Positions 1-64,000 of a stretch of DNA of 64,000 bases are shown here, piece after piece. The DNA lies in NCBI RefSeq assembly GCF_023195885.1, contig NZ_JALPKO010000003.1, positions 124,001-188,000 of the forward strand. The letters are read 5' to 3'. Position 1 is the first letter of the stretch. Each line of letters starts with the position of its first letter. The notes under the pieces were generated by a model. The model made no database searches and was not told where the DNA came from. It saw only the letters and a program-made list of their open reading frames with translations. Made by a program: the position numbers and the translations under genes. The stretch is from Methylonatrum kenyense (GTDB taxonomy: Bacteria > Pseudomonadota > Gammaproteobacteria > Nitrococcales > Aquisalimonadaceae).

Positions 1-1303
1 GCTGGAAGGGCTGGCCCGGTCCGTCGATCTTGTCGCGCGGGACCTGAACACGGACCACCACCGAGTCGGTGCTGCCGGCACCCACCCGGATGCGATCGTC
101 TTGGACGAAGGCCTCGATGCCCTCCAGTCCGTCGACGCGCAGGGCGTAGTCGTGGGCGATCCGATCCTTGTTCAGGATGCGCACGGTGAAGACATTCTCG
201 ATGGTGGCCCAGTCCACTTCGCGGTAAACCACGTTGCGATCCGCCAGCACCTCGATCGACAGGGGAACGCGCTGACTGATGCTGTAGCCCATGCCGGCGA
301 GGACCGCCAGGAGAAGCACTGCGTAGACCACCACCCTGGGTCTGAGTACCCGAGCCGGTTTGCCGGCGATTGCGTTCTCGGTGGAGTAACGGATCAGGCC
401 GCGGGGGTAATTCATCTTGTCCATGACACCGTTGCAGGCATCAATGCACGCGGCGCAGGCAATGCACTCGTATTGCAGCCCCTCGCGGATGTCGATGCCG
501 GTGGGGCAGGCCTGCACGCAGAGGTTGCAATCAATGCAGTCGCCGAGCCCCTGGGCTTTCGGGTCTGCCTTGCGCGCGCGGCCGCCGCGTGGCTCGCCGC
601 GTTCCTCGTCGTAGGAAATGATCAGGGTGTTGCGGTCGAACATGGCGCTCTGAAAGCGCGCGTAGGGACACATGTAGATGCAGACCTGCTCACGCAGGAA
701 GCCGGCATTGCCCCAGGTGGCAACGCTGTAGAACAGCAGCCAGAACCACTCCCAGAAGCCCAGCGACAGCTGCATGACCCCCTGGCCCAGTTCAAGGATC
801 GGCGTGAAGTAGCCGACAAACGTGAAACCGGTGAACAGGGCGAACACGATCCATAACAGATGCTTGCCGCCGCGACGCAGGATCTTCTTCCGTGTCCAGG
901 GAGCCTTGTCCAGGCGCAGCCGTTTCTGCCGGTTGCCCTCGGTCAGACGCTCCATCCAGATGAAGGCCTCGGTCCAGACCGTTTGCGGACAGGCATAGCC
1001 GCACCACAGGCGGCCGGCCAGCGCGGTGAAGAAGAACAGTGACAGGGCGGCGACAATCAGCAGCAGCGCCAGATAGACGAAATCCTGGGGCCAGAATGTC
1101 AGTGCGAACAGATGGAACTGACGTGATGGCAGGTCGAACAGCACGGCCTGCCGATCATCCCATTGCAGCCACGGCAGGCCGTAGTAGATGCCGAGCAGCA
1201 CCACCACCGCCAGATTGCGCAGGTGCTGGAACGGTCCCTTGACCTCGCGCGGATGGATCTTTTCCCGCGCGACGTACATTTCTGACTGCTGTTGCTCGCT
1301 CAT
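1..1303 (-). CDS. ccoG: cbb3 oxidase accessory protein CcoG (C-terminus cut by window edge)
   Basis: Membrane-bound ferredoxin-like protein that assists copper delivery and maturation of cbb3 oxidase. Reading the minus strand from the ATG at 1303 gives about 434 codons that run off the window start; the family is about 470 residues. Visible features are an N-terminal transmembrane segment (LAVVVLLGIYYGLPWLQW), the family motif GRLWCGYACPQTVW, further helices, and two ferredoxin-type clusters CIDCNLCVQACPTG and CIACAACIDACN. The start ATG overlaps the stop of the upstream two-helix gene by one base (TGATG), so it is translationally coupled as the last visible gene of the ccoNOQP cluster. Family identity is clear from the motifs. 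Confidence 0.93.
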   Translation of the reverse strand, partial: MSEQQQSEMYVAREKIHPREVKGPFQHLRNLAVVVLLGIYYGLPWLQWDDRQAVLFDLPSRQFHLFALTFWPQDFVYLALLLIVAALSLFFFTALAGRLWCGYACPQTVWTEAFIWMERLTEGNRQKRLRLDKAPWTRKKILRRGGKHLLWIVFALFTGFTFVGYFTPILELGQGVMQLSLGFWEWFWLLFYSVATWGNAGFLREQVCIYMCPYARFQSAMFDRNTLIISYDEERGEPRGGRARKADPKAQGLGDCIDCNLCVQACPTGIDIREGLQYECIACAACIDACNGVMDKMNYPRGLIRYSTENAIAGKPARVLRPRVVVYAVLLLAVLAGMGYSISQRVPLSIEVLADRNVVYREVDWATIENVFTVRILNKDRIAHDYALRVDGLEGIEAFVQDDRIRVGAGSTDSVVVRVQVPRDKIDGPGQPFQ

Positions 1304-1578
1304 CAGGTCGGCCTGTTGCCCATCTTTTGAAGGATCAGACACAGGATGCTGGAGGCCAGGCCGACTCCCCAGAACATGAAGAAGCCGATGGTGTAGCCGC
1401 CCAGGCGACTGATGTTCCATTCGGGCAGTGTTTGCACCTGCAGGGTTTCCGGATCGATGTTGCCGAAGAACACGACGCTGGCGACCGCGGCGACCAGGAA
1501 TGACGGCCAGACCGTGGTGCCGTAGCGCTGCAGCAGCCGGCGCTTGCGTTCATCCTGCCCATTGCTGAGGCTTGCCAT
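1303..1578 (-). CDS. two-helix membrane protein of the cbb3 oxidase cluster
   Basis: A 91-residue protein between ccoP and ccoG. It has a basic N-terminus (ERKRRLLQRYG), a first hydrophobic segment around residues 23-42, a short periplasmic-looking stretch (DPETLQVQTLPEW) and a second helix around residues 61-84. I do not recognise a named domain; it is too short for FixH/CcoH and lacks a CcoS-type sequence. Position and one-base overlap with ccoG suggest a role in assembly or stability of the oxidase, but that is inference from context only. Confidence 0.75.
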   Translation of the reverse strand: MASLSNGQDERKRRLLQRYGTTVWPSFLVAAVASVVFFGNIDPETLQVQTLPEWNISRLGGYTIGFFMFWGVGLASSILCLILQKMGNRPT

Positions 1579-1598
1579 GCGTTGACTGCGGACGGCGC

Positions 1599-2513
1599 CT
1601 ACTCGGCGTCGCCCGCATCCTCCCGTTCGTCCGCCGACAGGCTGTAGACATAGGCAGCGAGCACATGCACCCGGTCCTCGCCAAGCAGGTCCTTCTGCGC
1701 CGGCATGCGGCCGCGCCGACCATCACGGATGGTGGTCATGATGGAGTCCATGCCGCCCCCGTAGGTCCACTCGTCGCGGGTCAGCTTGGGCGCCCCCATG
1801 GCCTTGTTTCCCTCGCCGCCTGGTCCGTGGCAGGCTGCGCAGAAGTTGCCGAACGTCTCCTCTCCCCGCTGGATCAGGTCCTCCGGTGCGTCCCGGCCGC
1901 TCAGGTGGAACACGAAGGCCGCGGTCGCTTCCACGTCCTCGTCGTCCATGGCGCCGCCAAAGCCGGGCATGACGGCCTCGCGCCCGTTGAGGATGCTGGC
2001 GTAGATCTCCTCCGGTTCGCCGCCCCATTGCCAGGTGTCGTTGGCGATATTCGGGAAGCCGATCCGGCCGCCACCGTCCGCGCCATGGCAGACCGCGCAG
2101 TTGTTGCCAAACAGGCGGCGACCGGTCTGCATGGCTTCGTCGTTGCGCGCGAGTTCCGGGATCGGGATCTTCGCGTACTCCGCGAATAGCGGCGCCGTGC
2201 GCTCTTCCATGGACGCCACTTCCTCTTCCCAGGCGCCGTACTGGGACCAGCCAAGCAGGCCGTCGAAACGGCCGAGTCCCGGATAGAGGACCAGGTAGAT
2301 CAGCCCGAAAACGATGGTGATGTAGAACAGCCACAGCCACCAACGCGGCATCGGCCGGTTCAGTTCGCTCAGGCCGTCCCACTCGTGGCCAGTGGTCTCG
2401 TGCTCGGCGGCCTCGCCGGGGCGTTTTCGCGCCGTCCATCGAATCAGCCAGACGCAGGCAAGGATGTTGGCCAGGGCGATCAGGGTGATCCACCAGCTCC
2501 AGAACGCACTCAT
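1599..2513 (-). CDS. ccoP: cbb3-type cytochrome c oxidase subunit III (dihaem CcoP)
   Basis: Dihaem cytochrome c subunit that passes electrons from soluble cytochromes toward CcoO/CcoN. The 304-residue product has two N-terminal membrane helices (about residues 4-27 and 58-80) followed by two cytochrome c domains with haem sites CAVCH (139-143) and CAACH (225-229). Length and arrangement match CcoP. Its start overlaps the ccoQ stop by 4 bases (ATGA), indicating translational coupling inside ccoNOQP. The C-terminus is acidic and needs no special signal. Confidence 0.95.
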   Translation of the reverse strand: MSAFWSWWITLIALANILACVWLIRWTARKRPGEAAEHETTGHEWDGLSELNRPMPRWWLWLFYITIVFGLIYLVLYPGLGRFDGLLGWSQYGAWEEEVASMEERTAPLFAEYAKIPIPELARNDEAMQTGRRLFGNNCAVCHGADGGGRIGFPNIANDTWQWGGEPEEIYASILNGREAVMPGFGGAMDDEDVEATAAFVFHLSGRDAPEDLIQRGEETFGNFCAACHGPGGEGNKAMGAPKLTRDEWTYGGGMDSIMTTIRDGRRGRMPAQKDLLGEDRVHVLAAYVYSLSADEREDAGDAE

Positions 2514-2692
2514 GACCGATCTCCTTTCCGCTGGTTGCGGTCATCGTCCAGTGGTTTCTCTTCCTCGAAGGGCAGGTTCGCTGCCTCTTCGAAGTGCTTC
2601 TTGCGCTTGCTGCTGTAGGCCCACAGCACGATGCCGATGAACAGCACCAGCATCAGCAGGGTGAGCAGGCCGTAAAACGTGTTGATGTCCAT
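2510..2692 (-). CDS. ccoQ: cbb3-type cytochrome c oxidase subunit IV (CcoQ)
   Basis: A 60-residue protein with one N-terminal transmembrane helix (residues 6-26) and a charged, acidic cytoplasmic tail, the usual shape of CcoQ/FixQ, which stabilises the cbb3 complex. It sits between ccoO and ccoP and overlaps ccoP by ATGA. The motif LWAYSSKRKKHFEEAA following the helix is typical of CcoQ. Confidence 0.9.
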   Translation of the reverse strand: MDINTFYGLLTLLMLVLFIGIVLWAYSSKRKKHFEEAANLPFEEEKPLDDDRNQRKGDRS

Positions 2693-2705
2693 GCTCCGCT
2701 CTCCT

Positions 2706-3317
2706 TTACCGGTTGCGCTCGACGGCGGTGCCGAGACCCTGCAGATAGGCGATGATTGCCTCCATTTCGGTCTTGCCGTCGACTTTCTCGGCGGCGTTCT
2801 CGATCTGCTCGTCGGTGTAGGGCACGTTCAGCCAGCGTTGCTGGGCGCGCATCCGCCGCGCGATCTGCTCGCCGTCGATGGTCCGGTCGGCCAGCCAGGG
2901 GTAGGCGGGCATATTGGATTCCGGCACCACGTCACGCGGATTGAGCAAGTGGATTTCGTGCCAGAGGTCGGTGTACAGACCGCCCACACGGGCCAGGTCG
3001 GGGCCGGTGCGCTTGGAACCCCACTGGAACGGGCGGTCGTAGACGAATTCACCGGCCAGCGAGTAGTGGCCGTAGCGCTCCGTTTCGGCGCGGAACGGAC
3101 GAATCATCTGCGAATGGCAGTTGTAGCAGCCCTCCCGCACGTAGATATCGCGTCCGGCGAACTCCAGTGGTGCATAGGGCTCGACGCCTTCAGTCGGTTC
3201 CGTGGTCTCGCTCAGGAACAGCAGCGGTACGATTTGCACCAGCCCGGCAACGCTGATGACAAGTGCGATCAGCACGGCCATCAGCCCGATGTTCTTTTCA
3301 ATGACGGAATGGTCCAT
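2706..3317 (-). CDS. ccoO: cbb3-type cytochrome c oxidase subunit II (monohaem CcoO)
   Basis: Monohaem cytochrome c subunit, 203 residues, anchored by one N-terminal helix (residues 11-36). The haem c site is C64-Y-N-C-H68, followed by the CcoO hallmark SQMIRPF, and a later [10 protein letters not shown] / MPAYPWL region supplies the axial methionine. It follows ccoN by only 4 bases, so the two are co-translated. Confidence 0.96.
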
Positions 3318-3321
3318 GCGC

Positions 3322-4746
<1,425 letters not shown>

Positions 4747-4833
4747 CAATGGAGCCCCATCGCCAGGATAAGAATGGTTTATGAGCGCATGGCCCATCCG
4801 GCTGGATGGTCCAACGTTCCGCGCGTGCATGTT

Positions 4834-4847
4834 TTGATCTGGATCAA
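4834..4847 (-). promoter_or_regulatory. FNR/Anr-type binding site upstream of ccoN
   Basis: The 14 bases read TTGAT-CTGG-ATCAA, an exact match to the FNR/Anr consensus TTGAT-N4-ATCAA. The centre lies about 94 bases upstream of the ccoN start codon, consistent with oxygen-limitation control of the cbb3 cluster as known for ccoNOQP in other proteobacteria. It is symmetrical and could also act toward the divergent side, but cbbL is 700 bases away. Confidence 0.85.
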
Positions 4848-4962
4848 TCCGCGGCCTGGGAGGCACCACAAGCCGTACCCGAGCGTGTAGCAGTGGATCC
4901 GCGCGGTGGCGAAGCAGGCTCGGGCGCATAAGCGCCCTGGCGTTGTGACCGCTGCCTCCAAG

Positions 4963-4997
4963 TTATTCACAGAAGCTGTGGATAACGCTGTGGACGA
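4963..4997. promoter_or_regulatory. cluster of DnaA-box-like sites
   Basis: Two perfect matches to the DnaA box TTAT(C/T)CACA face each other: TTATTCACA at 4963-4971 and TGTGGATAA (reverse of TTATCCACA) at 4977-4985, five bases apart. A weaker third site, TGTGGACGA, follows at 4989-4997. They lie in the ccoN-cbbL intergenic region. No dnaA, gidA or rpmH is in the window, so a replication origin is not claimed; DnaA-linked transcription control is an alternative. Confidence 0.5.
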
Positions 4998-5019
4998 ATG
5001 GCAGGGAAAAGACGCTTAA

Positions 5020-5034
5020 CCTTGTCAGACAAGG
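5020..5034. promoter_or_regulatory. 15-bp palindrome in the ccoN-cbbL gap
   Basis: CCTTGTC-A-GACAAGG is a perfect inverted repeat with 7-base arms. It lies between the FNR/DnaA-like sites and the cbb promoter and has no T-run, so it looks like an operator rather than a terminator. The regulator is unknown. Confidence 0.4.
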
Positions 5035-5430
5035 CCTTGTGTCAGTTTGCTTAAGATTTGGCCAAGGGCATAAAAAATCAAAGTAAACAAGTTGTTATGG
5101 AGTCTTTGTCAGGAACCGCTTTGGCAAAATCGGGGAAGTTGCCGTGAGATGCGTTGCTTTGTGGGCAACTCCATGGATGAGGTCGCGCGGCCAGGCGGAT
5201 GTCAAGCCCTGATTTCGCGGGTTTGGTCGCGGTCAGCCATTGACAACCTTCTAAGAAAGCATGGGCGTAGGGCAGGTCCGTCGCGACTCGATAGGCGGGC
5301 GATTTTTGTGCACTGCGTATGTGCCAGGAGCGAAAATTGAGCTATGGTTGCGGACCAGTTTTTTGGATACCGCGGGATTCGGGCACCAGACGCAGAACAA
5401 AAAATGGTCCGGCGGTTGCAGCACCCATAA

Positions 5431-5540
5431 AAATACATAGATAGAAGTAAATCTATCCTATCTAAATTATTTATTTGTTATAAGGATTCCGCCTTCCTAA
5501 TCTAGCGGACCATCACGATCAACCAACGCGTAGGAGAAAG
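5431..5540 (+). promoter_or_regulatory. AT-rich cbb operon promoter/CbbR region and cbbL ribosome site
   Basis: Immediately upstream of cbbL the base composition drops sharply to A+T, unlike the surrounding GC-rich DNA. It contains the inverted repeat GATAGA-N6-TCTATC (5440-5457), a further TATCTA copy, and a TTATAA hexamer (5478-5483) that could serve as -10. The layout fits a LysR-type (CbbR) operator and promoter. The cbbL Shine-Dalgarno TAGGAGAAAG lies at 5531-5540. The rest of the 4747-5544 gap holds no convincing gene. Confidence 0.55.
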
Positions 5541-5544
5541 CCAA

Positions 5545-6966
5545 ATGGCCGGGAAGAAGTACTCCGCGGGCGTCAAGGATTACCGCGAAACATACTGGAT
5601 GCCGGAATACACGCCGCTCGATACCGATATTCTGGCGTGTTTCAAGATCACCCCGCAGCCGGGTATTGATCGTGAGGAAGCCGCCGCCGCCGTTGCCGCT
5701 GAATCCTCCACCGGCACATGGACCACTGTCTGGACCGATCTGCTGACCGACCTCGATTACTACAAGGGTCGTGCGTACGCCATTGAGGATGTGCCGGGTG
5801 ACGACGAGTCCTTCTACGCGTTTATCGCCTACCCGATCGACCTGTTCGAAGAAGGCTCGATGGTCAATGTGTTCACTTCGCTGGTCGGTAACGTGTTCGG
5901 TTTCAAGGCGATTCGGATGCTGCGCCTCGAAGACGTGCGTTTCCCGATTGCCTACGTCAAGACCTGTGGTGGTCCGCCGCAGGGCATCCAGGTCGAGCGG
6001 GACGTGATGAACAAGTACGGCCGGCCGCTGCTCGGCTGCACCATCAAGCCGAAGCTGGGCCTGTCCGGCAAAAACTACGGTCGTGCAGTGTACGAATGCC
6101 TGCGTGGTGGCCTCGACTTCACCAAGGATGACGAGAACATCAACTCGCAGCCCTTCATGCGCTGGCGGCAGCGGTTCGACTTCGTGATGGAAGCGATCCA
6201 CAAGGCCGAGGCCGAGACCGGTGAGCGCAAGGGTCATTACCTGAACGTGACCGCCCCGACCCCGGAAGAAATGTACAAGCGTGCCGAGTACGCCAAGGAA
6301 ATTGGCGCACCGATCATCATGCACGACTACATCACCGGCGGTTTCTGTGCCAACACGGGTCTGGCCAACTGGTGCCGAGACAACGGTGTGCTGTTGCACA
6401 TCCACCGCGCCATGCATGCCGTGCTCGACCGCCATCCGAAGCACGGTATCCACTTCCGCGTGCTGGCCAAGATCCTGCGCCTGTCGGGTGGTGACCATCT
6501 GCATACCGGCACCGTGGTCGGCAAGCTGGAAGGCGATCGCGCGGCGACTCTGGGTTGGATCGACCTGCTGCGTGAATCCTTCGTCCCGGAAGATCGCTCG
6601 CGCGGCATCTTCTTCGATCAGGACTGGGGCTCCATGCCGGGCGTCTTCGCAGTCGCCTCCGGTGGCATCCACGTCTGGCACATGCCGGCGCTGGTCAACA
6701 TCTTCGGCGACGACTCCGTGCTGCAGTTCGGCGGCGGCACCCTGGGCCATCCCTGGGGCAATGCGCCGGGTGCCACGGCGAACCGTGTCGCTCTGGAGGC
6801 CTGTGTCCAGGCACGCAACGAGGGTCGCGAGATCGAGAAGGAAGGCAAGGAAATCCTGACCGAGGCTGCCAATAGCAGCCCCGAACTCAAGATCGCCATG
6901 GAAACCTGGAAAGAGATCAAGTTCGAGTTCGACACCGTCGACAAGCTGGACGTGCAGCACAAGTAA
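5545..6966 (+). CDS. cbbL: ribulose-1,5-bisphosphate carboxylase/oxygenase large subunit, form IA
   Basis: Fixes CO2 onto ribulose bisphosphate in the Calvin cycle; 473 residues, the usual form I length. The active-site stretch [17 protein letters not shown] places the carbamylated lysine at K194, and TIKPK supplies K168/K170 at the substrate site; the loop 6 region follows [17 protein letters not shown]. The N-terminus ([20 protein letters not shown]) is of the carboxysomal IA (IAc) type. A strong ribosome site precedes the ATG. It heads an operon with cbbS and the cso shell genes, so this Rubisco is carboxysomal cargo. Confidence 0.99.
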
Positions 6967-6977
6967 TGGCGCGGCCC

Positions 6978-7003
6978 GGCGGGCGCCACGGGGGCTGCCC
7001 GCC
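6978..7003 (+). promoter_or_regulatory. stem-loop between cbbL and cbbS
   Basis: GGCGGGC (6978-6984) and GCCCGCC (6997-7003) can pair over a 12-base loop. There is no T-run, so it is more likely an mRNA-stability or processing element than a terminator. The effect on cbbL:cbbS stoichiometry is inference. Confidence 0.4.
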
Positions 7004-7044
7004 ATTCAGGCCTACCGAGAGAACCAACACACAGGATGACCGAC

Positions 7045-7377
7045 ATGTCCGACGTTCAGAGTTTCAAGCAGTCGCAGAAGTACGAGACGTTTTCCTATCT
7101 GCCGGAGATGACCGCTGATCAGGTGCGGCGCCAGATTCAGTATTGCATCGCCCAGGGCTGGAGCCCGTCGATCGAGCACAGCGAGAAGGAAAACGCCTTC
7201 GGCCACTACTGGTACATGTGGAAGCTGCCGCTGTTCGGCGAGCAGTCGGTGGAAGCCGTGCTGGCCGAGATCGACGAGTGCCGTCGCGCCAACCCGGGCC
7301 ACCTGGTGCGCTTCGTCGCCTACGACAACTATGCCCAGAGCCAGGGCATGGCTTTCGTGGTCGATCGCGGCCGCTGA
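7045..7377 (+). CDS. cbbS: ribulose-1,5-bisphosphate carboxylase/oxygenase small subunit
   Basis: Small subunit of form I Rubisco (110 residues from the ATG at 7045; an ATG at 7036 would add three residues). I prefer 7045 because [20 protein letters not shown] lines up with carboxysomal CbbS N-termini and AGGA lies 8 bases upstream. Family features are [33 protein letters not shown] and [15 protein letters not shown]. Second gene of the operon. Confidence 0.98.
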
Positions 7378-7383
7378 TCCACG

Positions 7384-7409
7384 GGCGGTTGGTCCCGGGA
7401 CCAACCGCC
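7384..7409 (+). promoter_or_regulatory. 26-base perfect palindrome between cbbS and csoS2
   Basis: The arms GGCGGTTGGTCCC and GGGACCAACCGCC are exact complements with no spacer, starting 6 bases after the cbbS stop. The transcript would form a very stable hairpin (with a small real loop). No U-tract follows, so it is probably an mRNA 3'-end stabiliser or partial attenuator that keeps cbbLS transcript in excess over the shell genes. That role is inference; the structure is seen directly. Confidence 0.65.
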
Positions 7410-7457
7410 GCATCCAGTTCCATCCGGATTCGCTGACGCCAAGCGGAAGGAAGTGCC

Positions 7458-10391
7458 ATGAGTAATCCGACATCGGGGTCCGAACGTCTGTCGGGGCGCG
7501 AGCTCGCCCTCGCACGACGCAAGGCCATGTCAAAGGGCGGGAAGGCGGCCCTGCAGACGAACGCGAAGCAGGGCGGTGACAGCCGTGCCGGTCGCGTGCG
7601 ACCTGCTGCCGAGCCGCAGGCACCGGCGACCTCGCTGGTGCCACAGGAGCGGCAGGCTGCACCTTCGCCGGAGTCGCTGGCAACCGCCTCGCCGCAGCGC
7701 CCGGCACCCGAGCGTACGCCGGAGCCCGGGATCAGCAGTGGTGCTTCCAACGGGCGTCAGATTGCCCTGGAACGTCGCCGCGACGCAGCCCGTCGTGGCA
7801 AGAAAGCGCTCAAGGGGGCCAATGCCCGGGCGGAAGGCATGGCGCGAATGGGGTCGGCCCGGTCGCGTCAGCTCGAGGCCCTGGCCAGGTCGCAGAATGT
7901 AGACTGCTCGAACATGAGTGGGCGCGAAATTTGCCGCCTGCGGCGTCATGCGCTGGCCAATGAGGGCAAGGCGGCAGTGGCGTCCGAGACGCGCCGTCAG
8001 GACCTGTTGAAAGGCCGCGCGGCATCGCCAGCGAGTCGACCCGGCAACGGCCGGTCCGCTCCGGCGGTTGAGGAACGCGTCGCGGAAGAAGCCGTTGAAG
8101 CCGGATTCCAGGCCTTGTGTGACCAGGTCGAGTCGACGCCGGCCGACGCCGGTGGCGTCACCGAGCCACTGGTTTCGTCGGTCCGTGCGCTGTGCATGGC
8201 CCGGCGCGAGGCCATGGCGCATCGCGGCAAACGCGGCCTGCGTCAGCGCCGTAACGGCGGTGGGTTTGGCCGTGGCGTGATGCCCCAGGAAGGCACCTGG
8301 AAGGCGGCGCAGCGCAAGGGGTATTCAACCCGCGAAATTGCCCGTCAGCGGCGTGAGGAACTGTGCCAGATCGGGCGCGGCTCATCCGAGCCGGCACGTC
8401 CCTGCGGTCGACCGAAGGTGGAGTCGGCGGCGCCGGTCAAGGTCGAGGAGAGCGAGACGCTGTCCGGTGGTCGCGTGACCGGCACCCAGGTTCAGCGGGC
8501 AGCGGCTGTAACCGGGACCGAGGCTGGTAGCTGCAGCGCCATCACCGGCACCGAATACCTCAGTCTCGAACACTACGACCGGTATTGCGGGCAGCGCCCC
8601 GTTGGCGGACCCGGCAAGGTGGGCCAGTCGCATACTGCCAGTGGCCAGGCCGTCAGCGGTACCGAAGTGGGCCGCTCGCCGCGGGTCACCGGAGACGAGG
8701 CCGGTACCTGTGGCGCCGTGACCGGAACGGAATACCTGGCTTCCGAGCAGTTCGAGGGCTTCTGTGGTACGCGGCCGGAGGTCGGCCCGCGAAAGGTCAA
8801 CGCGATGCCGACCCGCGGTGGCGAAGTGGTCTCTGGCACCAGCGTCGGTCGCAGTCCGGTGGTCACTGGCGACGAATCCGGTTCCTGCCGCAGCATTACC
8901 GGCACCGAGTACCTGAACGAAGCCGCGAGCGAGGTTCCCTGTGGCACACCGTCGGCGGACGGTGTGCCGAAGGTGGGTGTCATGCACACCCTGAAGGGCC
9001 GCGAGTTGACCGGTACCGAGGTGGGCCGCTCGGTCCATGTGACCGGTGACGAATACGGCAGCTGCAAGCCGGTGACCGGTACCGAGTATCTGGGTCAGGA
9101 GCAGTTTGACAGCTTCTGCGGCAGTCAGCCGGCAGCGACTCCCGAGAAGGTGCACGAGCTGCGCACGCTCGGTGACCAGACCATTACCGGTACTGCGATC
9201 GGGCGCAGCCCGCGTGTCACCGGTGATGAGAACGGATCCTGCGGACACCTGACCGGAACGCCGTACTACAACAAGGCGGATTTCGGTGAGCTGTGCCGTG
9301 AGCCCGCGGCGGGTGGCGTGCCCAAGGTGGGTGTGATGCACACCCTGCGTGGCAAGGAAGTCTCGGGCACCCAGGTCGGGCGCTCGTTCAATGTCACCGG
9401 CGATGAATACGGGGGCTGCAAGCCGATCACCGGTACGGAATATGTGGGCTCGGACCACTATCAGGCATTCTGCGGCTCCAGCCCGGAAGCGCCTCCGGGC
9501 AAGGTCACCGTTGGCCGGACCTGGAACCAGCAGTCGGTGTCCGGCACCCCGGTTGGTCGATCCAGCCGTGTGACCGGCGACGAATACGGGGCCTGCAAGC
9601 CCGTGAGTGGTACGCCGTATATCGGGCCCGATCAGTACGATGCTTTCTGCGAGGCGCCGGAGACGGATGTCGCCGGTCAGCGCGTGGCCGATCGCCACGC
9701 CACCCCGGGTCACCCCGTGTCAGGCAGTCAGCCCGGCTATGACGAGCGCGTGACCGGTACCGAGCGCGGTGCTTGCCAGAATGTATCGGGTGCTCCTTAT
9801 GTCGGGTCGGACGAGTTCGGCCAGGCATGCCCGCCGGATGCGTCAGGCCTGCATCCGAGGTTCCGGCCCGAGGGCATGCAGCCGGCAGCCGCGGCACCGG
9901 CGTCCCGGCCGATGCCGAACGGTGGTTTCAGCGTCGAGACGCCGGCGCGTACCGCGCAGCAGCGGCGCGAACGCCGTGTGACCGGAACCGCCTATGGCAG
10001 TGCCAGCGGTATCACCGGCCCGATCAACAAGGCGATGGGTCTGGTGTCGGGCACCGAGGAATTCCGTTACCGGGACCAGCGCGATCAGCCGGTGGTTGCA
10101 GAAGCCGAGGGGCCGGTGTCGGCCGCCGACCGGGTGACCGTCAATGGCAGCAGCAACGGTGTGACCATCACCGGTGATGACTGGCAGCGCGGCAACAACA
10201 TTACCGGGACCGAGGGTTTTTCGACGCGTCGCAACCTCACCCAGCGCGGAAATCCGCGTGGTGAAGGCCGCAGCGCCTATGTCAATCGGGAGCTGGAACG
10301 CAAGGACGTGCCGCCCAGCAGGATCACCGGTTCGTCCGGGAACAGTGACGCCGGCTCGCTGGTGACGCTGTCCGGCGGTGCCCGGGGCTGA
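7458..10391 (+). CDS. csoS2: carboxysome assembly scaffold CsoS2
   Basis: Intrinsically disordered scaffold (977 residues) linking Rubisco to the shell of alpha-carboxysomes. N-terminal domain: four basic Rubisco-binding repeats of the GRE(L/I)AxxRRxA type near residues 12-30, 98-116, 154-172 and 241-260, with a fifth weaker one at 290-302. Middle region: seven repeats with paired cysteines and V/ITGT motifs (340-731). C-terminal region: degenerate ITG/VTG motifs and a final ITGSSGNSDAGSLVTLSGG peptide. A purine-rich ribosome site (AAGGAAG) precedes the ATG. It is long for the family, partly through the extra middle repeat and proline/arginine linkers. Confidence 0.97.
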   Translation: MSNPTSGSERLSGRELALARRKAMSKGGKAALQTNAKQGGDSRAGRVRPAAEPQAPATSLVPQERQAAPSPESLATASPQRPAPERTPEPGISSGASNGRQIALERRRDAARRGKKALKGANARAEGMARMGSARSRQLEALARSQNVDCSNMSGREICRLRRHALANEGKAAVASETRRQDLLKGRAASPASRPGNGRSAPAVEERVAEEAVEAGFQALCDQVESTPADAGGVTEPLVSSVRALCMARREAMAHRGKRGLRQRRNGGGFGRGVMPQEGTWKAAQRKGYSTREIARQRREELCQIGRGSSEPARPCGRPKVESAAPVKVEESETLSGGRVTGTQVQRAAAVTGTEAGSCSAITGTEYLSLEHYDRYCGQRPVGGPGKVGQSHTASGQAVSGTEVGRSPRVTGDEAGTCGAVTGTEYLASEQFEGFCGTRPEVGPRKVNAMPTRGGEVVSGTSVGRSPVVTGDESGSCRSITGTEYLNEAASEVPCGTPSADGVPKVGVMHTLKGRELTGTEVGRSVHVTGDEYGSCKPVTGTEYLGQEQFDSFCGSQPAATPEKVHELRTLGDQTITGTAIGRSPRVTGDENGSCGHLTGTPYYNKADFGELCREPAAGGVPKVGVMHTLRGKEVSGTQVGRSFNVTGDEYGGCKPITGTEYVGSDHYQAFCGSSPEAPPGKVTVGRTWNQQSVSGTPVGRSSRVTGDEYGACKPVSGTPYIGPDQYDAFCEAPETDVAGQRVADRHATPGHPVSGSQPGYDERVTGTERGACQNVSGAPYVGSDEFGQACPPDASGLHPRFRPEGMQPAAAAPASRPMPNGGFSVETPARTAQQRRERRVTGTAYGSASGITGPINKAMGLVSGTEEFRYRDQRDQPVVAEAEGPVSAADRVTVNGSSNGVTITGDDWQRGNNITGTEGFSTRRNLTQRGNPRGEGRSAYVNRELERKDVPPSRITGSSGNSDAGSLVTLSGGARG
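8475..9650 (+). repeat. seven tandem CsoS2 middle-region repeats
   Basis: Seven units of about 56 codons, each of the form (V/I/L)(T/S)GT-x-VGRS-xx-VTGDE-xG-x-C-xx-(V/I)TGTEYL-x10-C. The central units read VTGDEYGSCKPVTGTEYL and close variants. These VTGT/VTGD motifs are the shell-binding elements of CsoS2. The first unit is degenerate in its first half (VTGTQVQRAAAVTGTEAG). An eighth, C-terminal-type unit follows (VSGSQPGYDERVTGTERGAC). Confidence 0.9.
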
Positions 10392-10414
10392 GCGGATAGA
10401 GGTGCCGAAAGGCC

Positions 10415-11959
10415 ATGAGTCTCGGACGGCGTAGCAAGACGCCATTGGGTTCGCGTTACGCGATGCCGTCTGGCACGCCGGCCCCGCAACAGCCGCGGGA
10501 AGCGCCGCAGGAGCGTTCCCGCATGGATGCCGAGGCGCCACCGGAGCAGCCGGAACGGCTGCTGCAGCCGGGGCATCCGCTGGCGGACCGGGCGGCAAAC
10601 GAGACGCTGCACGGCTTCGAGCAGGCGTTTCGGCAACGCTTCGAAAGGCTGGTGCCGGTGCTCAAGGAGCTGCATGCGACGCAACATGCGTTGTCGTTCC
10701 CGGAGCGGGCCAGGGAGTTGATTGCGGAGTCGCTTGGTTTCGCGGCCCCGGCAGCCTTGCTGGACGACGCCTGGATCAATGGACTGGATACGCGGGCCCT
10801 GTACCTGCACGGCATTTTCGAGTTGTTCGAGCAGGTGGTGAATGGCTACTGGGCAGGTCGGGACGATCTGGTGAGTGAGGCGGAACGCGCAACGGCCTAC
10901 TTCCTGGATTGCGATTTCCACGAAGTGGATATCTCGCCATGTTCCGACGGCCGGTTGCTCGGCTTGCGCCGCTTCATCCTGCGGCTGCCGGATCTGGCGG
11001 TCCGGACCAGGAGCCATGCCGGGGCCCTGTTTGATGTTGAGGAGGATGTCAGGTACTGGACACGGCGCGAGCTATTGCGCTTTCGCGAAGGGCAGCCGAC
11101 CACGGCGGATGTGCCAAGCCGCTACCTGAAGATCGCCGTGTACCACTTCAGCAGCCGGGATCCGGCGCACGAGGGTTGCATGGCGCACGGCAGCAACGAA
11201 CGCGATGCGGCGGACGCGGCACTGAGGCAGTTGCGCAGCTTCAGGCAGGCGATAGAGAACACGTTTTGCTGCGGTGCCTCGGTGGACACCCTGCTGATCG
11301 GGGTCGATACCGACACGGACGCGATCAAGCTGCATGTGCCGGATGGCGAGACGCGGATGAGCCTGTACCGCTATGTCGACACGGCGGTGTTGTATCGGCA
11401 GACCCGCGAGCTGCCGGAACAGGAAGCATCGCTGCGGGTATACCAAGCGCTGCAGCAGGCCATCGCCCAGCAGGGCTGGGGGCGTGGCAAGGGCGAGCCG
11501 CATGAGGGAATGTTGCGGCTGATTACCCGGCTGCTGCTGAACAACCTGTCGCAGCTCGATTACGTGGCGCGGTACCACGATGGCCGGTACGCGGACGGGG
11601 GACATCGGGAACGGCTGATTCTGGTCGGCCACGAGGTGGAAGAGATGCAGGTGCGGAACTTCGCCTACTTCGCCCACCTGGAAACGCTGGAAGAGGGCGG
11701 GCCTGGGCTGGATGTCGGGGTCGAGAAGATTTTTCGCAAGCTCAACACAGAGCGCGGCCTGCCGATTCCCGTGGTGGTGCATTACCGCTACGACCGGCAT
11801 GTGCCGGGGTCGCGGGAACGGGTGGAAAAACGCTGCCGGCGAATCCGGCGGGTGATTCTGGAACGGTACAGGGAACTGGTGGACCAGGGCCTGCTTGGCT
11901 GCCACATGGTAATTCGGGACAAGCAAAGCGGCAGTCAGCTGGAACGGCTTGCTGCCTGA
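10415..11959 (+). CDS. csoSCA: carboxysomal carbonic anhydrase CsoSCA (CsoS3)
   Basis: Epsilon/beta-class zinc carbonic anhydrase inside alpha-carboxysomes, 514 residues. The catalytic dyad and zinc ligands are visible: C176-x-D178-x-R180 (SPCSDGR), H244 (VYHFSSRDP) and C255 (AHEGCMAHGS), with the H-to-C spacing of 11 expected from the Halothiobacillus enzyme. The N-terminal about 50 residues are disordered and basic/proline-rich, as in the segment known to bind Rubisco. It follows csoS2 by 23 bases. Confidence 0.96.
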   Translation: MSLGRRSKTPLGSRYAMPSGTPAPQQPREAPQERSRMDAEAPPEQPERLLQPGHPLADRAANETLHGFEQAFRQRFERLVPVLKELHATQHALSFPERARELIAESLGFAAPAALLDDAWINGLDTRALYLHGIFELFEQVVNGYWAGRDDLVSEAERATAYFLDCDFHEVDISPCSDGRLLGLRRFILRLPDLAVRTRSHAGALFDVEEDVRYWTRRELLRFREGQPTTADVPSRYLKIAVYHFSSRDPAHEGCMAHGSNERDAADAALRQLRSFRQAIENTFCCGASVDTLLIGVDTDTDAIKLHVPDGETRMSLYRYVDTAVLYRQTRELPEQEASLRVYQALQQAIAQQGWGRGKGEPHEGMLRLITRLLLNNLSQLDYVARYHDGRYADGGHRERLILVGHEVEEMQVRNFAYFAHLETLEEGGPGLDVGVEKIFRKLNTERGLPIPVVVHYRYDRHVPGSRERVEKRCRRIRRVILERYRELVDQGLLGCHMVIRDKQSGSQLERLAA

Positions 11960-11976
11960 GGGATGACGGAACGGCG

Positions 11977-12228
11977 ATGAAGATCTGCAAGGTGGAAAAG
12001 ACCCTGGTGTCGACCAACCGTATCAGCACGCTCGGCCATCGGCCGTTGCTGGTGGTGCGGGAGAAGAAGGGCGGTGCACGCACCGTTGCGGTCGATGCCG
12101 TCGGCTGCGTGCCGGGGGACTGGGTCATCGTGGTTGGCAGTTCGGCTGCCCGCGAAGCCGCCGGCAGCAAGGAATACCCCAGCGATGCGACGATCGTCGG
12201 CATCATCGACTACTGGGAGGATGAATAG
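11977..12228 (+). CDS. csoS4A: carboxysome shell vertex protein CsoS4A
   Basis: Pentameric BMV (EutN/CcmL) shell protein, 83 residues, that caps icosahedron vertices. Recognisable features are the MKICKVEKTLVSTNRI start, the DAVGCVPGDWVIVVGSSAAREAAGSK core and the TIVGIIDYWEDE end. It lies between csoSCA and csoS4B with short gaps. Confidence 0.95.
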   Translation: MKICKVEKTLVSTNRISTLGHRPLLVVREKKGGARTVAVDAVGCVPGDWVIVVGSSAAREAAGSKEYPSDATIVGIIDYWEDE

Positions 12229-12231
12229 TCC

Positions 12232-12564
12232 ATGGAGATCATGCAGGTGAAGGATGAGCTCACCGTGACCCGCCGGGTCGACGGTTTGAAGACCACTTCC
12301 CTGCGCGTGCTCGTCGACCACCAGGGTGGCCAGGTGGTGGCGGTGGATCCGGTCGGAGCGCACCCGGGCAACTGGGTGTTCACCGTCAGCGGTTCTGCGG
12401 CACGGCATGCATTGGACGACAAGGCAATCACGACCGATCTGACCATCGCCGGCATCATCGATCATTGGGATGACGATGGTGACCGGCAGGGCAGGCCGGA
12501 GGAACGGGCTGGACACGACCAGACCAAGGCACAGCGCTCTGCCAGTAACCGCAAGGCGGCTTGA
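12232..12564 (+). CDS. csoS4B: carboxysome shell vertex protein CsoS4B with C-terminal extension
   Basis: Second pentameric vertex protein. The first about 78 residues have the family pattern (VAVDPVGAHPGNWVFTVSGSAARHA, then TIAGIIDHWDDD). It then continues for about 30 highly charged residues (DGDRQGRPEERAGHDQTKAQ...) beyond the usual 80-83 residue length. A GGGAGGATGA ribosome site lies just upstream, inside the csoS4A end. Confidence 0.94.
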   Translation: MEIMQVKDELTVTRRVDGLKTTSLRVLVDHQGGQVVAVDPVGAHPGNWVFTVSGSAARHALDDKAITTDLTIAGIIDHWDDDGDRQGRPEERAGHDQTKAQRSASNRKAA

Positions 12565-12611
12565 GCGTCATTTTTGAAGTAACTGTCAATCCAGGAGCAG
12601 GAGAAAGAGCA

Positions 12612-12905
12612 ATGGCTACTGAACGTTTTGGTGTTGCGCTGGGCATGATCGAAACCCGCGGTCTGGTGCCGGCAATTGAAGCCGCTGATGCGATGACCAA
12701 GGCCTCCGAGGTGCGTCTGATCGGACGTCAGTTCGTCGGCGGTGGTTACGTGACCGTGCTGGTCCGTGGCGAAACCGGTGCCGTGAACGCCGCGGTGCGT
12801 GCGGGTGCGGATTCCTGCGAGCGAGTGGGTGACGGCCTGGTGGCCGCGCACATCATCGCCCGCGTGCATTCCGAAGTGGAATCCATCCTGCCGGAAAAGC
12901 CGTAA
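12612..12905 (+). CDS. csoS1: carboxysome shell hexamer CsoS1 (first copy)
   Basis: Single-BMC-domain hexameric shell protein, 97 residues, forming the facets. I place the start at the ATG at 12612 (MATERFGVALGMIETRGLVP), preceded by AGGAGAAAG; an in-frame upstream start would add 17 non-family residues. It is identical to the next gene over about 90 residues and differs only at both ends (ends LPEKP). Confidence 0.97.
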   Translation: MATERFGVALGMIETRGLVPAIEAADAMTKASEVRLIGRQFVGGGYVTVLVRGETGAVNAAVRAGADSCERVGDGLVAAHIIARVHSEVESILPEKP

Positions 12906-12971
12906 GGCGAAACCGGTAATTATGCCGCCGCGGCATCCTGCCCGGCGGCCCGAAGAGTGAAGAGGTAGACA

Positions 12972-13286
12972 ATGGCGAGCGAAATTTCTGGTGTTGCGCT
13001 GGGCATGATCGAGACCCGCGGTCTGGTGCCGGCAATCGAAGCGGCTGACGCGATGACCAAGGCCTCCGAGGTGCGGCTGATCGGACGTCAGTTCGTCGGT
13101 GGCGGTTACGTGACCGTGCTGGTCCGCGGCGAAACCGGCGCCGTGAATGCTGCAGTGCGTGCCGGCGCGGATTCCTGTGAGCGAGTCGGTGACGGCCTGG
13201 TGGCTGCACACATCATCGCCCGCGTGCATTCCGAAGTGGAAAGCATTCTGCCGATGGCCCCGAGCGCCAACGGTTCTGCCAGCTGA
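12972..13286 (+). CDS. csoS1: carboxysome shell hexamer CsoS1 (second copy)
   Basis: Single-BMC-domain hexamer, 104 residues, starting MASEISGVALGMIETRG after an AGAGG ribosome site. The BMC core (VRLIGRQFVGGGYVTVLVRGETGAVNAAV and onward to VESILP) is identical to the preceding copy. The C-terminus is longer (MAPSANGSAS). The near-identity at DNA level suggests recent duplication or gene conversion. Confidence 0.97.
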   Translation: MASEISGVALGMIETRGLVPAIEAADAMTKASEVRLIGRQFVGGGYVTVLVRGETGAVNAAVRAGADSCERVGDGLVAAHIIARVHSEVESILPMAPSANGSAS

Positions 13287-13296
13287 GGCAGTCGCC

Positions 13297-13740
13297 ATGT
13301 CTGATCCGCGGATCATCGGGTATCTGAGCCGCGCGGTAGCCCACGAGCTGTCCGCGGTTCAGCACTACCTGAGCCAGGCACGCCTGACGGCGTTTTGGGG
13401 CATGGAAGCGTTCAGCCGTGAACTTCGGCAGGAGGCGGACGAGGAGCTGGTGCATGCGGACCGGTTCATCACCCGTCTGCTGCAGTACGGGGTCAGCCCC
13501 AAGGGCGGTTCCCTGTCACCGGCCAGGCTGGGTCGGTCGCAGTCCGAGCTGCTGCTGCAGAACATCGAGCTGGAGCGGGATGCAGTGCGGCTTTACGAGG
13601 AAGCCGCGGACTACTGTCGCCGGCGCGGTGCCCTGGCGGATGCCGAGTTGTTCGAAGCGGTTCGCGACGAGGAACTCGATCACCTCCGCGGCATGGAGCA
13701 GCAATTGTACGACGCAGCGGATGGAGGCCGTCATGGCTGA
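13297..13740 (+). CDS. ferritin-like (bacterioferritin-domain) protein of the carboxysome operon
   Basis: A four-helix ferritin-like protein, 147 residues, starting at the ATG at 13297. Metal-type residues appear in AHELSAVQHYLSQ, EADEELVHADRFI and DEELDHLRGMEQQL, giving the E...ExxH...E pattern of the family. Such bacterioferritin-like genes recur after csoS1 in alpha-carboxysome loci, but their role (iron/redox control) is not settled. Its stop overlaps the next gene's start by 8 bases. Confidence 0.85.
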   Translation: MSDPRIIGYLSRAVAHELSAVQHYLSQARLTAFWGMEAFSRELRQEADEELVHADRFITRLLQYGVSPKGGSLSPARLGRSQSELLLQNIELERDAVRLYEEAADYCRRRGALADAELFEAVRDEELDHLRGMEQQLYDAADGGRHG

Positions 13741-14014
13741 TACGCATTCTGTCGCACCTGCAGGCTGGGAGTCGACCAAGGGTTCGGCGGCACCGTCCAT
13801 GAGCAAGAAATTCACGTTCGAGCGCTACGGCGTAACGCGGGAATTTCTTGACCGGTTGGCCGATCTCTCGGAAGAGGATGGCTATCACCCGAACATCAGT
13901 TTCGGTACGACCTACGTCAGCATCACGATCGACGCGCGGGACGGCGAGACCCTTGGCGAGGCTGACCGGGCCTTTGCCGAGGCGGTGGATCGTCTGGCAA
14001 TCATCGAGGACTGA
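13733..14014 (+). CDS. pterin-dehydratase-like Rubisco assembly factor (acRAF)
   Basis: A 93-residue pterin-4a-carbinolamine dehydratase-like protein. In alpha-carboxysome organisms this paralogue acts as a Rubisco assembly factor rather than in pterin recycling. The fold signature FERYGVTREFLDRLADLSEEDGYHPNISFGTTYVSITI is visible in two parts, while the canonical pterin-binding HHP motif is reduced to YHP, as in acRAF. The start at 13733 overlaps the ferritin-like gene and has GGAGG upstream; an internal ATG at 13799 (MSKKFTF) is an alternative that would remove a disordered 22-residue leader. Confidence 0.88.
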   Translation: MADTHSVAPAGWESTKGSAAPSMSKKFTFERYGVTREFLDRLADLSEEDGYHPNISFGTTYVSITIDARDGETLGEADRAFAEAVDRLAIIED

Positions 14015-14056
14015 CGCGTCGTGGGCAGGCAGATTCGTCGTCCGGATGGCAGAAAA

Positions 14057-14698
14057 ATGGATGGAGCGGCCACGGTCATCGCGGTCGTCAACCAGAAGGG
14101 CGGTACCGGCAAGACCACGGTGACAATGAATCTGGCCGCCGGGCTTGCGCGACGCGGCCGGACGCTTGTGGTTGACGGCGATCCGCAGGGTTCGGCCGGT
14201 CAATGGGCGCGTATGGCGCCGGAGGAGCGGCCGTTTCCCGCATCGGTGTTCGCGGTCGCCGGCCCGCTCGACCGTGAACTCAAGGCGCTGCGGCGGGATT
14301 TCGAGTTTATTGTCGTGGACTGCCCACCAACGCTGGAAGGGGGGACGGTGTCAGGGGCGCTTGCGGCTGCGGACCAGGTACTGATTCCGGTACTGCCCTC
14401 GCCAATGGACCTCTGGGGCAGCGTGCGCATGGGGCGCCAACTGGATGATGCGAAGGCGGCCAACCCCAAGCTCAAGCCCTGCATTGTGGTCAACCAGGTG
14501 GAAGTGCGCAGCGCGCTTTCCAGGGCGATGAAAAGTGCCCTGATGGAGATCGACATTCCGGCCCTGGAACAGCATCTGCGACGGCGCGCAATCTATCGGC
14601 GTGCCGCCCTTGAGGGGGGCTCCGTCTATGACCTGGGCAAACCGGGGCTGGCGGCGGCCGCCGAAATCGACGCGATCATCGACGAGGTGTTGGCATGA
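14057..14698 (+). CDS. mcdA: ParA-type ATPase McdA, carboxysome positioning
   Basis: ParA/MinD-family ATPase that forms gradients on the nucleoid to space carboxysomes. The deviant Walker A KGGTGKT is at residues 14-20, followed by VVDGDPQGSAGQWA and VVDCPPTLEGG. With the ATG at 14057 the protein is 213 residues; an in-frame GTG at 14021 would add 12 basic residues and cannot be excluded. It overlaps mcdB by 4 bases (ATGA), the expected McdAB pair. Confidence 0.93.
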   Translation: MDGAATVIAVVNQKGGTGKTTVTMNLAAGLARRGRTLVVDGDPQGSAGQWARMAPEERPFPASVFAVAGPLDRELKALRRDFEFIVVDCPPTLEGGTVSGALAAADQVLIPVLPSPMDLWGSVRMGRQLDDAKAANPKLKPCIVVNQVEVRSALSRAMKSALMEIDIPALEQHLRRRAIYRRAALEGGSVYDLGKPGLAAAAEIDAIIDEVLA

Positions 14699-14967
14699 GC
14701 AACCTGGAAAAGAAACTGGCCGCCGGCGTGCGCGCGGCGCGCGAGGAGCAGGACGAGGGCAAGCAGACGGCAAAGCCCGAGTCCGAGAAACCGGATTCGG
14801 CCAAGGCGGCGCCGAAAAAGGCCTCCGCCGCATCGAAGCCCCGGTCTGCCGCGGCGCGCAAGACAACGCCGCGCAAGCCTGCGGCCAAGACGCAAGCCAC
14901 CGAGGCCAAGGCCACCGCCGACGAACCCTGGACCAATCTCCACCCGGACCATATCTGGCCGGATTGA
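14695..14967 (+). CDS. mcdB: McdB, alpha-carboxysome positioning adaptor
   Basis: A 90-residue, low-complexity protein rich in Lys, Ala, Pro and Ser that ends in DEPWTNLHPDHIWPD. Alpha-type McdB proteins are short and disordered with an invariant tryptophan at the C-terminus, and are encoded directly after McdA. It loads onto carboxysomes and stimulates McdA. Identification rests on position, composition and the terminal IWPD. Confidence 0.88.
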   Translation: MSNLEKKLAAGVRAAREEQDEGKQTAKPESEKPDSAKAAPKKASAASKPRSAAARKTTPRKPAAKTQATEAKATADEPWTNLHPDHIWPD

Positions 14968-15048
14968 GCGGCGACGTCGCCGGGTCCGCGATAGCGCCGG
15001 CAGCAATGCGCCGGCGCCGCGGTCGGCTGACGGCCTGAGGAGTCGAGA

Positions 15049-15852
15049 ATGCAGGACGAACTGCGTGATCACCTGATCACCAAAGAACCGTATTATCAGC
15101 CGGTTGGCGACGAGGTCGAGCTCTACGAGGCGGCCTATTCGGTGCGTCTGCCGATGATGCTCAAGGGGCCGACCGGCAGCGGCAAGACCCGTTTCGTCGA
15201 GTACATGGCCTGGCGCCTGGGCAAGCCGCTGATCACGGTGGCCTGTAACGAGGACATGACCGCCTCGGACCTGGTCGGTCGGTTTTTGCTTGATGCCGAA
15301 GGGACCCGCTGGCAGGACGGCCCGCTGACACTGGCCGCTCGGCACGGTGCAATCTGCTACCTCGATGAAGTCGTCGAGGCCCGCCAGGACACGACGGTTG
15401 TGATTCACCCGCTGACGGATAACCGGCGCGTGCTGCCGCTGGAGAAGAAGGGCGAGCTGGTGGAGGCGCATCCGGACTTCCAGGTTGTGATTTCCTACAA
15501 CCCTGGCTATCAGAGCCTGATGAAGGATCTGAAGCAGTCCACCAAGCAGCGTTTCGGCGCCCTGGATTTCGATTACCCGGATCACGACACCGAGGCCCGG
15601 ATCGTGGCCCATGAGGGTGGCGTCAGTGAGGAACTCGCCGGCAATCTGGTCAGCGTTGCGGAGCGGGCCCGGAACCTGAAGGGGCACGGCCTGGACGAGG
15701 GCATTTCGACCCGCATGCTGGTTTATGCGGCGTCATTGATTGCCAAGGGCGTGCAGCCGCTCGGCGCCTGCCGCATGGCCCTGGTGCGGCCGATTACCGA
15801 CGATCCGGACATGCGCGATGCGCTCGATTCCGCAGTCACCACGTTCTTCTAA
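15049..15852 (+). CDS. cbbQ: Rubisco activase AAA+ subunit CbbQ
   Basis: MoxR-class AAA+ ATPase, 267 residues, which with CbbO removes inhibitory sugar phosphates from Rubisco. Walker A GPTGSGKT (40-47), Walker B CYLDEV (D106-E107) and the arginine-finger region near [17 protein letters not shown] are visible. It is followed 36 bases later by cbbO. The 14968-15048 gap upstream shows nothing beyond a GGAGTCGAG leader. Confidence 0.95.
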
Positions 15853-15888
15853 CAGGGTGCGGCGTCACGACGTTGCCTGGCCACGCTC

Positions 15889-18210
15889 ATGAGTATCACC
15901 CTGGATGATTACAGCGATCTGCTCGAGGATCTGGGGCAACACGCCTCCGAAGTGCTCAAGTCGTCCTGGCAGGAAGCGAGCCGTGCATTCAGCGTCCAGG
16001 GGCTGAAGCGCTACTACCTGGAAGGTGCGCGCAGCCTGCATTCGCTGGGCCGCGGCAACGAGCTGGTCATCGCCTTCATCCAGGAGGCTCCGGATCTGGC
16101 GCATGAACTGGGCGAGGATGCGGTTGGCGAGCTGGTGAGTTCCGCCATCCGCATGTATTCCAAGACCAGCGCCGCGGTCATCACCCTGCTGATCTCCGTC
16201 AGCCCCACGGCAGCCCGCAAGCTCGGCGACCTGTCGCTGTTCCAGGGTTTTCTTCGCCTGCTGGACAATCTGCTCGGCCAGGCCCCTCGCGGTGTGCGGC
16301 CGATGCTCGAACACCTGGACGAACTGCTTGCACACCTGACCCTGGGCGGGCTGCGGCGCTGGGCGACTTGGGGCGCGGAGGCACACCGCACCGATCTGGA
16401 GGCGCAGCAGGCCTATTTCTCGCTCGGGTCTCCCGAAGCACGATCGGTGTTCCAGAAGGAACGTCGCGGCACACTGTTCGTCAACGTCCAGCGGCGGATC
16501 AACATGTACCTGCGGGCACTCTGGGCGCGCGACTTCTTCATGCGGCCGACCAGTGGCGACTTCGAGTCCAAGGAGGGCTATCGCCCGTTCATCGAAGGCT
16601 TCACGATTTTTTTGCCGGATGCCTATGACGATGAGGCGGGGCTGACCGGCCTGGATCTGTATCGCGCGGCGGCCGCGCATGCGGCGGCGCATATGGTCTA
16701 CACCCGGGAGATGCAGGAGGACGAAAAGCCGCTGGCGCTGTTCGGGGTGCTTACCGAGCTGATCGAGGATGCCCGGGTCGAGACACTGGCGATCCGTGCG
16801 TTTCCCGGTCTGCGCCAGATCTGGAAGCCCCTGCACCATGCCGGACCCGAGGATGGCAATGAGGCGGCCGCGTTGATCGCGCGCACCGCCCGTGCACTGC
16901 TGGACCCGGACTACGAGGATGACGAGTATTTCGTGCATGCGGCGCGGACGCTGTTCAATGAACGTCTGGACCGTCTGGAGGAGCCGGGATTCAGCCGCCA
17001 GCTCGCCGCCGAGCTGGCCTCCCATTTTCCTTGGCAGAGCCACATCAATCCACGCAACGTCATGCCCGATGTGCGCTACCGGGACGACAACCGCTACATG
17101 TGGGCCTTCGGTCGCGAGGACGAGGATGCGGAGCTGGTGGCCGGCTCCAAGGGGCAGCAGGAGCGCCGTGACGTCACCATCATGGAGATGATCAACGAGC
17201 TCGATGTCCCCGGGGCCGGCGACGATGCGCAGCAGGTCTGGGTCCTGTCCACCGAGTTCTTCCGCGACTCCGAGGACGTCAGCATCAACCAGCAGGAAGG
17301 GCGCGAGCCCTTGTCCTTGCCATACCACTACCACGAGTGGGATTACCAGATGCAGCTGGAGCGGCCGCACTGGGTTACCTTGCTCGAGCGGCGGCCGCCG
17401 CTGGGTGAGCTGGAGGAGATCGAGGAACTTGCCAGCAAGCACCGGCCGATCATCTCGCGGTTGAAGTTCCTGATCGAGGCAATGCAGCCCCAGGGCGTGC
17501 AGCGCCAGCGCCGGCAGCCCGATGGTGACGAATTCGACCTCAATGCGCTGGTCGAGTCGCAGGTGGACCTGCGCATGCGGCGACAGCCCGATGAGCGTGT
17601 CTACATGCGTTCCATCCGCAAGGTCCGCGACCTGTCCGTGCTGGTGCTGCTCGACCTGTCCGAATCCACCAACGAGTACGTGCGCGGCACCGAGAACACC
17701 GTGGTCGGCCTGGCCCGTGAGGCAGCGGCGCTGCTGGCCGACGCGATCAACCGCATCGGTGATCCGTTTGCGATCCACGGTTTTTCCTCGGACGGACGCC
17801 ACGACGTGGAGTACTTCCGGTTCAAAGATTTCGATGCCCCTTACGACGACTACGCCAAGGCCCGCCTGGCCGGCATGACCGGGCAGTTGTCGACCCGCAT
17901 GGGCGCCGCGATTCGCCATGCCGGAGAGATGCTGCACCGGCAGGGGACGCAGAAAAAGCTGTTGCTGGTGCTGACCGACGGCGAACCGTCGGACACCGAT
18001 GTGCGGGATCCCCAGTACCTGCGGCAGGATGCCAAACGTGCGGTCGAGGAGGCCGCCAAAAAGGGCGTGTTCACCTTCTGCATGAGCCTGGATCCCTATG
18101 CCGATGAATACGTCGAGCGGATTTTCGGTGCCCAGCATTACATGGTGCTGGATAACGTCGAACGACTGCCCGAGAAACTGCCGATGCTGTACGCGGGACT
18201 GACGCGTTGA
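15889..18210 (+). CDS. cbbO: Rubisco activase adaptor CbbO with VWA domain
   Basis: A 773-residue partner of CbbQ that recognises Rubisco. The N-terminal two thirds are CbbO-specific; the C-terminal von Willebrand factor A domain has the MIDAS motif D589-x-S591-x-S593 (LVLLDLSESTNEY), and LVLTDGEPSDTD supplies the later acidic residues. Length and pairing with cbbQ fit the family. Confidence 0.95.
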   Translation: MSITLDDYSDLLEDLGQHASEVLKSSWQEASRAFSVQGLKRYYLEGARSLHSLGRGNELVIAFIQEAPDLAHELGEDAVGELVSSAIRMYSKTSAAVITLLISVSPTAARKLGDLSLFQGFLRLLDNLLGQAPRGVRPMLEHLDELLAHLTLGGLRRWATWGAEAHRTDLEAQQAYFSLGSPEARSVFQKERRGTLFVNVQRRINMYLRALWARDFFMRPTSGDFESKEGYRPFIEGFTIFLPDAYDDEAGLTGLDLYRAAAAHAAAHMVYTREMQEDEKPLALFGVLTELIEDARVETLAIRAFPGLRQIWKPLHHAGPEDGNEAAALIARTARALLDPDYEDDEYFVHAARTLFNERLDRLEEPGFSRQLAAELASHFPWQSHINPRNVMPDVRYRDDNRYMWAFGREDEDAELVAGSKGQQERRDVTIMEMINELDVPGAGDDAQQVWVLSTEFFRDSEDVSINQQEGREPLSLPYHYHEWDYQMQLERPHWVTLLERRPPLGELEEIEELASKHRPIISRLKFLIEAMQPQGVQRQRRQPDGDEFDLNALVESQVDLRMRRQPDERVYMRSIRKVRDLSVLVLLDLSESTNEYVRGTENTVVGLAREAAALLADAINRIGDPFAIHGFSSDGRHDVEYFRFKDFDAPYDDYAKARLAGMTGQLSTRMGAAIRHAGEMLHRQGTQKKLLLVLTDGEPSDTDVRDPQYLRQDAKRAVEEAAKKGVFTFCMSLDPYADEYVERIFGAQHYMVLDNVERLPEKLPMLYAGLTR

Positions 18211-18259
18211 CCCGGTCCGTCGCGGCTTGTAATGCCCGTCGAACCGCCAAGGAGCCCAC

Positions 18260-19276
18260 GTGACCACCCAGCCACGCGAGCCGGCACTGCCGCAGGTGAT
18301 GCTGAAGTCGGAGCTGCCCGAGCACCTGATTCGGCACGCAACGCTGCGCCAACTTCAGGTCTTCGAGGCCATTGTCCGTCTGGGCAGTTTCACCCGCGCG
18401 GCGGAAGAGCTGCATCTGACCCAGCCGACGGTCTCGATCCAGATCAAGAAACTGTCGACGGCTCTCGGGTTGCCATTGTTCGAGCATGTCGGTCGCCGTG
18501 CCGAGCCAACGGAAGTCGGCCTGCTGCTGTATGACACCTGTCGTGAAATGCTGGGTGCGCTGACCAATCTGGAAATGAAACTGGCGGAACTACATGGGCT
18601 GCAGCGTGGCCGGCTGCAACTGGCGGTTATCACCACGGCGCAGTATTTCGCGCCCAGCCTGTTGGGTCAGTTCGCGCGGCGCTATCCGGAAATCGAACTG
18701 GCGCTGGAAGTCAGCAACTTTGACCGGGTCCTGGATCGGCTGGCCAACAACCTGGACGACCTTTACATCATCGGCCATGTCCCGGAGCGGCTGCGCGACG
18801 TCGCGATCTACCCGTTCGCGCCCAACCCGCTGGTGGTGATGGCGAGCCGTGATCATCCGCTGGTCCGCCGGCGGCAGATCCCGCTGCAGGAACTGGAGAA
18901 GGAAACCTTCCTGATGCGGGAGCCGGGATCCGGTATCCGCGAGGCAACGCTGCGCCTGTTCGAGGCCCACGGCATCAGCCCCAGGGTGCGAATGGAGCTT
19001 GGCAGCAACGAGGCCATCAAGCAGGCGGTGATCGGCGGGCTCGGCGTGGCGGTGCTGTCGCTGCACACCCTGAGTGCAGAGGGTGCGGAAGGACCGGTGG
19101 CGCTGCTCGATGTGCAGCATTTCCCGATCCACCGCCAGTGGCACATCGTGCATCCCAAGAAAAAGGTGCTGTCCGTGGTGGCGCGCGCCTTTCTTGATTT
19201 CGCGATTCAGGACGAGGCGCGGCTGCGAGCCCAGATCGACGGCATGCTGGCCGCCTTCAAGGCGCAGACGGACTGA
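18260..19276 (+). CDS. cbbR: LysR-type regulator CbbR
   Basis: LysR-family activator of Calvin-cycle genes, 338 residues. The helix-turn-helix is at about residues 27-90 (LRQLQVFEAIVRLGSFTRAA), followed by the co-inducer-binding domain. The GTG start at 18260 is supported by GGAG 5 bases upstream, and gives an unusual 25-residue leader before the HTH. It is in the same orientation as, and directly after, cbbO, unlike the common divergent placement, so it may be autoregulated as part of the operon. Confidence 0.9.
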   Translation: MTTQPREPALPQVMLKSELPEHLIRHATLRQLQVFEAIVRLGSFTRAAEELHLTQPTVSIQIKKLSTALGLPLFEHVGRRAEPTEVGLLLYDTCREMLGALTNLEMKLAELHGLQRGRLQLAVITTAQYFAPSLLGQFARRYPEIELALEVSNFDRVLDRLANNLDDLYIIGHVPERLRDVAIYPFAPNPLVVMASRDHPLVRRRQIPLQELEKETFLMREPGSGIREATLRLFEAHGISPRVRMELGSNEAIKQAVIGGLGVAVLSLHTLSAEGAEGPVALLDVQHFPIHRQWHIVHPKKKVLSVVARAFLDFAIQDEARLRAQIDGMLAAFKAQTD

Positions 19277-19334
19277 GACCGTCGACCGAACAGAAACCGG
19301 GGCCGCCTTGTGCGGCCATGCAGAGGAAACAGCC

Positions 19335-19916
19335 ATGAGCGAACGACAGGCAAGCGGCCATTCAGCGATTACCGGCACGCAGTTCATCGATGCAAATGAG
19401 GCGATGCGTGGGCGCATGAGCCTGAGCGCGGCGCATCGGGATCAACGCCATCCGGTGACCGGCACGGGCATGGGGGCCGGACCCGCTCCGGTGGATACCC
19501 CCGCCAACGAGACCTGCGTGGTCTGCGCTCCGGCCACGCTGCGGCTGGCCGAGGAATTGTTCGAGCGCTGGAACGCGGCCCTGCAGACCGGCGATGCCGA
19601 TCGGGTCGTCGCCAATTACGCCGACGATGCGGTGCTGTTGCCGACCGTGTCGAATGTGCCGCGTACCTCGCCGGCGGAGATCCGCGATTACTTCCTGCAT
19701 TTCCTGCAGAAACAGCCGGTGGGCAGGATCAACCAGCGCAATGTCAAGTTCGGCTGCAACAAGCTGACCGATGCGGGCACCTACACCTTTCGGGTACGCG
19801 AGGGGACCGAGGTGCGGGAGGTCCCGGCCCGTTACACCTTCGTCTACGAACATCGGGATGGTGACTGGACGATCGTCCATCACCATTCGTCGATGATGCC
19901 GGCGGATGACGGCTGA
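19335..19916 (+). CDS. iota-class carbonic-anhydrase-like protein with CsoS2-type encapsulation motifs
   Basis: A 193-residue protein in two parts. Residues 1-60 are low-complexity and contain AITGTQFID (ITGT at 12-15) and HPVTGTGMG (VTGT at 41-44), matching the ITGTEYL/VTGT shell-binding motifs of CsoS2 encoded upstream. Residues about 66-190 are an NTF2/SnoaL (DUF4440, CaMKII-association-like) domain: AEELFERWNAALQTGDADRV, then RYTFVYEHRDGDWTIV and H182-H-H-S-S186. The HHHSS signature is that of iota-class carbonic anhydrases. A CVVC pair (61-64) joins the parts. A GAGG ribosome site precedes the ATG. Enzymatic function and encapsulation are inferred, not shown. Confidence 0.75.
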   Translation: MSERQASGHSAITGTQFIDANEAMRGRMSLSAAHRDQRHPVTGTGMGAGPAPVDTPANETCVVCAPATLRLAEELFERWNAALQTGDADRVVANYADDAVLLPTVSNVPRTSPAEIRDYFLHFLQKQPVGRINQRNVKFGCNKLTDAGTYTFRVREGTEVREVPARYTFVYEHRDGDWTIVHHHSSMMPADDG

Positions 19917-20034
19917 GCGTCAGTGAGCCGCCCGGCGCCCCGGGTTTCCGGTCGGAAGGGCCGGCGATCCTGGCGGCGGCCCGCAGCCAGCGACCACTGG
20001 GAAGATGGGTGCAAGGTGCGCGAGATCGGGCAGA

Positions 20035-20105
20035 CAAATAAGGCTTTGCTGATGTATTGTTGGATAAATATAAGTCTTCAGTAATATATAACTCTGCGGT
20101 GATGT
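20035..20105 (+). promoter_or_regulatory. AT-rich promoter region of sbtAB
   Basis: Within the 250-base gap before sbtA, about 60 bases are strikingly A+T-rich (runs such as GGATAAATATAAG and AGTAATATATAAC) in an otherwise GC-rich setting, as at the cbbL promoter. A TAATAT-type -10 and LysR-like T-N11-A spacings can be found. The rest of the gap (19917-20034) holds no gene that I can support. Confidence 0.4.
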
Positions 20106-20167
20106 GCGCTGCGCCATGGCGCCGGGTGCTCCACATCCCGCGGGCCTGTACCGGAGGTTGAGGAATC

Positions 20168-21115
20168 ATGGCATTTGAACCGGTCGTTCTGTTTTTCCTG
20201 CTCGGGGTTATTGCCGGTCTCGCCAAGTCGGATTTGAAGATTCCGACTGCGGTCTACGAAGCCTTGTCCGTGTACCTGCTTCTGGCCATCGGTATCACCG
20301 GCGGCGTGAAACTGGCGGAAAGCAGCCTGGTGCCGCTTATCCTGCCCGGTCTCGCCATTTTGGTGGTGGGCTGCCTGATTCCCCTTATCTGCTATCCGGT
20401 GTTGCTGTTTTTCGGCGGCATGAAACGGGCCGACTCGGCCTCGCTGGCGGCGCACTATGGGTCGGTCAGTGTGGTCACCTTCTCCGTTGCAGTTGCCTTC
20501 CTCGCGCAGGCCGGGATCGACTACGAGGGCCATATGGTCGTGTTTCTGGTGCTGCTGGAAATCCCGGCACTGGTGGTGGGGATCCTGCTGGCGCGCGCGG
20601 GCCTGCCGGGCAAGACGCGCTGGGGCATGACCCTTCGCGAGGTCTTCTTCGGCAAGAGTATCTTTCTGCTGATCGGCGGCCTGATCATCGGCTACGCTGC
20701 GGGGCCGGAACACATTGGCCCGATGGAGCCGTTGTTCTTTGATCTGTTCAAGGGCTTGCTGGCGTTTTTCCTGCTGGAGATGGGCCTGGTGGCGGCCAGC
20801 AAGATCGCGGATTTTCGGTATTACGGAAAATTCCTTTTGGGCTTCGCGGTGATCATGCCGATCTTTTCGGCGATTCTCGGTACCCTGCTCGGCTGGGGGC
20901 TCGGCATGAGCCTCGGTGGCACCCTGCTGTTGGCCACGCTTTATGCCAGTGCGTCTTATATCGCGGCGCCCGCGGCCATGCGTATTGCAGTACCGGAGGC
21001 CAATCCCGCACTATCCATCGGTGCAGCCTTGGGCGTGACGTTCCCGTTCAATATATTCGTGGGTGTGCCGCTGTATTTCTGGATGGCGGAAACGCTCTAT
21101 TCGATGGGAGGTTAA
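20168..21115 (+). CDS. sbtA: sodium-dependent bicarbonate transporter SbtA
   Basis: Inner-membrane Na+/HCO3- symporter of the SbtA (DUF897) family, 315 residues with about ten hydrophobic segments. Family-typical stretches include the N-terminal PVVLFFLLGVIAGLAKSDLKIP and AHYGSVSVVTF, and the late SASYIAAPAAMRIAVPEANP. It supplies bicarbonate for the carboxysome. The ATG follows GGAGGTTGAGG. It is 3 bases from the PII-like gene sbtB. Confidence 0.95.
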   Translation: MAFEPVVLFFLLGVIAGLAKSDLKIPTAVYEALSVYLLLAIGITGGVKLAESSLVPLILPGLAILVVGCLIPLICYPVLLFFGGMKRADSASLAAHYGSVSVVTFSVAVAFLAQAGIDYEGHMVVFLVLLEIPALVVGILLARAGLPGKTRWGMTLREVFFGKSIFLLIGGLIIGYAAGPEHIGPMEPLFFDLFKGLLAFFLLEMGLVAASKIADFRYYGKFLLGFAVIMPIFSAILGTLLGWGLGMSLGGTLLLATLYASASYIAAPAAMRIAVPEANPALSIGAALGVTFPFNIFVGVPLYFWMAETLYSMGG

Positions 21116-21118
21116 GCA

Positions 21119-21406
21119 GTGGAAGCCGACAACTACCTGCTGACGGTAGTCAGTGAATCCATCCTCGAGGATCGCCTGATCGACGAGATTCGCGAACTCG
21201 GTGCCACTGGTTACACCGTCACCGATGCCCGGGGTTGGGGGAAGCATGGCAAGCGTCGGGGCAAGTGGCAGCAGGATAGCAACGTCCAGATCCAGGTTGT
21301 GGGCCCCCGCGAGCTGTGCGAGGCCATCTGCGCCCGATTCAAGGAAGAGTACCAGACGGATTTCGGCCTGCTGCTGTTGATCTCACCGGTGGAAGTCAAG
21401 AACTGA
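21119..21406 (+). CDS. sbtB: PII-like SbtA partner SbtB
   Basis: A 95-residue PII-superfamily trimer protein that regulates SbtA in response to adenine nucleotides. The beta-alpha-beta pattern (YLLTVVSESILEDRLIDEIRELGATGYTV), a basic T-loop (ARGWGKHGKRRGKW) and the second half (VQIQVVGPRELCEAICARF) fit SbtB. It begins at a GTG after GGGAGG and overlaps the sbtA operon closely. Confidence 0.9.
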   Translation: MEADNYLLTVVSESILEDRLIDEIRELGATGYTVTDARGWGKHGKRRGKWQQDSNVQIQVVGPRELCEAICARFKEEYQTDFGLLLLISPVEVKN

Positions 21407-21427
21407 TCGGACTGGTCTCCGATTGGC

Positions 21428-22396
21428 TCAGGCCTCCGCACCATGGGCCAGCGAAGTCGCAAGTTCCTCCGGGTCCGCGTTGCCACCCGTCACAACCACC
21501 ACGATATCGCCGGATCCCGGAATTTCTCCGGGGTCCATCTGCCGAAGCAACGCCACTCCGGCAACGCCGCCCGGTTCGGCCACAATGTGGTCGTCCATCA
21601 GCAGGCCGGCAACGGCGTTTTGCAGGGCTGCGTCGCCAATCTGCAGCAGCTGGTCCGTGGTCGCACGGCAGTAGCTGTAACTGTGTTGGCCAACCTCCGC
21701 CGCCGCCAGGCTTTTTGCCCAACTGCGGACGGATGGCAGGCGTCGTGGCCCACCGAGGCTCCAGGCATGGGCCATGCTGGCCGCTCCCTGCGGTTCGACG
21801 CCGATCAGTGCAGCGCCGGGCCGCGAAGCCTTCAGCGCCAGTCCGATCCCGCTGATCAGGCCGCCACCGCCGATGGGGCAGATCACGGTATCGGCTTGCG
21901 GTGCCTGCGCCAGGATCTCGAGCCCGACCGTTCCCTGTCCGGCAATGATGCGTTCATCATCATAGGGATGCACCAGAGTCAGGCCCTGCTGTTTCACCAG
22001 TCGGTGCATCCGCTCCCATGCGGCATTGATGTCGCCATGCAGGATGACTTCGGCGCCCAGTGCCCGGCTGTTGCGCACCTTTGTCGGACTCGCGTTTTCC
22101 GGCATGACGATGGTCACCGGCACCTGCCGCCGACGTGCTGCCCAGGCCAGTCCCAGGGCGTGATTGCCGGCGGAAACGGCGCCGAGACCCGGCCGCAGTT
22201 CGGCATCGCTGGCGCTCAGCAACCAGTTCAATGCGCCACGTGGCTTGAATGAGCCGGTCGTCTGTAACGACTCCAGCTTCAGCCAGACAGGCCGCTGCAA
22301 CCGCTCGGACAACTGTCGGGCCGGAATCAGCGGCGTTGTCGGCAGGGTATCTGCGAGGCGCATCGCCGCAGCATGGACGTCGTCGGCGGTCAACAT
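21428..22396 (-). CDS. PLP-dependent threonine/serine dehydratase family protein
   Basis: Fold-type II PLP enzyme, 322 residues, of the threonine dehydratase/serine racemase group. The PLP lysine lies in GSFKPRGA (K51), the phosphate-binding loop is GGGGLISG, and SAGNHALGLAWAA is the substrate loop. No C-terminal ACT regulatory domain is present, so it is a catabolic-type or racemase-like enzyme rather than biosynthetic IlvA. Its ATG overlaps the end of the DUF123 gene by 7 bases. Substrate cannot be fixed from sequence. Confidence 0.88.
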   Translation of the reverse strand: MLTADDVHAAAMRLADTLPTTPLIPARQLSERLQRPVWLKLESLQTTGSFKPRGALNWLLSASDAELRPGLGAVSAGNHALGLAWAARRRQVPVTIVMPENASPTKVRNSRALGAEVILHGDINAAWERMHRLVKQQGLTLVHPYDDERIIAGQGTVGLEILAQAPQADTVICPIGGGGLISGIGLALKASRPGAALIGVEPQGAASMAHAWSLGGPRRLPSVRSWAKSLAAAEVGQHSYSYCRATTDQLLQIGDAALQNAVAGLLMDDHIVAEPGGVAGVALLRQMDPGEIPGSGDIVVVVTGGNADPEELATSLAHGAEA

Positions 22397-22803
22397 CCCG
22401 GTTCAACTCCCGCACCACGCCCGATCTTGAACGTAGCCCATGGGCAGAACGGCGTCCCGCCAAGAAATCGCAGGTGGCTGCCGCAGCCCTTGCGGCAATC
22501 CGATGCACCAAAGCCGTGTATCGGCAGGGATCCGCCAAGGCTTTGATGGAGTGTACATTCCGGCAAAGTCGAGAGGCGCAGGTCGATGATCCGGGCATCC
22601 GTGCTCGACAGCAGGTAATCGATATGCCAACGCTGTCGCTTGTCCTGGCGCAGATGGCGCAGCAGGCGCGCCTGCATGCCCCGTCTGGCGCTGCCGGTGT
22701 AGAGGTACAAGCCGCGGCAAAACACGTATTCTCCAAGAGCACCGATGCGCAGTTGATCGGGTTGTTCGAGCCAGATCAGCAGTTGATAGCTCTGTGCGGG
22801 CAT
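22390..22803 (-). CDS. DUF123 (GIY-YIG-like) protein
   Basis: A 137-residue protein from the ATG at 22803 (MPAQSYQLLIWLEQPDQL). The features GEYVFCRGLYLYTGSARRGMQARLLRH and WHIDYLLS are typical of DUF123, a GIY-YIG-related domain sometimes fused to endonuclease III. The cysteine-containing C-terminal half (SDCRKGCGSHLRFLG) matches the family. Function is unproven. Upstream in-frame codons overlap the divergent lipoprotein gene and were not used. Confidence 0.82.
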   Translation of the reverse strand: MPAQSYQLLIWLEQPDQLRIGALGEYVFCRGLYLYTGSARRGMQARLLRHLRQDKRQRWHIDYLLSSTDARIIDLRLSTLPECTLHQSLGGSLPIHGFGASDCRKGCGSHLRFLGGTPFCPWATFKIGRGAGVEPGC

Positions 22804-22858
22804 TGCGTCCCTGTCACGCTGGGGCCGAAAATCGGGATGAATTGGCGGGAGAAGCGAG

Positions 22859-23785
22859 ATGCACCATCGTCTCATAATTGTTGCCCTGGCAGTGTCCCTG
22901 CTGGCCGCCTGCGCGTCTCAGCCCGAGTTTGACAAGCAGGCCAGCGAGACCCGCAGCTATCTTTGCGGTGATCGCGAGGTCAGCGTTGCCATCTTCGACG
23001 ATCATGTACGGATCCTGTCGGATGAGGAGACGCGGCTCTTGCCGGAGCCGGCGGCTTTCGGCTCTCGCTATCAGGCAATGGGCGAGCCGCCTGCCGCGAC
23101 GTACTGGTCGCGTGGTGATCGTGCGCTGGTGCAGAAGGCGGGTGAGCAGTTACCCGAATGTCGCCGCCTGCATCCGCTGCCGGAGACCCTGAAGGCCAGT
23201 GGCAACGAGCCCTTCTGGAACCTGATTCTGGAACAGGATGCCCTCGCCTTCCGTACCTTTGATCAGGAGCAGATGCTGGAAAGCGACACCGTCATCCGGC
23301 AGGGAGAGACGGTGCATGCAGCATCGGGTGATGCCCGCCTGCGCGCCCATTTCGAGCGGACCATCTGCAAGGACAACATGACCGGCATGCCGTATCCCTA
23401 TCGGGTCAAGGTCCTGTTTGCGGATCGGGATTACGCCGGCTGCGGCGGTGACCCGCTGGACCTGCTGCGCGGCCGATGGCGCATTACCGCCGTCGACGGC
23501 CGAACCGTGGACGGCGATGCACGCGCGGATATCCGCTTTGACGACGAGGGACGTGTCTCCGGTCGCGCCGCCTGCAACAGCTTTCATGGTCCGTTCGAGA
23601 TCACCGGCGAATCCCTCCGGATCGGCTCGCTGGCAACCACGATGATGGCCTGCGAGCCGGAGCTGATGCGGCTCGAGTCGCGCATACTGCGGGAACTGGA
23701 GCAGGTAACGCGGTTCGGTATCGACGACGGCGGCAGGCTGCGCTTGTACAGTGCCGGGGGCCGGCTGATCGAAGCGCGGCGGTAG
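22859..23785 (+). CDS. lipoprotein with C-terminal META (HslJ-like) domain
   Basis: A 308-residue secreted lipoprotein: signal with lipobox LLAAC (Cys at about residue 18), a first half with a COG3650-like region (ASGNEPFWNLILEQDALAF) and a META domain from about residue 205 (LRGRWRITAVDGRTV ... GRAACNSFHGPFEITGESLRIGSLATTMMAC). META proteins are linked to envelope stress or motility, but this one's role is unknown. Divergent from DUF123. Confidence 0.85.
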   Translation: MHHRLIIVALAVSLLAACASQPEFDKQASETRSYLCGDREVSVAIFDDHVRILSDEETRLLPEPAAFGSRYQAMGEPPAATYWSRGDRALVQKAGEQLPECRRLHPLPETLKASGNEPFWNLILEQDALAFRTFDQEQMLESDTVIRQGETVHAASGDARLRAHFERTICKDNMTGMPYPYRVKVLFADRDYAGCGGDPLDLLRGRWRITAVDGRTVDGDARADIRFDDEGRVSGRAACNSFHGPFEITGESLRIGSLATTMMACEPELMRLESRILRELEQVTRFGIDDGGRLRLYSAGGRLIEARR

Positions 23786-23922
23786 CAACGCCGCGATCCG
23801 GTCCCGCCGGCCTGCGTGCGGGGGGCGGGCTTCGTCGCTTTGCAACGCCGCTGCGGACCGATACGCTGGGGCGTGGTCTTGTCCGGCTGTTCCCCGAACA
23901 CGGACGCCGTTCGGGAGTATGC

Positions 23923-24369
23923 ATGGCCTGGCTGCTGGCGCTGCACATCATTTTCCTGCTTTTCTGGGCTGCAGCGCTTCTCTACCTGCCGGTCCTTCTG
24001 GCCGCAGCGGCGACGAACCGGCTGGAATTCGTCGCCACGCCGCCGGCACGGCAGGCGTCCCTTCACCGGTTCGTCTACACCCATGTCGCGACGCCGGCCG
24101 CACTGCTTGCGATCATCAGCGGAACGGCGGTGTTCCTCTGGGATCGCAACGTTGAACTCTGGCTGATCCTGAAGCTGGCTGTCGTCTCGTTGCTGGTGCT
24201 CGGGCATGCCGCTCTCGGGCTGATGATCCTGCGGCGGGAATCCGGACAGGGCAGTCACGGTGCGCTGGGACCGTGGCTGTTCACCGCTTTTGCCAGCCTG
24301 TTGATGCTGGTCATCATCTGGCTGGTGCTTGCCAAGCCGGTGCTTGATACCGGGGCCTGGGCGGTTTGA
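23923..24369 (+). CDS. four-helix CopD/HemJ-like membrane protein
   Basis: A 148-residue inner-membrane protein with four predicted helices and histidines in LALHIIFLLFW, LHRFVYTHVATPAALL and LGHAALGLMI. The pattern resembles CopD-domain and HemJ-type (UPF0093) proteins. It sits next to a haem-copper oxidase operon, so a role in haem or copper supply is plausible but inferred. The preceding 137-base gap shows nothing notable. Confidence 0.75.
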   Translation: MAWLLALHIIFLLFWAAALLYLPVLLAAAATNRLEFVATPPARQASLHRFVYTHVATPAALLAIISGTAVFLWDRNVELWLILKLAVVSLLVLGHAALGLMILRRESGQGSHGALGPWLFTAFASLLMLVIIWLVLAKPVLDTGAWAV

Positions 24370-24383
24370 TGTTGCCGCGATTG

Positions 24384-24896
24384 CTACAGCGAACCACGGG
24401 CCCGCGCATGCTTGTCGGCCGCCTCTTCCGTGTCGACGCCGACCGCATGCTCGTAAACCAGTTGCCCGCCCAGGTAGCCGGCCAGCGACATCAGCCCGGC
24501 GGTAAGCAGGCTGAGCAACAGACCCCAGGGCAGCACGGCCTCCACGGGCTGGCCGAGGCGCAGCAACCAGTTCAGGCTGGCCAGCGACAGCAGCATCACC
24601 GCGATGATGGAATGGCACCAGGCGGTGATCAGGCGCCGAACCTGACGCACGGTCACAAGATCGATCAGCCCGGCGGCGCCGGAAATCCAGCCGCCAAGGG
24701 CGCCAACGCCCGCCAGCCACAGTCCGGCCCGGGCCCAGAAGGGGTCGGCAGTCCACCAGTAGGCAAGATCGGTGGCCACCAGCATCAGCAGCGCGGCCAC
24801 CGGAAAATGGATCAGCATGGGGTGCAGCGGATGACCGTTGATGGCGGCGCGGCTCCGAATCGGGGCAGGGCGTCTGGCAGGGGCATGTTCGCTCAT
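24384..24896 (-). CDS. DUF2231 membrane protein
   Basis: A 170-residue protein with a basic leader, the DUF2231 opening NGHPLHPMLIHFPVAALL (two histidines near a helix start) and four hydrophobic segments. DUF2231 proteins often accompany cytochrome oxidase genes, and their histidines may bind haem; function is unknown. Its 5' end overlaps the divergent coxB start by 12 bases. Confidence 0.85.
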   Translation of the reverse strand: MSEHAPARRPAPIRSRAAINGHPLHPMLIHFPVAALLMLVATDLAYWWTADPFWARAGLWLAGVGALGGWISGAAGLIDLVTVRQVRRLITAWCHSIIAVMLLSLASLNWLLRLGQPVEAVLPWGLLLSLLTAGLMSLAGYLGGQLVYEHAVGVDTEEAADKHARARGSL

Positions 24897-25628
24897 CGGC
24901 GATTATGGTCCGCGGTTGCCTGGCTGACCCGGCCAAGGGTAGCCGTTCTGGCCGGGTTGGCGCACGTTTGCCTGCTGACCGGTTGCGCGGGGGAGTATTC
25001 CACCCTGGATCCGGCGGGCCCCTCGGCGCTGGCTGTGAGCTGGCTCTGGTGGGGTATGCTGCTCGCCTTCGGACTGGTCTGGTTCGCGGTGATCGGGCTC
25101 TGGCTGCTCGCGGTGCGACGTGATCCCGGTGATGTCAGCGATGCACAGGCGCAACGGCTGCAGAATCGCTGGATTATCGGTGGTGGCCTGGTTCTGCCGG
25201 GCGTCAGTATCGCCGTGCTGTTGGCATTCGGTATTCCGGTTGGCCACGGCATGCTGCCGCTCTCGGCCGACGAGGACGTGTTGCGGATCGAGGTCACCGG
25301 GTATCAGTGGTACTGGCAGGTGGAGTATCCGGATGCCGGCGTGTCGCTGGAGGACGAACTCCACATCCCGGCTGGCGAACCGGTGCATATCCATCTGCGC
25401 AGCAATGATGTGATCCGTTCCTTCTGGGTGCCCCGCCTGGCCGGCAAGCTCGATGCCATCCCCGGCCATGAAAACGTGCTCAAGCTGCAGGCCGACCAGG
25501 CGGGCGTCTACCGCGGGCTCTGCGCGGAGTTCTGTGGCCTGCTGCACGCCGACATGGGCTTTACCGTGGAAGCACACGAACGGGAAGACTTTGAACAGTG
25601 GTTGAGCGATGCCGCCCGCGATGACTGA
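24885..25628 (+). CDS. coxB: cytochrome c oxidase subunit II with altered CuA ligand
   Basis: Subunit II, 247 residues: a lipoprotein-like signal (LLTGCAG, Cys34), two transmembrane helices and a cupredoxin domain. CuA ligands C213, E215, C217, H221 and M224 are present (CAEFCGLLHADM), but the position that normally holds the first histidine (DVIHSFW) reads NDVIRSFW, with Arg178 from CGT. There is no fused cytochrome c. The start ATG at 24885 follows GGCAGGGG and overlaps the DUF2231 start head-to-head. The stop overlaps the next gene (ATGACTGA). Confidence 0.92.
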   Translation: MFAHRRLWSAVAWLTRPRVAVLAGLAHVCLLTGCAGEYSTLDPAGPSALAVSWLWWGMLLAFGLVWFAVIGLWLLAVRRDPGDVSDAQAQRLQNRWIIGGGLVLPGVSIAVLLAFGIPVGHGMLPLSADEDVLRIEVTGYQWYWQVEYPDAGVSLEDELHIPAGEPVHIHLRSNDVIRSFWVPRLAGKLDAIPGHENVLKLQADQAGVYRGLCAEFCGLLHADMGFTVEAHEREDFEQWLSDAARDD

Positions 25629-28140
25629 CTCGCAAGGACACGACGGCGGTGCCCAGCACAGGCGGTTGGACGCGGTCTGGGCCAACTGGCCGGGCTGGCG
25701 CACGCTGGCCGCGGTGAACCACACCTCCATCGGCCTGCGCTTCATGCTTACCGGGGTGTTCTTCTTCCTGGTCGGCGGTGTACTCGCCATGCTGGCCCGG
25801 ACGCAGCTGGCCCTGCCTGCGCAGGACATCCTCAGCGCCGATGTCTACAACCAGGTCTTCACCATGCACGGCACGGTGATGATGTTCCTGTTCGCCATCC
25901 CGGTGCTGGAAGGCCTCGCGCTGTACATGATCCCGAAGATGATCGGGGCGAGGGATCTGGTGTTCCCGCGAATCAGTTCGCTGGGCTACTACTGCTACCT
26001 GTTCGGCGGACTGATCATCCTCTCCAGCCTGTTTGTCGGCCAGGCGCCGGATTCCGGCTGGTTCATGTACACGCCGCTCAGCAGTGCCGAGCACGCACCG
26101 GGCATGGGCTCCGACTTCTGGCTGCTGGGTATCACCTTCGTCGAAATTTCGGCAATGGCGGCCGGCATCGAGTTGACGGTGTCGATCCTGCGCAGCCGCG
26201 CCCCCGGGATGACACTACGCCACATGCCCATCTTCTGCTGGTACATCCTGGCGATGGCGCTGATGATCGTGTTCGGCTTTCCGCCGCTGATCCTGGCCAG
26301 CGTGCTGCTCGAACTCGAGCGCGCCGCCGGCATGCCGTTCTTCGAGGTCGCCGCGGGTGGCGATCCAATCCTCTGGCAGCACCTGTTCTGGCTGTTCGGC
26401 CACCCCGAGGTCTACATCATCTTTCTGCCGGCTGCGGCGGTGGTGTCGACACTGATACCAGTGTTCGCGCAGCGCCCCATCGTCGGTTACCGATGGCTGG
26501 TGCTGGCAATCATCGTCACCGGCTTCATCAGTTTCGGGCTGTGGGTCCACCACATGTTCACCATTGGCATCCCGAAACTGGCCCAGGCGTTCTTCTCGGT
26601 GGCCAGCATGCTGGTGGCGGTGCCAACCGCAATCCAGTTGTTCGCCTGGCTGGCGACGCTGTGGACCGGCCGCGTCATCCGCAGTCTGCCGATGCTGTGG
26701 ATTTTCGGCTTTCTGGTGATCTTCGTCTGCGGCGGGCTGACCGGCGTGATGCTGGCCCTGGTGCCGTTCAACTGGCAAGTGCATGACACGCACTTCGTGG
26801 TCGCCCATCTGCATTACGTGGTCGTGGGCGGCATGCTGTTCCCGTTGATCGCCGGTTTCTATTACTGGCTGCCGCATTTCTCCGGGCGCATGTCGACGCC
26901 GGTGCTGGGGGCGTTGGGTTTCTGGCTCACCTTCATCGGCTTCAACGCGACCTTCCTGCTGATGCATTTGACCGGTCTGCTGGGCATGCCGCGACGTGTC
27001 TACACCTATGAGGCCGGGCTGGGCTGGGACTGGCTGAACCTGTTGTCCTCGGTGGGTGGTTTCGTGATGGCCGCCGGCATCGCCCTGGTGCTGCTTGATA
27101 TTGCGTTGCATTTCCGTTTCGGCCGGCCGGCGGGGCGTAATCCCTGGAATGCGGACACGCTGGAATGGGCGACCAACACGCCGCCGGCGCCCTACAACTT
27201 CGCCAGTCTGCCGGCGCTGGATACGCGGCATCCACTCTGGCGACAGCCGGAACTGCTGCAGTCCATCCCGGCTGGTGAACACGGCCTGACCGACATCCGT
27301 CACGGTCGTCGCGAGACCTACGGCACCGAGGCCGTCAGTGGCCGTCTGCGGGAAGTCATCCATCTGCCGGGCAATTCCTGGTTGCCGCTGCTCGGCGCAC
27401 TGATGCTGGCGGTGGTTTGCGTCAGTCTGCTGGTTCGGATTTATCCGATGGCTTTGCTTGGCGTTGTCGGCGCCGCTGTGTTTCTGCTGCGCTGGGGTTG
27501 GGAGAACGGCGCGCACCCGCGGGCCGCGCCGCTGACCGCGAATGAGCCGGACAATCCGCCATTGCATTCACGCACCTGTGACGGGCCAGGCCTCTGGGGC
27601 ATGTGGGTCACACTGATGGCCAATGGCACGCTCTACCTGTCCTTGCTGTTCGGCTGGTTTTACCTGTGGACTGCCGCGCCGCAGTGGACGACGCCCGAGA
27701 CGCTGTCGGTGGATCGCGTGGCGATGGTCGCCGCCGGCCTCGTGCTGACCGGTGCGGTGGTAGCCTACGGTCGCCTCGTCCGCGCCCTGTGCAAGGGCAG
27801 GGCGACCTTCCTGGCCGGTGGCCTGTTGCTGGTCACGACGCTGGGTTGCTTGCATCTGGCCGTCGTCCTCTGGGCCCTGCTCGGTGCCGGGCTGACGCCC
27901 ACCGAACACGCGCATGACGCGATGTTGCTGGTGATGTTCCTGTACCTGCTGTTCCATGCCGGTCTGGCCACGGTGCTGAGCCTGTTGCAGGCGCTGCGGG
28001 TGCGTCTTGGCTACGTCGGTGTGCGCCTGCCCTATGAACCCGTGGTGTTGCGGCCCTTATGGCTGTATACGCTGGCCGTGTACTGGCTGAGTGTGGCTCT
28101 CTTCCTGTTCCTGCCCGCTGCATGGGGGGCCGGAGGCTGA
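25621..28140 (+). CDS. coxA: cytochrome c oxidase subunit I-III fusion
   Basis: A haem-copper oxidase subunit I (residues about 1-540) fused to a subunit III-like five- to six-helix region (about 650-839). Conserved subunit I features: FTMHGTVMMFLF (haem a His), GHPEVYIIF (crosslinked His/Tyr, Glu of the D-channel), WVHHMFTIGIP (CuB histidines) and HDTHFVVAHLHYVV. The D-channel Asp in MIGARDLVFP is present. The K-channel lysine is replaced: VPTAIQLFAW has Gln339. A start 12 bases earlier (25609) is possible; 25621 overlaps the coxB stop. Confidence 0.93.
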   Translation: MTDSQGHDGGAQHRRLDAVWANWPGWRTLAAVNHTSIGLRFMLTGVFFFLVGGVLAMLARTQLALPAQDILSADVYNQVFTMHGTVMMFLFAIPVLEGLALYMIPKMIGARDLVFPRISSLGYYCYLFGGLIILSSLFVGQAPDSGWFMYTPLSSAEHAPGMGSDFWLLGITFVEISAMAAGIELTVSILRSRAPGMTLRHMPIFCWYILAMALMIVFGFPPLILASVLLELERAAGMPFFEVAAGGDPILWQHLFWLFGHPEVYIIFLPAAAVVSTLIPVFAQRPIVGYRWLVLAIIVTGFISFGLWVHHMFTIGIPKLAQAFFSVASMLVAVPTAIQLFAWLATLWTGRVIRSLPMLWIFGFLVIFVCGGLTGVMLALVPFNWQVHDTHFVVAHLHYVVVGGMLFPLIAGFYYWLPHFSGRMSTPVLGALGFWLTFIGFNATFLLMHLTGLLGMPRRVYTYEAGLGWDWLNLLSSVGGFVMAAGIALVLLDIALHFRFGRPAGRNPWNADTLEWATNTPPAPYNFASLPALDTRHPLWRQPELLQSIPAGEHGLTDIRHGRRETYGTEAVSGRLREVIHLPGNSWLPLLGALMLAVVCVSLLVRIYPMALLGVVGAAVFLLRWGWENGAHPRAAPLTANEPDNPPLHSRTCDGPGLWGMWVTLMANGTLYLSLLFGWFYLWTAAPQWTTPETLSVDRVAMVAAGLVLTGAVVAYGRLVRALCKGRATFLAGGLLLVTTLGCLHLAVVLWALLGAGLTPTEHAHDAMLLVMFLYLLFHAGLATVLSLLQALRVRLGYVGVRLPYEPVVLRPLWLYTLAVYWLSVALFLFLPAAWGAGG

Positions 28141-28484
28141 TGTTGCAGGCGACGCATCCGTTCCAGCTCGTTGCCGGCCTGCTGGTCTGGGCCATCTGGT
28201 TCGTGGTGCTGTATGCCGGCCTCTCGGTTGGTTGCGCGGTGGCGCCACCGGCCGCGGAGCAGGGCGACCTCAACTGGCTGAATGGGGGACTGGGAGCGAT
28301 CAGTCTGGCGACAACGCTGCTGCTGGTGCTGGCAGCCTGGCGTTGCTGGCAGGCTGCAGCAGTACCATCGGTAGATCGGCAAGGCGCCTTCTTCGCCAGG
28401 CTTGGTGCGGCGATCCACGGCGTGTCTGCGCTGGCAACGGCCGCAATCGCGATACCGGTTGTCGCCTACCCACCGTGCGTCTGA
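28140..28484 (+). CDS. small membrane protein of the oxidase operon
   Basis: A 114-residue, three-helix hydrophobic protein whose ATG overlaps the coxAC stop (TGATG). No domain recognised. Helices are at about residues 9-31, 51-67 and 86-108. It is probably an oxidase subunit IV-like or assembly protein by position. Confidence 0.7.
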   Translation: MLQATHPFQLVAGLLVWAIWFVVLYAGLSVGCAVAPPAAEQGDLNWLNGGLGAISLATTLLLVLAAWRCWQAAAVPSVDRQGAFFARLGAAIHGVSALATAAIAIPVVAYPPCV

Positions 28485-29317
28485 GCGGAACGTCTTCGGC
28501 CTTGTTGCTCGCTGCGGCCTGGGCCGGACCGGCCGCAGCGCACAATCCGCTGACCAGCAGTGGCCAGGACCAGCTTGCCGCTATTCTCGCTGCGGTCATG
28601 CTGGCCGTGGTCTGGCTGTTCTACCTGCGTGGTCTTCGGGCACGTCCGGCCGGGGCGGGCCCCGCCGGGACGTTCCACTTTGCCCTGCTGCTTTGTGTAC
28701 TCAGCCTTTTCGGTCCGCTGGATGACTGGGCCAAGACCAGCACCGCGGCGCACATGACACAGCACATGGCGCTGATGGTGGTGGTTGCGCCGATCTGGGT
28801 TCTCAGTCGGCCGATGCCGCAATTGCTGCTTGGCAGCGGGCGCGTGCTCCGGCGCGGCTGGATTCTGCTGCTGCGACTGGGCGCGCGGCCAATGCTCTGT
28901 GCCTACCTGCACGCGGCGGCCATCTGGTTCTGGCACACGCCGCAGTTCTACATGCTAGCCGTCGAGGATCCCTGGTGGCACGGCGTCGAGCACGCCTGCT
29001 TCCTGCTCACGGCCCTGCTGTTCTGGTGGGCCGTGCTGGCCGGCGCGGCAAAGCGCGCGCCCTGGGCACTGCTGGCACTGCTTTTCACGCTGATGCATAC
29101 CGGCTTTCTCGGCGCCGTGCTGACCTTCGCCGACAGCCCGCTGTATGGCGAGGCCCGTAGCTTGGCCGATCAGCAACTGGCCGGATTGATCATGTGGGTG
29201 GTGGGTGGAATTCCGTACCTGGTGGCCAGCGCCTGGGTCGGCTGGCGCTGGTACCGCCACCTGCTGCGGCGGATGATCGGTTCCGGGATACAAAAAGGGG
29301 ACCTACCCGGCAGGTAG
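28475..29317 (+). CDS. ctaG: caa3-type oxidase assembly protein CtaG
   Basis: Polytopic CtaG/Caa3_CtaG family protein needed for oxidase assembly and CuB insertion. Typical segments include TAAHMTQHMALMVVVAP, AAAIWFWHTPQFYMLAVED and HGVEHACFLLTALLFWW. No ATG is available; the GTG at 28475 gives 280 residues with an N-terminal signal-like stretch (ALLLAAAWAGPAAAHN) and overlaps the upstream gene by 10 bases. Its last codons overlap the tRNA-Val terminator on the opposite strand. Confidence 0.87.
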   Translation: MRLSGTSSALLLAAAWAGPAAAHNPLTSSGQDQLAAILAAVMLAVVWLFYLRGLRARPAGAGPAGTFHFALLLCVLSLFGPLDDWAKTSTAAHMTQHMALMVVVAPIWVLSRPMPQLLLGSGRVLRRGWILLLRLGARPMLCAYLHAAAIWFWHTPQFYMLAVEDPWWHGVEHACFLLTALLFWWAVLAGAAKRAPWALLALLFTLMHTGFLGAVLTFADSPLYGEARSLADQQLAGLIMWVVGGIPYLVASAWVGWRWYRHLLRRMIGSGIQKGDLPGR

Positions 29318-29323
29318 GTCCCC
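29292..29323 (-). terminator. Rho-independent terminator of tRNA-Val
   Basis: A 10-bp perfect stem (29297-29306 with 29314-29323) with a 7-base loop is followed on the minus strand by TTTTT. It terminates the tRNA-Val transcript and lies partly inside the ctaG 3' coding end. Confidence 0.85.
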
Positions 29324-29329
29324 GATGCC

Positions 29330-29404
29330 TGGTGGGCGCGGCTGGGATTGAACCAGCGACCCCTGCCGTGTGAAGGCAGTGCTCTCCCGCTGAGCTACGC
29401 GCCC
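29330..29404 (-). tRNA. tRNA-Val (CAC)
   Basis: Cloverleaf on the minus strand with acceptor GGGCGCG/CGCGCCC, encoded CCA, anticodon stem CTGCC/GGCAG and loop TTCACAC, giving anticodon CAC. T-arm GGTTCAATCCC is present. Its own promoter lies just upstream and a terminator just downstream. Confidence 0.97.
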
Positions 29405-29415
29405 GGAGGAAGCGA

Positions 29416-29444
29416 AGTTTAGGTAGCGCGGATGATGCTGTCAA
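29416..29444 (-). promoter_or_regulatory. sigma-70 promoter of tRNA-Val
   Basis: On the minus strand, TTGACA (29444-29439) and TAAACT (29421-29416) are separated by 17 bases, 12 bases before the tRNA 5' end. Confidence 0.75.
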
Positions 29445-29508
29445 CGAAGGTCATGCGCTCTGCTACCATACGCGGCCCGTTTTCTGATTGCCGCGGAGGC
29501 CCATAGCC

Positions 29509-30933
29509 ATGACCCTGAAGACCCGGTTTGCCCCCAGTCCCACGGGCTACCTGCATATCGGCGGTGCGCGCACTGCCCTGTTTTCATGGCTCTATGCGCG
29601 CCGGCATGGCGGCAGTTTCGTGTTGCGGATCGAGGACACCGACCTGGAGCGGTCAACGCCGGAGTCGGTAAATGCCATTCTCGAGGGCATGGCCTGGCTG
29701 GGTCTGGACTACGACGAAGGACCGTTCTACCAGACCAGGCGTTTCGATCGCTACCGCGAGGTCCTGGACCAATTGCTGGCCGAGGGCAAGGCCTACCGCT
29801 GCTTCTGCAGCCGCGAGCGGCTGGACAAGCTGCGCGAGGAACAGCAGGCGCGCAAGGAGAAGCCACGCTACGACGGCTGCTGTCGCGATCGCACCGAGGC
29901 GCCATCCCCCGATGCGCCATTCGTGGTGCGATTCAGGAACCCCCAGGACGGGCAGGTGGTGGTCAACGACCGGGTACGCGGCCGGGTCGTGTTCAGCAAC
30001 GCCGAGCTTGATGACCTGATCATCGCCCGCACCGATGGTTCACCGACCTACAACTTTACCGTCGTGGTCGACGATATGGACATGGAGATCACCCATGTCG
30101 TGCGGGGTGACGACCATCTGAACAACACGCCGCGCCAGATCAATATCCTCCAGGCCCTGGGTGTCGAACCCCCGATCTATGCCCACGTTCCGATGATCCT
30201 CGGCGAGGACGGCAAGCGCCTGTCCAAGCGGCATGGCGCTGTCGGTGTCATGAGCTATCGGGATCAGGGCTATCTGCCGGAGGCGATGCTGAATTACCTG
30301 GTGCGGCTGGGCTGGTCACATGGCGACCAGGAAGTGTTTTCGCTCGATGAACTGGTCCAGCTGTTCGACATCGAAGACATCAATACCTCGGCATCCAGTC
30401 TCAACATCTCGAAACTTGACTGGCTCAACCAGCACTACATGAAGACCGCCGAACCGGCCCATGTCGCGCGGCACCTGAGCTGGCATATCGGCCAGCTCGG
30501 TATCGATCCTGCGGCCCATGGGCCGGCGTTGGACGACGTGGTTGTCGCCCAGCGGGAGCGGGCCAGGAATCTGGCGGACATGGCGGCAGCGAGCCGCTTT
30601 TTCTACAGCGAACCCGAGGGCTACGACGAGAAGGCGGCCCGCAAGAACCTGAAGACCGAGACACGACCGACCCTGCTGGCCTTGCGCGAAGCGCTGGAGG
30701 CCGTCTCCGACTGGAATGCCGACGTGCTGCATGCCGCGGTGATTGGCGTCAGCGAAGCGCTGGAACTCAAGTTGGGCAAGGTCGCGCAACCCTTGCGGGT
30801 CGCTCTTGCCGGGGTGCCGGTCTCACCGCCGATCGATGTCACGCTGGAGCTGCTGGGGCGGGACACGGTGCTGGCGCGAATCGACCGCGCGGTGCGCTGG
30901 ATCGATGCGAACACCGAGATCGAGAAGGCCTGA
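29509..30933 (+). CDS. gltX: glutamyl-tRNA synthetase
   Basis: Class I aminoacyl-tRNA synthetase, 474 residues. The HIGH-type motif is in [19 protein letters not shown] and the KMSKS-type motif in [13 protein letters not shown] use the ATG at 29509 ([13 protein letters not shown]) after CGGAGG, rather than a start 7 codons upstream. It charges tRNA-Glu, a gene for which lies at 31703. Confidence 0.97.
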
Positions 30934-30939
30934 GCCTGG

Positions 30940-30968
30940 TTGACAAGGGTAGGGGGCGTCACTACTAT
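30940..30968 (+). promoter_or_regulatory. sigma-70 promoter of tRNA-Ala
   Basis: TTGACA (30940-30945), 17-base spacer, TACTAT (30963-30968), 14 bases before the tRNA-Ala 5' end. Confidence 0.8.
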
Positions 30969-30982
30969 TTGGCGTCCTTCAC

Positions 30983-31058
30983 GGGGCCATAGCTCAGCTG
31001 GGAGAGCGCCTGCATGGCATGCAGGAGGTCGGCGGTTCGATCCCGCCTGGCTCCACCA
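30983..31058 (+). tRNA. tRNA-Ala (GGC)
   Basis: A 76-base cloverleaf with acceptor GGGGCCA/TGGCTCC, discriminator A, encoded CCA and anticodon loop ATGGCAT (anticodon GGC) flanked by CCTGC/GCAGG. Confidence 0.97.
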
Positions 31059-31069
31059 GATTTCCGAAA

Positions 31070-31098
31070 CCCCCGGCGGCTGCCGGGGGTTTTCTGTT
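31070..31098 (+). terminator. Rho-independent terminator after tRNA-Ala
   Basis: CCCCCGGC (31070-31077) pairs with GCCGGGGG (31082-31089) over a 4-base loop and is followed by TTTTCTGTTT. Confidence 0.88.
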
Positions 31099-31162
31099 TC
31101 CGGAGCGGAGTTTCTGCGGCCCCGGGGGCTGTGTACCGAAAACGGGTGACGCCGGGGGCGTT

Positions 31163-31396
31163 ATGAATCTGGCTGGTCTGAGTTGGTGGCAGACGCTGTT
31201 GCTGACCCCCGGCATGCTGGTCATGGACTGGCTTGCCAGGACCTGGCCGCTGGTCGTCATTCGCCATGATTTCGGCTTTTCCGTCCAATCCTATCTGTTC
31301 TGGTCCGCGGTGATCTCCGCGTTGTTCTGGACCATCGTCGTTTGCCTCGCCGCGGTCGCCTGGCGTCGTTTCTGGCGCTGGTTCCGATACGGCTGA
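31163..31396 (+). CDS. small hypothetical membrane protein
   Basis: A 77-residue protein from the ATG at 31163 with hydrophobic segments around residues 8-30 and 43-66 and an arginine/tryptophan-rich tail (WRRFWRWFRYG). No family recognised. Base composition is like its neighbours. Confidence 0.55.
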   Translation: MNLAGLSWWQTLLLTPGMLVMDWLARTWPLVVIRHDFGFSVQSYLFWSAVISALFWTIVVCLAAVAWRRFWRWFRYG

Positions 31397-31424
31397 TCCC
31401 CGCGCGGTCCGCGGTCCGTGCCAA

Positions 31425-31484
31425 TGTTGTACAAAAAATCGATACAACACTTGCGTGCGAAGCATGATTGTACTAACCTTGTAC
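31425..31484. promoter_or_regulatory. cluster of TTGTAC motifs and inverted repeat
   Basis: TGTTGTA-N11-TACAACA (31425-31449) is a perfect inverted repeat. TTGTAC occurs three times (31427, 31468, 31479), the first inside the palindrome TTGTACAA. The stretch is A+T-rich and intergenic and precedes a possible small RNA. Binding protein unknown. Confidence 0.45.
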
Positions 31485-31485
31485 A

Positions 31486-31603
31486 CAACTTCTGGTTAAT
31501 TGTGTTTCTCCGCTGTGCTGTTGTTCGTCCCTGTATTGGCGCATACCTGTCCCCTTGAGTGCGCCATCCCGGCCCATCCCCCCCAGGCGGCCGGGTTTTT
31601 TTT
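31486..31603 (+). ncRNA. candidate small RNA ending in an intrinsic terminator
   Basis: A gene-free segment ends in a convincing terminator: CCCGGCC (31568-31574), 13-base loop, GGCCGGG (31589-31595), then eight T. Upstream of it TGGCGCA/TGCGCCA (31537-31543 with 31560-31566) forms a second stem with a C-rich loop. A weak promoter (TTGCGT at 31451, 17 bases, TAACCT at 31474) would start transcription near 31486. The terminator is over 170 bases from the nearest upstream stop, so an independent RNA is plausible; promoter and ends are tentative. Confidence 0.35.
31568..31603 (+). terminator. orphan Rho-independent terminator
   Basis: A 7-bp GC stem followed by T8, upstream of the tRNA-Glu promoter and not adjacent to any protein gene stop. 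Confidence 0.75.
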
Positions 31604-31648
31604 GTCTGGCGGTCTCGCCTGCAAGGCTCCATTATCGGTCGGATTGGC

Positions 31649-31677
31649 TTGACACCCCTGGGGGGGCTCCGTATTAT
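31649..31677 (+). promoter_or_regulatory. sigma-70 promoter of tRNA-Glu
   Basis: TTGACA (31649-31654), 17-base spacer containing a run of seven G, TATTAT (31672-31677), 25 bases before the tRNA. Confidence 0.85.
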
Positions 31678-31702
31678 CCGCCCTGCCTTTCGGAGGCTCA
31701 AC

Positions 31703-31778
31703 GTCCCCTTCGTCTAGAGGCCTAGGACACCGCCCTTTCACGGCGGCGACAGGGGTTCGAATCCCCTAGGGGACGCCA
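31703..31778 (+). tRNA. tRNA-Glu (TTC)
   Basis: A 76-base cloverleaf with acceptor GTCCCCT/AGGGGAC, discriminator G, encoded CCA and anticodon loop CTTTCAC (anticodon TTC) in a CCGCC/GGCGG stem. Confidence 0.97.
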
Positions 31779-31807
31779 TATTCAGGTGATTGCGATCGCC
31801 CAAGAAA

Positions 31808-31829
31808 ACCCGCCCATGGCGGGTTTTTT
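31808..31829 (+). terminator. Rho-independent terminator after tRNA-Glu
   Basis: ACCCGCC and GGCGGGT form a 7-bp stem with a 3-base loop (31808-31824) followed by a T-run, 30 bases after the tRNA end. Confidence 0.85.
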
Positions 31830-31863
31830 GTTATCCGGGGTCAGCATCGACGGAGCCGGAGCC

Positions 31864-32220
31864 GTGCGGGTTTTCGTTTACGGTACGCTGCGCAAGGGGC
31901 AGGCCAACCACGGTCAGTTGCGCTCCGCAGAGTTTCTTGGGCGGCACCGCACCGAGCCGGAATTTCGAATGCTTGATCTTGGTCCCTATCCGGGTGTTGC
32001 GCGTGGCGGCAGAACCGCGATCACTGGCGAGGTCTACGCGATCAACCAGACCATCCTTGTCCGGCTGGACCGCCTTGAGGATTACCCCCAGACCTATGAT
32101 CGGGAGCGCCTGGCCACGCCGTGGGGGCCGGCATTCATTTATCTGTACCGCTGGCCTACGCTCGATTCGCCGACGGTTGCCTCCGGTGACTGGCCCAGCC
32201 ACCGAGCAAGGCGGTCTTGA
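31864..32220 (+). CDS. gamma-glutamylcyclotransferase-fold protein (GGCT/AIG2-like)
   Basis: A 118-residue protein of the GGCT/AIG2 fold: VRVFVYGTLRKGQANH at the start, GxYPG-type loop (LGPYPGVARGG), GEVYAI and the acid-containing LDRLEDYP. The GTG at 31864 with GGAG upstream is chosen because earlier in-frame codons run through the tRNA-Glu terminator. It may act on gamma-glutamyl amines or peptides; substrate unknown. Confidence 0.8.
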   Translation: MRVFVYGTLRKGQANHGQLRSAEFLGRHRTEPEFRMLDLGPYPGVARGGRTAITGEVYAINQTILVRLDRLEDYPQTYDRERLATPWGPAFIYLYRWPTLDSPTVASGDWPSHRARRS

Positions 32221-32284
32221 TCCGGCCGGGAAATGGCACAATAGATTCCGCTACCGAGGCGCAACCACAAGGAGCAGTCGCGTC

Positions 32285-33148
32285 ATGAGTCAGTCCGCAT
32301 ATGTCAGTGAGGCTACCCTGGAAACCTTCGGCGAAGTGGTCATGGAGGCCTCCTTTCGCCAACCGGTGCTGGTGGATTTCTGGGCTGACTGGTGCGAACC
32401 GTGCAAACAGCTCACGCCGGTGCTGGAAAAGCTCACCGAGGAATTCCGCGGTGGCTTCCAGTTGGTCAAGGTCAACTGCGAGGAACAGCAGGAACTGGCG
32501 GCCCAGATCGGTGTTCGGAGTCTGCCCACGGTGCTGCTGGTCAAGGACGGCCAACCCGCGGACCAGTTCCAGGGTGTGTTGCCGGAATCCCAGGTTCGGC
32601 AATTCCTCGAACAGCATGTCAAGGCCCCGGAGGCCAGCCCGCAGGAGCAGATCCAGGCTTTCCTGGAGCAGGGTGACTTTGGTGCGGCCCTGCCGTTGCT
32701 GGTGGATGAGCATCGGGCGAAACCCGACGACAGTGACATCGCGATCGACCTGGCGCGGGCCTTGTTTCATTCCGGCGATGTCGAGCAGGCCGAGTCGGTG
32801 CTCGAACGTCTTCCGGATGCCGCACGTCACGATGACCGGGTAAAGGGGATGCAGGCGCAGCGTGCCTTTGCCGAACGGGTTCAGGCCTTGCCCGATGTCG
32901 CCGAACTGCAAGCCCGACTGCAACGGGACGCAGGCGACGCCGAGGCCCGATACCAGCTCGCCTTGCATCTGGTGGTGCAGGGGGCCTACCAGGAGGCAAT
33001 GGATCATCTGCTGCAACTGGTGCGGACGGCATCGGACTGGAATGATGGGCAGGCTCGGCAGACCCTGTTGGAGGTGTTCAATCTGCTGGGGCCGGAGCAT
33101 CCACTGGCGCGACCCTATCGCCAGAAGCTGTTTCAGCTCATGTATTGA
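32285..33148 (+). CDS. cnoX: thioredoxin-TPR co-chaperone CnoX (YbbN)-like
   Basis: A 287-residue protein with an N-terminal thioredoxin domain (residues about 8-110; active site WCEPC in FWADWCEPCKQ) and a C-terminal TPR region (about 120-285). This architecture is that of CnoX/YbbN, which protects substrates from oxidation and hands them to GroEL. The redox-active Cys-x-x-Cys is intact, unlike E. coli CnoX. AAGGAG lies upstream of the ATG at 32285. Confidence 0.88.
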   Translation: MSQSAYVSEATLETFGEVVMEASFRQPVLVDFWADWCEPCKQLTPVLEKLTEEFRGGFQLVKVNCEEQQELAAQIGVRSLPTVLLVKDGQPADQFQGVLPESQVRQFLEQHVKAPEASPQEQIQAFLEQGDFGAALPLLVDEHRAKPDDSDIAIDLARALFHSGDVEQAESVLERLPDAARHDDRVKGMQAQRAFAERVQALPDVAELQARLQRDAGDAEARYQLALHLVVQGAYQEAMDHLLQLVRTASDWNDGQARQTLLEVFNLLGPEHPLARPYRQKLFQLMY

Positions 33149-33160
33149 TCAGCTCGTCCA

Positions 33161-33331
33161 TCAAGCGCGGGATGGCTTTGCGGAAGCGAAAGAATCCGGC
33201 CCGGAGTCGTGGTTGCGGCTGCGGCGGTAGGCGTCGCCCACCCGTGGCAGAAAGGCATCCAGTTGCTCCGGGGCTGTCCGTCGGTTCGCTTGCCAGTCGG
33301 GGTTCAAAAGCAAGCATCTCCATGTGTTCAA
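33161..33331 (-). CDS. possible small protein downstream of rhombosortase
   Basis: From a TTG at 33331 the minus strand reads 56 codons (MNTWRCLLLNPDWQANRR..., later LDAFLPRVGDAYRRSRNHD) with the GC-rich third positions seen in neighbouring genes. The frame is the same as rrtA, directly beyond the rrtA TGA. It could be a short gene, a remnant, or chance. No family recognised. Confidence 0.25.
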   Translation of the reverse strand: MNTWRCLLLNPDWQANRRTAPEQLDAFLPRVGDAYRRSRNHDSGPDSFASAKPSRA

Positions 33332-33355
33332 AGCGGGCAGGCACCCGGTCCGGTA

Positions 33356-33934
33356 TCAATCCGCAGTCCTCCAGAGCCGCGCCAGCGGCACGGCAAGCAG
33401 TCCCCCCAGCATGCCGTAGAGATGGGCATCGACGATGACCGCGTCGCTCATTTCCTCGGTCAACGATACGGGGGCGCCTTGCACCTGTTCCCAGGCAAGT
33501 TTCGCGGCAAGGAGTGCGATTGCGGCGAAACCGAGCCAGTCGCGGCGCAGGCTGCCATGCAGCGCGGCCGCCGCCCAGATACCCGAGACCACTCCGGACA
33601 GGCCGACATACCAGTCCAGTTGCGGCGCTAGCAGAAACAGACCGAGGGACACGGCGATGCCGCCCAGGGCGGTTGCCAGCAGCAGGCGAACCGGTGACAG
33701 GAATCGCCCAAGAACCAGTACGACCGCGGCGAGACCGGCCATGTTGATCAGCAGATGGGTCGTGTCCAGGTGCACCCAGTGGGCGGTAAGAGTACGCCAG
33801 AGCTCACCGTCCAGAATGGCTTCGCGCTGGTATATGAGTGCATCAGTGACGGCGCCGGGAAGCGCGGTAACGGCCAAGGCTGGCGCAACGATGGCGCCGG
33901 CCGTGGCCGCGGTCGAGGGCCAGGCTCTAGGCAT
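33356..33934 (-). CDS. rrtA: rhombosortase (rhomboid-family protease for GlyGly-CTERM proteins)
   Basis: A 192-residue, six-helix intramembrane serine protease of the rhombosortase subgroup. Catalytic Ser113 is in YVGLSGVVSG and His171 in VDAHLYGM, with the conserved HWVHLDTTHLLIN loop (52-64). Rhombosortases process proteins with C-terminal GlyGly-CTERM anchors for attachment at the cell surface. It overlaps the upstream protease gene by 8 bases (ATGCCTAG), so the enzyme and a substrate are co-translated. Confidence 0.9.
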   Translation of the reverse strand: MPRAWPSTAATAGAIVAPALAVTALPGAVTDALIYQREAILDGELWRTLTAHWVHLDTTHLLINMAGLAAVVLVLGRFLSPVRLLLATALGGIAVSLGLFLLAPQLDWYVGLSGVVSGIWAAAALHGSLRRDWLGFAAIALLAAKLAWEQVQGAPVSLTEEMSDAVIVDAHLYGMLGGLLAVPLARLWRTAD

Positions 33935-35330
33935 CGTGCTGTCGCCAGCGCCACGACGTGGCCTTCAGGCCAAGCAGCAGCAGGATCCAGGCGGGCGAAA
34001 GGTTGCCGCCACCGCCGCCACTGCTGCCGGAGCCGCTTGCGGACCGGGATTCACCGGAAACCGTGCAGCTTTCGCCGGAGACATCAACCGACATGTCCAG
34101 CACCTCCAGGTTGCCGTGGTTATCGTAGAAGAACAGCTTTATCGCCGATTGGCGCGGCTCATCGCCGCTGGCTGTCAGTTTCAGGGCAATACGACCGTGG
34201 TCCTGATCGATATCTGCCGCAGCGGCCAGTTGCAAGCCGTTCCCGTCGACATGGGGCGCGAACACATGACGATTGCTATGTGCGAGGAAATCGAGATGCA
34301 CCGTGCCGCTTTCGCAAAAGGTTAATTCCTGCCGTGCCGCATCCTCGTCGGCAAAGCGCAGTTGCATGCTGTCCACCGAACTGTTTGCGGTCGCCGTCTC
34401 GACCCAGTCACGCAGACGCGACACGTCCGTGTAGACGGCTGGTCGGCGCCGTTGCTCGCCGTTGACGGTCAGCGGCTCGCCGCAGGGGCTGCGGCCGAAG
34501 CTGACGATGCCGGTCTGGACGTCCCGGTTGCCGTCGTTGAAGAACAGCGGACCACCGCTGTCTCCGAAACAGGCTTCGCCGACCTCCTCGGTGCTGACCG
34601 CCCCTGTGGTGCCGGCGCAAAGCATCCGGGCGGTGATCGTGCCGTTGCCCCAGACCGCGCGGCACTCGCGGCGCGGAATCAGTGGATGCGCCTCCAGGCG
34701 CTGAAGTACCGTCTCGCGGGGTGTGGGTGCCGGGTCCTCCGTCCAGCCCCAACCCAGCAGGCTCATCGGGTGGTCCTCCGGCGCATTCAGCGCCTGATCT
34801 ACGGCACTAGGGTCCGCAAGCGCCACCGGATCTCCCAAGTCGTCAGGGCCCCCGTTCAGTATGCCGGAACTCCGGGTTTCCAGCTTCAGCACGGCGATAT
34901 CGTTGTCGAAACCGCCGCTGCCGTTGGCAAAGCCGGCATGGATCACGTAGCGCTCGACACTGACCCGGATGCCGGTTTCGCTGTAATCGCGCTCACCGAA
35001 GCGCAACTCCAGGTCCGATGGTGCCAGCGGCACGGCGCCATCCTGGTTTCGCTGGCTGCTTGCGAACAGGCAATGGGCTGCGGTCATCACCCAGCCATCG
35101 CTTATCAGGGTTGCAGCGCAGAATGGACGTTGGCCGTTCCGAAGCCGCAGGTTGGCCAGCCAGTCGGGTACGTCCTCGTCGGCGGTTACATCCTCGCCGC
35201 CAATGATGAACGGGGTCACCGTGTCGCCTGCGATGGCGGTTGCATGGGTCAGGCTCAGCGCCACCGTTGCAGCGGCAACGAGCGCCAGAAAATGCGAGAT
35301 CGGGGAGACGGTGTACATGGTGCGCGGCAT
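33927..35330 (-). CDS. trypsin-like serine protease with GlyGly-CTERM anchor (first)
   Basis: A 467-residue exported S1-family protease: signal peptide (about 1-35), IIGGEDV activation-type site, triad H86 (TAAHC), D144 (FDNDIAVLKL) and S258 (GDSGGPL), a beta-rich C-terminal region, then a Gly/Ser linker (SGSGSSGGGGG), a hydrophobic helix (LSPAWILLLLGL) and a basic end. The last part is a GlyGly-CTERM signal. It is coupled to the rhombosortase gene that follows. Confidence 0.9.
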   Translation of the reverse strand: MPRTMYTVSPISHFLALVAAATVALSLTHATAIAGDTVTPFIIGGEDVTADEDVPDWLANLRLRNGQRPFCAATLISDGWVMTAAHCLFASSQRNQDGAVPLAPSDLELRFGERDYSETGIRVSVERYVIHAGFANGSGGFDNDIAVLKLETRSSGILNGGPDDLGDPVALADPSAVDQALNAPEDHPMSLLGWGWTEDPAPTPRETVLQRLEAHPLIPRRECRAVWGNGTITARMLCAGTTGAVSTEEVGEACFGDSGGPLFFNDGNRDVQTGIVSFGRSPCGEPLTVNGEQRRRPAVYTDVSRLRDWVETATANSSVDSMQLRFADEDAARQELTFCESGTVHLDFLAHSNRHVFAPHVDGNGLQLAAAADIDQDHGRIALKLTASGDEPRQSAIKLFFYDNHGNLEVLDMSVDVSGESCTVSGESRSASGSGSSGGGGGNLSPAWILLLLGLKATSWRWRQHDA

Positions 35331-35403
35331 CCTTGATTGCGGTAAGCAGTGACGAAATCTGGTCCGCGAACGGACGCGCCAACGCCATGCAGCAAGGTTA
35401 TCG

Positions 35404-35429
35404 CGACTAAAGGCGTACGTCTTTAGACG
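35404..35429. promoter_or_regulatory. 26-base near-palindrome between divergent genes
   Basis: CGACTAAAGGCGT and ACGTCTTTAGACG are inverted copies with two mismatches and no spacer; the inner 20 bases have one. It lies in the 294-base gap between the first GlyGly-CTERM protease and the META-domain gene and looks like an operator for a dimeric regulator. The remainder of this gap shows no gene. Confidence 0.45.
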
Positions 35430-35624
35430 GAGACAGTAGTACTTTGAGGAAACCCCTCAGTCGGCAATCCGAAGCTTGCGGTGCGCCCGTGACGGGGATT
35501 TTCACTGACGTGGGGAACATCGGCGGATTGACGGGTTCTGACAGACACGAGAGCAACAACGGGTCACCTGTCCGAAGCCGGACACCGGGGCAGGCAAACT
35601 GGTACTGATTGAGGAGGACGTTTG

Positions 35625-36095
35625 ATGATGGATCGCTACTGGACGTGGATAGCCGCGGCAATTGCGACACTCCTGCTAACGGGTATCGCCAAGGCGGGCG
35701 AGGCAGACCCGGCAGTATTGGATGATGACTGGCACATGGTTGCGTTCGCCGTTGCCGGTGATGAAGAAGACCGCGAAATGGTGCCGATCTTCTCGATTCG
35801 GGTGAACGAGGAGGGCACCGCCGAAGGCATCGCTGCCTGCAACCGCTGGAATGCCGAGGCCGACTTCTTCGCCGATGGCCGTGTGCGGTTCAAGGATTTC
35901 TCGCAGACGCGTTCGGTCTGCCGGTTCAATGACATTGTCGCGCGGACGATGGATGCCCGGTACACCGACCATCTCCGCAACCAGGATATGGATTACAAGA
36001 TCGAGGACGACCAGCTGATCCTGGAATTTGATGACGGCGAGCGCTGGACCTTCCAGGTCATCGAACAGGACGCAACCGAGCCGGCGCCGAACTAA
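35625..36095 (+). CDS. exported META-domain (HslJ-like) protein
   Basis: A 156-residue protein with a signal peptide (to about GIAKAGEA) and one META-like domain (DDDWHMVAFAVAG ... GIAACNRWNAEADFF). GAGGAGG precedes ATG codons at 35625 and 35628. Function unknown. Confidence 0.75.
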   Translation: MMDRYWTWIAAAIATLLLTGIAKAGEADPAVLDDDWHMVAFAVAGDEEDREMVPIFSIRVNEEGTAEGIAACNRWNAEADFFADGRVRFKDFSQTRSVCRFNDIVARTMDARYTDHLRNQDMDYKIEDDQLILEFDDGERWTFQVIEQDATEPAPN

Positions 36096-36100
36096 TTTGA

Positions 36101-36559
36101 GTGACTGGTAACGTACGCCGTCTGCTGCTGGTACTTGGCGATCAGCTCGATGCCGGCAGCACGATGCTGCGGATCGCGAGCAGGATGGCGGAGGTGTCCC
36201 ACGAGGCCCACGCGGCCACCCATGTCTGGTCCCACAAGGCGCGCCTCACCCTGTTTCTCTCTGCGATGCGGCATTCCTGCGGCCTGCGCGGGGAGCAGGG
36301 CTTCGATATCACCTACCATGCACTGGAATCGCATGAAAATAGCCGGCTCGCTGAACTGCTCAAGCAGGATCTGAAGCAGTTACAGCCGTCGGCGGTGCGT
36401 CTCGTGCTGCCCCGCGACTTCCGGGTCCATCAGGAACTCAGTGCCGTGTGCAAGGCTGCGGGCGTGCCGCTGGAGACGGTTGCCGACGGCCATTTCATCG
36501 ATTCGCCGGAGAACGTTGCCGACTGGGCCAGCGGCCGCCAGCAGTTGCGGCTGGAATAG
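36101..36559 (+). pseudogene. truncated cryptochrome/photolyase (FeS-BCP type), N-terminal domain only
   Basis: The 152 residues (RRLLLVLGDQLDAGSTML ... VWSHKARLTLFLSAMRHS ... WASGRQQLRLE) match the N-terminal antenna-type domain of the prokaryotic (6-4) photolyase/cryptochrome group, whose members are about 500 residues. The reading ends at a stop where the family normally continues with a tyrosine/phenylalanine-rich helix. The FAD- and FeS-binding portion is missing from the window. The next base pair begins the oppositely oriented protease gene. Most likely a broken remnant. Confidence 0.75.
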
Positions 36560-36560
36560 A

Positions 36561-37973
36561 TCAGTGTTTCCTTGGTCTCCGTCGCCGCAGCCAGTCGGTC
36601 AGACCCAGCAGCAGAAGCGTGGCCCAGGGCCAGGACAGCGCGCCGCCACCGCCACCGCTGCTGCTGCTGCTACTCGTCCGCGGCGTTGGTCCGGCGGGTG
36701 CGCCAGGCACCAGATCATCCATGATGCCCGGGTCGGCCCCGATGTCGGGCGAGCCTTCGTCCCCGGTGCACCGGGAGCCTGCCACCGTTAATCCGAGTAC
36801 GGCGTCCTGAATATTCAGGAACTCGTCGAAGACGACAAAGGTGAGATTGAATCGCTCGCTCTCGCTTCGGGGAGTGAGGGTCAAATCGATGCTGCCGTTG
36901 GTCAAGTCGATGTCCAGCGAATTGACGTCGAGCGCCACATTGGAAAAGTAGCGCGGATCGAAAATCCGGTTACGCCGTGAGTCCGGATCGAAGGTCAGCT
37001 TAACGTCGAACGCCTCGCATTCCTCGACCGTGACGTTGGATGAGCTTCCTACCTGCAGGTCCAGCGCGCCAGCCCGCTCGGATCCCACGGTCGTGTTGAT
37101 CCACTGGCCGAAGGTCGCCACGTTCGTATACACCGAGGGCATTCGACTCCCGTCCGAGCGTTCGCCGCATCCGCTACCGAAGCTGACGATGCCAAACTGC
37201 TCTGCGAATTCGTTGCCGGCGTCGAACAGGGGACCGCCACTGTCGCCGAAGCAAGGGCTCTGGTCGTCTTCCTCGGGGTCTAGCACACCGGCACAGATCA
37301 TGTTCTCGGTGATCACGCCGCTGGCGTAGAAATCGGCACATTCATCCCTGGCCACCACTGGATGGTCATCCAGCCGTTGCAGCACGGATTCCCGCTCGGA
37401 GGCGTTGCCGGATCTTTCCGTGAGGCCCCAGCCAAGCAGCGACAGCGGATCGCCGGCCGCCGGTTCCTCCATCGGCAGGTTGACCGGCTCGCGGTTGTCA
37501 CCGGCATCGCCGGCCAGCTTCAGCAGGGCCACGTCGCTGTCGAACTGGGTGCTTGTGTCCGAATAGTCGGGATGGAGCACCACCCGTTCCGCGAAGGCGC
37601 CAGCCGAATTGGGATAGCTGCGATCATCATCGAAATCCGCCTGATCGAACTGGACGTAGATGTCCCGCGGTGGCATCGGGAATAGCTGACCGAATTCTGA
37701 CTTCAGGAAGAAGATGCAATGGGCGGCCGTCATTGCCCAGCCCTCGGCCACCAGGGTCGCTGCGCAGACCGGCTGGCTGATCGAGTCGTCCGGCAGTACC
37801 AGCCGGTAATTGGCCAGCCAGGACGGCACATCGCCGTCGTCCACCGGCTCGCCTCCGATGATCAGCGGCTGAAAGCCGGTGTCGTCTGCCTGGATTGGAG
37901 TTGCCAGCGCCACTGACGCCAGCAGTACACCGACGGCCGTGAGGCCGGCCGTTGGCCCGCTGCTCTTTCGCAT
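36561..37973 (-). CDS. trypsin-like serine protease with GlyGly-CTERM anchor (second)
   Basis: A 470-residue paralogue of the first protease: signal peptide (to about 30), LIIGGEPV, triad H85, D147 (FDSDVALLKL) and S245 (GDSGGPL), and a C-terminal Ser/Gly linker, helix (ALSWPWATLLLLGL) and arginine-rich end. It is a second likely substrate of the rhombosortase at 33356. It stands between the truncated photolyase and DUF2256. Confidence 0.9.
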   Translation of the reverse strand: MRKSSGPTAGLTAVGVLLASVALATPIQADDTGFQPLIIGGEPVDDGDVPSWLANYRLVLPDDSISQPVCAATLVAEGWAMTAAHCIFFLKSEFGQLFPMPPRDIYVQFDQADFDDDRSYPNSAGAFAERVVLHPDYSDTSTQFDSDVALLKLAGDAGDNREPVNLPMEEPAAGDPLSLLGWGLTERSGNASERESVLQRLDDHPVVARDECADFYASGVITENMICAGVLDPEEDDQSPCFGDSGGPLFDAGNEFAEQFGIVSFGSGCGERSDGSRMPSVYTNVATFGQWINTTVGSERAGALDLQVGSSSNVTVEECEAFDVKLTFDPDSRRNRIFDPRYFSNVALDVNSLDIDLTNGSIDLTLTPRSESERFNLTFVVFDEFLNIQDAVLGLTVAGSRCTGDEGSPDIGADPGIMDDLVPGAPAGPTPRTSSSSSSGGGGGALSWPWATLLLLGLTDWLRRRRPRKH

Positions 37974-38054
37974 CGCCCACCCTCCCCTGTTTCCTGTAAG
38001 TAATACTCCAGGTTGGCGGATTCCGCCAGCAGGTTATTCCGGTCCGGCCCATCT

Positions 38055-38210
38055 TTATGCGTTGCTCGGAGCTGCATTCCTGTGCCGTTGGCAACGCTCC
38101 GAGCAGAATTTCACGTGATCCCAGTCCCGCGCCCATTTCTTTCTCCAACTGAACGGACGGCCGCAGAGCGCGCAGGTCTTATCCGGAAGATGGGGTTTGC
38201 GGTGGGCCAT
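38055..38210 (-). CDS. DUF2256 small zinc-ribbon-like protein
   Basis: A 51-residue protein starting MAHRKPHLPDKTCALCGRPF and continuing WRKKWARDWDHVKFCSERC. The CxxC...CxxxC pattern with the WRKKW/DW core is characteristic of DUF2256. The family is often encoded with cryptochrome/photolyase genes, so it may be a leftover of the locus broken at 36559. Its ATG overlaps the upstream stop (TGATG). Confidence 0.85.
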   Translation of the reverse strand: MAHRKPHLPDKTCALCGRPFSWRKKWARDWDHVKFCSERCQRHRNAAPSNA

Positions 38211-38335
38211 CAGTCCTCGGCCTGGAATAACAAGAGCCGGAGGCGGCCAGCCGAGTTATCGGGGGCGACGACCGGGCCCTTCCCGTCGATGCGCAGCTCC
38301 GGTTTGAACCAGAACGGTTCGACGCCGGAGGTCAT
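38210..38335 (-). CDS. 41-residue ORF coupled between ABC transporter and DUF2256
   Basis: Reads MTSGVEPFWFKPELRIDG and ends RLRLLLFQAED. Its ATG overlaps the ABC transporter stop (ATGA) and its stop overlaps the DUF2256 start (TGATG), so all three are stitched together. No family recognised; support is the double overlap and GC-rich third positions. Confidence 0.5.
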   Translation of the reverse strand: MTSGVEPFWFKPELRIDGKGPVVAPDNSAGRLRLLLFQAED

Positions 38336-40155
38336 GGTCCCTGACTTCCGGCGAAATCCCGAACCACACCGGGCCCGGAGGGTGCGCCGAACTGTAATCG
38401 GGCCAGACGGGCATACAGCGGGCTGGTGCGCAGCAGTTCGGTGTGGTTGCCCACCGCCTGCAAGCGGCCCTGGTCCAGTACCGCAATGCGATCCGCGGCG
38501 ACCACAGTGGCCAGCCGGTGGGCGATGACCAGACTAGTGCGGTTCTGCATCAGCTTCTCCAAAGCCTGCTGGACCTGCTGTTCGCTCTCCGCGTCCAGGC
38601 TGGATGTGGCCTCGTCCAGCAGCAGCAGGCTCGGATTCCGCAGGATGGCACGGGCAATGGCAATGCGCTGGCGCTGGCCGCCCGACAGGCGGATGCCGCC
38701 GCTGCCCAATTGCGTGTCGAAACCGTCCGGCAGGCGGCTCAGGAACTCGGTACACCAGGCGGCCTCTGCCGCGGCAAGCACCTCGGCATCGGTGGCCGAG
38801 GGGCGGCCATAGCGGATGTTCTCGCGCGCGCTGCCGGTAAACAGCACCGGTTCCTGGGACACCAGGCCAATGCGCTCGCGCAGGGCGACCGGATCCAGTT
38901 CCCGCAGGTCAATGCCGTCAAGCAGGATTCGGCCGGACTGCGGGTCATGGAAACGCAACAGCAGGGCGAGCAGCGTGCTTTTGCCGGCGCCGCTTGGACC
39001 GACCAGCGCCAGGCGTTCGCCGGGCCGCAGTTCCAGACTGACATCGTGCAGTGCCGGTTGGCCCGGGCGGGACGCATAGTGAAAGGATACGGCCTCCAGG
39101 CTTACCCGCCCGGCCGTTGCCGGCGGCAGTTGGCGTGCCGCTGCCGGTGCCTTGATCCGCGGATCGGTGTTGAGCAGTTCCAGCAGCCGTTCGGTGGCCC
39201 CGGCCGCTCGATACAGATCGCCGATGACTTCCGAGATCGCTCCGGTGGCGCCGGCGGCAAGCACGGCGTAAAAGACAAAGGCCGAGAGTTCGCCGGCACT
39301 CATGCGGCCGGCAAGCACGTCATGTCCGCCTTGCCAGAGGATCACGCCCACCGCGGTGAACACCAGCAGCAGCACCGCCCCGGTCAGCAGTGCGCGCTGC
39401 AGGATACGTCGCCGGGCGGTGCCGAAGGCGGCCTCCACATGCTCGGCAAAGCGCTGCCGGTCGGTCTCTTCATGGCCGAAGGCCTGCACCGTCTGGATGG
39501 CGTGCAGCGACTCTCCTGCGTAGCTGCCGACGTCGGCCACCTTCTGTTGCGAATCCCGGGAAAGGCGCCGTACCCGCCGGCCGTAGACCAGGATCGGCAC
39601 CATCACCAGCGGCAGGCCGATCAGCACCAGCGCAGTCAGCCTGGGGCTGGTCACGAACAGCATGATCAGCGCGCCGATCAGCAACAGCCCGTTGCGCACC
39701 GCAATCGAGAACGAGGAGCCGAGAATGCTCTGCAGCAGCGTGGTATCAGTGGTGATCCGGGACTGGATCTCGCCCACGCCGTTGTCTTCGAAAAAGGCCG
39801 GTTCCAGGCGCAGCACGTGGCTGTAGACCGCCTGCCGCAGGTCCGCGGCCACCCGCTCACCGATCCAGGAGACGTAGTAGAAGCGTAGCGCCGAGGCGCT
39901 GGCCATGATCAGGATGATGCCGAGTACCAGCAACAGCATCCGATCCAGCGCTGCCGGGTCGCCGGCAAGAAATCCCTGGTCAATCACCAGCCGCAGACCC
40001 TGGCCGATGGCGAGCACACTGCCGGCGGCGATGACCAGCAGAATGGCGGCGCTCAACACCTGCCTGCGATAGGGTGCCAGGAACCGGAGCAGGTGTTTCA
40101 GGTCTTCCAGATGGCGGCCGCGGGGCCGCTGTAGCAGATCGGAGTCTCTCGCCAT
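38332..40155 (-). CDS. ABC transporter, fused permease and ATPase (MsbA/lipid-exporter-like)
   Basis: A 607-residue type IV exporter half-transporter: six helices (about 30-310) and an ATPase with Walker A GPSGAGKST, signature LSGGQRQR, Walker B LLLLDEATS and an IAHRL switch. It resembles MsbA-type exporters (TIGR02204-like). Substrate cannot be told. Confidence 0.92.
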   Translation of the reverse strand: MARDSDLLQRPRGRHLEDLKHLLRFLAPYRRQVLSAAILLVIAAGSVLAIGQGLRLVIDQGFLAGDPAALDRMLLLVLGIILIMASASALRFYYVSWIGERVAADLRQAVYSHVLRLEPAFFEDNGVGEIQSRITTDTTLLQSILGSSFSIAVRNGLLLIGALIMLFVTSPRLTALVLIGLPLVMVPILVYGRRVRRLSRDSQQKVADVGSYAGESLHAIQTVQAFGHEETDRQRFAEHVEAAFGTARRRILQRALLTGAVLLLVFTAVGVILWQGGHDVLAGRMSAGELSAFVFYAVLAAGATGAISEVIGDLYRAAGATERLLELLNTDPRIKAPAAARQLPPATAGRVSLEAVSFHYASRPGQPALHDVSLELRPGERLALVGPSGAGKSTLLALLLRFHDPQSGRILLDGIDLRELDPVALRERIGLVSQEPVLFTGSARENIRYGRPSATDAEVLAAAEAAWCTEFLSRLPDGFDTQLGSGGIRLSGGQRQRIAIARAILRNPSLLLLDEATSSLDAESEQQVQQALEKLMQNRTSLVIAHRLATVVAADRIAVLDQGRLQAVGNHTELLRTSPLYARLARLQFGAPSGPGVVRDFAGSQGP

Positions 40156-40179
40156 GCGTCTTCCAGGATCAAACCGGCA

Positions 40180-40578
40180 ATGGCCTTGTTGACCATGTCG
40201 CCGGGCATTCGTTACACGCTGCTGCAGGTGCCGGGGCTGGTGTTCCTCGGTACCTTACTCTGGATTGCCTGGGACCGTGGCTGGCTCGGTAGCGAAACGG
40301 CCGGCTTGCTTCTGCTGATCTGGGTCGTGAAGGACGTCCTGCTCTATCCGCTCTACCGGCCGGCCCTGCGCGGCCCGGCACCAAGTGGCGGTTCGGCCCT
40401 GGTGGGCATGCAGGCCAGGGTGCGCAGGCGGCTCGCACCGGTGGGGCAGGTCACCTTGTTTGGCGAGGTCTGGCGTGCCCGCAGCTCCGATGACGCACCG
40501 ATTGAGTCTGGTGAACGGGTCACCGTGGTCGCGGCAAAAGGCCTCACGCTGATGGTGGTTCCTGTTCGCAAACACTGA
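40180..40578 (+). CDS. NfeD-like membrane protein
   Basis: A 132-residue protein with two N-terminal helices and a C-terminal OB-fold domain (SALVGMQARVRRRLAPVGQVTLFGEVWRA ... SGERVTVVAAKGLTLMV), the short NfeD architecture. The partner stomatin/protease usually found beside nfeD is absent here. Confidence 0.85.
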   Translation: MALLTMSPGIRYTLLQVPGLVFLGTLLWIAWDRGWLGSETAGLLLLIWVVKDVLLYPLYRPALRGPAPSGGSALVGMQARVRRRLAPVGQVTLFGEVWRARSSDDAPIESGERVTVVAAKGLTLMVVPVRKH

Positions 40579-41215
40579 AATCGCCGGGCGATTCCCCGGT
40601 CTTAGTATCCGCCTCTGCCAGACCCCAGTGCGGGGGCAGATTGCCGACATGGGTGAATCGCCCGTCGCCCTCCGGCAGGAATACGGCCATCGTACCCACC
40701 GGCAGATCATCGCCACCGAACGGGGTGTCCAGTGCCATCACCAGCGGCGTGATGTGTCCGATCAGCCAGCGGTTGCCGCCATCCGTTGGCCTGGCCAGCA
40801 ACTCGCGCAGGGCGGCGACCAGGGTGCCGCGCGTCTCGGCGTCGGTGAAACGCTCCATGTCGAGCTTGTCCTCGGAGCGGATCTCGGCCTCCGGAAACAG
40901 CAGCCGGGCGGACTGCATGGTCCGTGTGGTGGGGCTGCTCAGCACTGTTTCGGCACCGATATCCGCCTCCTCCAGGGCCGCTGCGGTTGCCGCGAGTTGC
41001 TCGCAGCCACCCTCGGTGAGGCGCGTGGTGTCGTCCTCTTCCGTTTCCGCCTCGCCATGACGGACATAGATCACGAGGCCGCCGTCCTGTAGCGCCTGCA
41101 ACAGATTCTCGGTGTCGGCGTGATGCCAGCTTGTCGGCAGGGCAAGGACCGATGCGGTGAACAGCAGCCCGGAGAAAAACGACAGGGCCCCGCCGAGGCG
41201 GGGCCCTGTAAGCAC
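40544..41215 (-). CDS. exported histidine phosphatase family protein
   Basis: The catalytic core YVRHGEAETEEDDT (RHG motif) and later IGHITPLVMAL place it in the histidine phosphatase superfamily. A hydrophobic leader (FFSGLLFTASVLALP) suggests export. No ATG precedes the leader within reach; the GTG at 41215 gives 223 residues but puts the yccA terminator inside the first codons, so the true start is uncertain. The C-terminus overlaps the nfeD-like gene. Confidence 0.75.
   Translation of the reverse strand: MLTGPRLGGALSFFSGLLFTASVLALPTSWHHADTENLLQALQDGGLVIYVRHGEAETEEDDTTRLTEGGCEQLAATAAALEEADIGAETVLSSPTTRTMQSARLLFPEAEIRSEDKLDMERFTDAETRGTLVAALRELLARPTDGGNRWLIGHITPLVMALDTPFGGDDLPVGTMAVFLPEGDGRFTHVGNLPPHWGLAEADTKTGESPGDFSVCEQEPPSA
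41174..41209 (-). terminator. Rho-independent terminator of yccA
   Basis: A 13-bp perfect stem (41182-41194 with 41197-41209) followed on the minus strand by CGTTTTT. It ends the yccA transcript, 32 bases past the stop. Confidence 0.85.
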
Positions 41216-41240
41216 CCAGGCGATTTCCCGTCGCCGGGTA

Positions 41241-41915
41241 CTAGTTATCCCCACCAAACACGCCCAGCAGGTGCAGCAGGCTGGTGAAGATGTTGTAGAT
41301 CGCCACGTACAGCCCGACCGTTGCCATGATGTAGTTGGTCTCGCCGCCGCCATGCACCATCTCGCTGGTCTGGTAAAGGATGTAGCCGGCCATCAGCATG
41401 ATGAACATCGCACTCACGGCCAGCATCAGCCCGGGCAGGCTGAAGACCACGGCACCCAGGCCGGCCAGGAAGGCCACCAGAATGCCGGCGAACAGGAAAC
41501 CACCCATGAAGCTGAAATTCTTGCGGGTGGTCAGCGCGTAGCCGGACAGCCCCAGGAAGATGGCCGCCGTGCCGCCGAACGCGGTCATGACCAGCTGGCC
41601 GCCATTGGAGAAGGCAGTCAGGTAGAAGGTCAGCATCGGGCCGAGGGTGAAACCCATGAAGCCGGTCAGGGCGAAAACCGAGGCCAGGCCCCAGACACTG
41701 TTACGCAGGTAGCTGGTCAGGAAGAGCAGGCCAAAATAGCCCGCAAGCAGCAGAACGAAATTCATCGGCGGCGCATTGATCGCCATCGACACACCGGCCA
41801 TTACCGCGCTGAACGCCAAAGTCAGCGACAATAGCGTGTAGGTATTGCGGATGACCTTGTTGGTTTCCAGTGCCCGTTGTTGTCCGGCACTGATGACGCG
41901 CTCATTCGTTGCCAT
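41241..41915 (-). CDS. yccA: Bax inhibitor-1/YccA family membrane protein
   Basis: A 224-residue, seven-helix protein of the BI-1/YccA family. The start ATG at 41915 (MATNERVISAGQQRALETNK) follows AAGGAGA. The C-terminal YVAIYNIFTSLLHLLGVFGGDN ending is typical. In E. coli YccA modulates FtsH proteolysis. Confidence 0.92.
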   Translation of the reverse strand: MATNERVISAGQQRALETNKVIRNTYTLLSLTLAFSAVMAGVSMAINAPPMNFVLLLAGYFGLLFLTSYLRNSVWGLASVFALTGFMGFTLGPMLTFYLTAFSNGGQLVMTAFGGTAAIFLGLSGYALTTRKNFSFMGGFLFAGILVAFLAGLGAVVFSLPGLMLAVSAMFIMLMAGYILYQTSEMVHGGGETNYIMATVGLYVAIYNIFTSLLHLLGVFGGDN

Positions 41916-42038
41916 CGTCCAGTCTCCTTGCGGCCTGTCGCGAATCCCTGACAGGTGTTGGTTTTGATATTGCGCCAGTCTAACGCGATGCGATCCGGAC
42001 GTCTCCCTCTGCCCGGATTGTCCGCGTAAACTAAACGC

Positions 42039-42959
42039 ATGCCGGTAAAGTTTGACAATAAACTTGTCGTTGCGATCTCCTCGCGTGCGCTCTTTGATAT
42101 GGATGACAGTCATCGTCTGTTCATGGAGCAGGGCGTTGACGCCTATTGCCGCTTCCAGATCGAACACGAGGACGAGATCCTGGCGCCGGGTGTCGCGTTC
42201 CCGCTGGTGCAGAAGCTGCTGGCCCTGAATAACGATGCCGGTGGCACCGGGGTCGAGGTGATTCTGTTATCCCGCAACAGCGCCGACACCGGACTGCGGG
42301 TGTTCAATTCCATCGAGCACTACGGCCTTGATATCACCCGCGCGGCGTTCACCAACGGCGAGCGGCCGTGGCGTTATGTGCCGGCATTCGGCGCGCATTT
42401 GTTCCTGTCCGCGGACCCCAGTGATGTGGTCCAGGCGCTGAGCCTCGGTTACGCTGCGGCGACTATCCTGCCGGCGGTGGGTCAGACGGGTGACGGGGTC
42501 CGGGACGGCGACAGCGGTCAACTGCGCATCGCCTTCGATGGCGACGCGGTGCTGTTTTCGGACAGTGCCGAACGGGTCTTCCGCAGTGAAGGCCTCGAGG
42601 GCTTTTCCGCCAGCGAGCGGGCCCAGGCCCGGGACCCACTGCCGGGGGGGCCGTTCAAGAGTTTCCTCGCCGCACTGCATGCGCTGCAGAAGCAGCACCC
42701 CGGCGAGGCCTGTCCGATCCGCACGGCACTGGTCACCGCCCGCAGTGCCCCGGCCCATGAACGGGTGATCCGCACGCTGCGCGACTGGGATATCCGCATC
42801 GACGAGGCGCTGTTCCTGGGTGGGCTGAGCAAGGCGGCATTTCTCAAGGCCTTCGCCGCGGATATCTTCTTCGATGACCAACAGGGTCATTGCGAGTCGG
42901 CAACGCCGCATGTCGCCACCGGTCACGTGCCCCACGGCGTTGCCAACGAATCGGGCTGA
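42039..42959 (+). CDS. 5'-nucleotidase (cytosolic cN-I-like)
   Basis: A 306-residue protein matching the 5'-nucleotidase family related to eukaryotic NT5C1A: VAISSRALFDMDDSHRLF, VILLSRNSADTGLRVFNSIEHYGLDITRAAFTNG (in parts), IAFDGDAVLFSDSAE and FFDDQQGH. It hydrolyses nucleoside monophosphates. Divergent from yccA. Confidence 0.85.
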   Translation: MPVKFDNKLVVAISSRALFDMDDSHRLFMEQGVDAYCRFQIEHEDEILAPGVAFPLVQKLLALNNDAGGTGVEVILLSRNSADTGLRVFNSIEHYGLDITRAAFTNGERPWRYVPAFGAHLFLSADPSDVVQALSLGYAAATILPAVGQTGDGVRDGDSGQLRIAFDGDAVLFSDSAERVFRSEGLEGFSASERAQARDPLPGGPFKSFLAALHALQKQHPGEACPIRTALVTARSAPAHERVIRTLRDWDIRIDEALFLGGLSKAAFLKAFAADIFFDDQQGHCESATPHVATGHVPHGVANESG

Positions 42960-43114
42960 ACCCAGGTCCGCGCGAGCTTGCCTCAGCCAGCCAAACGGTC
43001 TACCTTTGGCGCCCGTCGCGCGGCTGCAGGCAGCCGGTACGCCGCAGAAGACGGCGCCATTGATCCTGCCAGCACCGCTCTCGTTTCCGCACTTCAAGCC
43101 ACTGCGAGGTTTCC

Positions 43115-43726
43115 GTGGAGATTGTTTGCCTCGATCTGGAAGGCGTTCTCGTCCCTGAAATCTGGGTCAATTTCGCGGATCTCACCGGTATCAAGGAACT
43201 GCGAGCCACGACGCGGGATGTACCGGATTACGACGAACTCATGCGCATGCGGCTGGATATCCTGCAACGCGAGGGGCTGGGTCTGCCGGATATCGAGCAG
43301 GTGATTGCCAAGTTGCGGCCGCTATCCGGCGCACCGGAATTCGTCGCCTCGCTGCGGGAGCGCTACCAGCTCGTGATCCTCTCCGACACCTTCTACGAGT
43401 TTGCGCGTCCGCTGATGCAGCAACTCGCCTGGCCGACGCTGTTCTGCCATCGGCTGGGCGTCGCGGATGATGGCCGGATTACCGACTACCACCTGCGGAT
43501 GCAGGACCACAAGCGCGCGGCGGTCACTGCATTTCGGGGGCTTAACTTCCGTACGGTGGCTGCAGGCGATTCCTACAACGACACCCGCATGCTGGCCGAG
43601 GCGGACAAGGGCATTCTGTTCTGTCCGCCGCAGCGCGTGATCGACGAGTTCCCGCAGTATCCGGTAACCCGTGATTACGTGGCGCTGCGCCGGGCCATCG
43701 ACCAGGGGTTCGCCGCGACCGCCTGA
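43115..43726 (+). CDS. thrH: phosphoserine phosphatase/homoserine phosphotransferase ThrH
   Basis: HAD-family enzyme of 203 residues beginning MEIVCLDLEGVLVPEIWV, the ThrH hallmark (nucleophile D7, E9). LSDTFYEFARPLM and AGDSYNDTRML carry motifs II-IV. It can provide phosphoserine phosphatase activity. The GTG at 43115 follows GAGG. The preceding 155-base gap has no gene that I see. Confidence 0.93.
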   Translation: MEIVCLDLEGVLVPEIWVNFADLTGIKELRATTRDVPDYDELMRMRLDILQREGLGLPDIEQVIAKLRPLSGAPEFVASLRERYQLVILSDTFYEFARPLMQQLAWPTLFCHRLGVADDGRITDYHLRMQDHKRAAVTAFRGLNFRTVAAGDSYNDTRMLAEADKGILFCPPQRVIDEFPQYPVTRDYVALRRAIDQGFAATA

Positions 43727-43753
43727 GCGGGCGCCGGCAGTCAGGCAAAGGTT

Positions 43754-44329
43754 ATGAAAAATCATGGCAGTACCGTCCGTGTTGCGATCATCGCGGACAC
43801 ACATGGCTTTCTTGATCCGCGTATTGCCAAGCGCGTGGCCGATTGTGACTACGCGGTGCACGCGGGTGATGTCGGTGGTGCCGACGTGCTCTGCGCGCTG
43901 AATCCGCGACAGCAGGTGGTGGCAGTGCGCGGCAATAACGATACGCCGCAGCGCTGGTCCGATTCGGAAACCAATTTGCTCGAGAACCTGCCGGCCCAGG
44001 CCACCCTGGACTTACCGGGTGGCACACTGGTGGTCCTGCATGGGGATGATCACCGGTCCCTGGCCGAGCGCCATCGCTTCCTGCGGAGGCAGTTTCCCGA
44101 GGCTCGGGCCGTGGTCTGTGGTCACAGCCATCAACTGGCCATGGACTGCGACGACCGCCCCTGGGTACTGAACCCGGGTGCGGCGGGCCGGACCCGAACC
44201 AACGGTGGGCCGTCCTGTCTGATTCTGTCGTGCACCGAGACGAACTGGGACATCGAAGCCCTGCAACTGCCGAACCGGAAATATCCCAATCGCGACGGCC
44301 AGCGTCGCCTGCGCCAGGCCGACGGCTGA
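43754..44329 (+). CDS. metallophosphoesterase (YfcE/MJ0936-type phosphodiesterase)
   Basis: A 191-residue calcineurin-like phosphoesterase: IADTHGF, HAGDVGG, RGNND, LHGDDH and CGHSHQ/NPGAAGRTR supply the metal ligands in the expected order. Family members hydrolyse phosphodiesters; substrate unknown. Confidence 0.9.
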   Translation: MKNHGSTVRVAIIADTHGFLDPRIAKRVADCDYAVHAGDVGGADVLCALNPRQQVVAVRGNNDTPQRWSDSETNLLENLPAQATLDLPGGTLVVLHGDDHRSLAERHRFLRRQFPEARAVVCGHSHQLAMDCDDRPWVLNPGAAGRTRTNGGPSCLILSCTETNWDIEALQLPNRKYPNRDGQRRLRQADG

Positions 44330-44346
44330 GCCCGCGCGACGCGTCC

Positions 44347-47300
44347 ATGGCATCCGCCGGCACCGATCCCGATACGCTGCCCACACCGAAGGACCTGGAA
44401 GCCCTGATCCCTGCCTGCCCACCGGTCCTGCGGTCCGGTTTTCAGCGACGGCTGCGGGGCTTGTTGCGGCGAGTCAATCAGAAAAAGCCCGCCGACCGGG
44501 GCCTGAAGGCCCTGGCGCGCGATGTGCAGCGTGCCGCCGAGCGCCGGCGGCAGCGGGCCGCATCGCTGCCGGTGCCGGACTTCGGCCAGGACCTGCCGGT
44601 CAACGAACGCCGCGCCGACATCGCCGAACTGATCCGGCGGCACCAGGTGGTGGTTGTCTGCGGCGAGACCGGTTCCGGCAAGAGCACCCAGTTGCCGAAG
44701 ATCTGCCTCGATCTTGGTCGTGGGGTCGACGGCATGATCGCCCATACCCAGCCACGCCGGCTGGCTGCCCGGACACTCGCGAACCGGGTAGCCGATGAGC
44801 TGGGCGCCGAAGTCGGGCAGGCCGTGGGCTACAAGGTCCGGTTTACCGATCAGGTCAGTGACAACACCCACGTCAAGCTGCTGACCGATGGCATGCTGCT
44901 GGCGGAAATGCAGGGTGACCGGGAGCTCGCGGCCTACGACACGATCATCATCGACGAGGCCCATGAGCGCAGCCTCAACATCGATTTCCTGCTCGGTTAC
45001 CTGAAGCGGTTGCTGCCGCGACGGCCGGACCTGAAGGTCATCATCACCTCGGCGACCATCGATCCGGACCGCTTCGCCCGCCATTTCGACGATGCCCCGG
45101 TGATCGAGGTCTCGGGCCGCACCTACCCGGTGGAGGTCCGCTACCGGCCACTGGTTTCGGAGGACGATGACAGTCGCGACCTGAATCAGCGGGAAGGGAT
45201 CGTGCGCGCGGTGGAGGAACTGAGCCGGGAGGGCCCGGGCGACATCCTGGTCTTCCTCAGCGGCGAGCGCGAGATCCGCGAGGCGGCCGAGGCGCTGCGC
45301 CGACGGCAACTGCGGCACGCTGAGATCCTGCCCCTGTATGCACGGCTGTCCGCGGCCGAGCAGCAGCGCATATTCGCCCAACACTCCGGTCGCCGTGTCG
45401 TGCTCTCGACCAATGTGGCCGAAACCTCTGTGACGGTGCCGGGAATCCGCTACGTGGTGGATACCGGCACCGCCCGGATCAGCCGCTACAGCGTTCGCAC
45501 CAAGGTCCAGCGGCTGCCGATCGAACCCGTGTCACAAGCCTCGGCCAACCAGCGGGCCGGACGTTGTGGCCGCGTCGCCCCAGGCATCTGCATCCGACTG
45601 TATTCGGAGGAGGATTTCCTCGGCCGCCCGGCGTTTACCGATCCGGAGATCGCGCGCACCAACCTGGCCTCGGTGATCCTGCAGATGGAGCACCTGAAAC
45701 TGGGTGCGGTGGAGCATTTTCCGTTTGTCGAGCCACCGGACCCGCGCTATATCAACGACGGCTACAAGCTGCTGTTCGAATTGCAGGCGGTGGATGACCG
45801 GCGCCGCCTGACCCGGCTCGGGGAGCGGCTTGCCCGGCTGCCGGTGGATCCGGCCATCGGCCGCATGCTGCTGGCCGGCGCCGAGCGCGGTGCCTTGCGG
45901 GAACTGCTGGTCATCTGTGCCGCACTGACCATCCAGGATCCGCGGGAACGGCCGTTGGAGGCACAGCAGGCGGCCGACCAGGCGCATGCCCGCTGGCGCG
46001 ACAAGCGTTCCGATTTTCTTGCCTTCCTGCAGCTCTGGAACGACTGGCATACCGCGCGCGAGGAACTGTCCAACAGCCGACGCCGGGCCTGGGCGCGGGA
46101 GCATTTCCTGTCCTTTGTCCGGCTGCGCGACTGGGGCGATGTCTACCGCCAGTTGCGCGAGTTGATGCAGGGCATGGGCTTGCAACTGAACACCTCGCCG
46201 GCTGACGAACAGGCCGTCCATCGGGCGCTGCTCAGCGGCATGCTGGCCAGTATCGCGACCCGCAATGAGGACGGGGACTACACCGGCGCACGCAACCTGA
46301 AACTGCACCTGTTTCCCGGTTCCGGTGTCGCCAAGCGCCGGCCGCGCTGGATCATGGCCGCCGAGCTGGTGGAGACCAGCCGGGTCTTTGCGCGAACCGT
46401 TGCCGAGGTCAATCCGGTGGAGGTGGCGGATGCGGCCTCCCATCTGGTGTCACGCAGCTTCTCCGACCCGCACTGGGATGAACAGCGCGGTCAGGTCCGG
46501 GCCTATGAAACCGTAACCCTCTACGGCCTGGTGCTGCGCGCCCGGCGGCCGGTCAACTATGGCCCGATCCAGCCCGCGGAGGCCCGTGAGGTGTTTTTGC
46601 GCCAGGGCCTGGCCGAGGACCGGGTGCCGTCGAAGGGCCGTTTTCTGGCCCATAACCGGGATTTGATCGCGCGGATTCGGGAACTGGAGGACAAGTCCCG
46701 GCGGCGTGACGTGCTGGTCGATGTGGATGTGCTGCATGCCTTTTACGCCCAACGGGTGCCGGAGCATGTGGTTGACCTGAAGAGCTTCGAGGCCTGGCGC
46801 CGCAAGGCCGAAAAGGACAGCCCGCGCCTGTTGTTCATGGAGCAGACGGAGCTGATGCGACATGAGGCGGATTCCGTCACCGGCCGCCGCTTCCCCGACC
46901 AGTTCGAACTGGGCGCGCTGCGACTGCCACTGGAATACTACTTCGAACCCGGTCATCCGGATGACGGCGTCAGCCTGCGCGTACCGATCGCGGCATTGAA
47001 CCAGCTCGACCCCGAGCCCTTCGAGTGGCTGGTCCCGGGACTGCTGGAGGAGAAGATCACGGCACTGATCCGCGGTCTGCCCAAGTCGCTGCGGCGCAAT
47101 TTCGTGCCGGCGCCGGATTTTGCCCGCGCGGTGCAGGATGCCCTGCCACGCGGCCAGGGCTCTCTGCTCGACGGCGTGCGGCGGGAGCTGCGACGCATGA
47201 CGGGTGTCGACGTGCCGCCGGAGCAGTGGGACGACCTGAACCTGGATCCGCATTACCGGATGAATTTCCGGGTGGTCGATGCCGACGGCGAGCTGATCGC

Positions 47301-48252
47301 TCGCGGCCGTGATCTGCGCGACCTGCAACGACAACTGGCCGGCAAGGCGGATCGGGGCTTCGCGATGCCGCCGTCCGAGACTGCGGCCTGGGAGCGCAGC
47401 GGCATACGGCGCTGGGATTTCGGCGAACTGCCCGAGAACCTGGTGCTGGAACAGCAGGGCATCCGCCTGCAGGCCTATCCGGCGGTGGTCGATCAGGGCC
47501 AGAGCGTCGCGCTGCAGGTGCTGGATTCGCCGGACAAGGCCGCCCGTGCCAGCCATGCGGGCATTCGCCGCCTGTACCTACTGCAATTGGCCGACCAGGC
47601 CAGGTATCTGCGGCAGAAGCTGCCGGCAGCGAACAATATGGAATTGCTATACCGGGGCCTGGGCAGCAGCGACCAGCTTGCCCGTGACCTGGTGGCCGCG
47701 GTTTTCGATCGCGTGTTTCTGCGCGACGGCCTGCCGCGGGACGAAGCGCAGTTTCGCAAGCGATTGGACCAGGGGCGTGGCCGTCTGGTGGAGGAGGGCG
47801 AGCGGCTGGCGGCCGCCATCGCCCGCGTGCTGCAGCGCTATCAGACAATCCAGAAGGCGCTGAAGAAGCCGCGCGGCCTGGACGGCATGGAGAGCTACCG
47901 CGATATCGCCGAACACCTGCAGAGCCTAGTCTATCCCGGTTTCATGGAATCGCAGCCGCTGCTGCTGCTGGACGGCCTGCCGCGCTACCTGGAAGGGCTG
48001 CAGTACCGGCTCGACAAGCTGGCCGCGGACCCCCGGCGCGACAGTCAACGCACCCGCGAGATCCGTCCCTACTGGGAACAGTACCGTCAGCGCGCCGAGC
48101 GGCACGCCCGGGAAGGTATCGATGACCCCGCGCTGCTGGACTACCGCCGCATGCTGGAAGAATTCCGCATCTCGCTATTCGCCCAGCCGGTGGGCACTGC
48201 CGTGCCGGTTTCCGAAAAACGGCTGCAGGCCCAGTGGAAGGAAGTCCGGTAG
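44347..48252 (+). CDS. hrpA: ATP-dependent RNA helicase HrpA
   Basis: DEAH-box helicase, 1301 residues. Walker A GETGSGKST, IIIDEAHERSLN, SATID, and the RecA2 motif QRAGRCGR are visible, followed by HA2, OB-fold and the long HrpA C-terminal domain. The ATG at 44347 (MASAGTDPDTLPTPKDLEAL) is chosen over in-frame starts inside the phosphoesterase gene. Its last six codons lie within the left arm of the foldback element. Confidence 0.95.
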   Translation: MASAGTDPDTLPTPKDLEALIPACPPVLRSGFQRRLRGLLRRVNQKKPADRGLKALARDVQRAAERRRQRAASLPVPDFGQDLPVNERRADIAELIRRHQVVVVCGETGSGKSTQLPKICLDLGRGVDGMIAHTQPRRLAARTLANRVADELGAEVGQAVGYKVRFTDQVSDNTHVKLLTDGMLLAEMQGDRELAAYDTIIIDEAHERSLNIDFLLGYLKRLLPRRPDLKVIITSATIDPDRFARHFDDAPVIEVSGRTYPVEVRYRPLVSEDDDSRDLNQREGIVRAVEELSREGPGDILVFLSGEREIREAAEALRRRQLRHAEILPLYARLSAAEQQRIFAQHSGRRVVLSTNVAETSVTVPGIRYVVDTGTARISRYSVRTKVQRLPIEPVSQASANQRAGRCGRVAPGICIRLYSEEDFLGRPAFTDPEIARTNLASVILQMEHLKLGAVEHFPFVEPPDPRYINDGYKLLFELQAVDDRRRLTRLGERLARLPVDPAIGRMLLAGAERGALRELLVICAALTIQDPRERPLEAQQAADQAHARWRDKRSDFLAFLQLWNDWHTAREELSNSRRRAWAREHFLSFVRLRDWGDVYRQLRELMQGMGLQLNTSPADEQAVHRALLSGMLASIATRNEDGDYTGARNLKLHLFPGSGVAKRRPRWIMAAELVETSRVFARTVAEVNPVEVADAASHLVSRSFSDPHWDEQRGQVRAYETVTLYGLVLRARRPVNYGPIQPAEAREVFLRQGLAEDRVPSKGRFLAHNRDLIARIRELEDKSRRRDVLVDVDVLHAFYAQRVPEHVVDLKSFEAWRRKAEKDSPRLLFMEQTELMRHEADSVTGRRFPDQFELGALRLPLEYYFEPGHPDDGVSLRVPIAALNQLDPEPFEWLVPGLLEEKITALIRGLPKSLRRNFVPAPDFARAVQDALPRGQGSLLDGVRRELRRMTGVDVPPEQWDDLNLDPHYRMNFRVVDADGELIARGRDLRDLQRQLAGKADRGFAMPPSETAAWERSGIRRWDFGELPENLVLEQQGIRLQAYPAVVDQGQSVALQVLDSPDKAARASHAGIRRLYLLQLADQARYLRQKLPAANNMELLYRGLGSSDQLARDLVAAVFDRVFLRDGLPRDEAQFRKRLDQGRGRLVEEGERLAAAIARVLQRYQTIQKALKKPRGLDGMESYRDIAEHLQSLVYPGFMESQPLLLLDGLPRYLEGLQYRLDKLAADPRRDSQRTREIRPYWEQYRQRAERHAREGIDDPALLDYRRMLEEFRISLFAQPVGTAVPVSEKRLQAQWKEVR

Positions 48253-48327
48253 GGAAACCCTGATTTATTCGCACTTCTGCGTTGGAGTCCGCATTTTTTC
48301 CGAGGCAAGGCGCGATGAACACGACGC

Positions 48328-48355
48328 GTAGGGCGCATTAAGCGCAGCGAATGCA
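48328..48355 (+). repeat. REP-like palindrome (first)
   Basis: GTAGGGCGCATTAAGCGC followed by AGCGAATGCAC: an imperfect hairpin of the GTAGGG...AAGCG.AGCG type common as intergenic repeats in gammaproteobacteria. Confidence 0.6.
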
Positions 48356-48482
48356 CGCGGTGTGACCCGTCATGATCGTGGCAACGCGCTCGTGGTGACT
48401 ACCACGGCCACCCCGGTTTTGTTTAGTCCGACCACCTTCCTTGTCCGAAAACCTTTTTTGTCCCGCTAAAACACCACACCGC

Positions 48483-48511
48483 GCGGGTCCGCTACGCTTG
48501 ACCCGCCCTAC
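48483..48511 (-). repeat. REP-like palindrome (second, inverted)
   Basis: On the minus strand GTAGGGCGGGTCAAGCGT followed by AGCGGACCCGC, the same repeat type as the copy at 48328 but inverted. Confidence 0.6.
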
Positions 48512-48710
48512 GCATCTGGCCAGAAACAGGTTGCCCTGGTTAGTGGGCTACCGAACCGGCACCGCGCCTTGCCAGATGACCAATACTGGTCTCGGGCGCA
48601 GACGCGGGAATAAATTCAGGGTTTCCCTACCGGACTTCCTTCCATGGCCGAAGGCAGTCCCACTGCTGTACCATGCCCGCTTTTCCGGGATCTGGGATCA
48701 ACTGCCGAAC

Positions 48711-49809
48711 ATGACGGAAATCAACGCCCTGCTGAACCTTTCCGCTGACCTCCGCGAGCGTGTCGATGCGCTGAGGGGGTATCTTTGACTATCCGGCCAA
48801 GAAGGAACGCCTGGAGGAAGTGCTGCGGACCCTCGAAGACCCCGATGTCTGGAACGAGCCGGAGAAGGCGCAGGCGCTGAACCGGGAGCGTTCCTCGCTG
48901 GAGGACACGGTGTCGATGCTGGACACGCTGTCCGCCAACCTGGACGGCGTCGCCGAACTGGTGGAGATGGCTGCCGAGGAAGACGATGCCGAGACCCTGG
49001 CATCCATCGAATCGGACCTCGCCGCCGCCCAGCGCCAGGTGGAGAGCCTCGAGTTCCGGCGCATGTTCGCCGGCGAGATGGACAGCGCCAACTGTTTCGT
49101 CGATATCCAGGCCGGGTCCGGCGGCACCGAGGCCCAGGACTGGGCCGAAATGCTGCTGCGCATGTATCTGCGCTGGGGCGAGCGGCGCGGCTTCAACACC
49201 GAATTGATCGAGGTCTCCGCCGGCGAGGTGGCCGGTATCAAGAGTGCCACCATCCGCTTCGAGGGCGATCACGCCTTTGGCTGGCTGCGCACGGAGACCG
49301 GCGTGCACCGGCTGGTGCGGAAGTCACCGTTCGATTCCGGTAATCGCCGGCATACCTCTTTCGCCGCCGTGTTCGTGTCACCGGAGATCGACGACTCGGT
49401 GGACGTGGAGATCAATCCGGCGGATCTGCGCATCGATGTCTACCGCGCCAGCGGCGCCGGCGGGCAGCACGTCAACCGGACCGAGTCCGCGGTACGCATC
49501 ACCCACGAGCCCACCGGCACCGTCGTGCAGTGCCAGAATGACCGCTCGCAGCACAAGAACAAGGCCACCGCGATGAACCAGCTGCGCGCCAAGCTCTACG
49601 AGCTGGAGATGCTGAAGCGGCGGGAGACCGCCGAAGCGGTGGAGGATTCGAAATCCGATATCGGCTGGGGCAGCCAGATCCGTTCCTATGTGCTGGACCA
49701 GTCGCGGATCAAGGATCTGCGCACCGCCGTCGAGGTGGGCAATACCCAGGCGGTGCTGGACGGCGATCTGGACCGTTTCATCGAGGCCAGCCTGAAAGCC
49801 GGGCTGTAG
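48711..49809 (+). CDS. prfB: peptide chain release factor RF2, with programmed +1 frameshift
   Basis: Two segments joined by +1 frameshift: 48711-48785 (25 codons, [20 protein letters not shown]...) and 48787-49809, about 365 residues in all. The site is AGGGGG-TAT-CTT-TGA-C, identical to the classical autoregulatory frameshift with internal Shine-Dalgarno and in-frame TGA at 48786-48788. The GGQ motif lies in [15 protein letters not shown] and the SPF stop-recognition motif in [15 protein letters not shown]. lysS follows, as usual. Confidence 0.97.
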
Positions 49810-49874
49810 AGGGCCGATCGATTCACCCGTCTTGCGGGCCTGTCACCGCATCACCCTGAACCCGTGGAAACCGC

Positions 49875-51377
49875 ATGAGCAATACGCCGCAGGATACCGA
49901 CGACAACAAGCTGATCGCGCAACGCCGGGAGAAACTCGCCGCGCTGCGTGAAGCCGGCAACCCGTTCCCGAACGGCTTCCGTCGCGATGCCTTTGCCGAG
50001 GATCTGCAAAAGACCTTCGCCGAGTACGACATCGATCAACTGGAGACGGCCGACGTCCGGGTCCGGGTCGCCGGCCGGATGCTGGCCAAGCGGGTCATGG
50101 GCAAGGCCAGTTTCACCAGCATCCAGGACATGAGTGGTCGTATCCAGTTGTTTCTCGCCCGCGACGAACTGCCCGAAGGGCAGTATCCGGCGTTCAAGAC
50201 CTGGGACGTGGGCGATATCGTCGGCGCCGAAGGCGTGCTTTTCCGCACCCGCAAGGGAGAGCTGTCGGTGCGTTGCGACTCGGTGCAGCTGCTGACCAAG
50301 TCCCTGCGGCCGTTGCCCGAGAAGTACCATGGTCTCAGCGACCAGGAGGTGCGATACCGGCAGCGCTACGTGGACCTGATCGTCAACCCGGAAGTGCGGG
50401 ACGTGTTCGTGGTCCGCAGCCGCTTGATCCAGCAGATCCGAGATTTCCTCAACGAGCGGCGTTTCCTGGAGGTGGAAACGCCGATGATGCAGGTGATCCC
50501 GGGCGGTGCCACGGCACGGCCCTTCGTCACGCATCACAACGCGCTGGACATGCCGCTGTACCTGCGGGTCGCGCCGGAACTCTATCTCAAGCGGCTGGTG
50601 GTCGGCGGTTTCGACCGCGTCTACGAGATCAACCGCAATTTCCGCAACGAGGGTGTGTCGACCCGGCACAACCCGGAATTCACGATGCTTGAGTTTTATC
50701 AGGCCTATGCCGATTACCATGACCTGATGGACCTGACCGAGGAACTGCTGCGTGGGCTGGCAGGGGCGACCTGTGGTGGGACGACGATCAGCTACCAGGG
50801 CGAAACGCTGGACTTCGGTCCGCGGTTCCGGCGGTTGACCGTCCGCGAGGCCATCCTGGAATACAACGACGGCCTGACGCCGGAACACATTGACACGCTG
50901 GAGGCGGCACGGGCCACCGCCCAGTCGCTGAAGGTGCCGTTCAAGGACAGCGACGGTCTCGGCGCCATCCAGGTGGCCCTGTTCGAGGAGACCGCCGAGG
51001 ACCAGTTGCGCTCGCCGACCTTCATTACCGAATATCCGCTGGAGGTCTCGCCGCTGGCCCGTCCCTGTGACCATGATCCCACGGTGACCGATCGCTTCGA
51101 GCTATTCGTCGCCGGCCGCGAGATTGCCAACGGCTTTTCCGAGCTGAACGACGCCGAGGATCAGGCCGAGCGCTTCCGCCAGCAGGCCGCAAGCAAGGAT
51201 GCCGGCGACAAGGAGGCGATGCACTACGATGCGGACTACATCCGCGCGCTGGAGTACGGCCTGCCGCCGACCGCGGGGGAGGGCATCGGCATTGATCGCC
51301 TGGTGATGCTGTTCACCGACCAGGCCTCGATCCGCGATGTGCTGCTGTTCCCGACCATGCGGCCCGAGGCTCCCTAG
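49875..51377 (+). CDS. lysS: lysyl-tRNA synthetase, class II
   Basis: A 500-residue class II synthetase: N-terminal OB-fold ([18 protein letters not shown]), motif 1 ([11 protein letters not shown]), motif 2 ([21 protein letters not shown]) and motif 3 ([17 protein letters not shown]). Forms the common prfB-lysS pair. Confidence 0.97.
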
Positions 51378-51407
51378 GGCTCGCAAGAACCCGGCTGGCT
51401 CTTGTCC

Positions 51408-52169
51408 ATGACTGATGGATCCGGCAGTGAACGCAATGCGATCCAGGTGCTGCAGCGGGCGGATCGCCTGCTGGGCCTGCTGGCGGAACGTGATGGGCCA
51501 TGGTCGCTCGGCGAACTGGCTGCAACCAGCGGCCTGCACCGCTCCACGGTCCACCGGATTCTGGCCAGCCTGACGGAGCTCGGCTACGTGGATCGTCAGG
51601 CGGCCGGCCATTACGCGCTCGGCAGCCGGGTGCTGGCCCTGGCGTCACGCATGCATGGCCGGCTTGATCTGCGGCTGGAGGCCCTGGTCGTGATGCAGCA
51701 TTTGCGTGATCGCCTGGGCGAGACCGTTAGCCTGATGCTGCGCGAGGGTGATGAAGTCGTTTGTCTGGAACGATCCCCCGGCCGCCTGCAACTCCGCGTG
51801 GAGTGTGCGCCCGGCGAGCGCGAGGCGCTGCATCTGAGCGCCGCCGGCAAACTCTACCTGGCCGATGGTGGCTTCGAGGCCTGTGCCGAGTATGCCGAGC
51901 GTACCGGCCTGGCAGGCGGCACAACACAGGCAATTCGTGACGTACCCCGCCTCTACCGGGAGCTGGAACGGGCCAGGCGAACCGGCTATGCGCTGGACAG
52001 CGAGGAGCGCGAGGCAGGGGTGACGGCCATTGCCGTGCCGGTGCGCGGTCCGGGCAAGCGCCTGTTGGCGGCCGTGGTACTGGCGTCGCCCAGCTCGCGC
52101 TACCGGGATACCTGGATTCCTCGCGTGCTGGAGGCGGGGCGGGCGCTGTCACGCCGGCTTGGCGGCTGA
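51408..52169 (+). CDS. IclR-family transcriptional regulator
   Basis: A 253-residue regulator with an N-terminal winged HTH (residues about 10-70, WSLGELAATSGLHRSTVHRIL) and an IclR effector domain. It is convergent with lutCBA, so control of lactate utilisation is possible but inferred. The ATG at 51408 is used; a TTG two codons earlier is less likely. Confidence 0.88.
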   Translation: MTDGSGSERNAIQVLQRADRLLGLLAERDGPWSLGELAATSGLHRSTVHRILASLTELGYVDRQAAGHYALGSRVLALASRMHGRLDLRLEALVVMQHLRDRLGETVSLMLREGDEVVCLERSPGRLQLRVECAPGEREALHLSAAGKLYLADGGFEACAEYAERTGLAGGTTQAIRDVPRLYRELERARRTGYALDSEEREAGVTAIAVPVRGPGKRLLAAVVLASPSSRYRDTWIPRVLEAGRALSRRLGG

Positions 52170-52206
52170 GTCGTGAACTGACCGGGTCCCGGCCAGCAGG
52201 GGCAGT

Positions 52207-52863
52207 TCAGGGTGCCGGATCGGGTGCCAGCAACAGGACATGCAGCCGCCGGGGTCCATGCGCGCCGAGCTGGATGGTCTGTTCCACATCGGCGGTACGT
52301 GATGGCCCGGAGATCGCGTTGATCGAACGCGCCGGAAAGGCGGGGTCCGGTTGCAAGTGCCGCCAGACTGCCTCCATGTCCGGCAGGATGGTTTCGGTCC
52401 GCAGGACAACCACGTGTGTCTCCGGCAGCAGTTCCAGTGTGGTTGGGGACTGCGGTCCGGAGCACAGCACCAGCGTGCCGGTTTCGGCGATCGCCGCATC
52501 GGCGACCGAAACCGCAAGCTGGCAGTCCGCCGGGTGCCGGTGCTCCCGCGCCAGGTCCTGCGGCCAGTCCAGTTGCTGCAGTAACGGATGCGCTGCGACG
52601 GCCAGCGCATCGCCCTCGGCCAGCAAGGGCTGGACCGCGGCCGGAATGGCGCTGGCATCCGGGACTCTCTGCCAGGTCCCGGCCCAGGCCTCGAAACGCT
52701 GGCAGAAGCGGTCCACGGAATCGCCGTCCCATGGCTGCCGCGGCGAGGCTGCCGCGGCATAGGCCTGCTCGCGGGCCGCATGCGCAGCAGCCGGTCCCCG
52801 CGATGCAGGAACACCCAGCCCGCGCCGGACTTTCCCGAGGATGCGTTCGCGAGCGCTGCTCAT
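52207..52863 (-). CDS. lutC: lactate utilisation protein LutC
   Basis: A 218-residue LutC/YkgG family protein starting MSSARERILGKVRRGLG. ETGTLVLCSGPQSPTTLELLPETHVVVL and SRTADVEQTIQLGAHGPRRLHVLLL are family-typical. Start overlaps the lutB stop (ATGA). Part of the LutABC L-lactate oxidation complex. Confidence 0.93.
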   Translation of the reverse strand: MSSARERILGKVRRGLGVPASRGPAAAHAAREQAYAAAASPRQPWDGDSVDRFCQRFEAWAGTWQRVPDASAIPAAVQPLLAEGDALAVAAHPLLQQLDWPQDLAREHRHPADCQLAVSVADAAIAETGTLVLCSGPQSPTTLELLPETHVVVLRTETILPDMEAVWRHLQPDPAFPARSINAISGPSRTADVEQTIQLGAHGPRRLHVLLLAPDPAP

Positions 52864-54287
52864 GACTGCGCATCCTTCTGACGTTGCTTCCACAGTTGCT
52901 GGAACGTGGTTCCCTGCGGCGCCGGCATGTCGCGGCTTGCAGTCCAGCCCGCAGCCAGCGGCAGCCGCCGAAATGCGCCCTTGCGTTTGCCCAGGCGTCC
53001 AAGGACGGCCACACCCAGGCGCGCGAGCAGATGGTACAGCCGGGGTCGGCGGGCGATGAGGCCCCACGCGGCCAGGCCCCAGCGCGTTCGCCGCGCCGCC
53101 AGGCCCCGTTCGAACTGCTGCCGACGCAGGTCACGCAGCAGCTCCGGCAATGGGATCCTTACCGGACAGACGGTCTGGCAGCGACCATTCAGGGTGCAGG
53201 CGTTGGGCAGGTCGCGGCTGCCGTCCAGGCCGGTGAACAGCGGCGTCAGCACCGAGCCCATCGGGCCAGGATAGACCCAGCCGTAGGCATGCCCGCCGAC
53301 GGCGCCGTATACCGGGCAATGGTTCATGCAGGCGCCGCAACGGATACAGCGCAGCATCTCCCGGTAGCGGTTGCCGAGCATGCGGCTGCGGCCGTTGTCC
53401 AGCAGCACGATGTGGAAGGCTTCCGGGCCATCCGGGTCGGAGGCCCGCTTCGGGCCGGTCACGAATGTGGTGTAGGTCGAGGTGTCCTGGCCGGTGGCGC
53501 TGCGGGCCAGCAGCCGCAGCATGCAGGCCGCATCGTCCAGCGTCGGCACCAGTTTCTCGATGCCGGCAATCGCGATGTGCACCCGGGGCAGGGTGTGCGT
53601 CAGGTCGGCATTGCCCTCGTTGGTCACCAGCGCGATCGAGCCGCTCTCGGCGACCAGGAAGTTGGCACCGGTGATGCCGACATCGGCGGTCAGGAATTTC
53701 TCACGCAGCCGCTGCCGCGCCTCGTCGACGAGTTCCGGCACCTCGCGCAAGGCGGACTGTAGGCGGCCACCGTGGTGATGGGTGTTGAACAGATCGCTGA
53801 TCTGCTGCCGCGTCTTGTGCACCGCCGGGGCGATGATGTGACTGGGCGGCTCCTTCGCCAACTGGATGATGTATTCACCCAGATCCGTTTCCACGGCTTC
53901 GAACCCGGCCGTTTCCAGTGCCTCGTTCAGGCCGACCTCCTCGCCCGCCATGGTCTTGGCCTTGGTGACCCGCGAGGCACCGGCCTGCCGGCAGATGTCG
54001 CTCACGATATCCTGGGCATCCTCGGCCGATTCGGCCCAGTGGACCTGGCCGCCGGCATCCTGCACGGCACGTTCGAACTGTTCCAGGTAGACGTCGAGAT
54101 AGGCCAGCGTGTGGTCCTTGATGGCCGTGCCGCGGTCGCGCAGCGCTTCGAACTGGGGGAAGGCGTCGATGGCTGTCTGCCGTTTGCCGACGAAGCCGTC
54201 CTGGGCCTTGGCCAGCGCCTGGCGCAGCGATTGGTCGTCGAGTGCCTGGCGTGCCCGCAGCGGAAATTCCCGGGCCCTGGACTGCAT
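52860..54287 (-). CDS. lutB: lactate utilisation iron-sulfur protein LutB
   Basis: A 475-residue protein with a LutC-like central domain and two [4Fe-4S] motifs, CIRCGACMNHCP and CTLNGRCQTVCP, plus the family motif GHAYGWVYPGPMG. Overlaps lutC and lutA. Confidence 0.95.
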   Translation of the reverse strand: MQSRAREFPLRARQALDDQSLRQALAKAQDGFVGKRQTAIDAFPQFEALRDRGTAIKDHTLAYLDVYLEQFERAVQDAGGQVHWAESAEDAQDIVSDICRQAGASRVTKAKTMAGEEVGLNEALETAGFEAVETDLGEYIIQLAKEPPSHIIAPAVHKTRQQISDLFNTHHHGGRLQSALREVPELVDEARQRLREKFLTADVGITGANFLVAESGSIALVTNEGNADLTHTLPRVHIAIAGIEKLVPTLDDAACMLRLLARSATGQDTSTYTTFVTGPKRASDPDGPEAFHIVLLDNGRSRMLGNRYREMLRCIRCGACMNHCPVYGAVGGHAYGWVYPGPMGSVLTPLFTGLDGSRDLPNACTLNGRCQTVCPVRIPLPELLRDLRRQQFERGLAARRTRWGLAAWGLIARRPRLYHLLARLGVAVLGRLGKRKGAFRRLPLAAGWTASRDMPAPQGTTFQQLWKQRQKDAQS

Positions 54288-55057
54288 CAGTCGCCTCCCT
54301 CGCCGATGGCCGGCTGATCGCCCATGCCGGCCAGGATCTCGGCCACGTGGTAGGCGCGGATCGTGTCGCCGTTGCGCTTCAGTCGCCCGGCGAGCTGCAG
54401 CAGGCAGCCCAGGTCGCCGGCCAGCACGGTCTCGGCGCCGGTATTGCGAATGGCCTGCAGCTTGTCGTCCGCCAGGCGGGTGGAGATTTCCGGATACTTC
54501 ACGCAGAAGGTGCCGCCGAAGCCACAGCAGACCTCGCTATCCTCGATCTCGTGCAATTCCAGGCCGTCCACGGCGGCAAGCAGTTGCCGGGGCTGCCGCC
54601 TGATGCCGAGCCCGCGAAGTCCGGAGCAGGCGTCGTGATAACAGGCGCTATGCCGGAAGCTCGCGTCCAGGTCTTCCACGGCCGCGACCTCGACCAGAAA
54701 ACGGGTCAATTCCCAGGTCCGGCCCGCGAGGTCCTCGGCCGCACCGAGATCCTCCGGATCGTTGGCAAACAGCCGCGGATAATCATGAATCAGCGTGCCG
54801 GCACAGGATCCGGACGGTATCACCACGTAGTCGAAGCCGGCGAGGGCATTGATGGTCTGCCGGGCGAGGATCTTCGCTCGCCGGTTATCACCGCTGTTCC
54901 AGGCCGGCTGGCCGCAGCAGGTCTGGGTTTCCGGAACCTCGACGCGAAACCCTGCACGTTCCAGCAGTTCGGCACTGGCCAGGCCGACTGAAGGCCGGTA
55001 CAGGTCCACCAGGCAGGTGGCGAACAGTGCGACGCGGTTCGTGGTCTCAGCCAACAT
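54287..55057 (-). CDS. lutA: lactate utilisation protein LutA
   Basis: A 256-residue CCG-domain protein starting [19 protein letters not shown]. Two CCG motifs, [13 protein letters not shown] and [16 protein letters not shown], bind the iron-sulfur cluster. One-base overlap with lutB. Confidence 0.95.
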
Positions 55058-55541
55058 GGGGGCTGGCGTCACGGTTCCATTCACCGGAGCGGCCGCCGCT
55101 CTTGTGCAACAGCCGGATTCCACTGATCTCCATGCCCCGGTCCATGGCCTTGCACATGTCGTAGACCGTAAGCAGGGCGGCCTGCACGGCATGGATGGCT
55201 TCCATTTCCACGCCGGTGCGTTCCACGGTGACTGCCTCCGCCCGGCAGTCGAGACCGGCACCATCGGTTCTCGGCGTGATTACGACTTCGGCGTGGGTGA
55301 GGGCGATGGGATGACAGAGCGGTACGATTTCCGAGGTCTTCTTTGCCGCCATCAGGCCGGCAATCCGGGCCACGGCCAGCACATCGCCCTTCTTGATCTG
55401 CTGGTCGCGTATTGCCTGCAGGGTTTCCGGCTGCATCAGGATGCTTCCTTCGGCGATGGCCACGCGGCGCGTGGCCGCCTTGTCACCCACATCGACAATA
55501 TGCACTTCGCCGCTTGCGGTGAGGTGGGGGAGTTGGGACAT
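55047..55541 (-). CDS. moaC: cyclic pyranopterin monophosphate synthase MoaC
   Basis: A 164-residue molybdenum cofactor enzyme: [38 protein letters not shown] and [19 protein letters not shown] with the catalytic VYDMCKAMD. It overlaps lutA by about 11 bases, so it leads the minus-strand transcript moaC-lutABC. Confidence 0.95.
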
Positions 55542-55572
55542 GCATGATCTCCGGATTCGGGGCTGACGCAGG

Positions 55573-57141
55573 GTGCGCCGGTCTGCAGCCAAAGGGCGTT
55601 GTGTCGTGCCCGGGCAGTATACGGTGCCGGCACGGGCGGCCGCGAATCTGCGCCTGCTGCCGGTCGCGATGGCACTGGTTGGTCTGGCCGCCTGCGCCGG
55701 CACCGTTACTGCGCCCGAGTTTACGGATCAGGACAAGCGCGTGCAGGCCTGCCAGGCCTATTTCCAGCAAATCGATGCGGCGGTCTCGGATGCCGGTGTC
55801 CGCGACGGGGTTGGCGCCCCGGTGGATGGCTATCCCTGGTTCCGGAGTTCTCGCCGGATCGCGCATCTGGCGCCGGGTCTGGAGGGAGAGTCGCTTGCCG
55901 CGGCGCTGCGGCAGCATGATCTGCGGGCGCGCCTGCTCGAACTCGGTAACCTGGACGCCACGCGGCGCGCGCGCCTGGCGGCCGCTAGCGGCGTAGACGA
56001 CCTGGAGTCGAAAACCGACCGTTGCGGATCCATCCTTGCTGCGGCAAGCCTGGCGCATGATCCGGAGCTTGCCGAGCTGCGCGACCGGCTCGCGGTGCGC
56101 GATGACTACATTGGCTGGCACCGCTGGGCAGGGCTGTACCCCGTCAGTCGCTGGGGTATCCGCGCGGGCGTCGCCGTCTGGCAGCGTGGTACACGGGCGG
56201 AATTCAGCACCCGGCCACCGGCGGAAGCGCAGCCATTACGCTACGCGCCTGCCTGGCCGGGCGAATCCCTGACGCCCGAGGCGGCGGCGCAGCGCGTTCG
56301 CAACGCACCGCGGGACGCGCTGGGTGACTTGCTGCTGGGCGAGTCCGAACGCGATGCCATTGTTGCCGCGTTTGCCCCGGTCATCGAACTGGAACGTGAT
56401 GTTGCACACAACCGCATCGGCACGCCGGTCTGGACCGGGGAGGGGAGGCCGAACGTCAACACCGCGCAGCCGCGGGTTTTTCATGCCATGGACAGTGTCC
56501 GTTTCGGTGGGCAGGTGTTGCCACGGATCTACTATGTCTACTGGTTCAACTCCCGACCGAAATCGAATCCGCTGGACATACTCGGTGGCCGCCTGGACGG
56601 CATGATCTTGCGCCTGACCCTGGCCGAGGACGGCCGGCCGCTGTTACTGGAATCACTGCATAACTGTGGTTGCTACCATCAGTACTATCCCCTCCAGGCT
56701 CTGCAGGAGCATGCTCGCGCCACTTACGCCGAACCACCGCTGGTGTTGTCCGGTCCCGGGCTTCCGGGCGAGCGGCAAAGATTGACCGTGGTACTCCGCG
56801 ACCGCTCGCATCACCTGCGACGGCTCTATCTCGGCGTGGCCGGGCAGGAGTCGTCTGGCAGCGGCACGCAGCAATACCTGCTGGCCGACTATGACAGCTT
56901 GCGCAGCGTGTACGGGGACGGCCAGGAGCGGCGCAGCCTGTTCGATGCCGATGGCCTGGTTCCGGGCACGCGGCGTGATGAGCAGGTGCTGTTCTGGGTC
57001 TCCGGTGTGCCGGCACCCGGTGCCATGCGCCAGCTTGGCCGGCATCCCACGGCCTTTGTCGGTCGCCGCCATTTTGATGATCCGGATCTGCTGGACCGTG
57101 TCTTCGTGCCGCATGGTGGGCCGGATGCCGATGAGGAATAA
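55573..57141 (+). CDS. large hypothetical lipoprotein
   Basis: About 510-522 residues starting at a GTG (55573, or 55606). A basic leader, hydrophobic segment and lipobox LVGLAAC give a lipoprotein signal. The mature part has no domain that I recognise; notable are the paired cysteines in [19 protein letters not shown] and the [16 protein letters not shown] stretch. Probably outer-membrane associated. Confidence 0.75.
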
Positions 57142-57203
57142 CTTGTCAGCAAGATCAGCTCAGTGGAAACTAAAGCAAATCTGCACTCTCAGGACTGAGT
57201 TGC

Positions 57204-57725
57204 ATGTTGCTGATAATAAGAAGCAGGACCTGTTTTTTGATTGGCTGCCTGGCTTTGCTGTTGGTTGGCTGCGCCAGCAGCCCGCCGGCGCCGGTATCCG
57301 ATCGGCAGCCGGAGCGCCCGCGGCCGCCGCCGGCCGATGCGCCCTCGCTGGCGGATCAGATCCTGCAGACGGCGCAAAACCAGCGCGGTGTGCCGTACCG
57401 CTTCGGTGGTGATCGGCCGGAACGCGGTTTCGATTGCAGCGGCCTGGTGGCATTCAGCCATGCGCAACATGGTGTCCGTGTGCCGCGAACGGCCTCCGCG
57501 CAGGCGCGAAAGGCTTCCGATGTCCCGGTTCGGGAGTTGCGCCGTGGCGACCTGGTGTTCTTCCGGGTCAACGGCCGCAAGGTCGATCATGTTGGAATCT
57601 ATGCCGGCGGTGGCCGCTTCCTGCATGCCCCATCCAGTGGCGGCGAGGTGTCCTACGCCGAATTGCGCAATCCCTACTGGCGGCAGCGGTTCTCGGGTGC
57701 CGGCCGTTTCGTCGCGATGGAATGA
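57204..57725 (+). CDS. NlpC/P60 family lipoprotein (peptidoglycan hydrolase)
   Basis: A 173-residue lipoprotein (lipobox LLVGCAS) with a C-terminal NlpC/P60 domain: catalytic Cys in GFDCSGLVAFSH, His in DHVGIYAGGGRFLHAP, in the Spr/NlpC arrangement. Likely cuts cell-wall peptides. Confidence 0.93.
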   Translation: MLLIIRSRTCFLIGCLALLLVGCASSPPAPVSDRQPERPRPPPADAPSLADQILQTAQNQRGVPYRFGGDRPERGFDCSGLVAFSHAQHGVRVPRTASAQARKASDVPVRELRRGDLVFFRVNGRKVDHVGIYAGGGRFLHAPSSGGEVSYAELRNPYWRQRFSGAGRFVAME

Positions 57726-57738
57726 CCCCAGCGGAACG

Positions 57739-58149
57739 TTAATCAATCGGCCGTCGCCGGAGTGATTTCTTGCCCGCCCGCTTTTTCTTCGCGTCCAGTC
57801 GCCGGCGTTTTGCCCCCAGCCCCGGACGCGTCGGGATGCGCGGTTTCGGCTTCTGGGCGGCCTTCGCCAGCAAGCCGACCAGTCGTTCGCGGACCTGGCG
57901 GCGATTCTGTTCCTGACTCCGGTGTTCGCTGCATTCCAGGATCAGCACATCGTCCCGGCTCAGGCGGCTGCCGGCGAGCTTGCGCAGGCGCTCGTGCACA
58001 GGCCGTGACAACGGTGGCCGGGCCCGCCTGAGATCATAGCGTAGCTGCACCGCAGTGGCGGTCTTGTTGACATGCTGACCGCCGGGACCCGAGGCCCGGA
58101 CGAAGTTTTCCTCGACCACCGACCAGTCCGGTTCCAGCGGGCGGCTCAT
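57739..58149 (-). CDS. arfB: alternative ribosome-rescue factor ArfB (YaeJ)
   Basis: A 136-residue peptidyl-tRNA hydrolase with the GGQ motif in RASGPGGQHVNKTATAVQLR and a basic tail (KKRAGKKSLRRR) that inserts in the mRNA channel. It rescues stalled ribosomes. ATGA overlap with the MAPEG gene. Confidence 0.93.
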   Translation of the reverse strand: MSRPLEPDWSVVEENFVRASGPGGQHVNKTATAVQLRYDLRRARPPLSRPVHERLRKLAGSRLSRDDVLILECSEHRSQEQNRRQVRERLVGLLAKAAQKPKPRIPTRPGLGAKRRRLDAKKKRAGKKSLRRRPID

Positions 58150-58526
58150 GCGAGCGCGGCAACCACGAACAGGGCGATGACGCAGGCCAGTCCGGCGAGC
58201 CAGACCAGACTGCGCGCCAGGTGGTGATCCTGGATGTAGCAGTAGCCGTACACAATCCGGATCGCGATGAAGCTCACGGCCAGCGCATTGATCGCAGCCT
58301 GTGGCGCGGCAGCCAGGTGGGCAATGATCACGGCGGCCGCGAATGGCGGGAAGGCCTCGATGGTGTTCTGCTGCGCCCAGTTGGCCCGCTGGCGCCAGCC
58401 CGCCTGACGTGATAGCCAGGCGCGGGGGTTGCGGTTGTCGTAGCTGTCGCCGCCCGCCTTGGCGATGCCGGCAAAGACGATGGGCATCAGGGCGGCTATC
58501 AGGACGCACCAGAACGCGAAGGTCAT
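58146..58526 (-). CDS. MAPEG family membrane protein
   Basis: A 126-residue, four-helix protein: NRNPRAWLSRQAGWRQRANWAQQN followed by EAFPPFAAAVIIAH and RIVYGYCYI, the MAPEG pattern. Prokaryotic members are of unknown substrate. Confidence 0.87.
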   Translation of the reverse strand: MTFAFWCVLIAALMPIVFAGIAKAGGDSYDNRNPRAWLSRQAGWRQRANWAQQNTIEAFPPFAAAVIIAHLAAAPQAAINALAVSFIAIRIVYGYCYIQDHHLARSLVWLAGLACVIALFVVAALA

Positions 58527-58548
58527 GCGGAAGGCTCCATAACCGGAA

Positions 58549-58576
58549 ATGAAAACGGCCGGCGAATGCCGGCCGT
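58549..58576 (-). terminator. Rho-independent terminator of the porin gene
   Basis: ACGGCCGGC and GCCGGCCGT form a 9-bp stem with a 4-base loop (58555-58576); on the minus strand TTTCATTT follows. It lies 26 bases past the porin stop. Confidence 0.8.
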
Positions 58577-58602
58577 CGTACAGTACCGCGATTGCCCGCT
58601 GC

Positions 58603-59859
58603 TCAGAAGTCGTAGATCAGCGAGGTCATGATGCGGTAGGCGTCATCGTCGCTGGAGCGGTTGATTGCTCCATCGTCGCCAAAGCTGCGAGGACGATCAA
58701 CGCGGTGCCAGCCCAGCTCGATGCCGTAAGTCACACGCTCGATTGGCTCCCAGAGGTAGTTCACGAAAATGCTCTGGAACTTGTTGCCGGCAAAGAACAG
58801 ATTGTCGGGATCTGTGCCGTCCAGTTGGGTGTCCTCGAAGAAGTCGTCAGTGTCTGCGTATGCATAAGCATAGGCAAGTGTTGCCCGACCCGGTCCGATC
58901 TCTTGAGTGATGCTGAAACTACCGCCGATTGCCTCGATGGTCTCGATGTTCTCCCGATTCGGGTCGTAGTAGGCGGCAGGTGCCGGCTGGAAGTAGAGGT
59001 AGTTGCCGATACCATCACCACCAGCAACGATCCCGCGCACCGTGGTGCCCGGCGCCACTTCCATGGCTGCGGCCCCGAACAGACCCCAGCCGGTCTCCGA
59101 GTCGCTGCTTATGGTGTTGCCATCTTCATCCTCCACCCGGCCGACGCGCAGCTGGCGGACCATGGCGCCAACCGCATAGTCTACTTGGCCGGCCCGACCG
59201 TGGTAGTTAGCGGTGAGGTCAGGCAGCCGGCTCTGATTTCGGGCACCAAAAGTGCTGGAACGCTCCCCACCTGCATTTGCGATTGCGCTGCCGTTCAACG
59301 AGCTTACCAGGTCATCCGGCGCTTCCAGCGCGATCGAAAAGCCGTTCACCGTGTAACGCAGCTGCGTCTGCAGATCGAGGCCGGCCTGGCCCACCGCATT
59401 GGTGAAGTCCAGGATTTCCGGTGTGCCGACAAAGGTGTTGAACGTGGTCCAGGTGCGGCCGGCAGTAATGCCATTCCACTGACCATATACCTCCCGGAGG
59501 CGGGGATTACCGCCGCTATTGGAGCCCGTACGCGCTGCGTCCCCATCAAAGAAGTCCATGTTCGCGAACAACACCAGGGGACCCTGATCCGTCTCGGTTT
59601 GGGAGCGGAACCCGATACGGCTTTGGCCGGCCTGCATGCGGAAATGGCCGGAATCGCTGGAATCGGCGCCGATCTGGTCATGGAAGGTGAACCGGCCCAG
59701 CCGGTCGTCGAAATCGTAGATCATGTCCAGCTTGGCATAACCCTCCACGCTGAAGGTCGTGTTGCCAGCCTGGAACTCGACCGCATGGGCCAGCCCGGAG
59801 GCCAGAAGCAGTGCAGGGGTCGATGCGATGACTGCAGAACGCAACGTCTTCTTCATCAT
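58603..59859 (-). CDS. outer-membrane porin (DcaP-like)
   Basis: A 418-residue beta-barrel protein: signal peptide ending GLAHA, alternating strands, and a C-terminal phenylalanine (SLIYDF) for BAM recognition. The opening FSVEGYAKLDMIYDFDDRLG and GQSRIGFRSQTETDQGPL match DcaP-like trimeric porins. Substrate unknown. Confidence 0.85.
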   Translation of the reverse strand: MMKKTLRSAVIASTPALLLASGLAHAVEFQAGNTTFSVEGYAKLDMIYDFDDRLGRFTFHDQIGADSSDSGHFRMQAGQSRIGFRSQTETDQGPLVLFANMDFFDGDAARTGSNSGGNPRLREVYGQWNGITAGRTWTTFNTFVGTPEILDFTNAVGQAGLDLQTQLRYTVNGFSIALEAPDDLVSSLNGSAIANAGGERSSTFGARNQSRLPDLTANYHGRAGQVDYAVGAMVRQLRVGRVEDEDGNTISSDSETGWGLFGAAAMEVAPGTTVRGIVAGGDGIGNYLYFQPAPAAYYDPNRENIETIEAIGGSFSITQEIGPGRATLAYAYAYADTDDFFEDTQLDGTDPDNLFFAGNKFQSIFVNYLWEPIERVTYGIELGWHRVDRPRSFGDDGAINRSSDDDAYRIMTSLIYDF

Positions 59860-59894
59860 GGATCGCTACCTCAATCTTTTTCGTTCGTGGTCTA

Positions 59895-59960
59895 GCGGTG
59901 AATACCGCCTGAGAGACGACCCCGGAGGGGACGGGGTCGAGAGCCTTCTGCGCCAGTATA
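59895..59960 (-). promoter_or_regulatory. porin promoter -10 and structured leader
   Basis: On the minus strand TATACT at 59960-59955 may be the -10 (the -35 is weak). Between it and the start codon two hairpins can form: GACCCCG/CGGGGTC (59918-59938) and GCGGT/ACCGC (59895-59908). A structured 5' leader fits post-transcriptional porin control but that is inferred. The rest of the 260-base gap shows no gene. Confidence 0.4.
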
Positions 59961-60121
59961 ACCGGCTAATTTCTGAGTTCCAGCCGTGACGAGGGTTTTA
60001 CGCAACAGTCGTTGCAAAAAAAAGACACGGCCAGGGGCGTGCGAAGGGCGTTAAACAAAGCTCTCGGCGAATGTTTCGGCCGATGTTGCTTTTTCGCACT
60101 ATTGCGGCATTGGGGCTTCGG

Positions 60122-60679
60122 CTATTGAGGCACGAAGCCGAAACGTTCCGGTACCTCGGCGGAGTGAATTGTCCGGATCGTCAATTGCCGGTCGTGCAGG
60201 TCCAGGATCCCGCTGACCGCGGGATCCTGGACCTGGCTGGTGTCCGGCGCACGGACCCGGTCCGCGATCGCCGGCAGGTCCCGGTCGTCGATCAGTCCGA
60301 TGCCGTATTCGGTTTCAAGCAGCAGGTTGCCGTCCTCGTCCAGCCAGGCGGCCTTCGGCATGACAACCCGGTGGCCGGTGTGGGTCTCGAGCCCGTCAGC
60401 GGGGTTCCAGCGATAGATCCAGGGGGTGTAGGCGAGCTGCACCCGGACCCGCTGCGGACCATTCTGGAACCACCAGCGTCCGTCCTCTCCGGCGTGGTAA
60501 TGCCGGTTGATGAAGTCGATGGTTCGGCGATGCTCGATCGGCCTGCCGTGCAGCAGCCAGCGACCACGCCGGTCCAGACTCAGATGATCGCTGACGTCCG
60601 GCACGTCCGGCCATCGCCGCATCGCTCGCCTGACGGCCTCGTCCATGCCCTCGTGTCCCGGTTGACCTGATTCCTGCAT
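60122..60679 (-). CDS. conserved hypothetical protein
   Basis: A 185-residue soluble protein. Features are LSLDRRGRWLLHGRPIEH, GRWWFQNGPQRVRVQL, and PWIYRWNPADG; the opening pattern faintly resembles DUF1285 but I would not assign it. Its C-terminal region contains a 17-bp inverted repeat. Function unknown. Confidence 0.7.
   Translation of the reverse strand: MQESGQPGHEGMDEAVRRAMRRWPDVPDVSDHLSLDRRGRWLLHGRPIEHRRTIDFINRHYHAGEDGRWWFQNGPQRVRVQLAYTPWIYRWNPADGLETHTGHRVVMPKAAWLDEDGNLLLETEYGIGLIDDRDLPAIADRVRAPDTSQVQDPAVSGILDLHDRQLTIRTIHSAEVPERFGFVPQ
60197..60235. repeat. 17-bp perfect inverted repeat inside a coding sequence
   Basis: CAGGTCCAGGATCCCGC (60197-60213) and its exact reverse complement (60219-60235) are separated by five bases, and encode VQDPAVSGILDL in the minus-strand gene. 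Confidence 0.85.
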
Positions 60680-60835
60680 TCACCCATCTTACTACTTTCG
60701 GCAGCCCGGCCGATCCCGGAGGCTCGCCGCCGCGCCGCAAGGGGAACGGCGAGCATTCTGACGGCGCTGCCGGACTGCCTTTCCTTCCAATGCGCACGCC
60801 GGGCGGCGTACCAACGAGTTTCGGGAGTACCGTCT

Positions 60836-61420
60836 ATGTCCATGACCGTGGTCTGGTTTCTGATAGTGATCGCCGCGGCGATTGCCGCATTCGTCATCGG
60901 TCGGTACACGGCACCGGGGTCGGCCCGCGTGCGGGAGCTGGAAGAACAGCGTGACGAATCCAGCCGCGAGCTGCGCTTTTACCGCGAGCAGGTCAACAGC
61001 CACTTCCAGACCACGGCGCAGCTGTTCAATGATGTCACTGCCAGCTACCGCTCGCTCTATGAACATCTGGCCGATGGTTCGGAGAAGCTCGGGCAAGGTC
61101 CGGATTCGCCGCTGTTGGCAACACCACCGGAGCAACGTCAGCTTGATGAGCAGTTGTCGTCTTCGGAGTCGGCGCCGGAGTCAGGTAAAGATACGTCGGC
61201 CGGGGAAGAAGCTAAGGCAGGTAAGTCGGATCCGACTGACCCCGCTGGCGGGGGCGATGAAGCACCCGACGACAAGCCGGAGGCCGAAGAGGGTGGCGAG
61301 GAGCGGCAGAAAGCCGAGGCTGAGCGGTGGTCGCTGGACGATATGAAGCCGCGAGCCGAGGCGGAAACCGAGCCCGCCAGCGAGCAGTCCTCCGACGAGG
61401 AGCCCCGCAAGACGCCGTAG
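60836..61420 (+). CDS. zapG: ZapG/YhcB-like (DUF1043) envelope/division protein
   Basis: A 194-residue protein with one N-terminal helix (residues 5-26), a coiled-coil segment (RELEEQRDESSRELRFYREQV) and NSHFQTTAQLFNDVTASYRSLYEHLADG in parts, the DUF1043 signature. The C-terminal 90 residues are an acidic, low-complexity tail, longer than in E. coli YhcB. Links envelope synthesis and division in enterobacteria. Confidence 0.88.
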   Translation: MSMTVVWFLIVIAAAIAAFVIGRYTAPGSARVRELEEQRDESSRELRFYREQVNSHFQTTAQLFNDVTASYRSLYEHLADGSEKLGQGPDSPLLATPPEQRQLDEQLSSSESAPESGKDTSAGEEAKAGKSDPTDPAGGGDEAPDDKPEAEEGGEERQKAEAERWSLDDMKPRAEAETEPASEQSSDEEPRKTP

Positions 61421-61454
61421 TTTCGCGTTCTGTTTCAGCCCTGGATAAAGAGAG

Positions 61455-61478
61455 CGCCGCAGGTAACGGCCTGCGGCG
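61455..61478. other. hairpin after zapG
   Basis: CGCCGCAGG and CCTGCGGCG form a 9-bp stem with a 6-base loop, 34 bases past the zapG stop. There is no T-run on either side, so a Rho-independent terminator is not certain. Confidence 0.4.
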
Positions 61479-61620
61479 ACTGGAACGTGCGTCCTGGCCG
61501 ACGGGAGGATTGACCAGGTCGCGAGCCGGGAGGCTCAATCTCAAGGCTCACCGGAACTATAAGCCCTGGCCCGCAGCTTGTAAATAAAAATGATTCGCAT
61601 TACCGCATTGGCTGTCCAGC

Positions 61621-62466
61621 TTACGCCTCCCGCGCCACAGGCCGTGCCGGGTCCGTAATCCATTCGCTCCAGGAACCGACGTACAGACGCCCCCTGGCCA
61701 GCCCTGCATGCTCCAGCGCAAGCAGGGTGTGACAGGCCGTAATCCCCGATCCGCACATGGCGATGGGCACCCGGGTCGAGTCCATCAGCGGTTGGTACAT
61801 CTCCCGCAGTGACTCGACGGGTTTGAATCGGCCATCCGCCGCCAGGTTGCTGGCGAACGGTACGTTGACCGCACCGGGGATGTGCCCGGCCACCGGATCG
61901 TAGGGCTCGCTGGCGCCGCTGAATCGTTCCTCGGCGCGCGCATCGATCAGGGTTATATCCTGCGCCTGCAAGGCCTCTTCCAGTTGTTGCGGATCAATCC
62001 ATTGCACCAGCGGCTTGCCAAGCACGAAGTTGCCCGGGGGGTGCGCGCGCACGCCGTCTTCCAGGTCTCCGCCGGATTCCGTCCAGGCTTGCAGTCCGCC
62101 GTCGAGCACTGCCACTTGTGCATGGCCGGCCCAGCGAGCCATCCACCAGAGCCGGGCGGCCATTGCGCCACCCTGGTCGTCATAGACCACCAGTTGCTGA
62201 TCCGCGTCCAGGCCCAGGGCGGCCAGAGCCGCCGCCAGCGTATCCCGTTCCGGCAGCGGGTGTCGGCCGGTCTTCGGCGTCCGTTTTCCGACCAGGCGTG
62301 TCTCCAGGTCGGCATGTGCCGAGCCGGGGATATGCCCCTGCTGAAACAGGGCAAGACCGGCTTCGGGCTGGCCCAGCCGCATGCGACAATCGAGGATGCA
62401 GGGCGGTGAATCCGAACGCATCAGCGTCGTGAGCCGCTCGGCGGAGATCAGCGTGGTGTAGGGCAT
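61621..62466 (-). CDS. sseA: sulfurtransferase (3-mercaptopyruvate/thiosulfate type, two rhodanese domains)
   Basis: A 281-residue enzyme from the ATG at 62466. The first rhodanese domain is catalytically silent; the second carries the active cysteine in MCGSGITACHTLLAL. CGSGxTA favours 3-mercaptopyruvate sulfurtransferase over thiosulfate rhodanese. VVYDDQGGAMAARLWWMARW is family-typical. Confidence 0.9.
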   Translation of the reverse strand: MPYTTLISAERLTTLMRSDSPPCILDCRMRLGQPEAGLALFQQGHIPGSAHADLETRLVGKRTPKTGRHPLPERDTLAAALAALGLDADQQLVVYDDQGGAMAARLWWMARWAGHAQVAVLDGGLQAWTESGGDLEDGVRAHPPGNFVLGKPLVQWIDPQQLEEALQAQDITLIDARAEERFSGASEPYDPVAGHIPGAVNVPFASNLAADGRFKPVESLREMYQPLMDSTRVPIAMCGSGITACHTLLALEHAGLARGRLYVGSWSEWITDPARPVAREA

Positions 62467-62614
62467 GGGAAATTTTCCTTTTGCCGCAGATCGCGCTTCC
62501 ATGGTACCCCGATCCGGGGATTCGGGCTGGAACCGCAACGATGCATAGAGAGTCTATGGCAGCACATGAGTGGACCGCCGGTCACTACCGCGTCCGCCGC
62601 TACTGGAGGATTGG

Positions 62615-63229
62615 ATGATGTTTCCCGTTTCGCAGGCGCTTGCCCGTTTTCTGATGATTTCGCTGCTCTCGCTCGGGCTTGTCGGTTGCGCAACCCAGGT
62701 GGATCGCGTGGACCGCGATACGCCGGGTGATCTCAGCGGACGCTGGAATGACACCGATTCGCGGCTGGTGTCCGAGGAAATGATTGACGACATGGTGTCG
62801 AGGGGCTGGATCCAGCGGCATCAGGGCCGCACCGGTAGCAACCCGACAGTGATCATCGGCGACGTCCGGAACCTCAGTCACGAACACATCAACGTCAACA
62901 CCTTCGTTCGCGATATCGAGCGGGAACTGCTCAATTCCGGCGAGGTGACGTTCGTCGCCGGCGGCGTCGAGCGCGATGCGATCCGCAGCGAACGCGAGGA
63001 CCAGCGGGGCAATGTGCGGGAGGAAACCCGCAGCCTGCCGGGACGGGAAATCGGCGCTGACTACGTGTTGACCGGTACTATCAACACCATCATGGATACC
63101 GAGGGCCGGACCGAAGTCGCGTATTACCAGGTCGATCTGGCGTTGACCAGTCTGGCCGATAACACCCGGGTCTGGGTCGGTCAGAAGGAAATCCGCAAGA
63201 TCATCCGGCGCGGCCTGTTCCGTTCCTGA
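62615..63229 (+). CDS. lpoB: penicillin-binding protein activator LpoB-like lipoprotein
   Basis: A 204-residue outer-membrane lipoprotein (lipobox LGLVGCAT). The domain IIGDVRNLSHEHINVNTFVRDIERELLNSG and GADYVLTGTINTI match LpoB, which activates PBP1B. Followed by its usual neighbour COG3014. Confidence 0.88.
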   Translation: MMFPVSQALARFLMISLLSLGLVGCATQVDRVDRDTPGDLSGRWNDTDSRLVSEEMIDDMVSRGWIQRHQGRTGSNPTVIIGDVRNLSHEHINVNTFVRDIERELLNSGEVTFVAGGVERDAIRSEREDQRGNVREETRSLPGREIGADYVLTGTINTIMDTEGRTEVAYYQVDLALTSLADNTRVWVGQKEIRKIIRRGLFRS

Positions 63230-63240
63230 CAGGTCATCCG

Positions 63241-64000
63241 ATGCTTGTTCGGGTCATGGCGCGAGCCGCGCGGCCGGCGCTTCTCGGCGCGCTGGTGCTC
63301 GTCACCGGCTGCGCCAGCCAGGGGGCGTTGCTCGACCGGGTCGACGACGATGTCCAGCGTGGCCAGCCCGGGCGTGCACTGGAGAGTCTTGAGGCGTTGT
63401 CGGATTCCCGCCGCAACCAGAGCCTGTACTGGCTCAACCGCGGCATGCTGCTGCGGATGCAAGGTGACCTGGATGGCAGTATTGCCGCCTTCGAGCGTGC
63501 CAAGTCGGTGGTGGGCCAGCTACAACCGCTGAGTGTCAGTGAGACGCTTGCCGCCTGGGCCGTGGCGGAGGACAGCGGGTCCTACGTGCCGCCGACTCAC
63601 GAACATCTTCTCCTGCATGTCTACCAGGCCCTCAATTTCCTTGAACGTGGCGATCTGGATGCGGCTCGCGTCGAGGCATTGCAGATTGACCTCGGGTTGC
63701 GCCGCATCGACCCGGTCAACGGCCAGGCGCCGCGGGGAGGGGATGCCTTCCCGCGCTACCTTAGCGGCATCATTTTCGAGGCGTCCGCCGATTGGTCCGA
63801 TGCCCTGATTGCCTACCGCAAGGCCTTGCAGGCCTACGACCGCCAGGACAAGCCGGTGCCGCGGGACTTGCAGACCAGTCTGGTGCGCTTGACGGACTAT
63901 CTGGACCTCGCTGATGAGCGGGATGCCTTTCTGCAGCGGTTCGGGATCGAGGCCTGGGAGCCGCTGGACCCGAACCGCCGTGACGCAACGCTGGTGCTGG
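63241..64000 (+). CDS. COG3014-type TPR lipoprotein (C-terminus cut by window edge)
   Basis: At least 253 residues; lipobox VLVTGCAS, then TPR-like helices (LYWLNRGMLLRMQGDLDGSIAAFERA, VYQALNFLERGDLDAARVE). COG3014 lipoproteins are usually encoded next to lpoB in gammaproteobacteria. The gene runs past the window. Confidence 0.82.
   Translation, partial: MLVRVMARAARPALLGALVLVTGCASQGALLDRVDDDVQRGQPGRALESLEALSDSRRNQSLYWLNRGMLLRMQGDLDGSIAAFERAKSVVGQLQPLSVSETLAAWAVAEDSGSYVPPTHEHLLLHVYQALNFLERGDLDAARVEALQIDLGLRRIDPVNGQAPRGGDAFPRYLSGIIFEASADWSDALIAYRKALQAYDRQDKPVPRDLQTSLVRLTDYLDLADERDAFLQRFGIEAWEPLDPNRRDATLVL

Follow-up and report, generated by a model that had tools for sequence, protein, structure and literature searches.

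Bacterial carbonic anhydrases (CAs) of the iota class (iCAs) are predicted to be periplasmic (PMC8132391), and (H)HHSS has been described as the C-terminal signature motif of the class (PMC8425729). In the iCA of Anabaena, exchange of Thr106, Tyr124, His197 or Ser199 for alanine abolishes activity, and the two metal-free iCAs characterised in that work hydrate CO2 but show almost no dehydration of bicarbonate (PMC8132391). A carboxysomal iCA was described for Thiomicrospira by Wieschollek et al. (2024, AEM 90:e0107524), a paper represented here by the accounts given in PMC12628692 and PMC13159521. The csoSCA gene is absent from all Thiomicrospira (PMC9164163), which have an iCA in place of CsoSCA, and the summary in PMC12628692 reports this iCA in their carboxysomes. 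Short motifs of the type [IV]TG in CsoS2 contact the edge strand and His79 of CsoS1A and are critical for shell architecture and normal assembly (PMC10484944), and the CsoS2 C-terminus draws foreign cargo into shells (PMC10938918).

Here, we describe an iCA gene in the carboxysome gene cluster of Methylonatrum kenyense, a soda-lake-type sulfur bacterium. The window, i.e. the whole stretch of DNA analysed, comprises 64,000 nucleotides, and the features discussed below are collected in Table 1. The iCA gene is present in one copy in its own 2.95-Mb genome. Its ORF starts with ATG, carries a ribosome-binding stretch (AGAGGAA) approximately 10 nt 5′ of the start and encodes a protein containing ITGTQFI, VTGTGMG, RYTFVYEHRDGDWTIV and HHHSS. 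A scan of the surroundings of the gene for promoters and terminators found none. The first-pass annotation had reported a gene with ITGT/VTGT motifs and HHHSS between cbbR and sbtAB, and this gene was confirmed as an intact ORF of 193 codons. A pseudogene and an artefactual start codon were considered as well and were both ruled out, since the ORF is intact and kept in relatives, and conservation of the tail begins right after the start in all of them.

Table 1: Features of the iCA gene and its neighbourhood (positions within the window).
Feature	Position	Strand	Basis
cbbL and cbbS, form I Rubisco	5545..7377	+	Pfam RuBisCO_large, RuBisCO_small
csoS2, 977 aa, source of the compared [IV]TG repeats	7458..10391	+	CsoS2_M, E 4e-174
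csoSCA, intact carboxysomal beta-type CA	10415..11959	+	Cys/His/Cys ligand positions kept
csoS4A and csoS4B, shell pentamers	11977..12564	+	sequence matches
two csoS1 genes, shell hexamers	12612..13286	+	VAAH histidine kept in both
bacterioferritin-like, parA-like, cbbQ, cbbO	13147..18210	+	Pfam matches, gene order
cbbR-type LysR regulator, 58 nt before the ATG of the iCA gene	18260..19276	+	sequence matches
tagged iCA gene, 193 aa	19335..19916	+	CaMKII_AD, SnoaL_3, DUF4440, TIGR02246 and 3h51 matches
N-terminal tail, residues 1-65, where most other bacterial iCAs have a signal-peptide-like stretch	19335..19529	+	alignments
motif 1, ITGTQFI	19368..19388	+	[IV][ST]G[TS] in 17/17 tagged full-length relatives
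motif 2, VTGTGMG	19455..19475	+	[IV][ST]G in 15/17 tagged full-length relatives
predicted NTF2/CaMKII_AD-fold catalytic domain, residues 66-190	19530..19904	+	profile and structure-sequence matches
Thr104, putative counterpart of catalytic Thr106 (Anabaena iCA)	19644..19646	+	invariance; correspondence inferred
Tyr119, putative counterpart of catalytic Tyr124 (Anabaena iCA)	19689..19691	+	invariance; correspondence inferred
HHHSS signature; His184 and Ser186 correspond to Anabaena His197 and Ser199	19878..19892	+	alignment to 7c5x
sbtA bicarbonate transporter and sbtB P-II-like protein	20168..21406	+	Sbt_1 E 2e-113, P-II E 3e-16

Residues 66-190 matched CaMKII_AD (PF08332) with an E value of 1.5e-17 and were also matched by SnoaL_3 and DUF4440, in each case above the curated cut-offs of Pfam; the match to TIGR02246 (SgcJ/EcaC) was likewise above cut-off (E 2.9e-15). 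Among solved structures, the best match is to 3h51 from Xanthomonas campestris (E 2.5e-32), a protein regarded as an iota-CA or apparent iota-CA (PMC8425729, PMC8132391), and true iota-CA structures were recovered by profile clearly for 7c5x (E 2.3e-15) and weakly for 7c5v (0.08). The HHHSS motif aligns with HHSS of the 7c5x iCA; this direct alignment anchors the assignment of His184 and Ser186, that of Thr104 and Tyr119 being based only on invariance and order, and all four residues were without variation in an alignment of divergent iCAs. An AlphaFold model from seven alignment rows was poor (mean pLDDT 45) and was therefore not used for a fold search; the fold is assigned from the homology with 3h51. 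The prediction of the C-terminal domain as an iota-class CA is thus supported by its family, its signature and the conservation of its catalytic residues. The first-pass annotation had made the same assignment, and it is borne out by the profiles (CaMKII_AD, DUF4440, TIGR02246), by 3h51 and by the alignment of HHSS with 7c5x, with the essential Thr, Tyr, His and Ser all kept. Since SnoaL and DUF4440 models of Pfam also score and TIGR02246 labels the family an oxidoreductase, the protein might be thought to be another SnoaL/NTF2-fold enzyme or a structural part of the carboxysome derived from an iCA. We consider this highly improbable, as the four mutationally essential iCA residues and HHSS are all present and matches to ketosteroid isomerase were far weaker than that to 3h51.

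The cluster reads cbbL, cbbS, csoS2, csoSCA, csoS4A, csoS4B, two csoS1, bacterioferritin-like, parA-like, cbbQ, cbbO, cbbR, iCA, sbtA, sbtB, with a gap of 251 nt between the iCA gene and sbtA-sbtB. Between the parA-like gene and cbbQ, an ORF of 145 codons (14601-15038, +) without a Pfam match could encode a McdB-like carboxysome-positioning partner or could be just an overlapping frame. The order of the iCA gene and the carboxysome genes is conserved in the window, in the related loci L005-L010 and in genome G274, supporting that, in genomes of the window type and of Thioalkalivibrio, the iCA belongs with the carboxysome/CCM genes. In G169, G210, G320, G414 and G394, the gene is remote from the locus of csoS2 or lies on a different contig.

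A CCM that accumulates bicarbonate would be short-circuited by a CA free in the cytosol, and because such a CA dissipates the bicarbonate pool, one encoded in a CCM cluster is expected to be enclosed. Together with the nearest published functional relatives, which are carboxysomal, and the association of the tail with CsoS2 described below, this loss of bicarbonate makes it improbable that the iCA acts in the CCM outside the carboxysome, for instance next to SbtAB at the inner membrane or as a cytosolic enzyme that balances pH or bicarbonate. Such a placement would nevertheless suit a gene that follows cbbR and adjoins sbtAB where the cluster ends, and that several genomes carry at a distance from their cso locus, and it would suit the two iCAs that hydrate CO2 with negligible dehydration (PMC8132391). 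By its context and by its published relatives, a carboxysomal location of the iCA appears well supported.

By sequence, the protein has no signal peptide. Its N-terminal tail was found in same-genus relatives, in Thioalkalivibrio sp. ALJ24, T. halophilus, T. sulfidiphilus and T. denitrificans and in further genomes found by profile. All full-length iCAs of the clade, those from csoSCA-lacking genomes included, have a tail bearing [IV][ST]G; we refer to these iCAs as tagged. A survey for V/ITGT-NTF2 fusions, as proposed in the first-pass annotation, located [IV][ST]G at the same place in 17/17 full-length relatives, the second motif being lost in G244 and in the second copy of G106. Among the 320 ORFs of the window (≥100 aa), [IV]TGT occurs 14 times, 11 times in CsoS2, twice in the iCA and once in an antisense frame, and the longer pattern [IV][TS]GT.[YF][ILV] is found in CsoS2 (6) and the iCA (1) only. 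The background of [IV][TS]GT in the other ORFs of all retrieved loci is 0.05 per 1000 aa, and the motifs of the iCA tail exceed chance.

The likeness to CsoS2 is limited to the core of the motif. A profile of the tail found nothing significant in CsoS2 (best E 1.5), and homology of the tail to CsoS2 as a domain was rejected on this account; the motif flanks, scored against 728 CsoS2 sites, were background-like without CsoS2 likeness. We therefore reduced the claim to a common core motif, and the likeness may be convergent or coincidental. Of the earlier description of the motifs as near copies of those in CsoS2, the common [IV][ST]G(T) core stands, but the flanks do not bear it out; the comparison indicates a common short linear motif rather than a copied repeat. 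In the low-confidence AlphaFold model the tail is coil only.

Flanks unlike CsoS2 also favour a carboxysomal iCA that enters via Rubisco or another part of the carboxysome, the ITGT likeness being incidental. The flexible N-terminus of CsoSCA binds Rubisco (PMC12646314), and the other conserved features of the tail, namely the RPRI start, S-x-S, Arg35, D-x-P and Cys64-x-Pro, are unexplained by a shell motif. On the other hand, no element of the tail is as regular as the [IV][ST]G core, which is rare elsewhere and coincides exactly with the element by which CsoS2 binds hexamers, and we hold entry by way of Rubisco or another partner to be unlikely. In our preferred reading, the tail would be an anchor and the motif a shell contact. 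Consistent with it, both CsoS1 proteins of the window have the histidine of VAAH, the reported [IV]TG contact.

We used a class-wide sample of 369 genomes with an iCA call at E 1e-10. CsoS2 was present in 72/369 and an iCA in 25/369. Tagged iCAs occurred in 10 of the 25 iCA genomes, nine of which have CsoS2, and untagged iCAs in the other 15, of which none has it (9:1 versus 0:15, Fisher p 4.9e-6), although these are not independent events because the sampled tagged iCAs are related. The only tagged genome without CsoS2 (G111) is a MAG of 84% completeness and encodes a BMC protein as long as CsoS1D. Untagged iCAs mostly have a signal-peptide-like start or no extension, the former fitting the periplasmic location predicted for bacterial iCAs (PMC8132391), and one genome with BMC genes and without CsoS2 (G346) has an untagged iCA. 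In a tree of the catalytic domain only, the tagged iCAs form one group with support of 91/94, and in a phylum sample of 398 genomes no tagged iCA was found beyond that of the window itself. These sequence comparisons support a genuine and conserved V/ITGT tail that is restricted to a clade associated with carboxysomes.

A CsoS2 genome of the same genus from outside the 369-genome sample (G009) encodes two separate iCAs, one of them tagged; the other (L004, 1501-1848, −) has a signal-peptide-like start and no tail. From their sequences, this would be one enzyme family with two addresses in one cell. A Thiohalocapsa MAG contains an iCA remnant (L011, 9959-10207, +) in which a start with VSG runs directly into the latter half of the domain, as though a deletion had removed about 100 residues, and the catalytic Thr/Tyr region is gone.

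The CsoSCA of the window is retained. Compared to CsoSCA of H. neapolitanus (E about 1e-141), its Cys, His and Cys positions, which we take to be the zinc ligands, are kept, in agreement with the first-pass annotation; an [IV]TGT motif is absent. CsoSCA was found in 72/76 genomes checked. Nine genomes hold a tagged iCA together with CsoSCA (G000, G009, G010, G210, G244, G274, G320, G394 and G414) and two a tagged iCA without it (G106 and G169). In G106, a single contig of 1,932,455 bases, two neighbouring tagged iCA genes (L065, 5346-5876 and 7282-7803, −) lie beside cbbR and sbtA and csoSCA is absent; the second copy is strongly diverged and is the one missing the second motif. The pattern of these two genomes fits the published biology of Thiomicrospira. 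In a further genome, CsoS2 is present and CsoSCA was not detected (G096:C7:1-1020), which is probably due to an assembly gap because csoS2 runs off the contig end.

We consider it fairly probable that the window encodes a carboxysomal iCA of the Thiomicrospira kind, working beside CsoSCA and with its tail docking on the inner face of the shell. The flexible tail would dock on the CsoS1 hexamers by the same edge-strand and histidine contact as the [IV]TG motifs of CsoS2, anchoring the iCA inside the carboxysome, where it would turn bicarbonate delivered by SbtA into CO2 for Rubisco. By analogy, the near-nil bicarbonate dehydration of the two iCAs studied in PMC8132391 speaks against such a role in CO2 supply. 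As iCAs can work without metal, the enzyme may also serve as a backup for the zinc-dependent CsoSCA at scarce free zinc in alkaline, carbonate- and sulfide-rich water; this zinc-sparing role is a further guess. The stronger version, that the tail acts as a genuine encapsulation tag of native origin, docking a cargo enzyme straight onto the shell through mimicry of CsoS2, and that some alpha-carboxysomes contain two unrelated CAs, one zinc-dependent and one capable of working metal-free, is possible but falls somewhat short of being probable.

If true, two CAs per alpha-carboxysome would alter the view that each alpha-carboxysome has a single CA, and the coexistence could show the route by which Thiomicrospira lost CsoSCA, the iCA arriving first as a partner and the loss following later. 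An explanation of how a carboxysomal iCA enters was not found in the literature consulted, Wieschollek et al. (2024) aside. A conserved tail with the shell motif of CsoS2 offers a precise hypothesis for this entry that is open to mutation. It might also represent a short native encapsulation tag to complement the C-terminus of CsoS2, a cargo loader that competes with native CsoS2 (PMC10938918).

The suggestion in the first-pass annotation that the enzyme would represent a new cargo class is not borne out, because a carboxysomal iCA has been known since 2024 from Thiomicrospira, as related in the accounts of that work. Neither the [IV][ST]G tail nor coexistence with an intact CsoSCA was found in the literature consulted, and Wieschollek et al. 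(2024) may mention either. According to the same accounts, the system of Thiomicrospira shares with ours an alpha-carboxysome iCA in sulfur chemolithoautotrophs of alkaline habitats; the difference is that CsoSCA is replaced there, whereas the window co-encodes it intact. In our own comparison, the csoSCA-less G106 and G169 hold tagged iCAs of the same clade. Periplasmic iCAs (COG4875/SgcJ-EcaC), such as BteCA-iota of Burkholderia territorii and 3h51 of X. campestris, have the same catalytic domain and (H)HHSS, but a predicted signal peptide where the clade of the window has its [IV][ST]G tail. With the [IV]TG motifs of CsoS2 the tail shares the short core, its position in a flexible region and the genomes in which it occurs, but differs in flanks and spacing, with two motifs about 29 residues apart compared to one about every 8 in C-terminal fragments of CsoS2. 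CsoSCA, too, is a carboxysomal CA with a flexible N-terminus, but has an unrelated beta-type zinc fold and binds shell and Rubisco by other means (PMC12646314). To these systems we add an iCA beside an intact csoSCA in Thioalkalivibrio-type genomes, a tail conserved throughout its clade and the co-occurrence of this tag with CsoS2.
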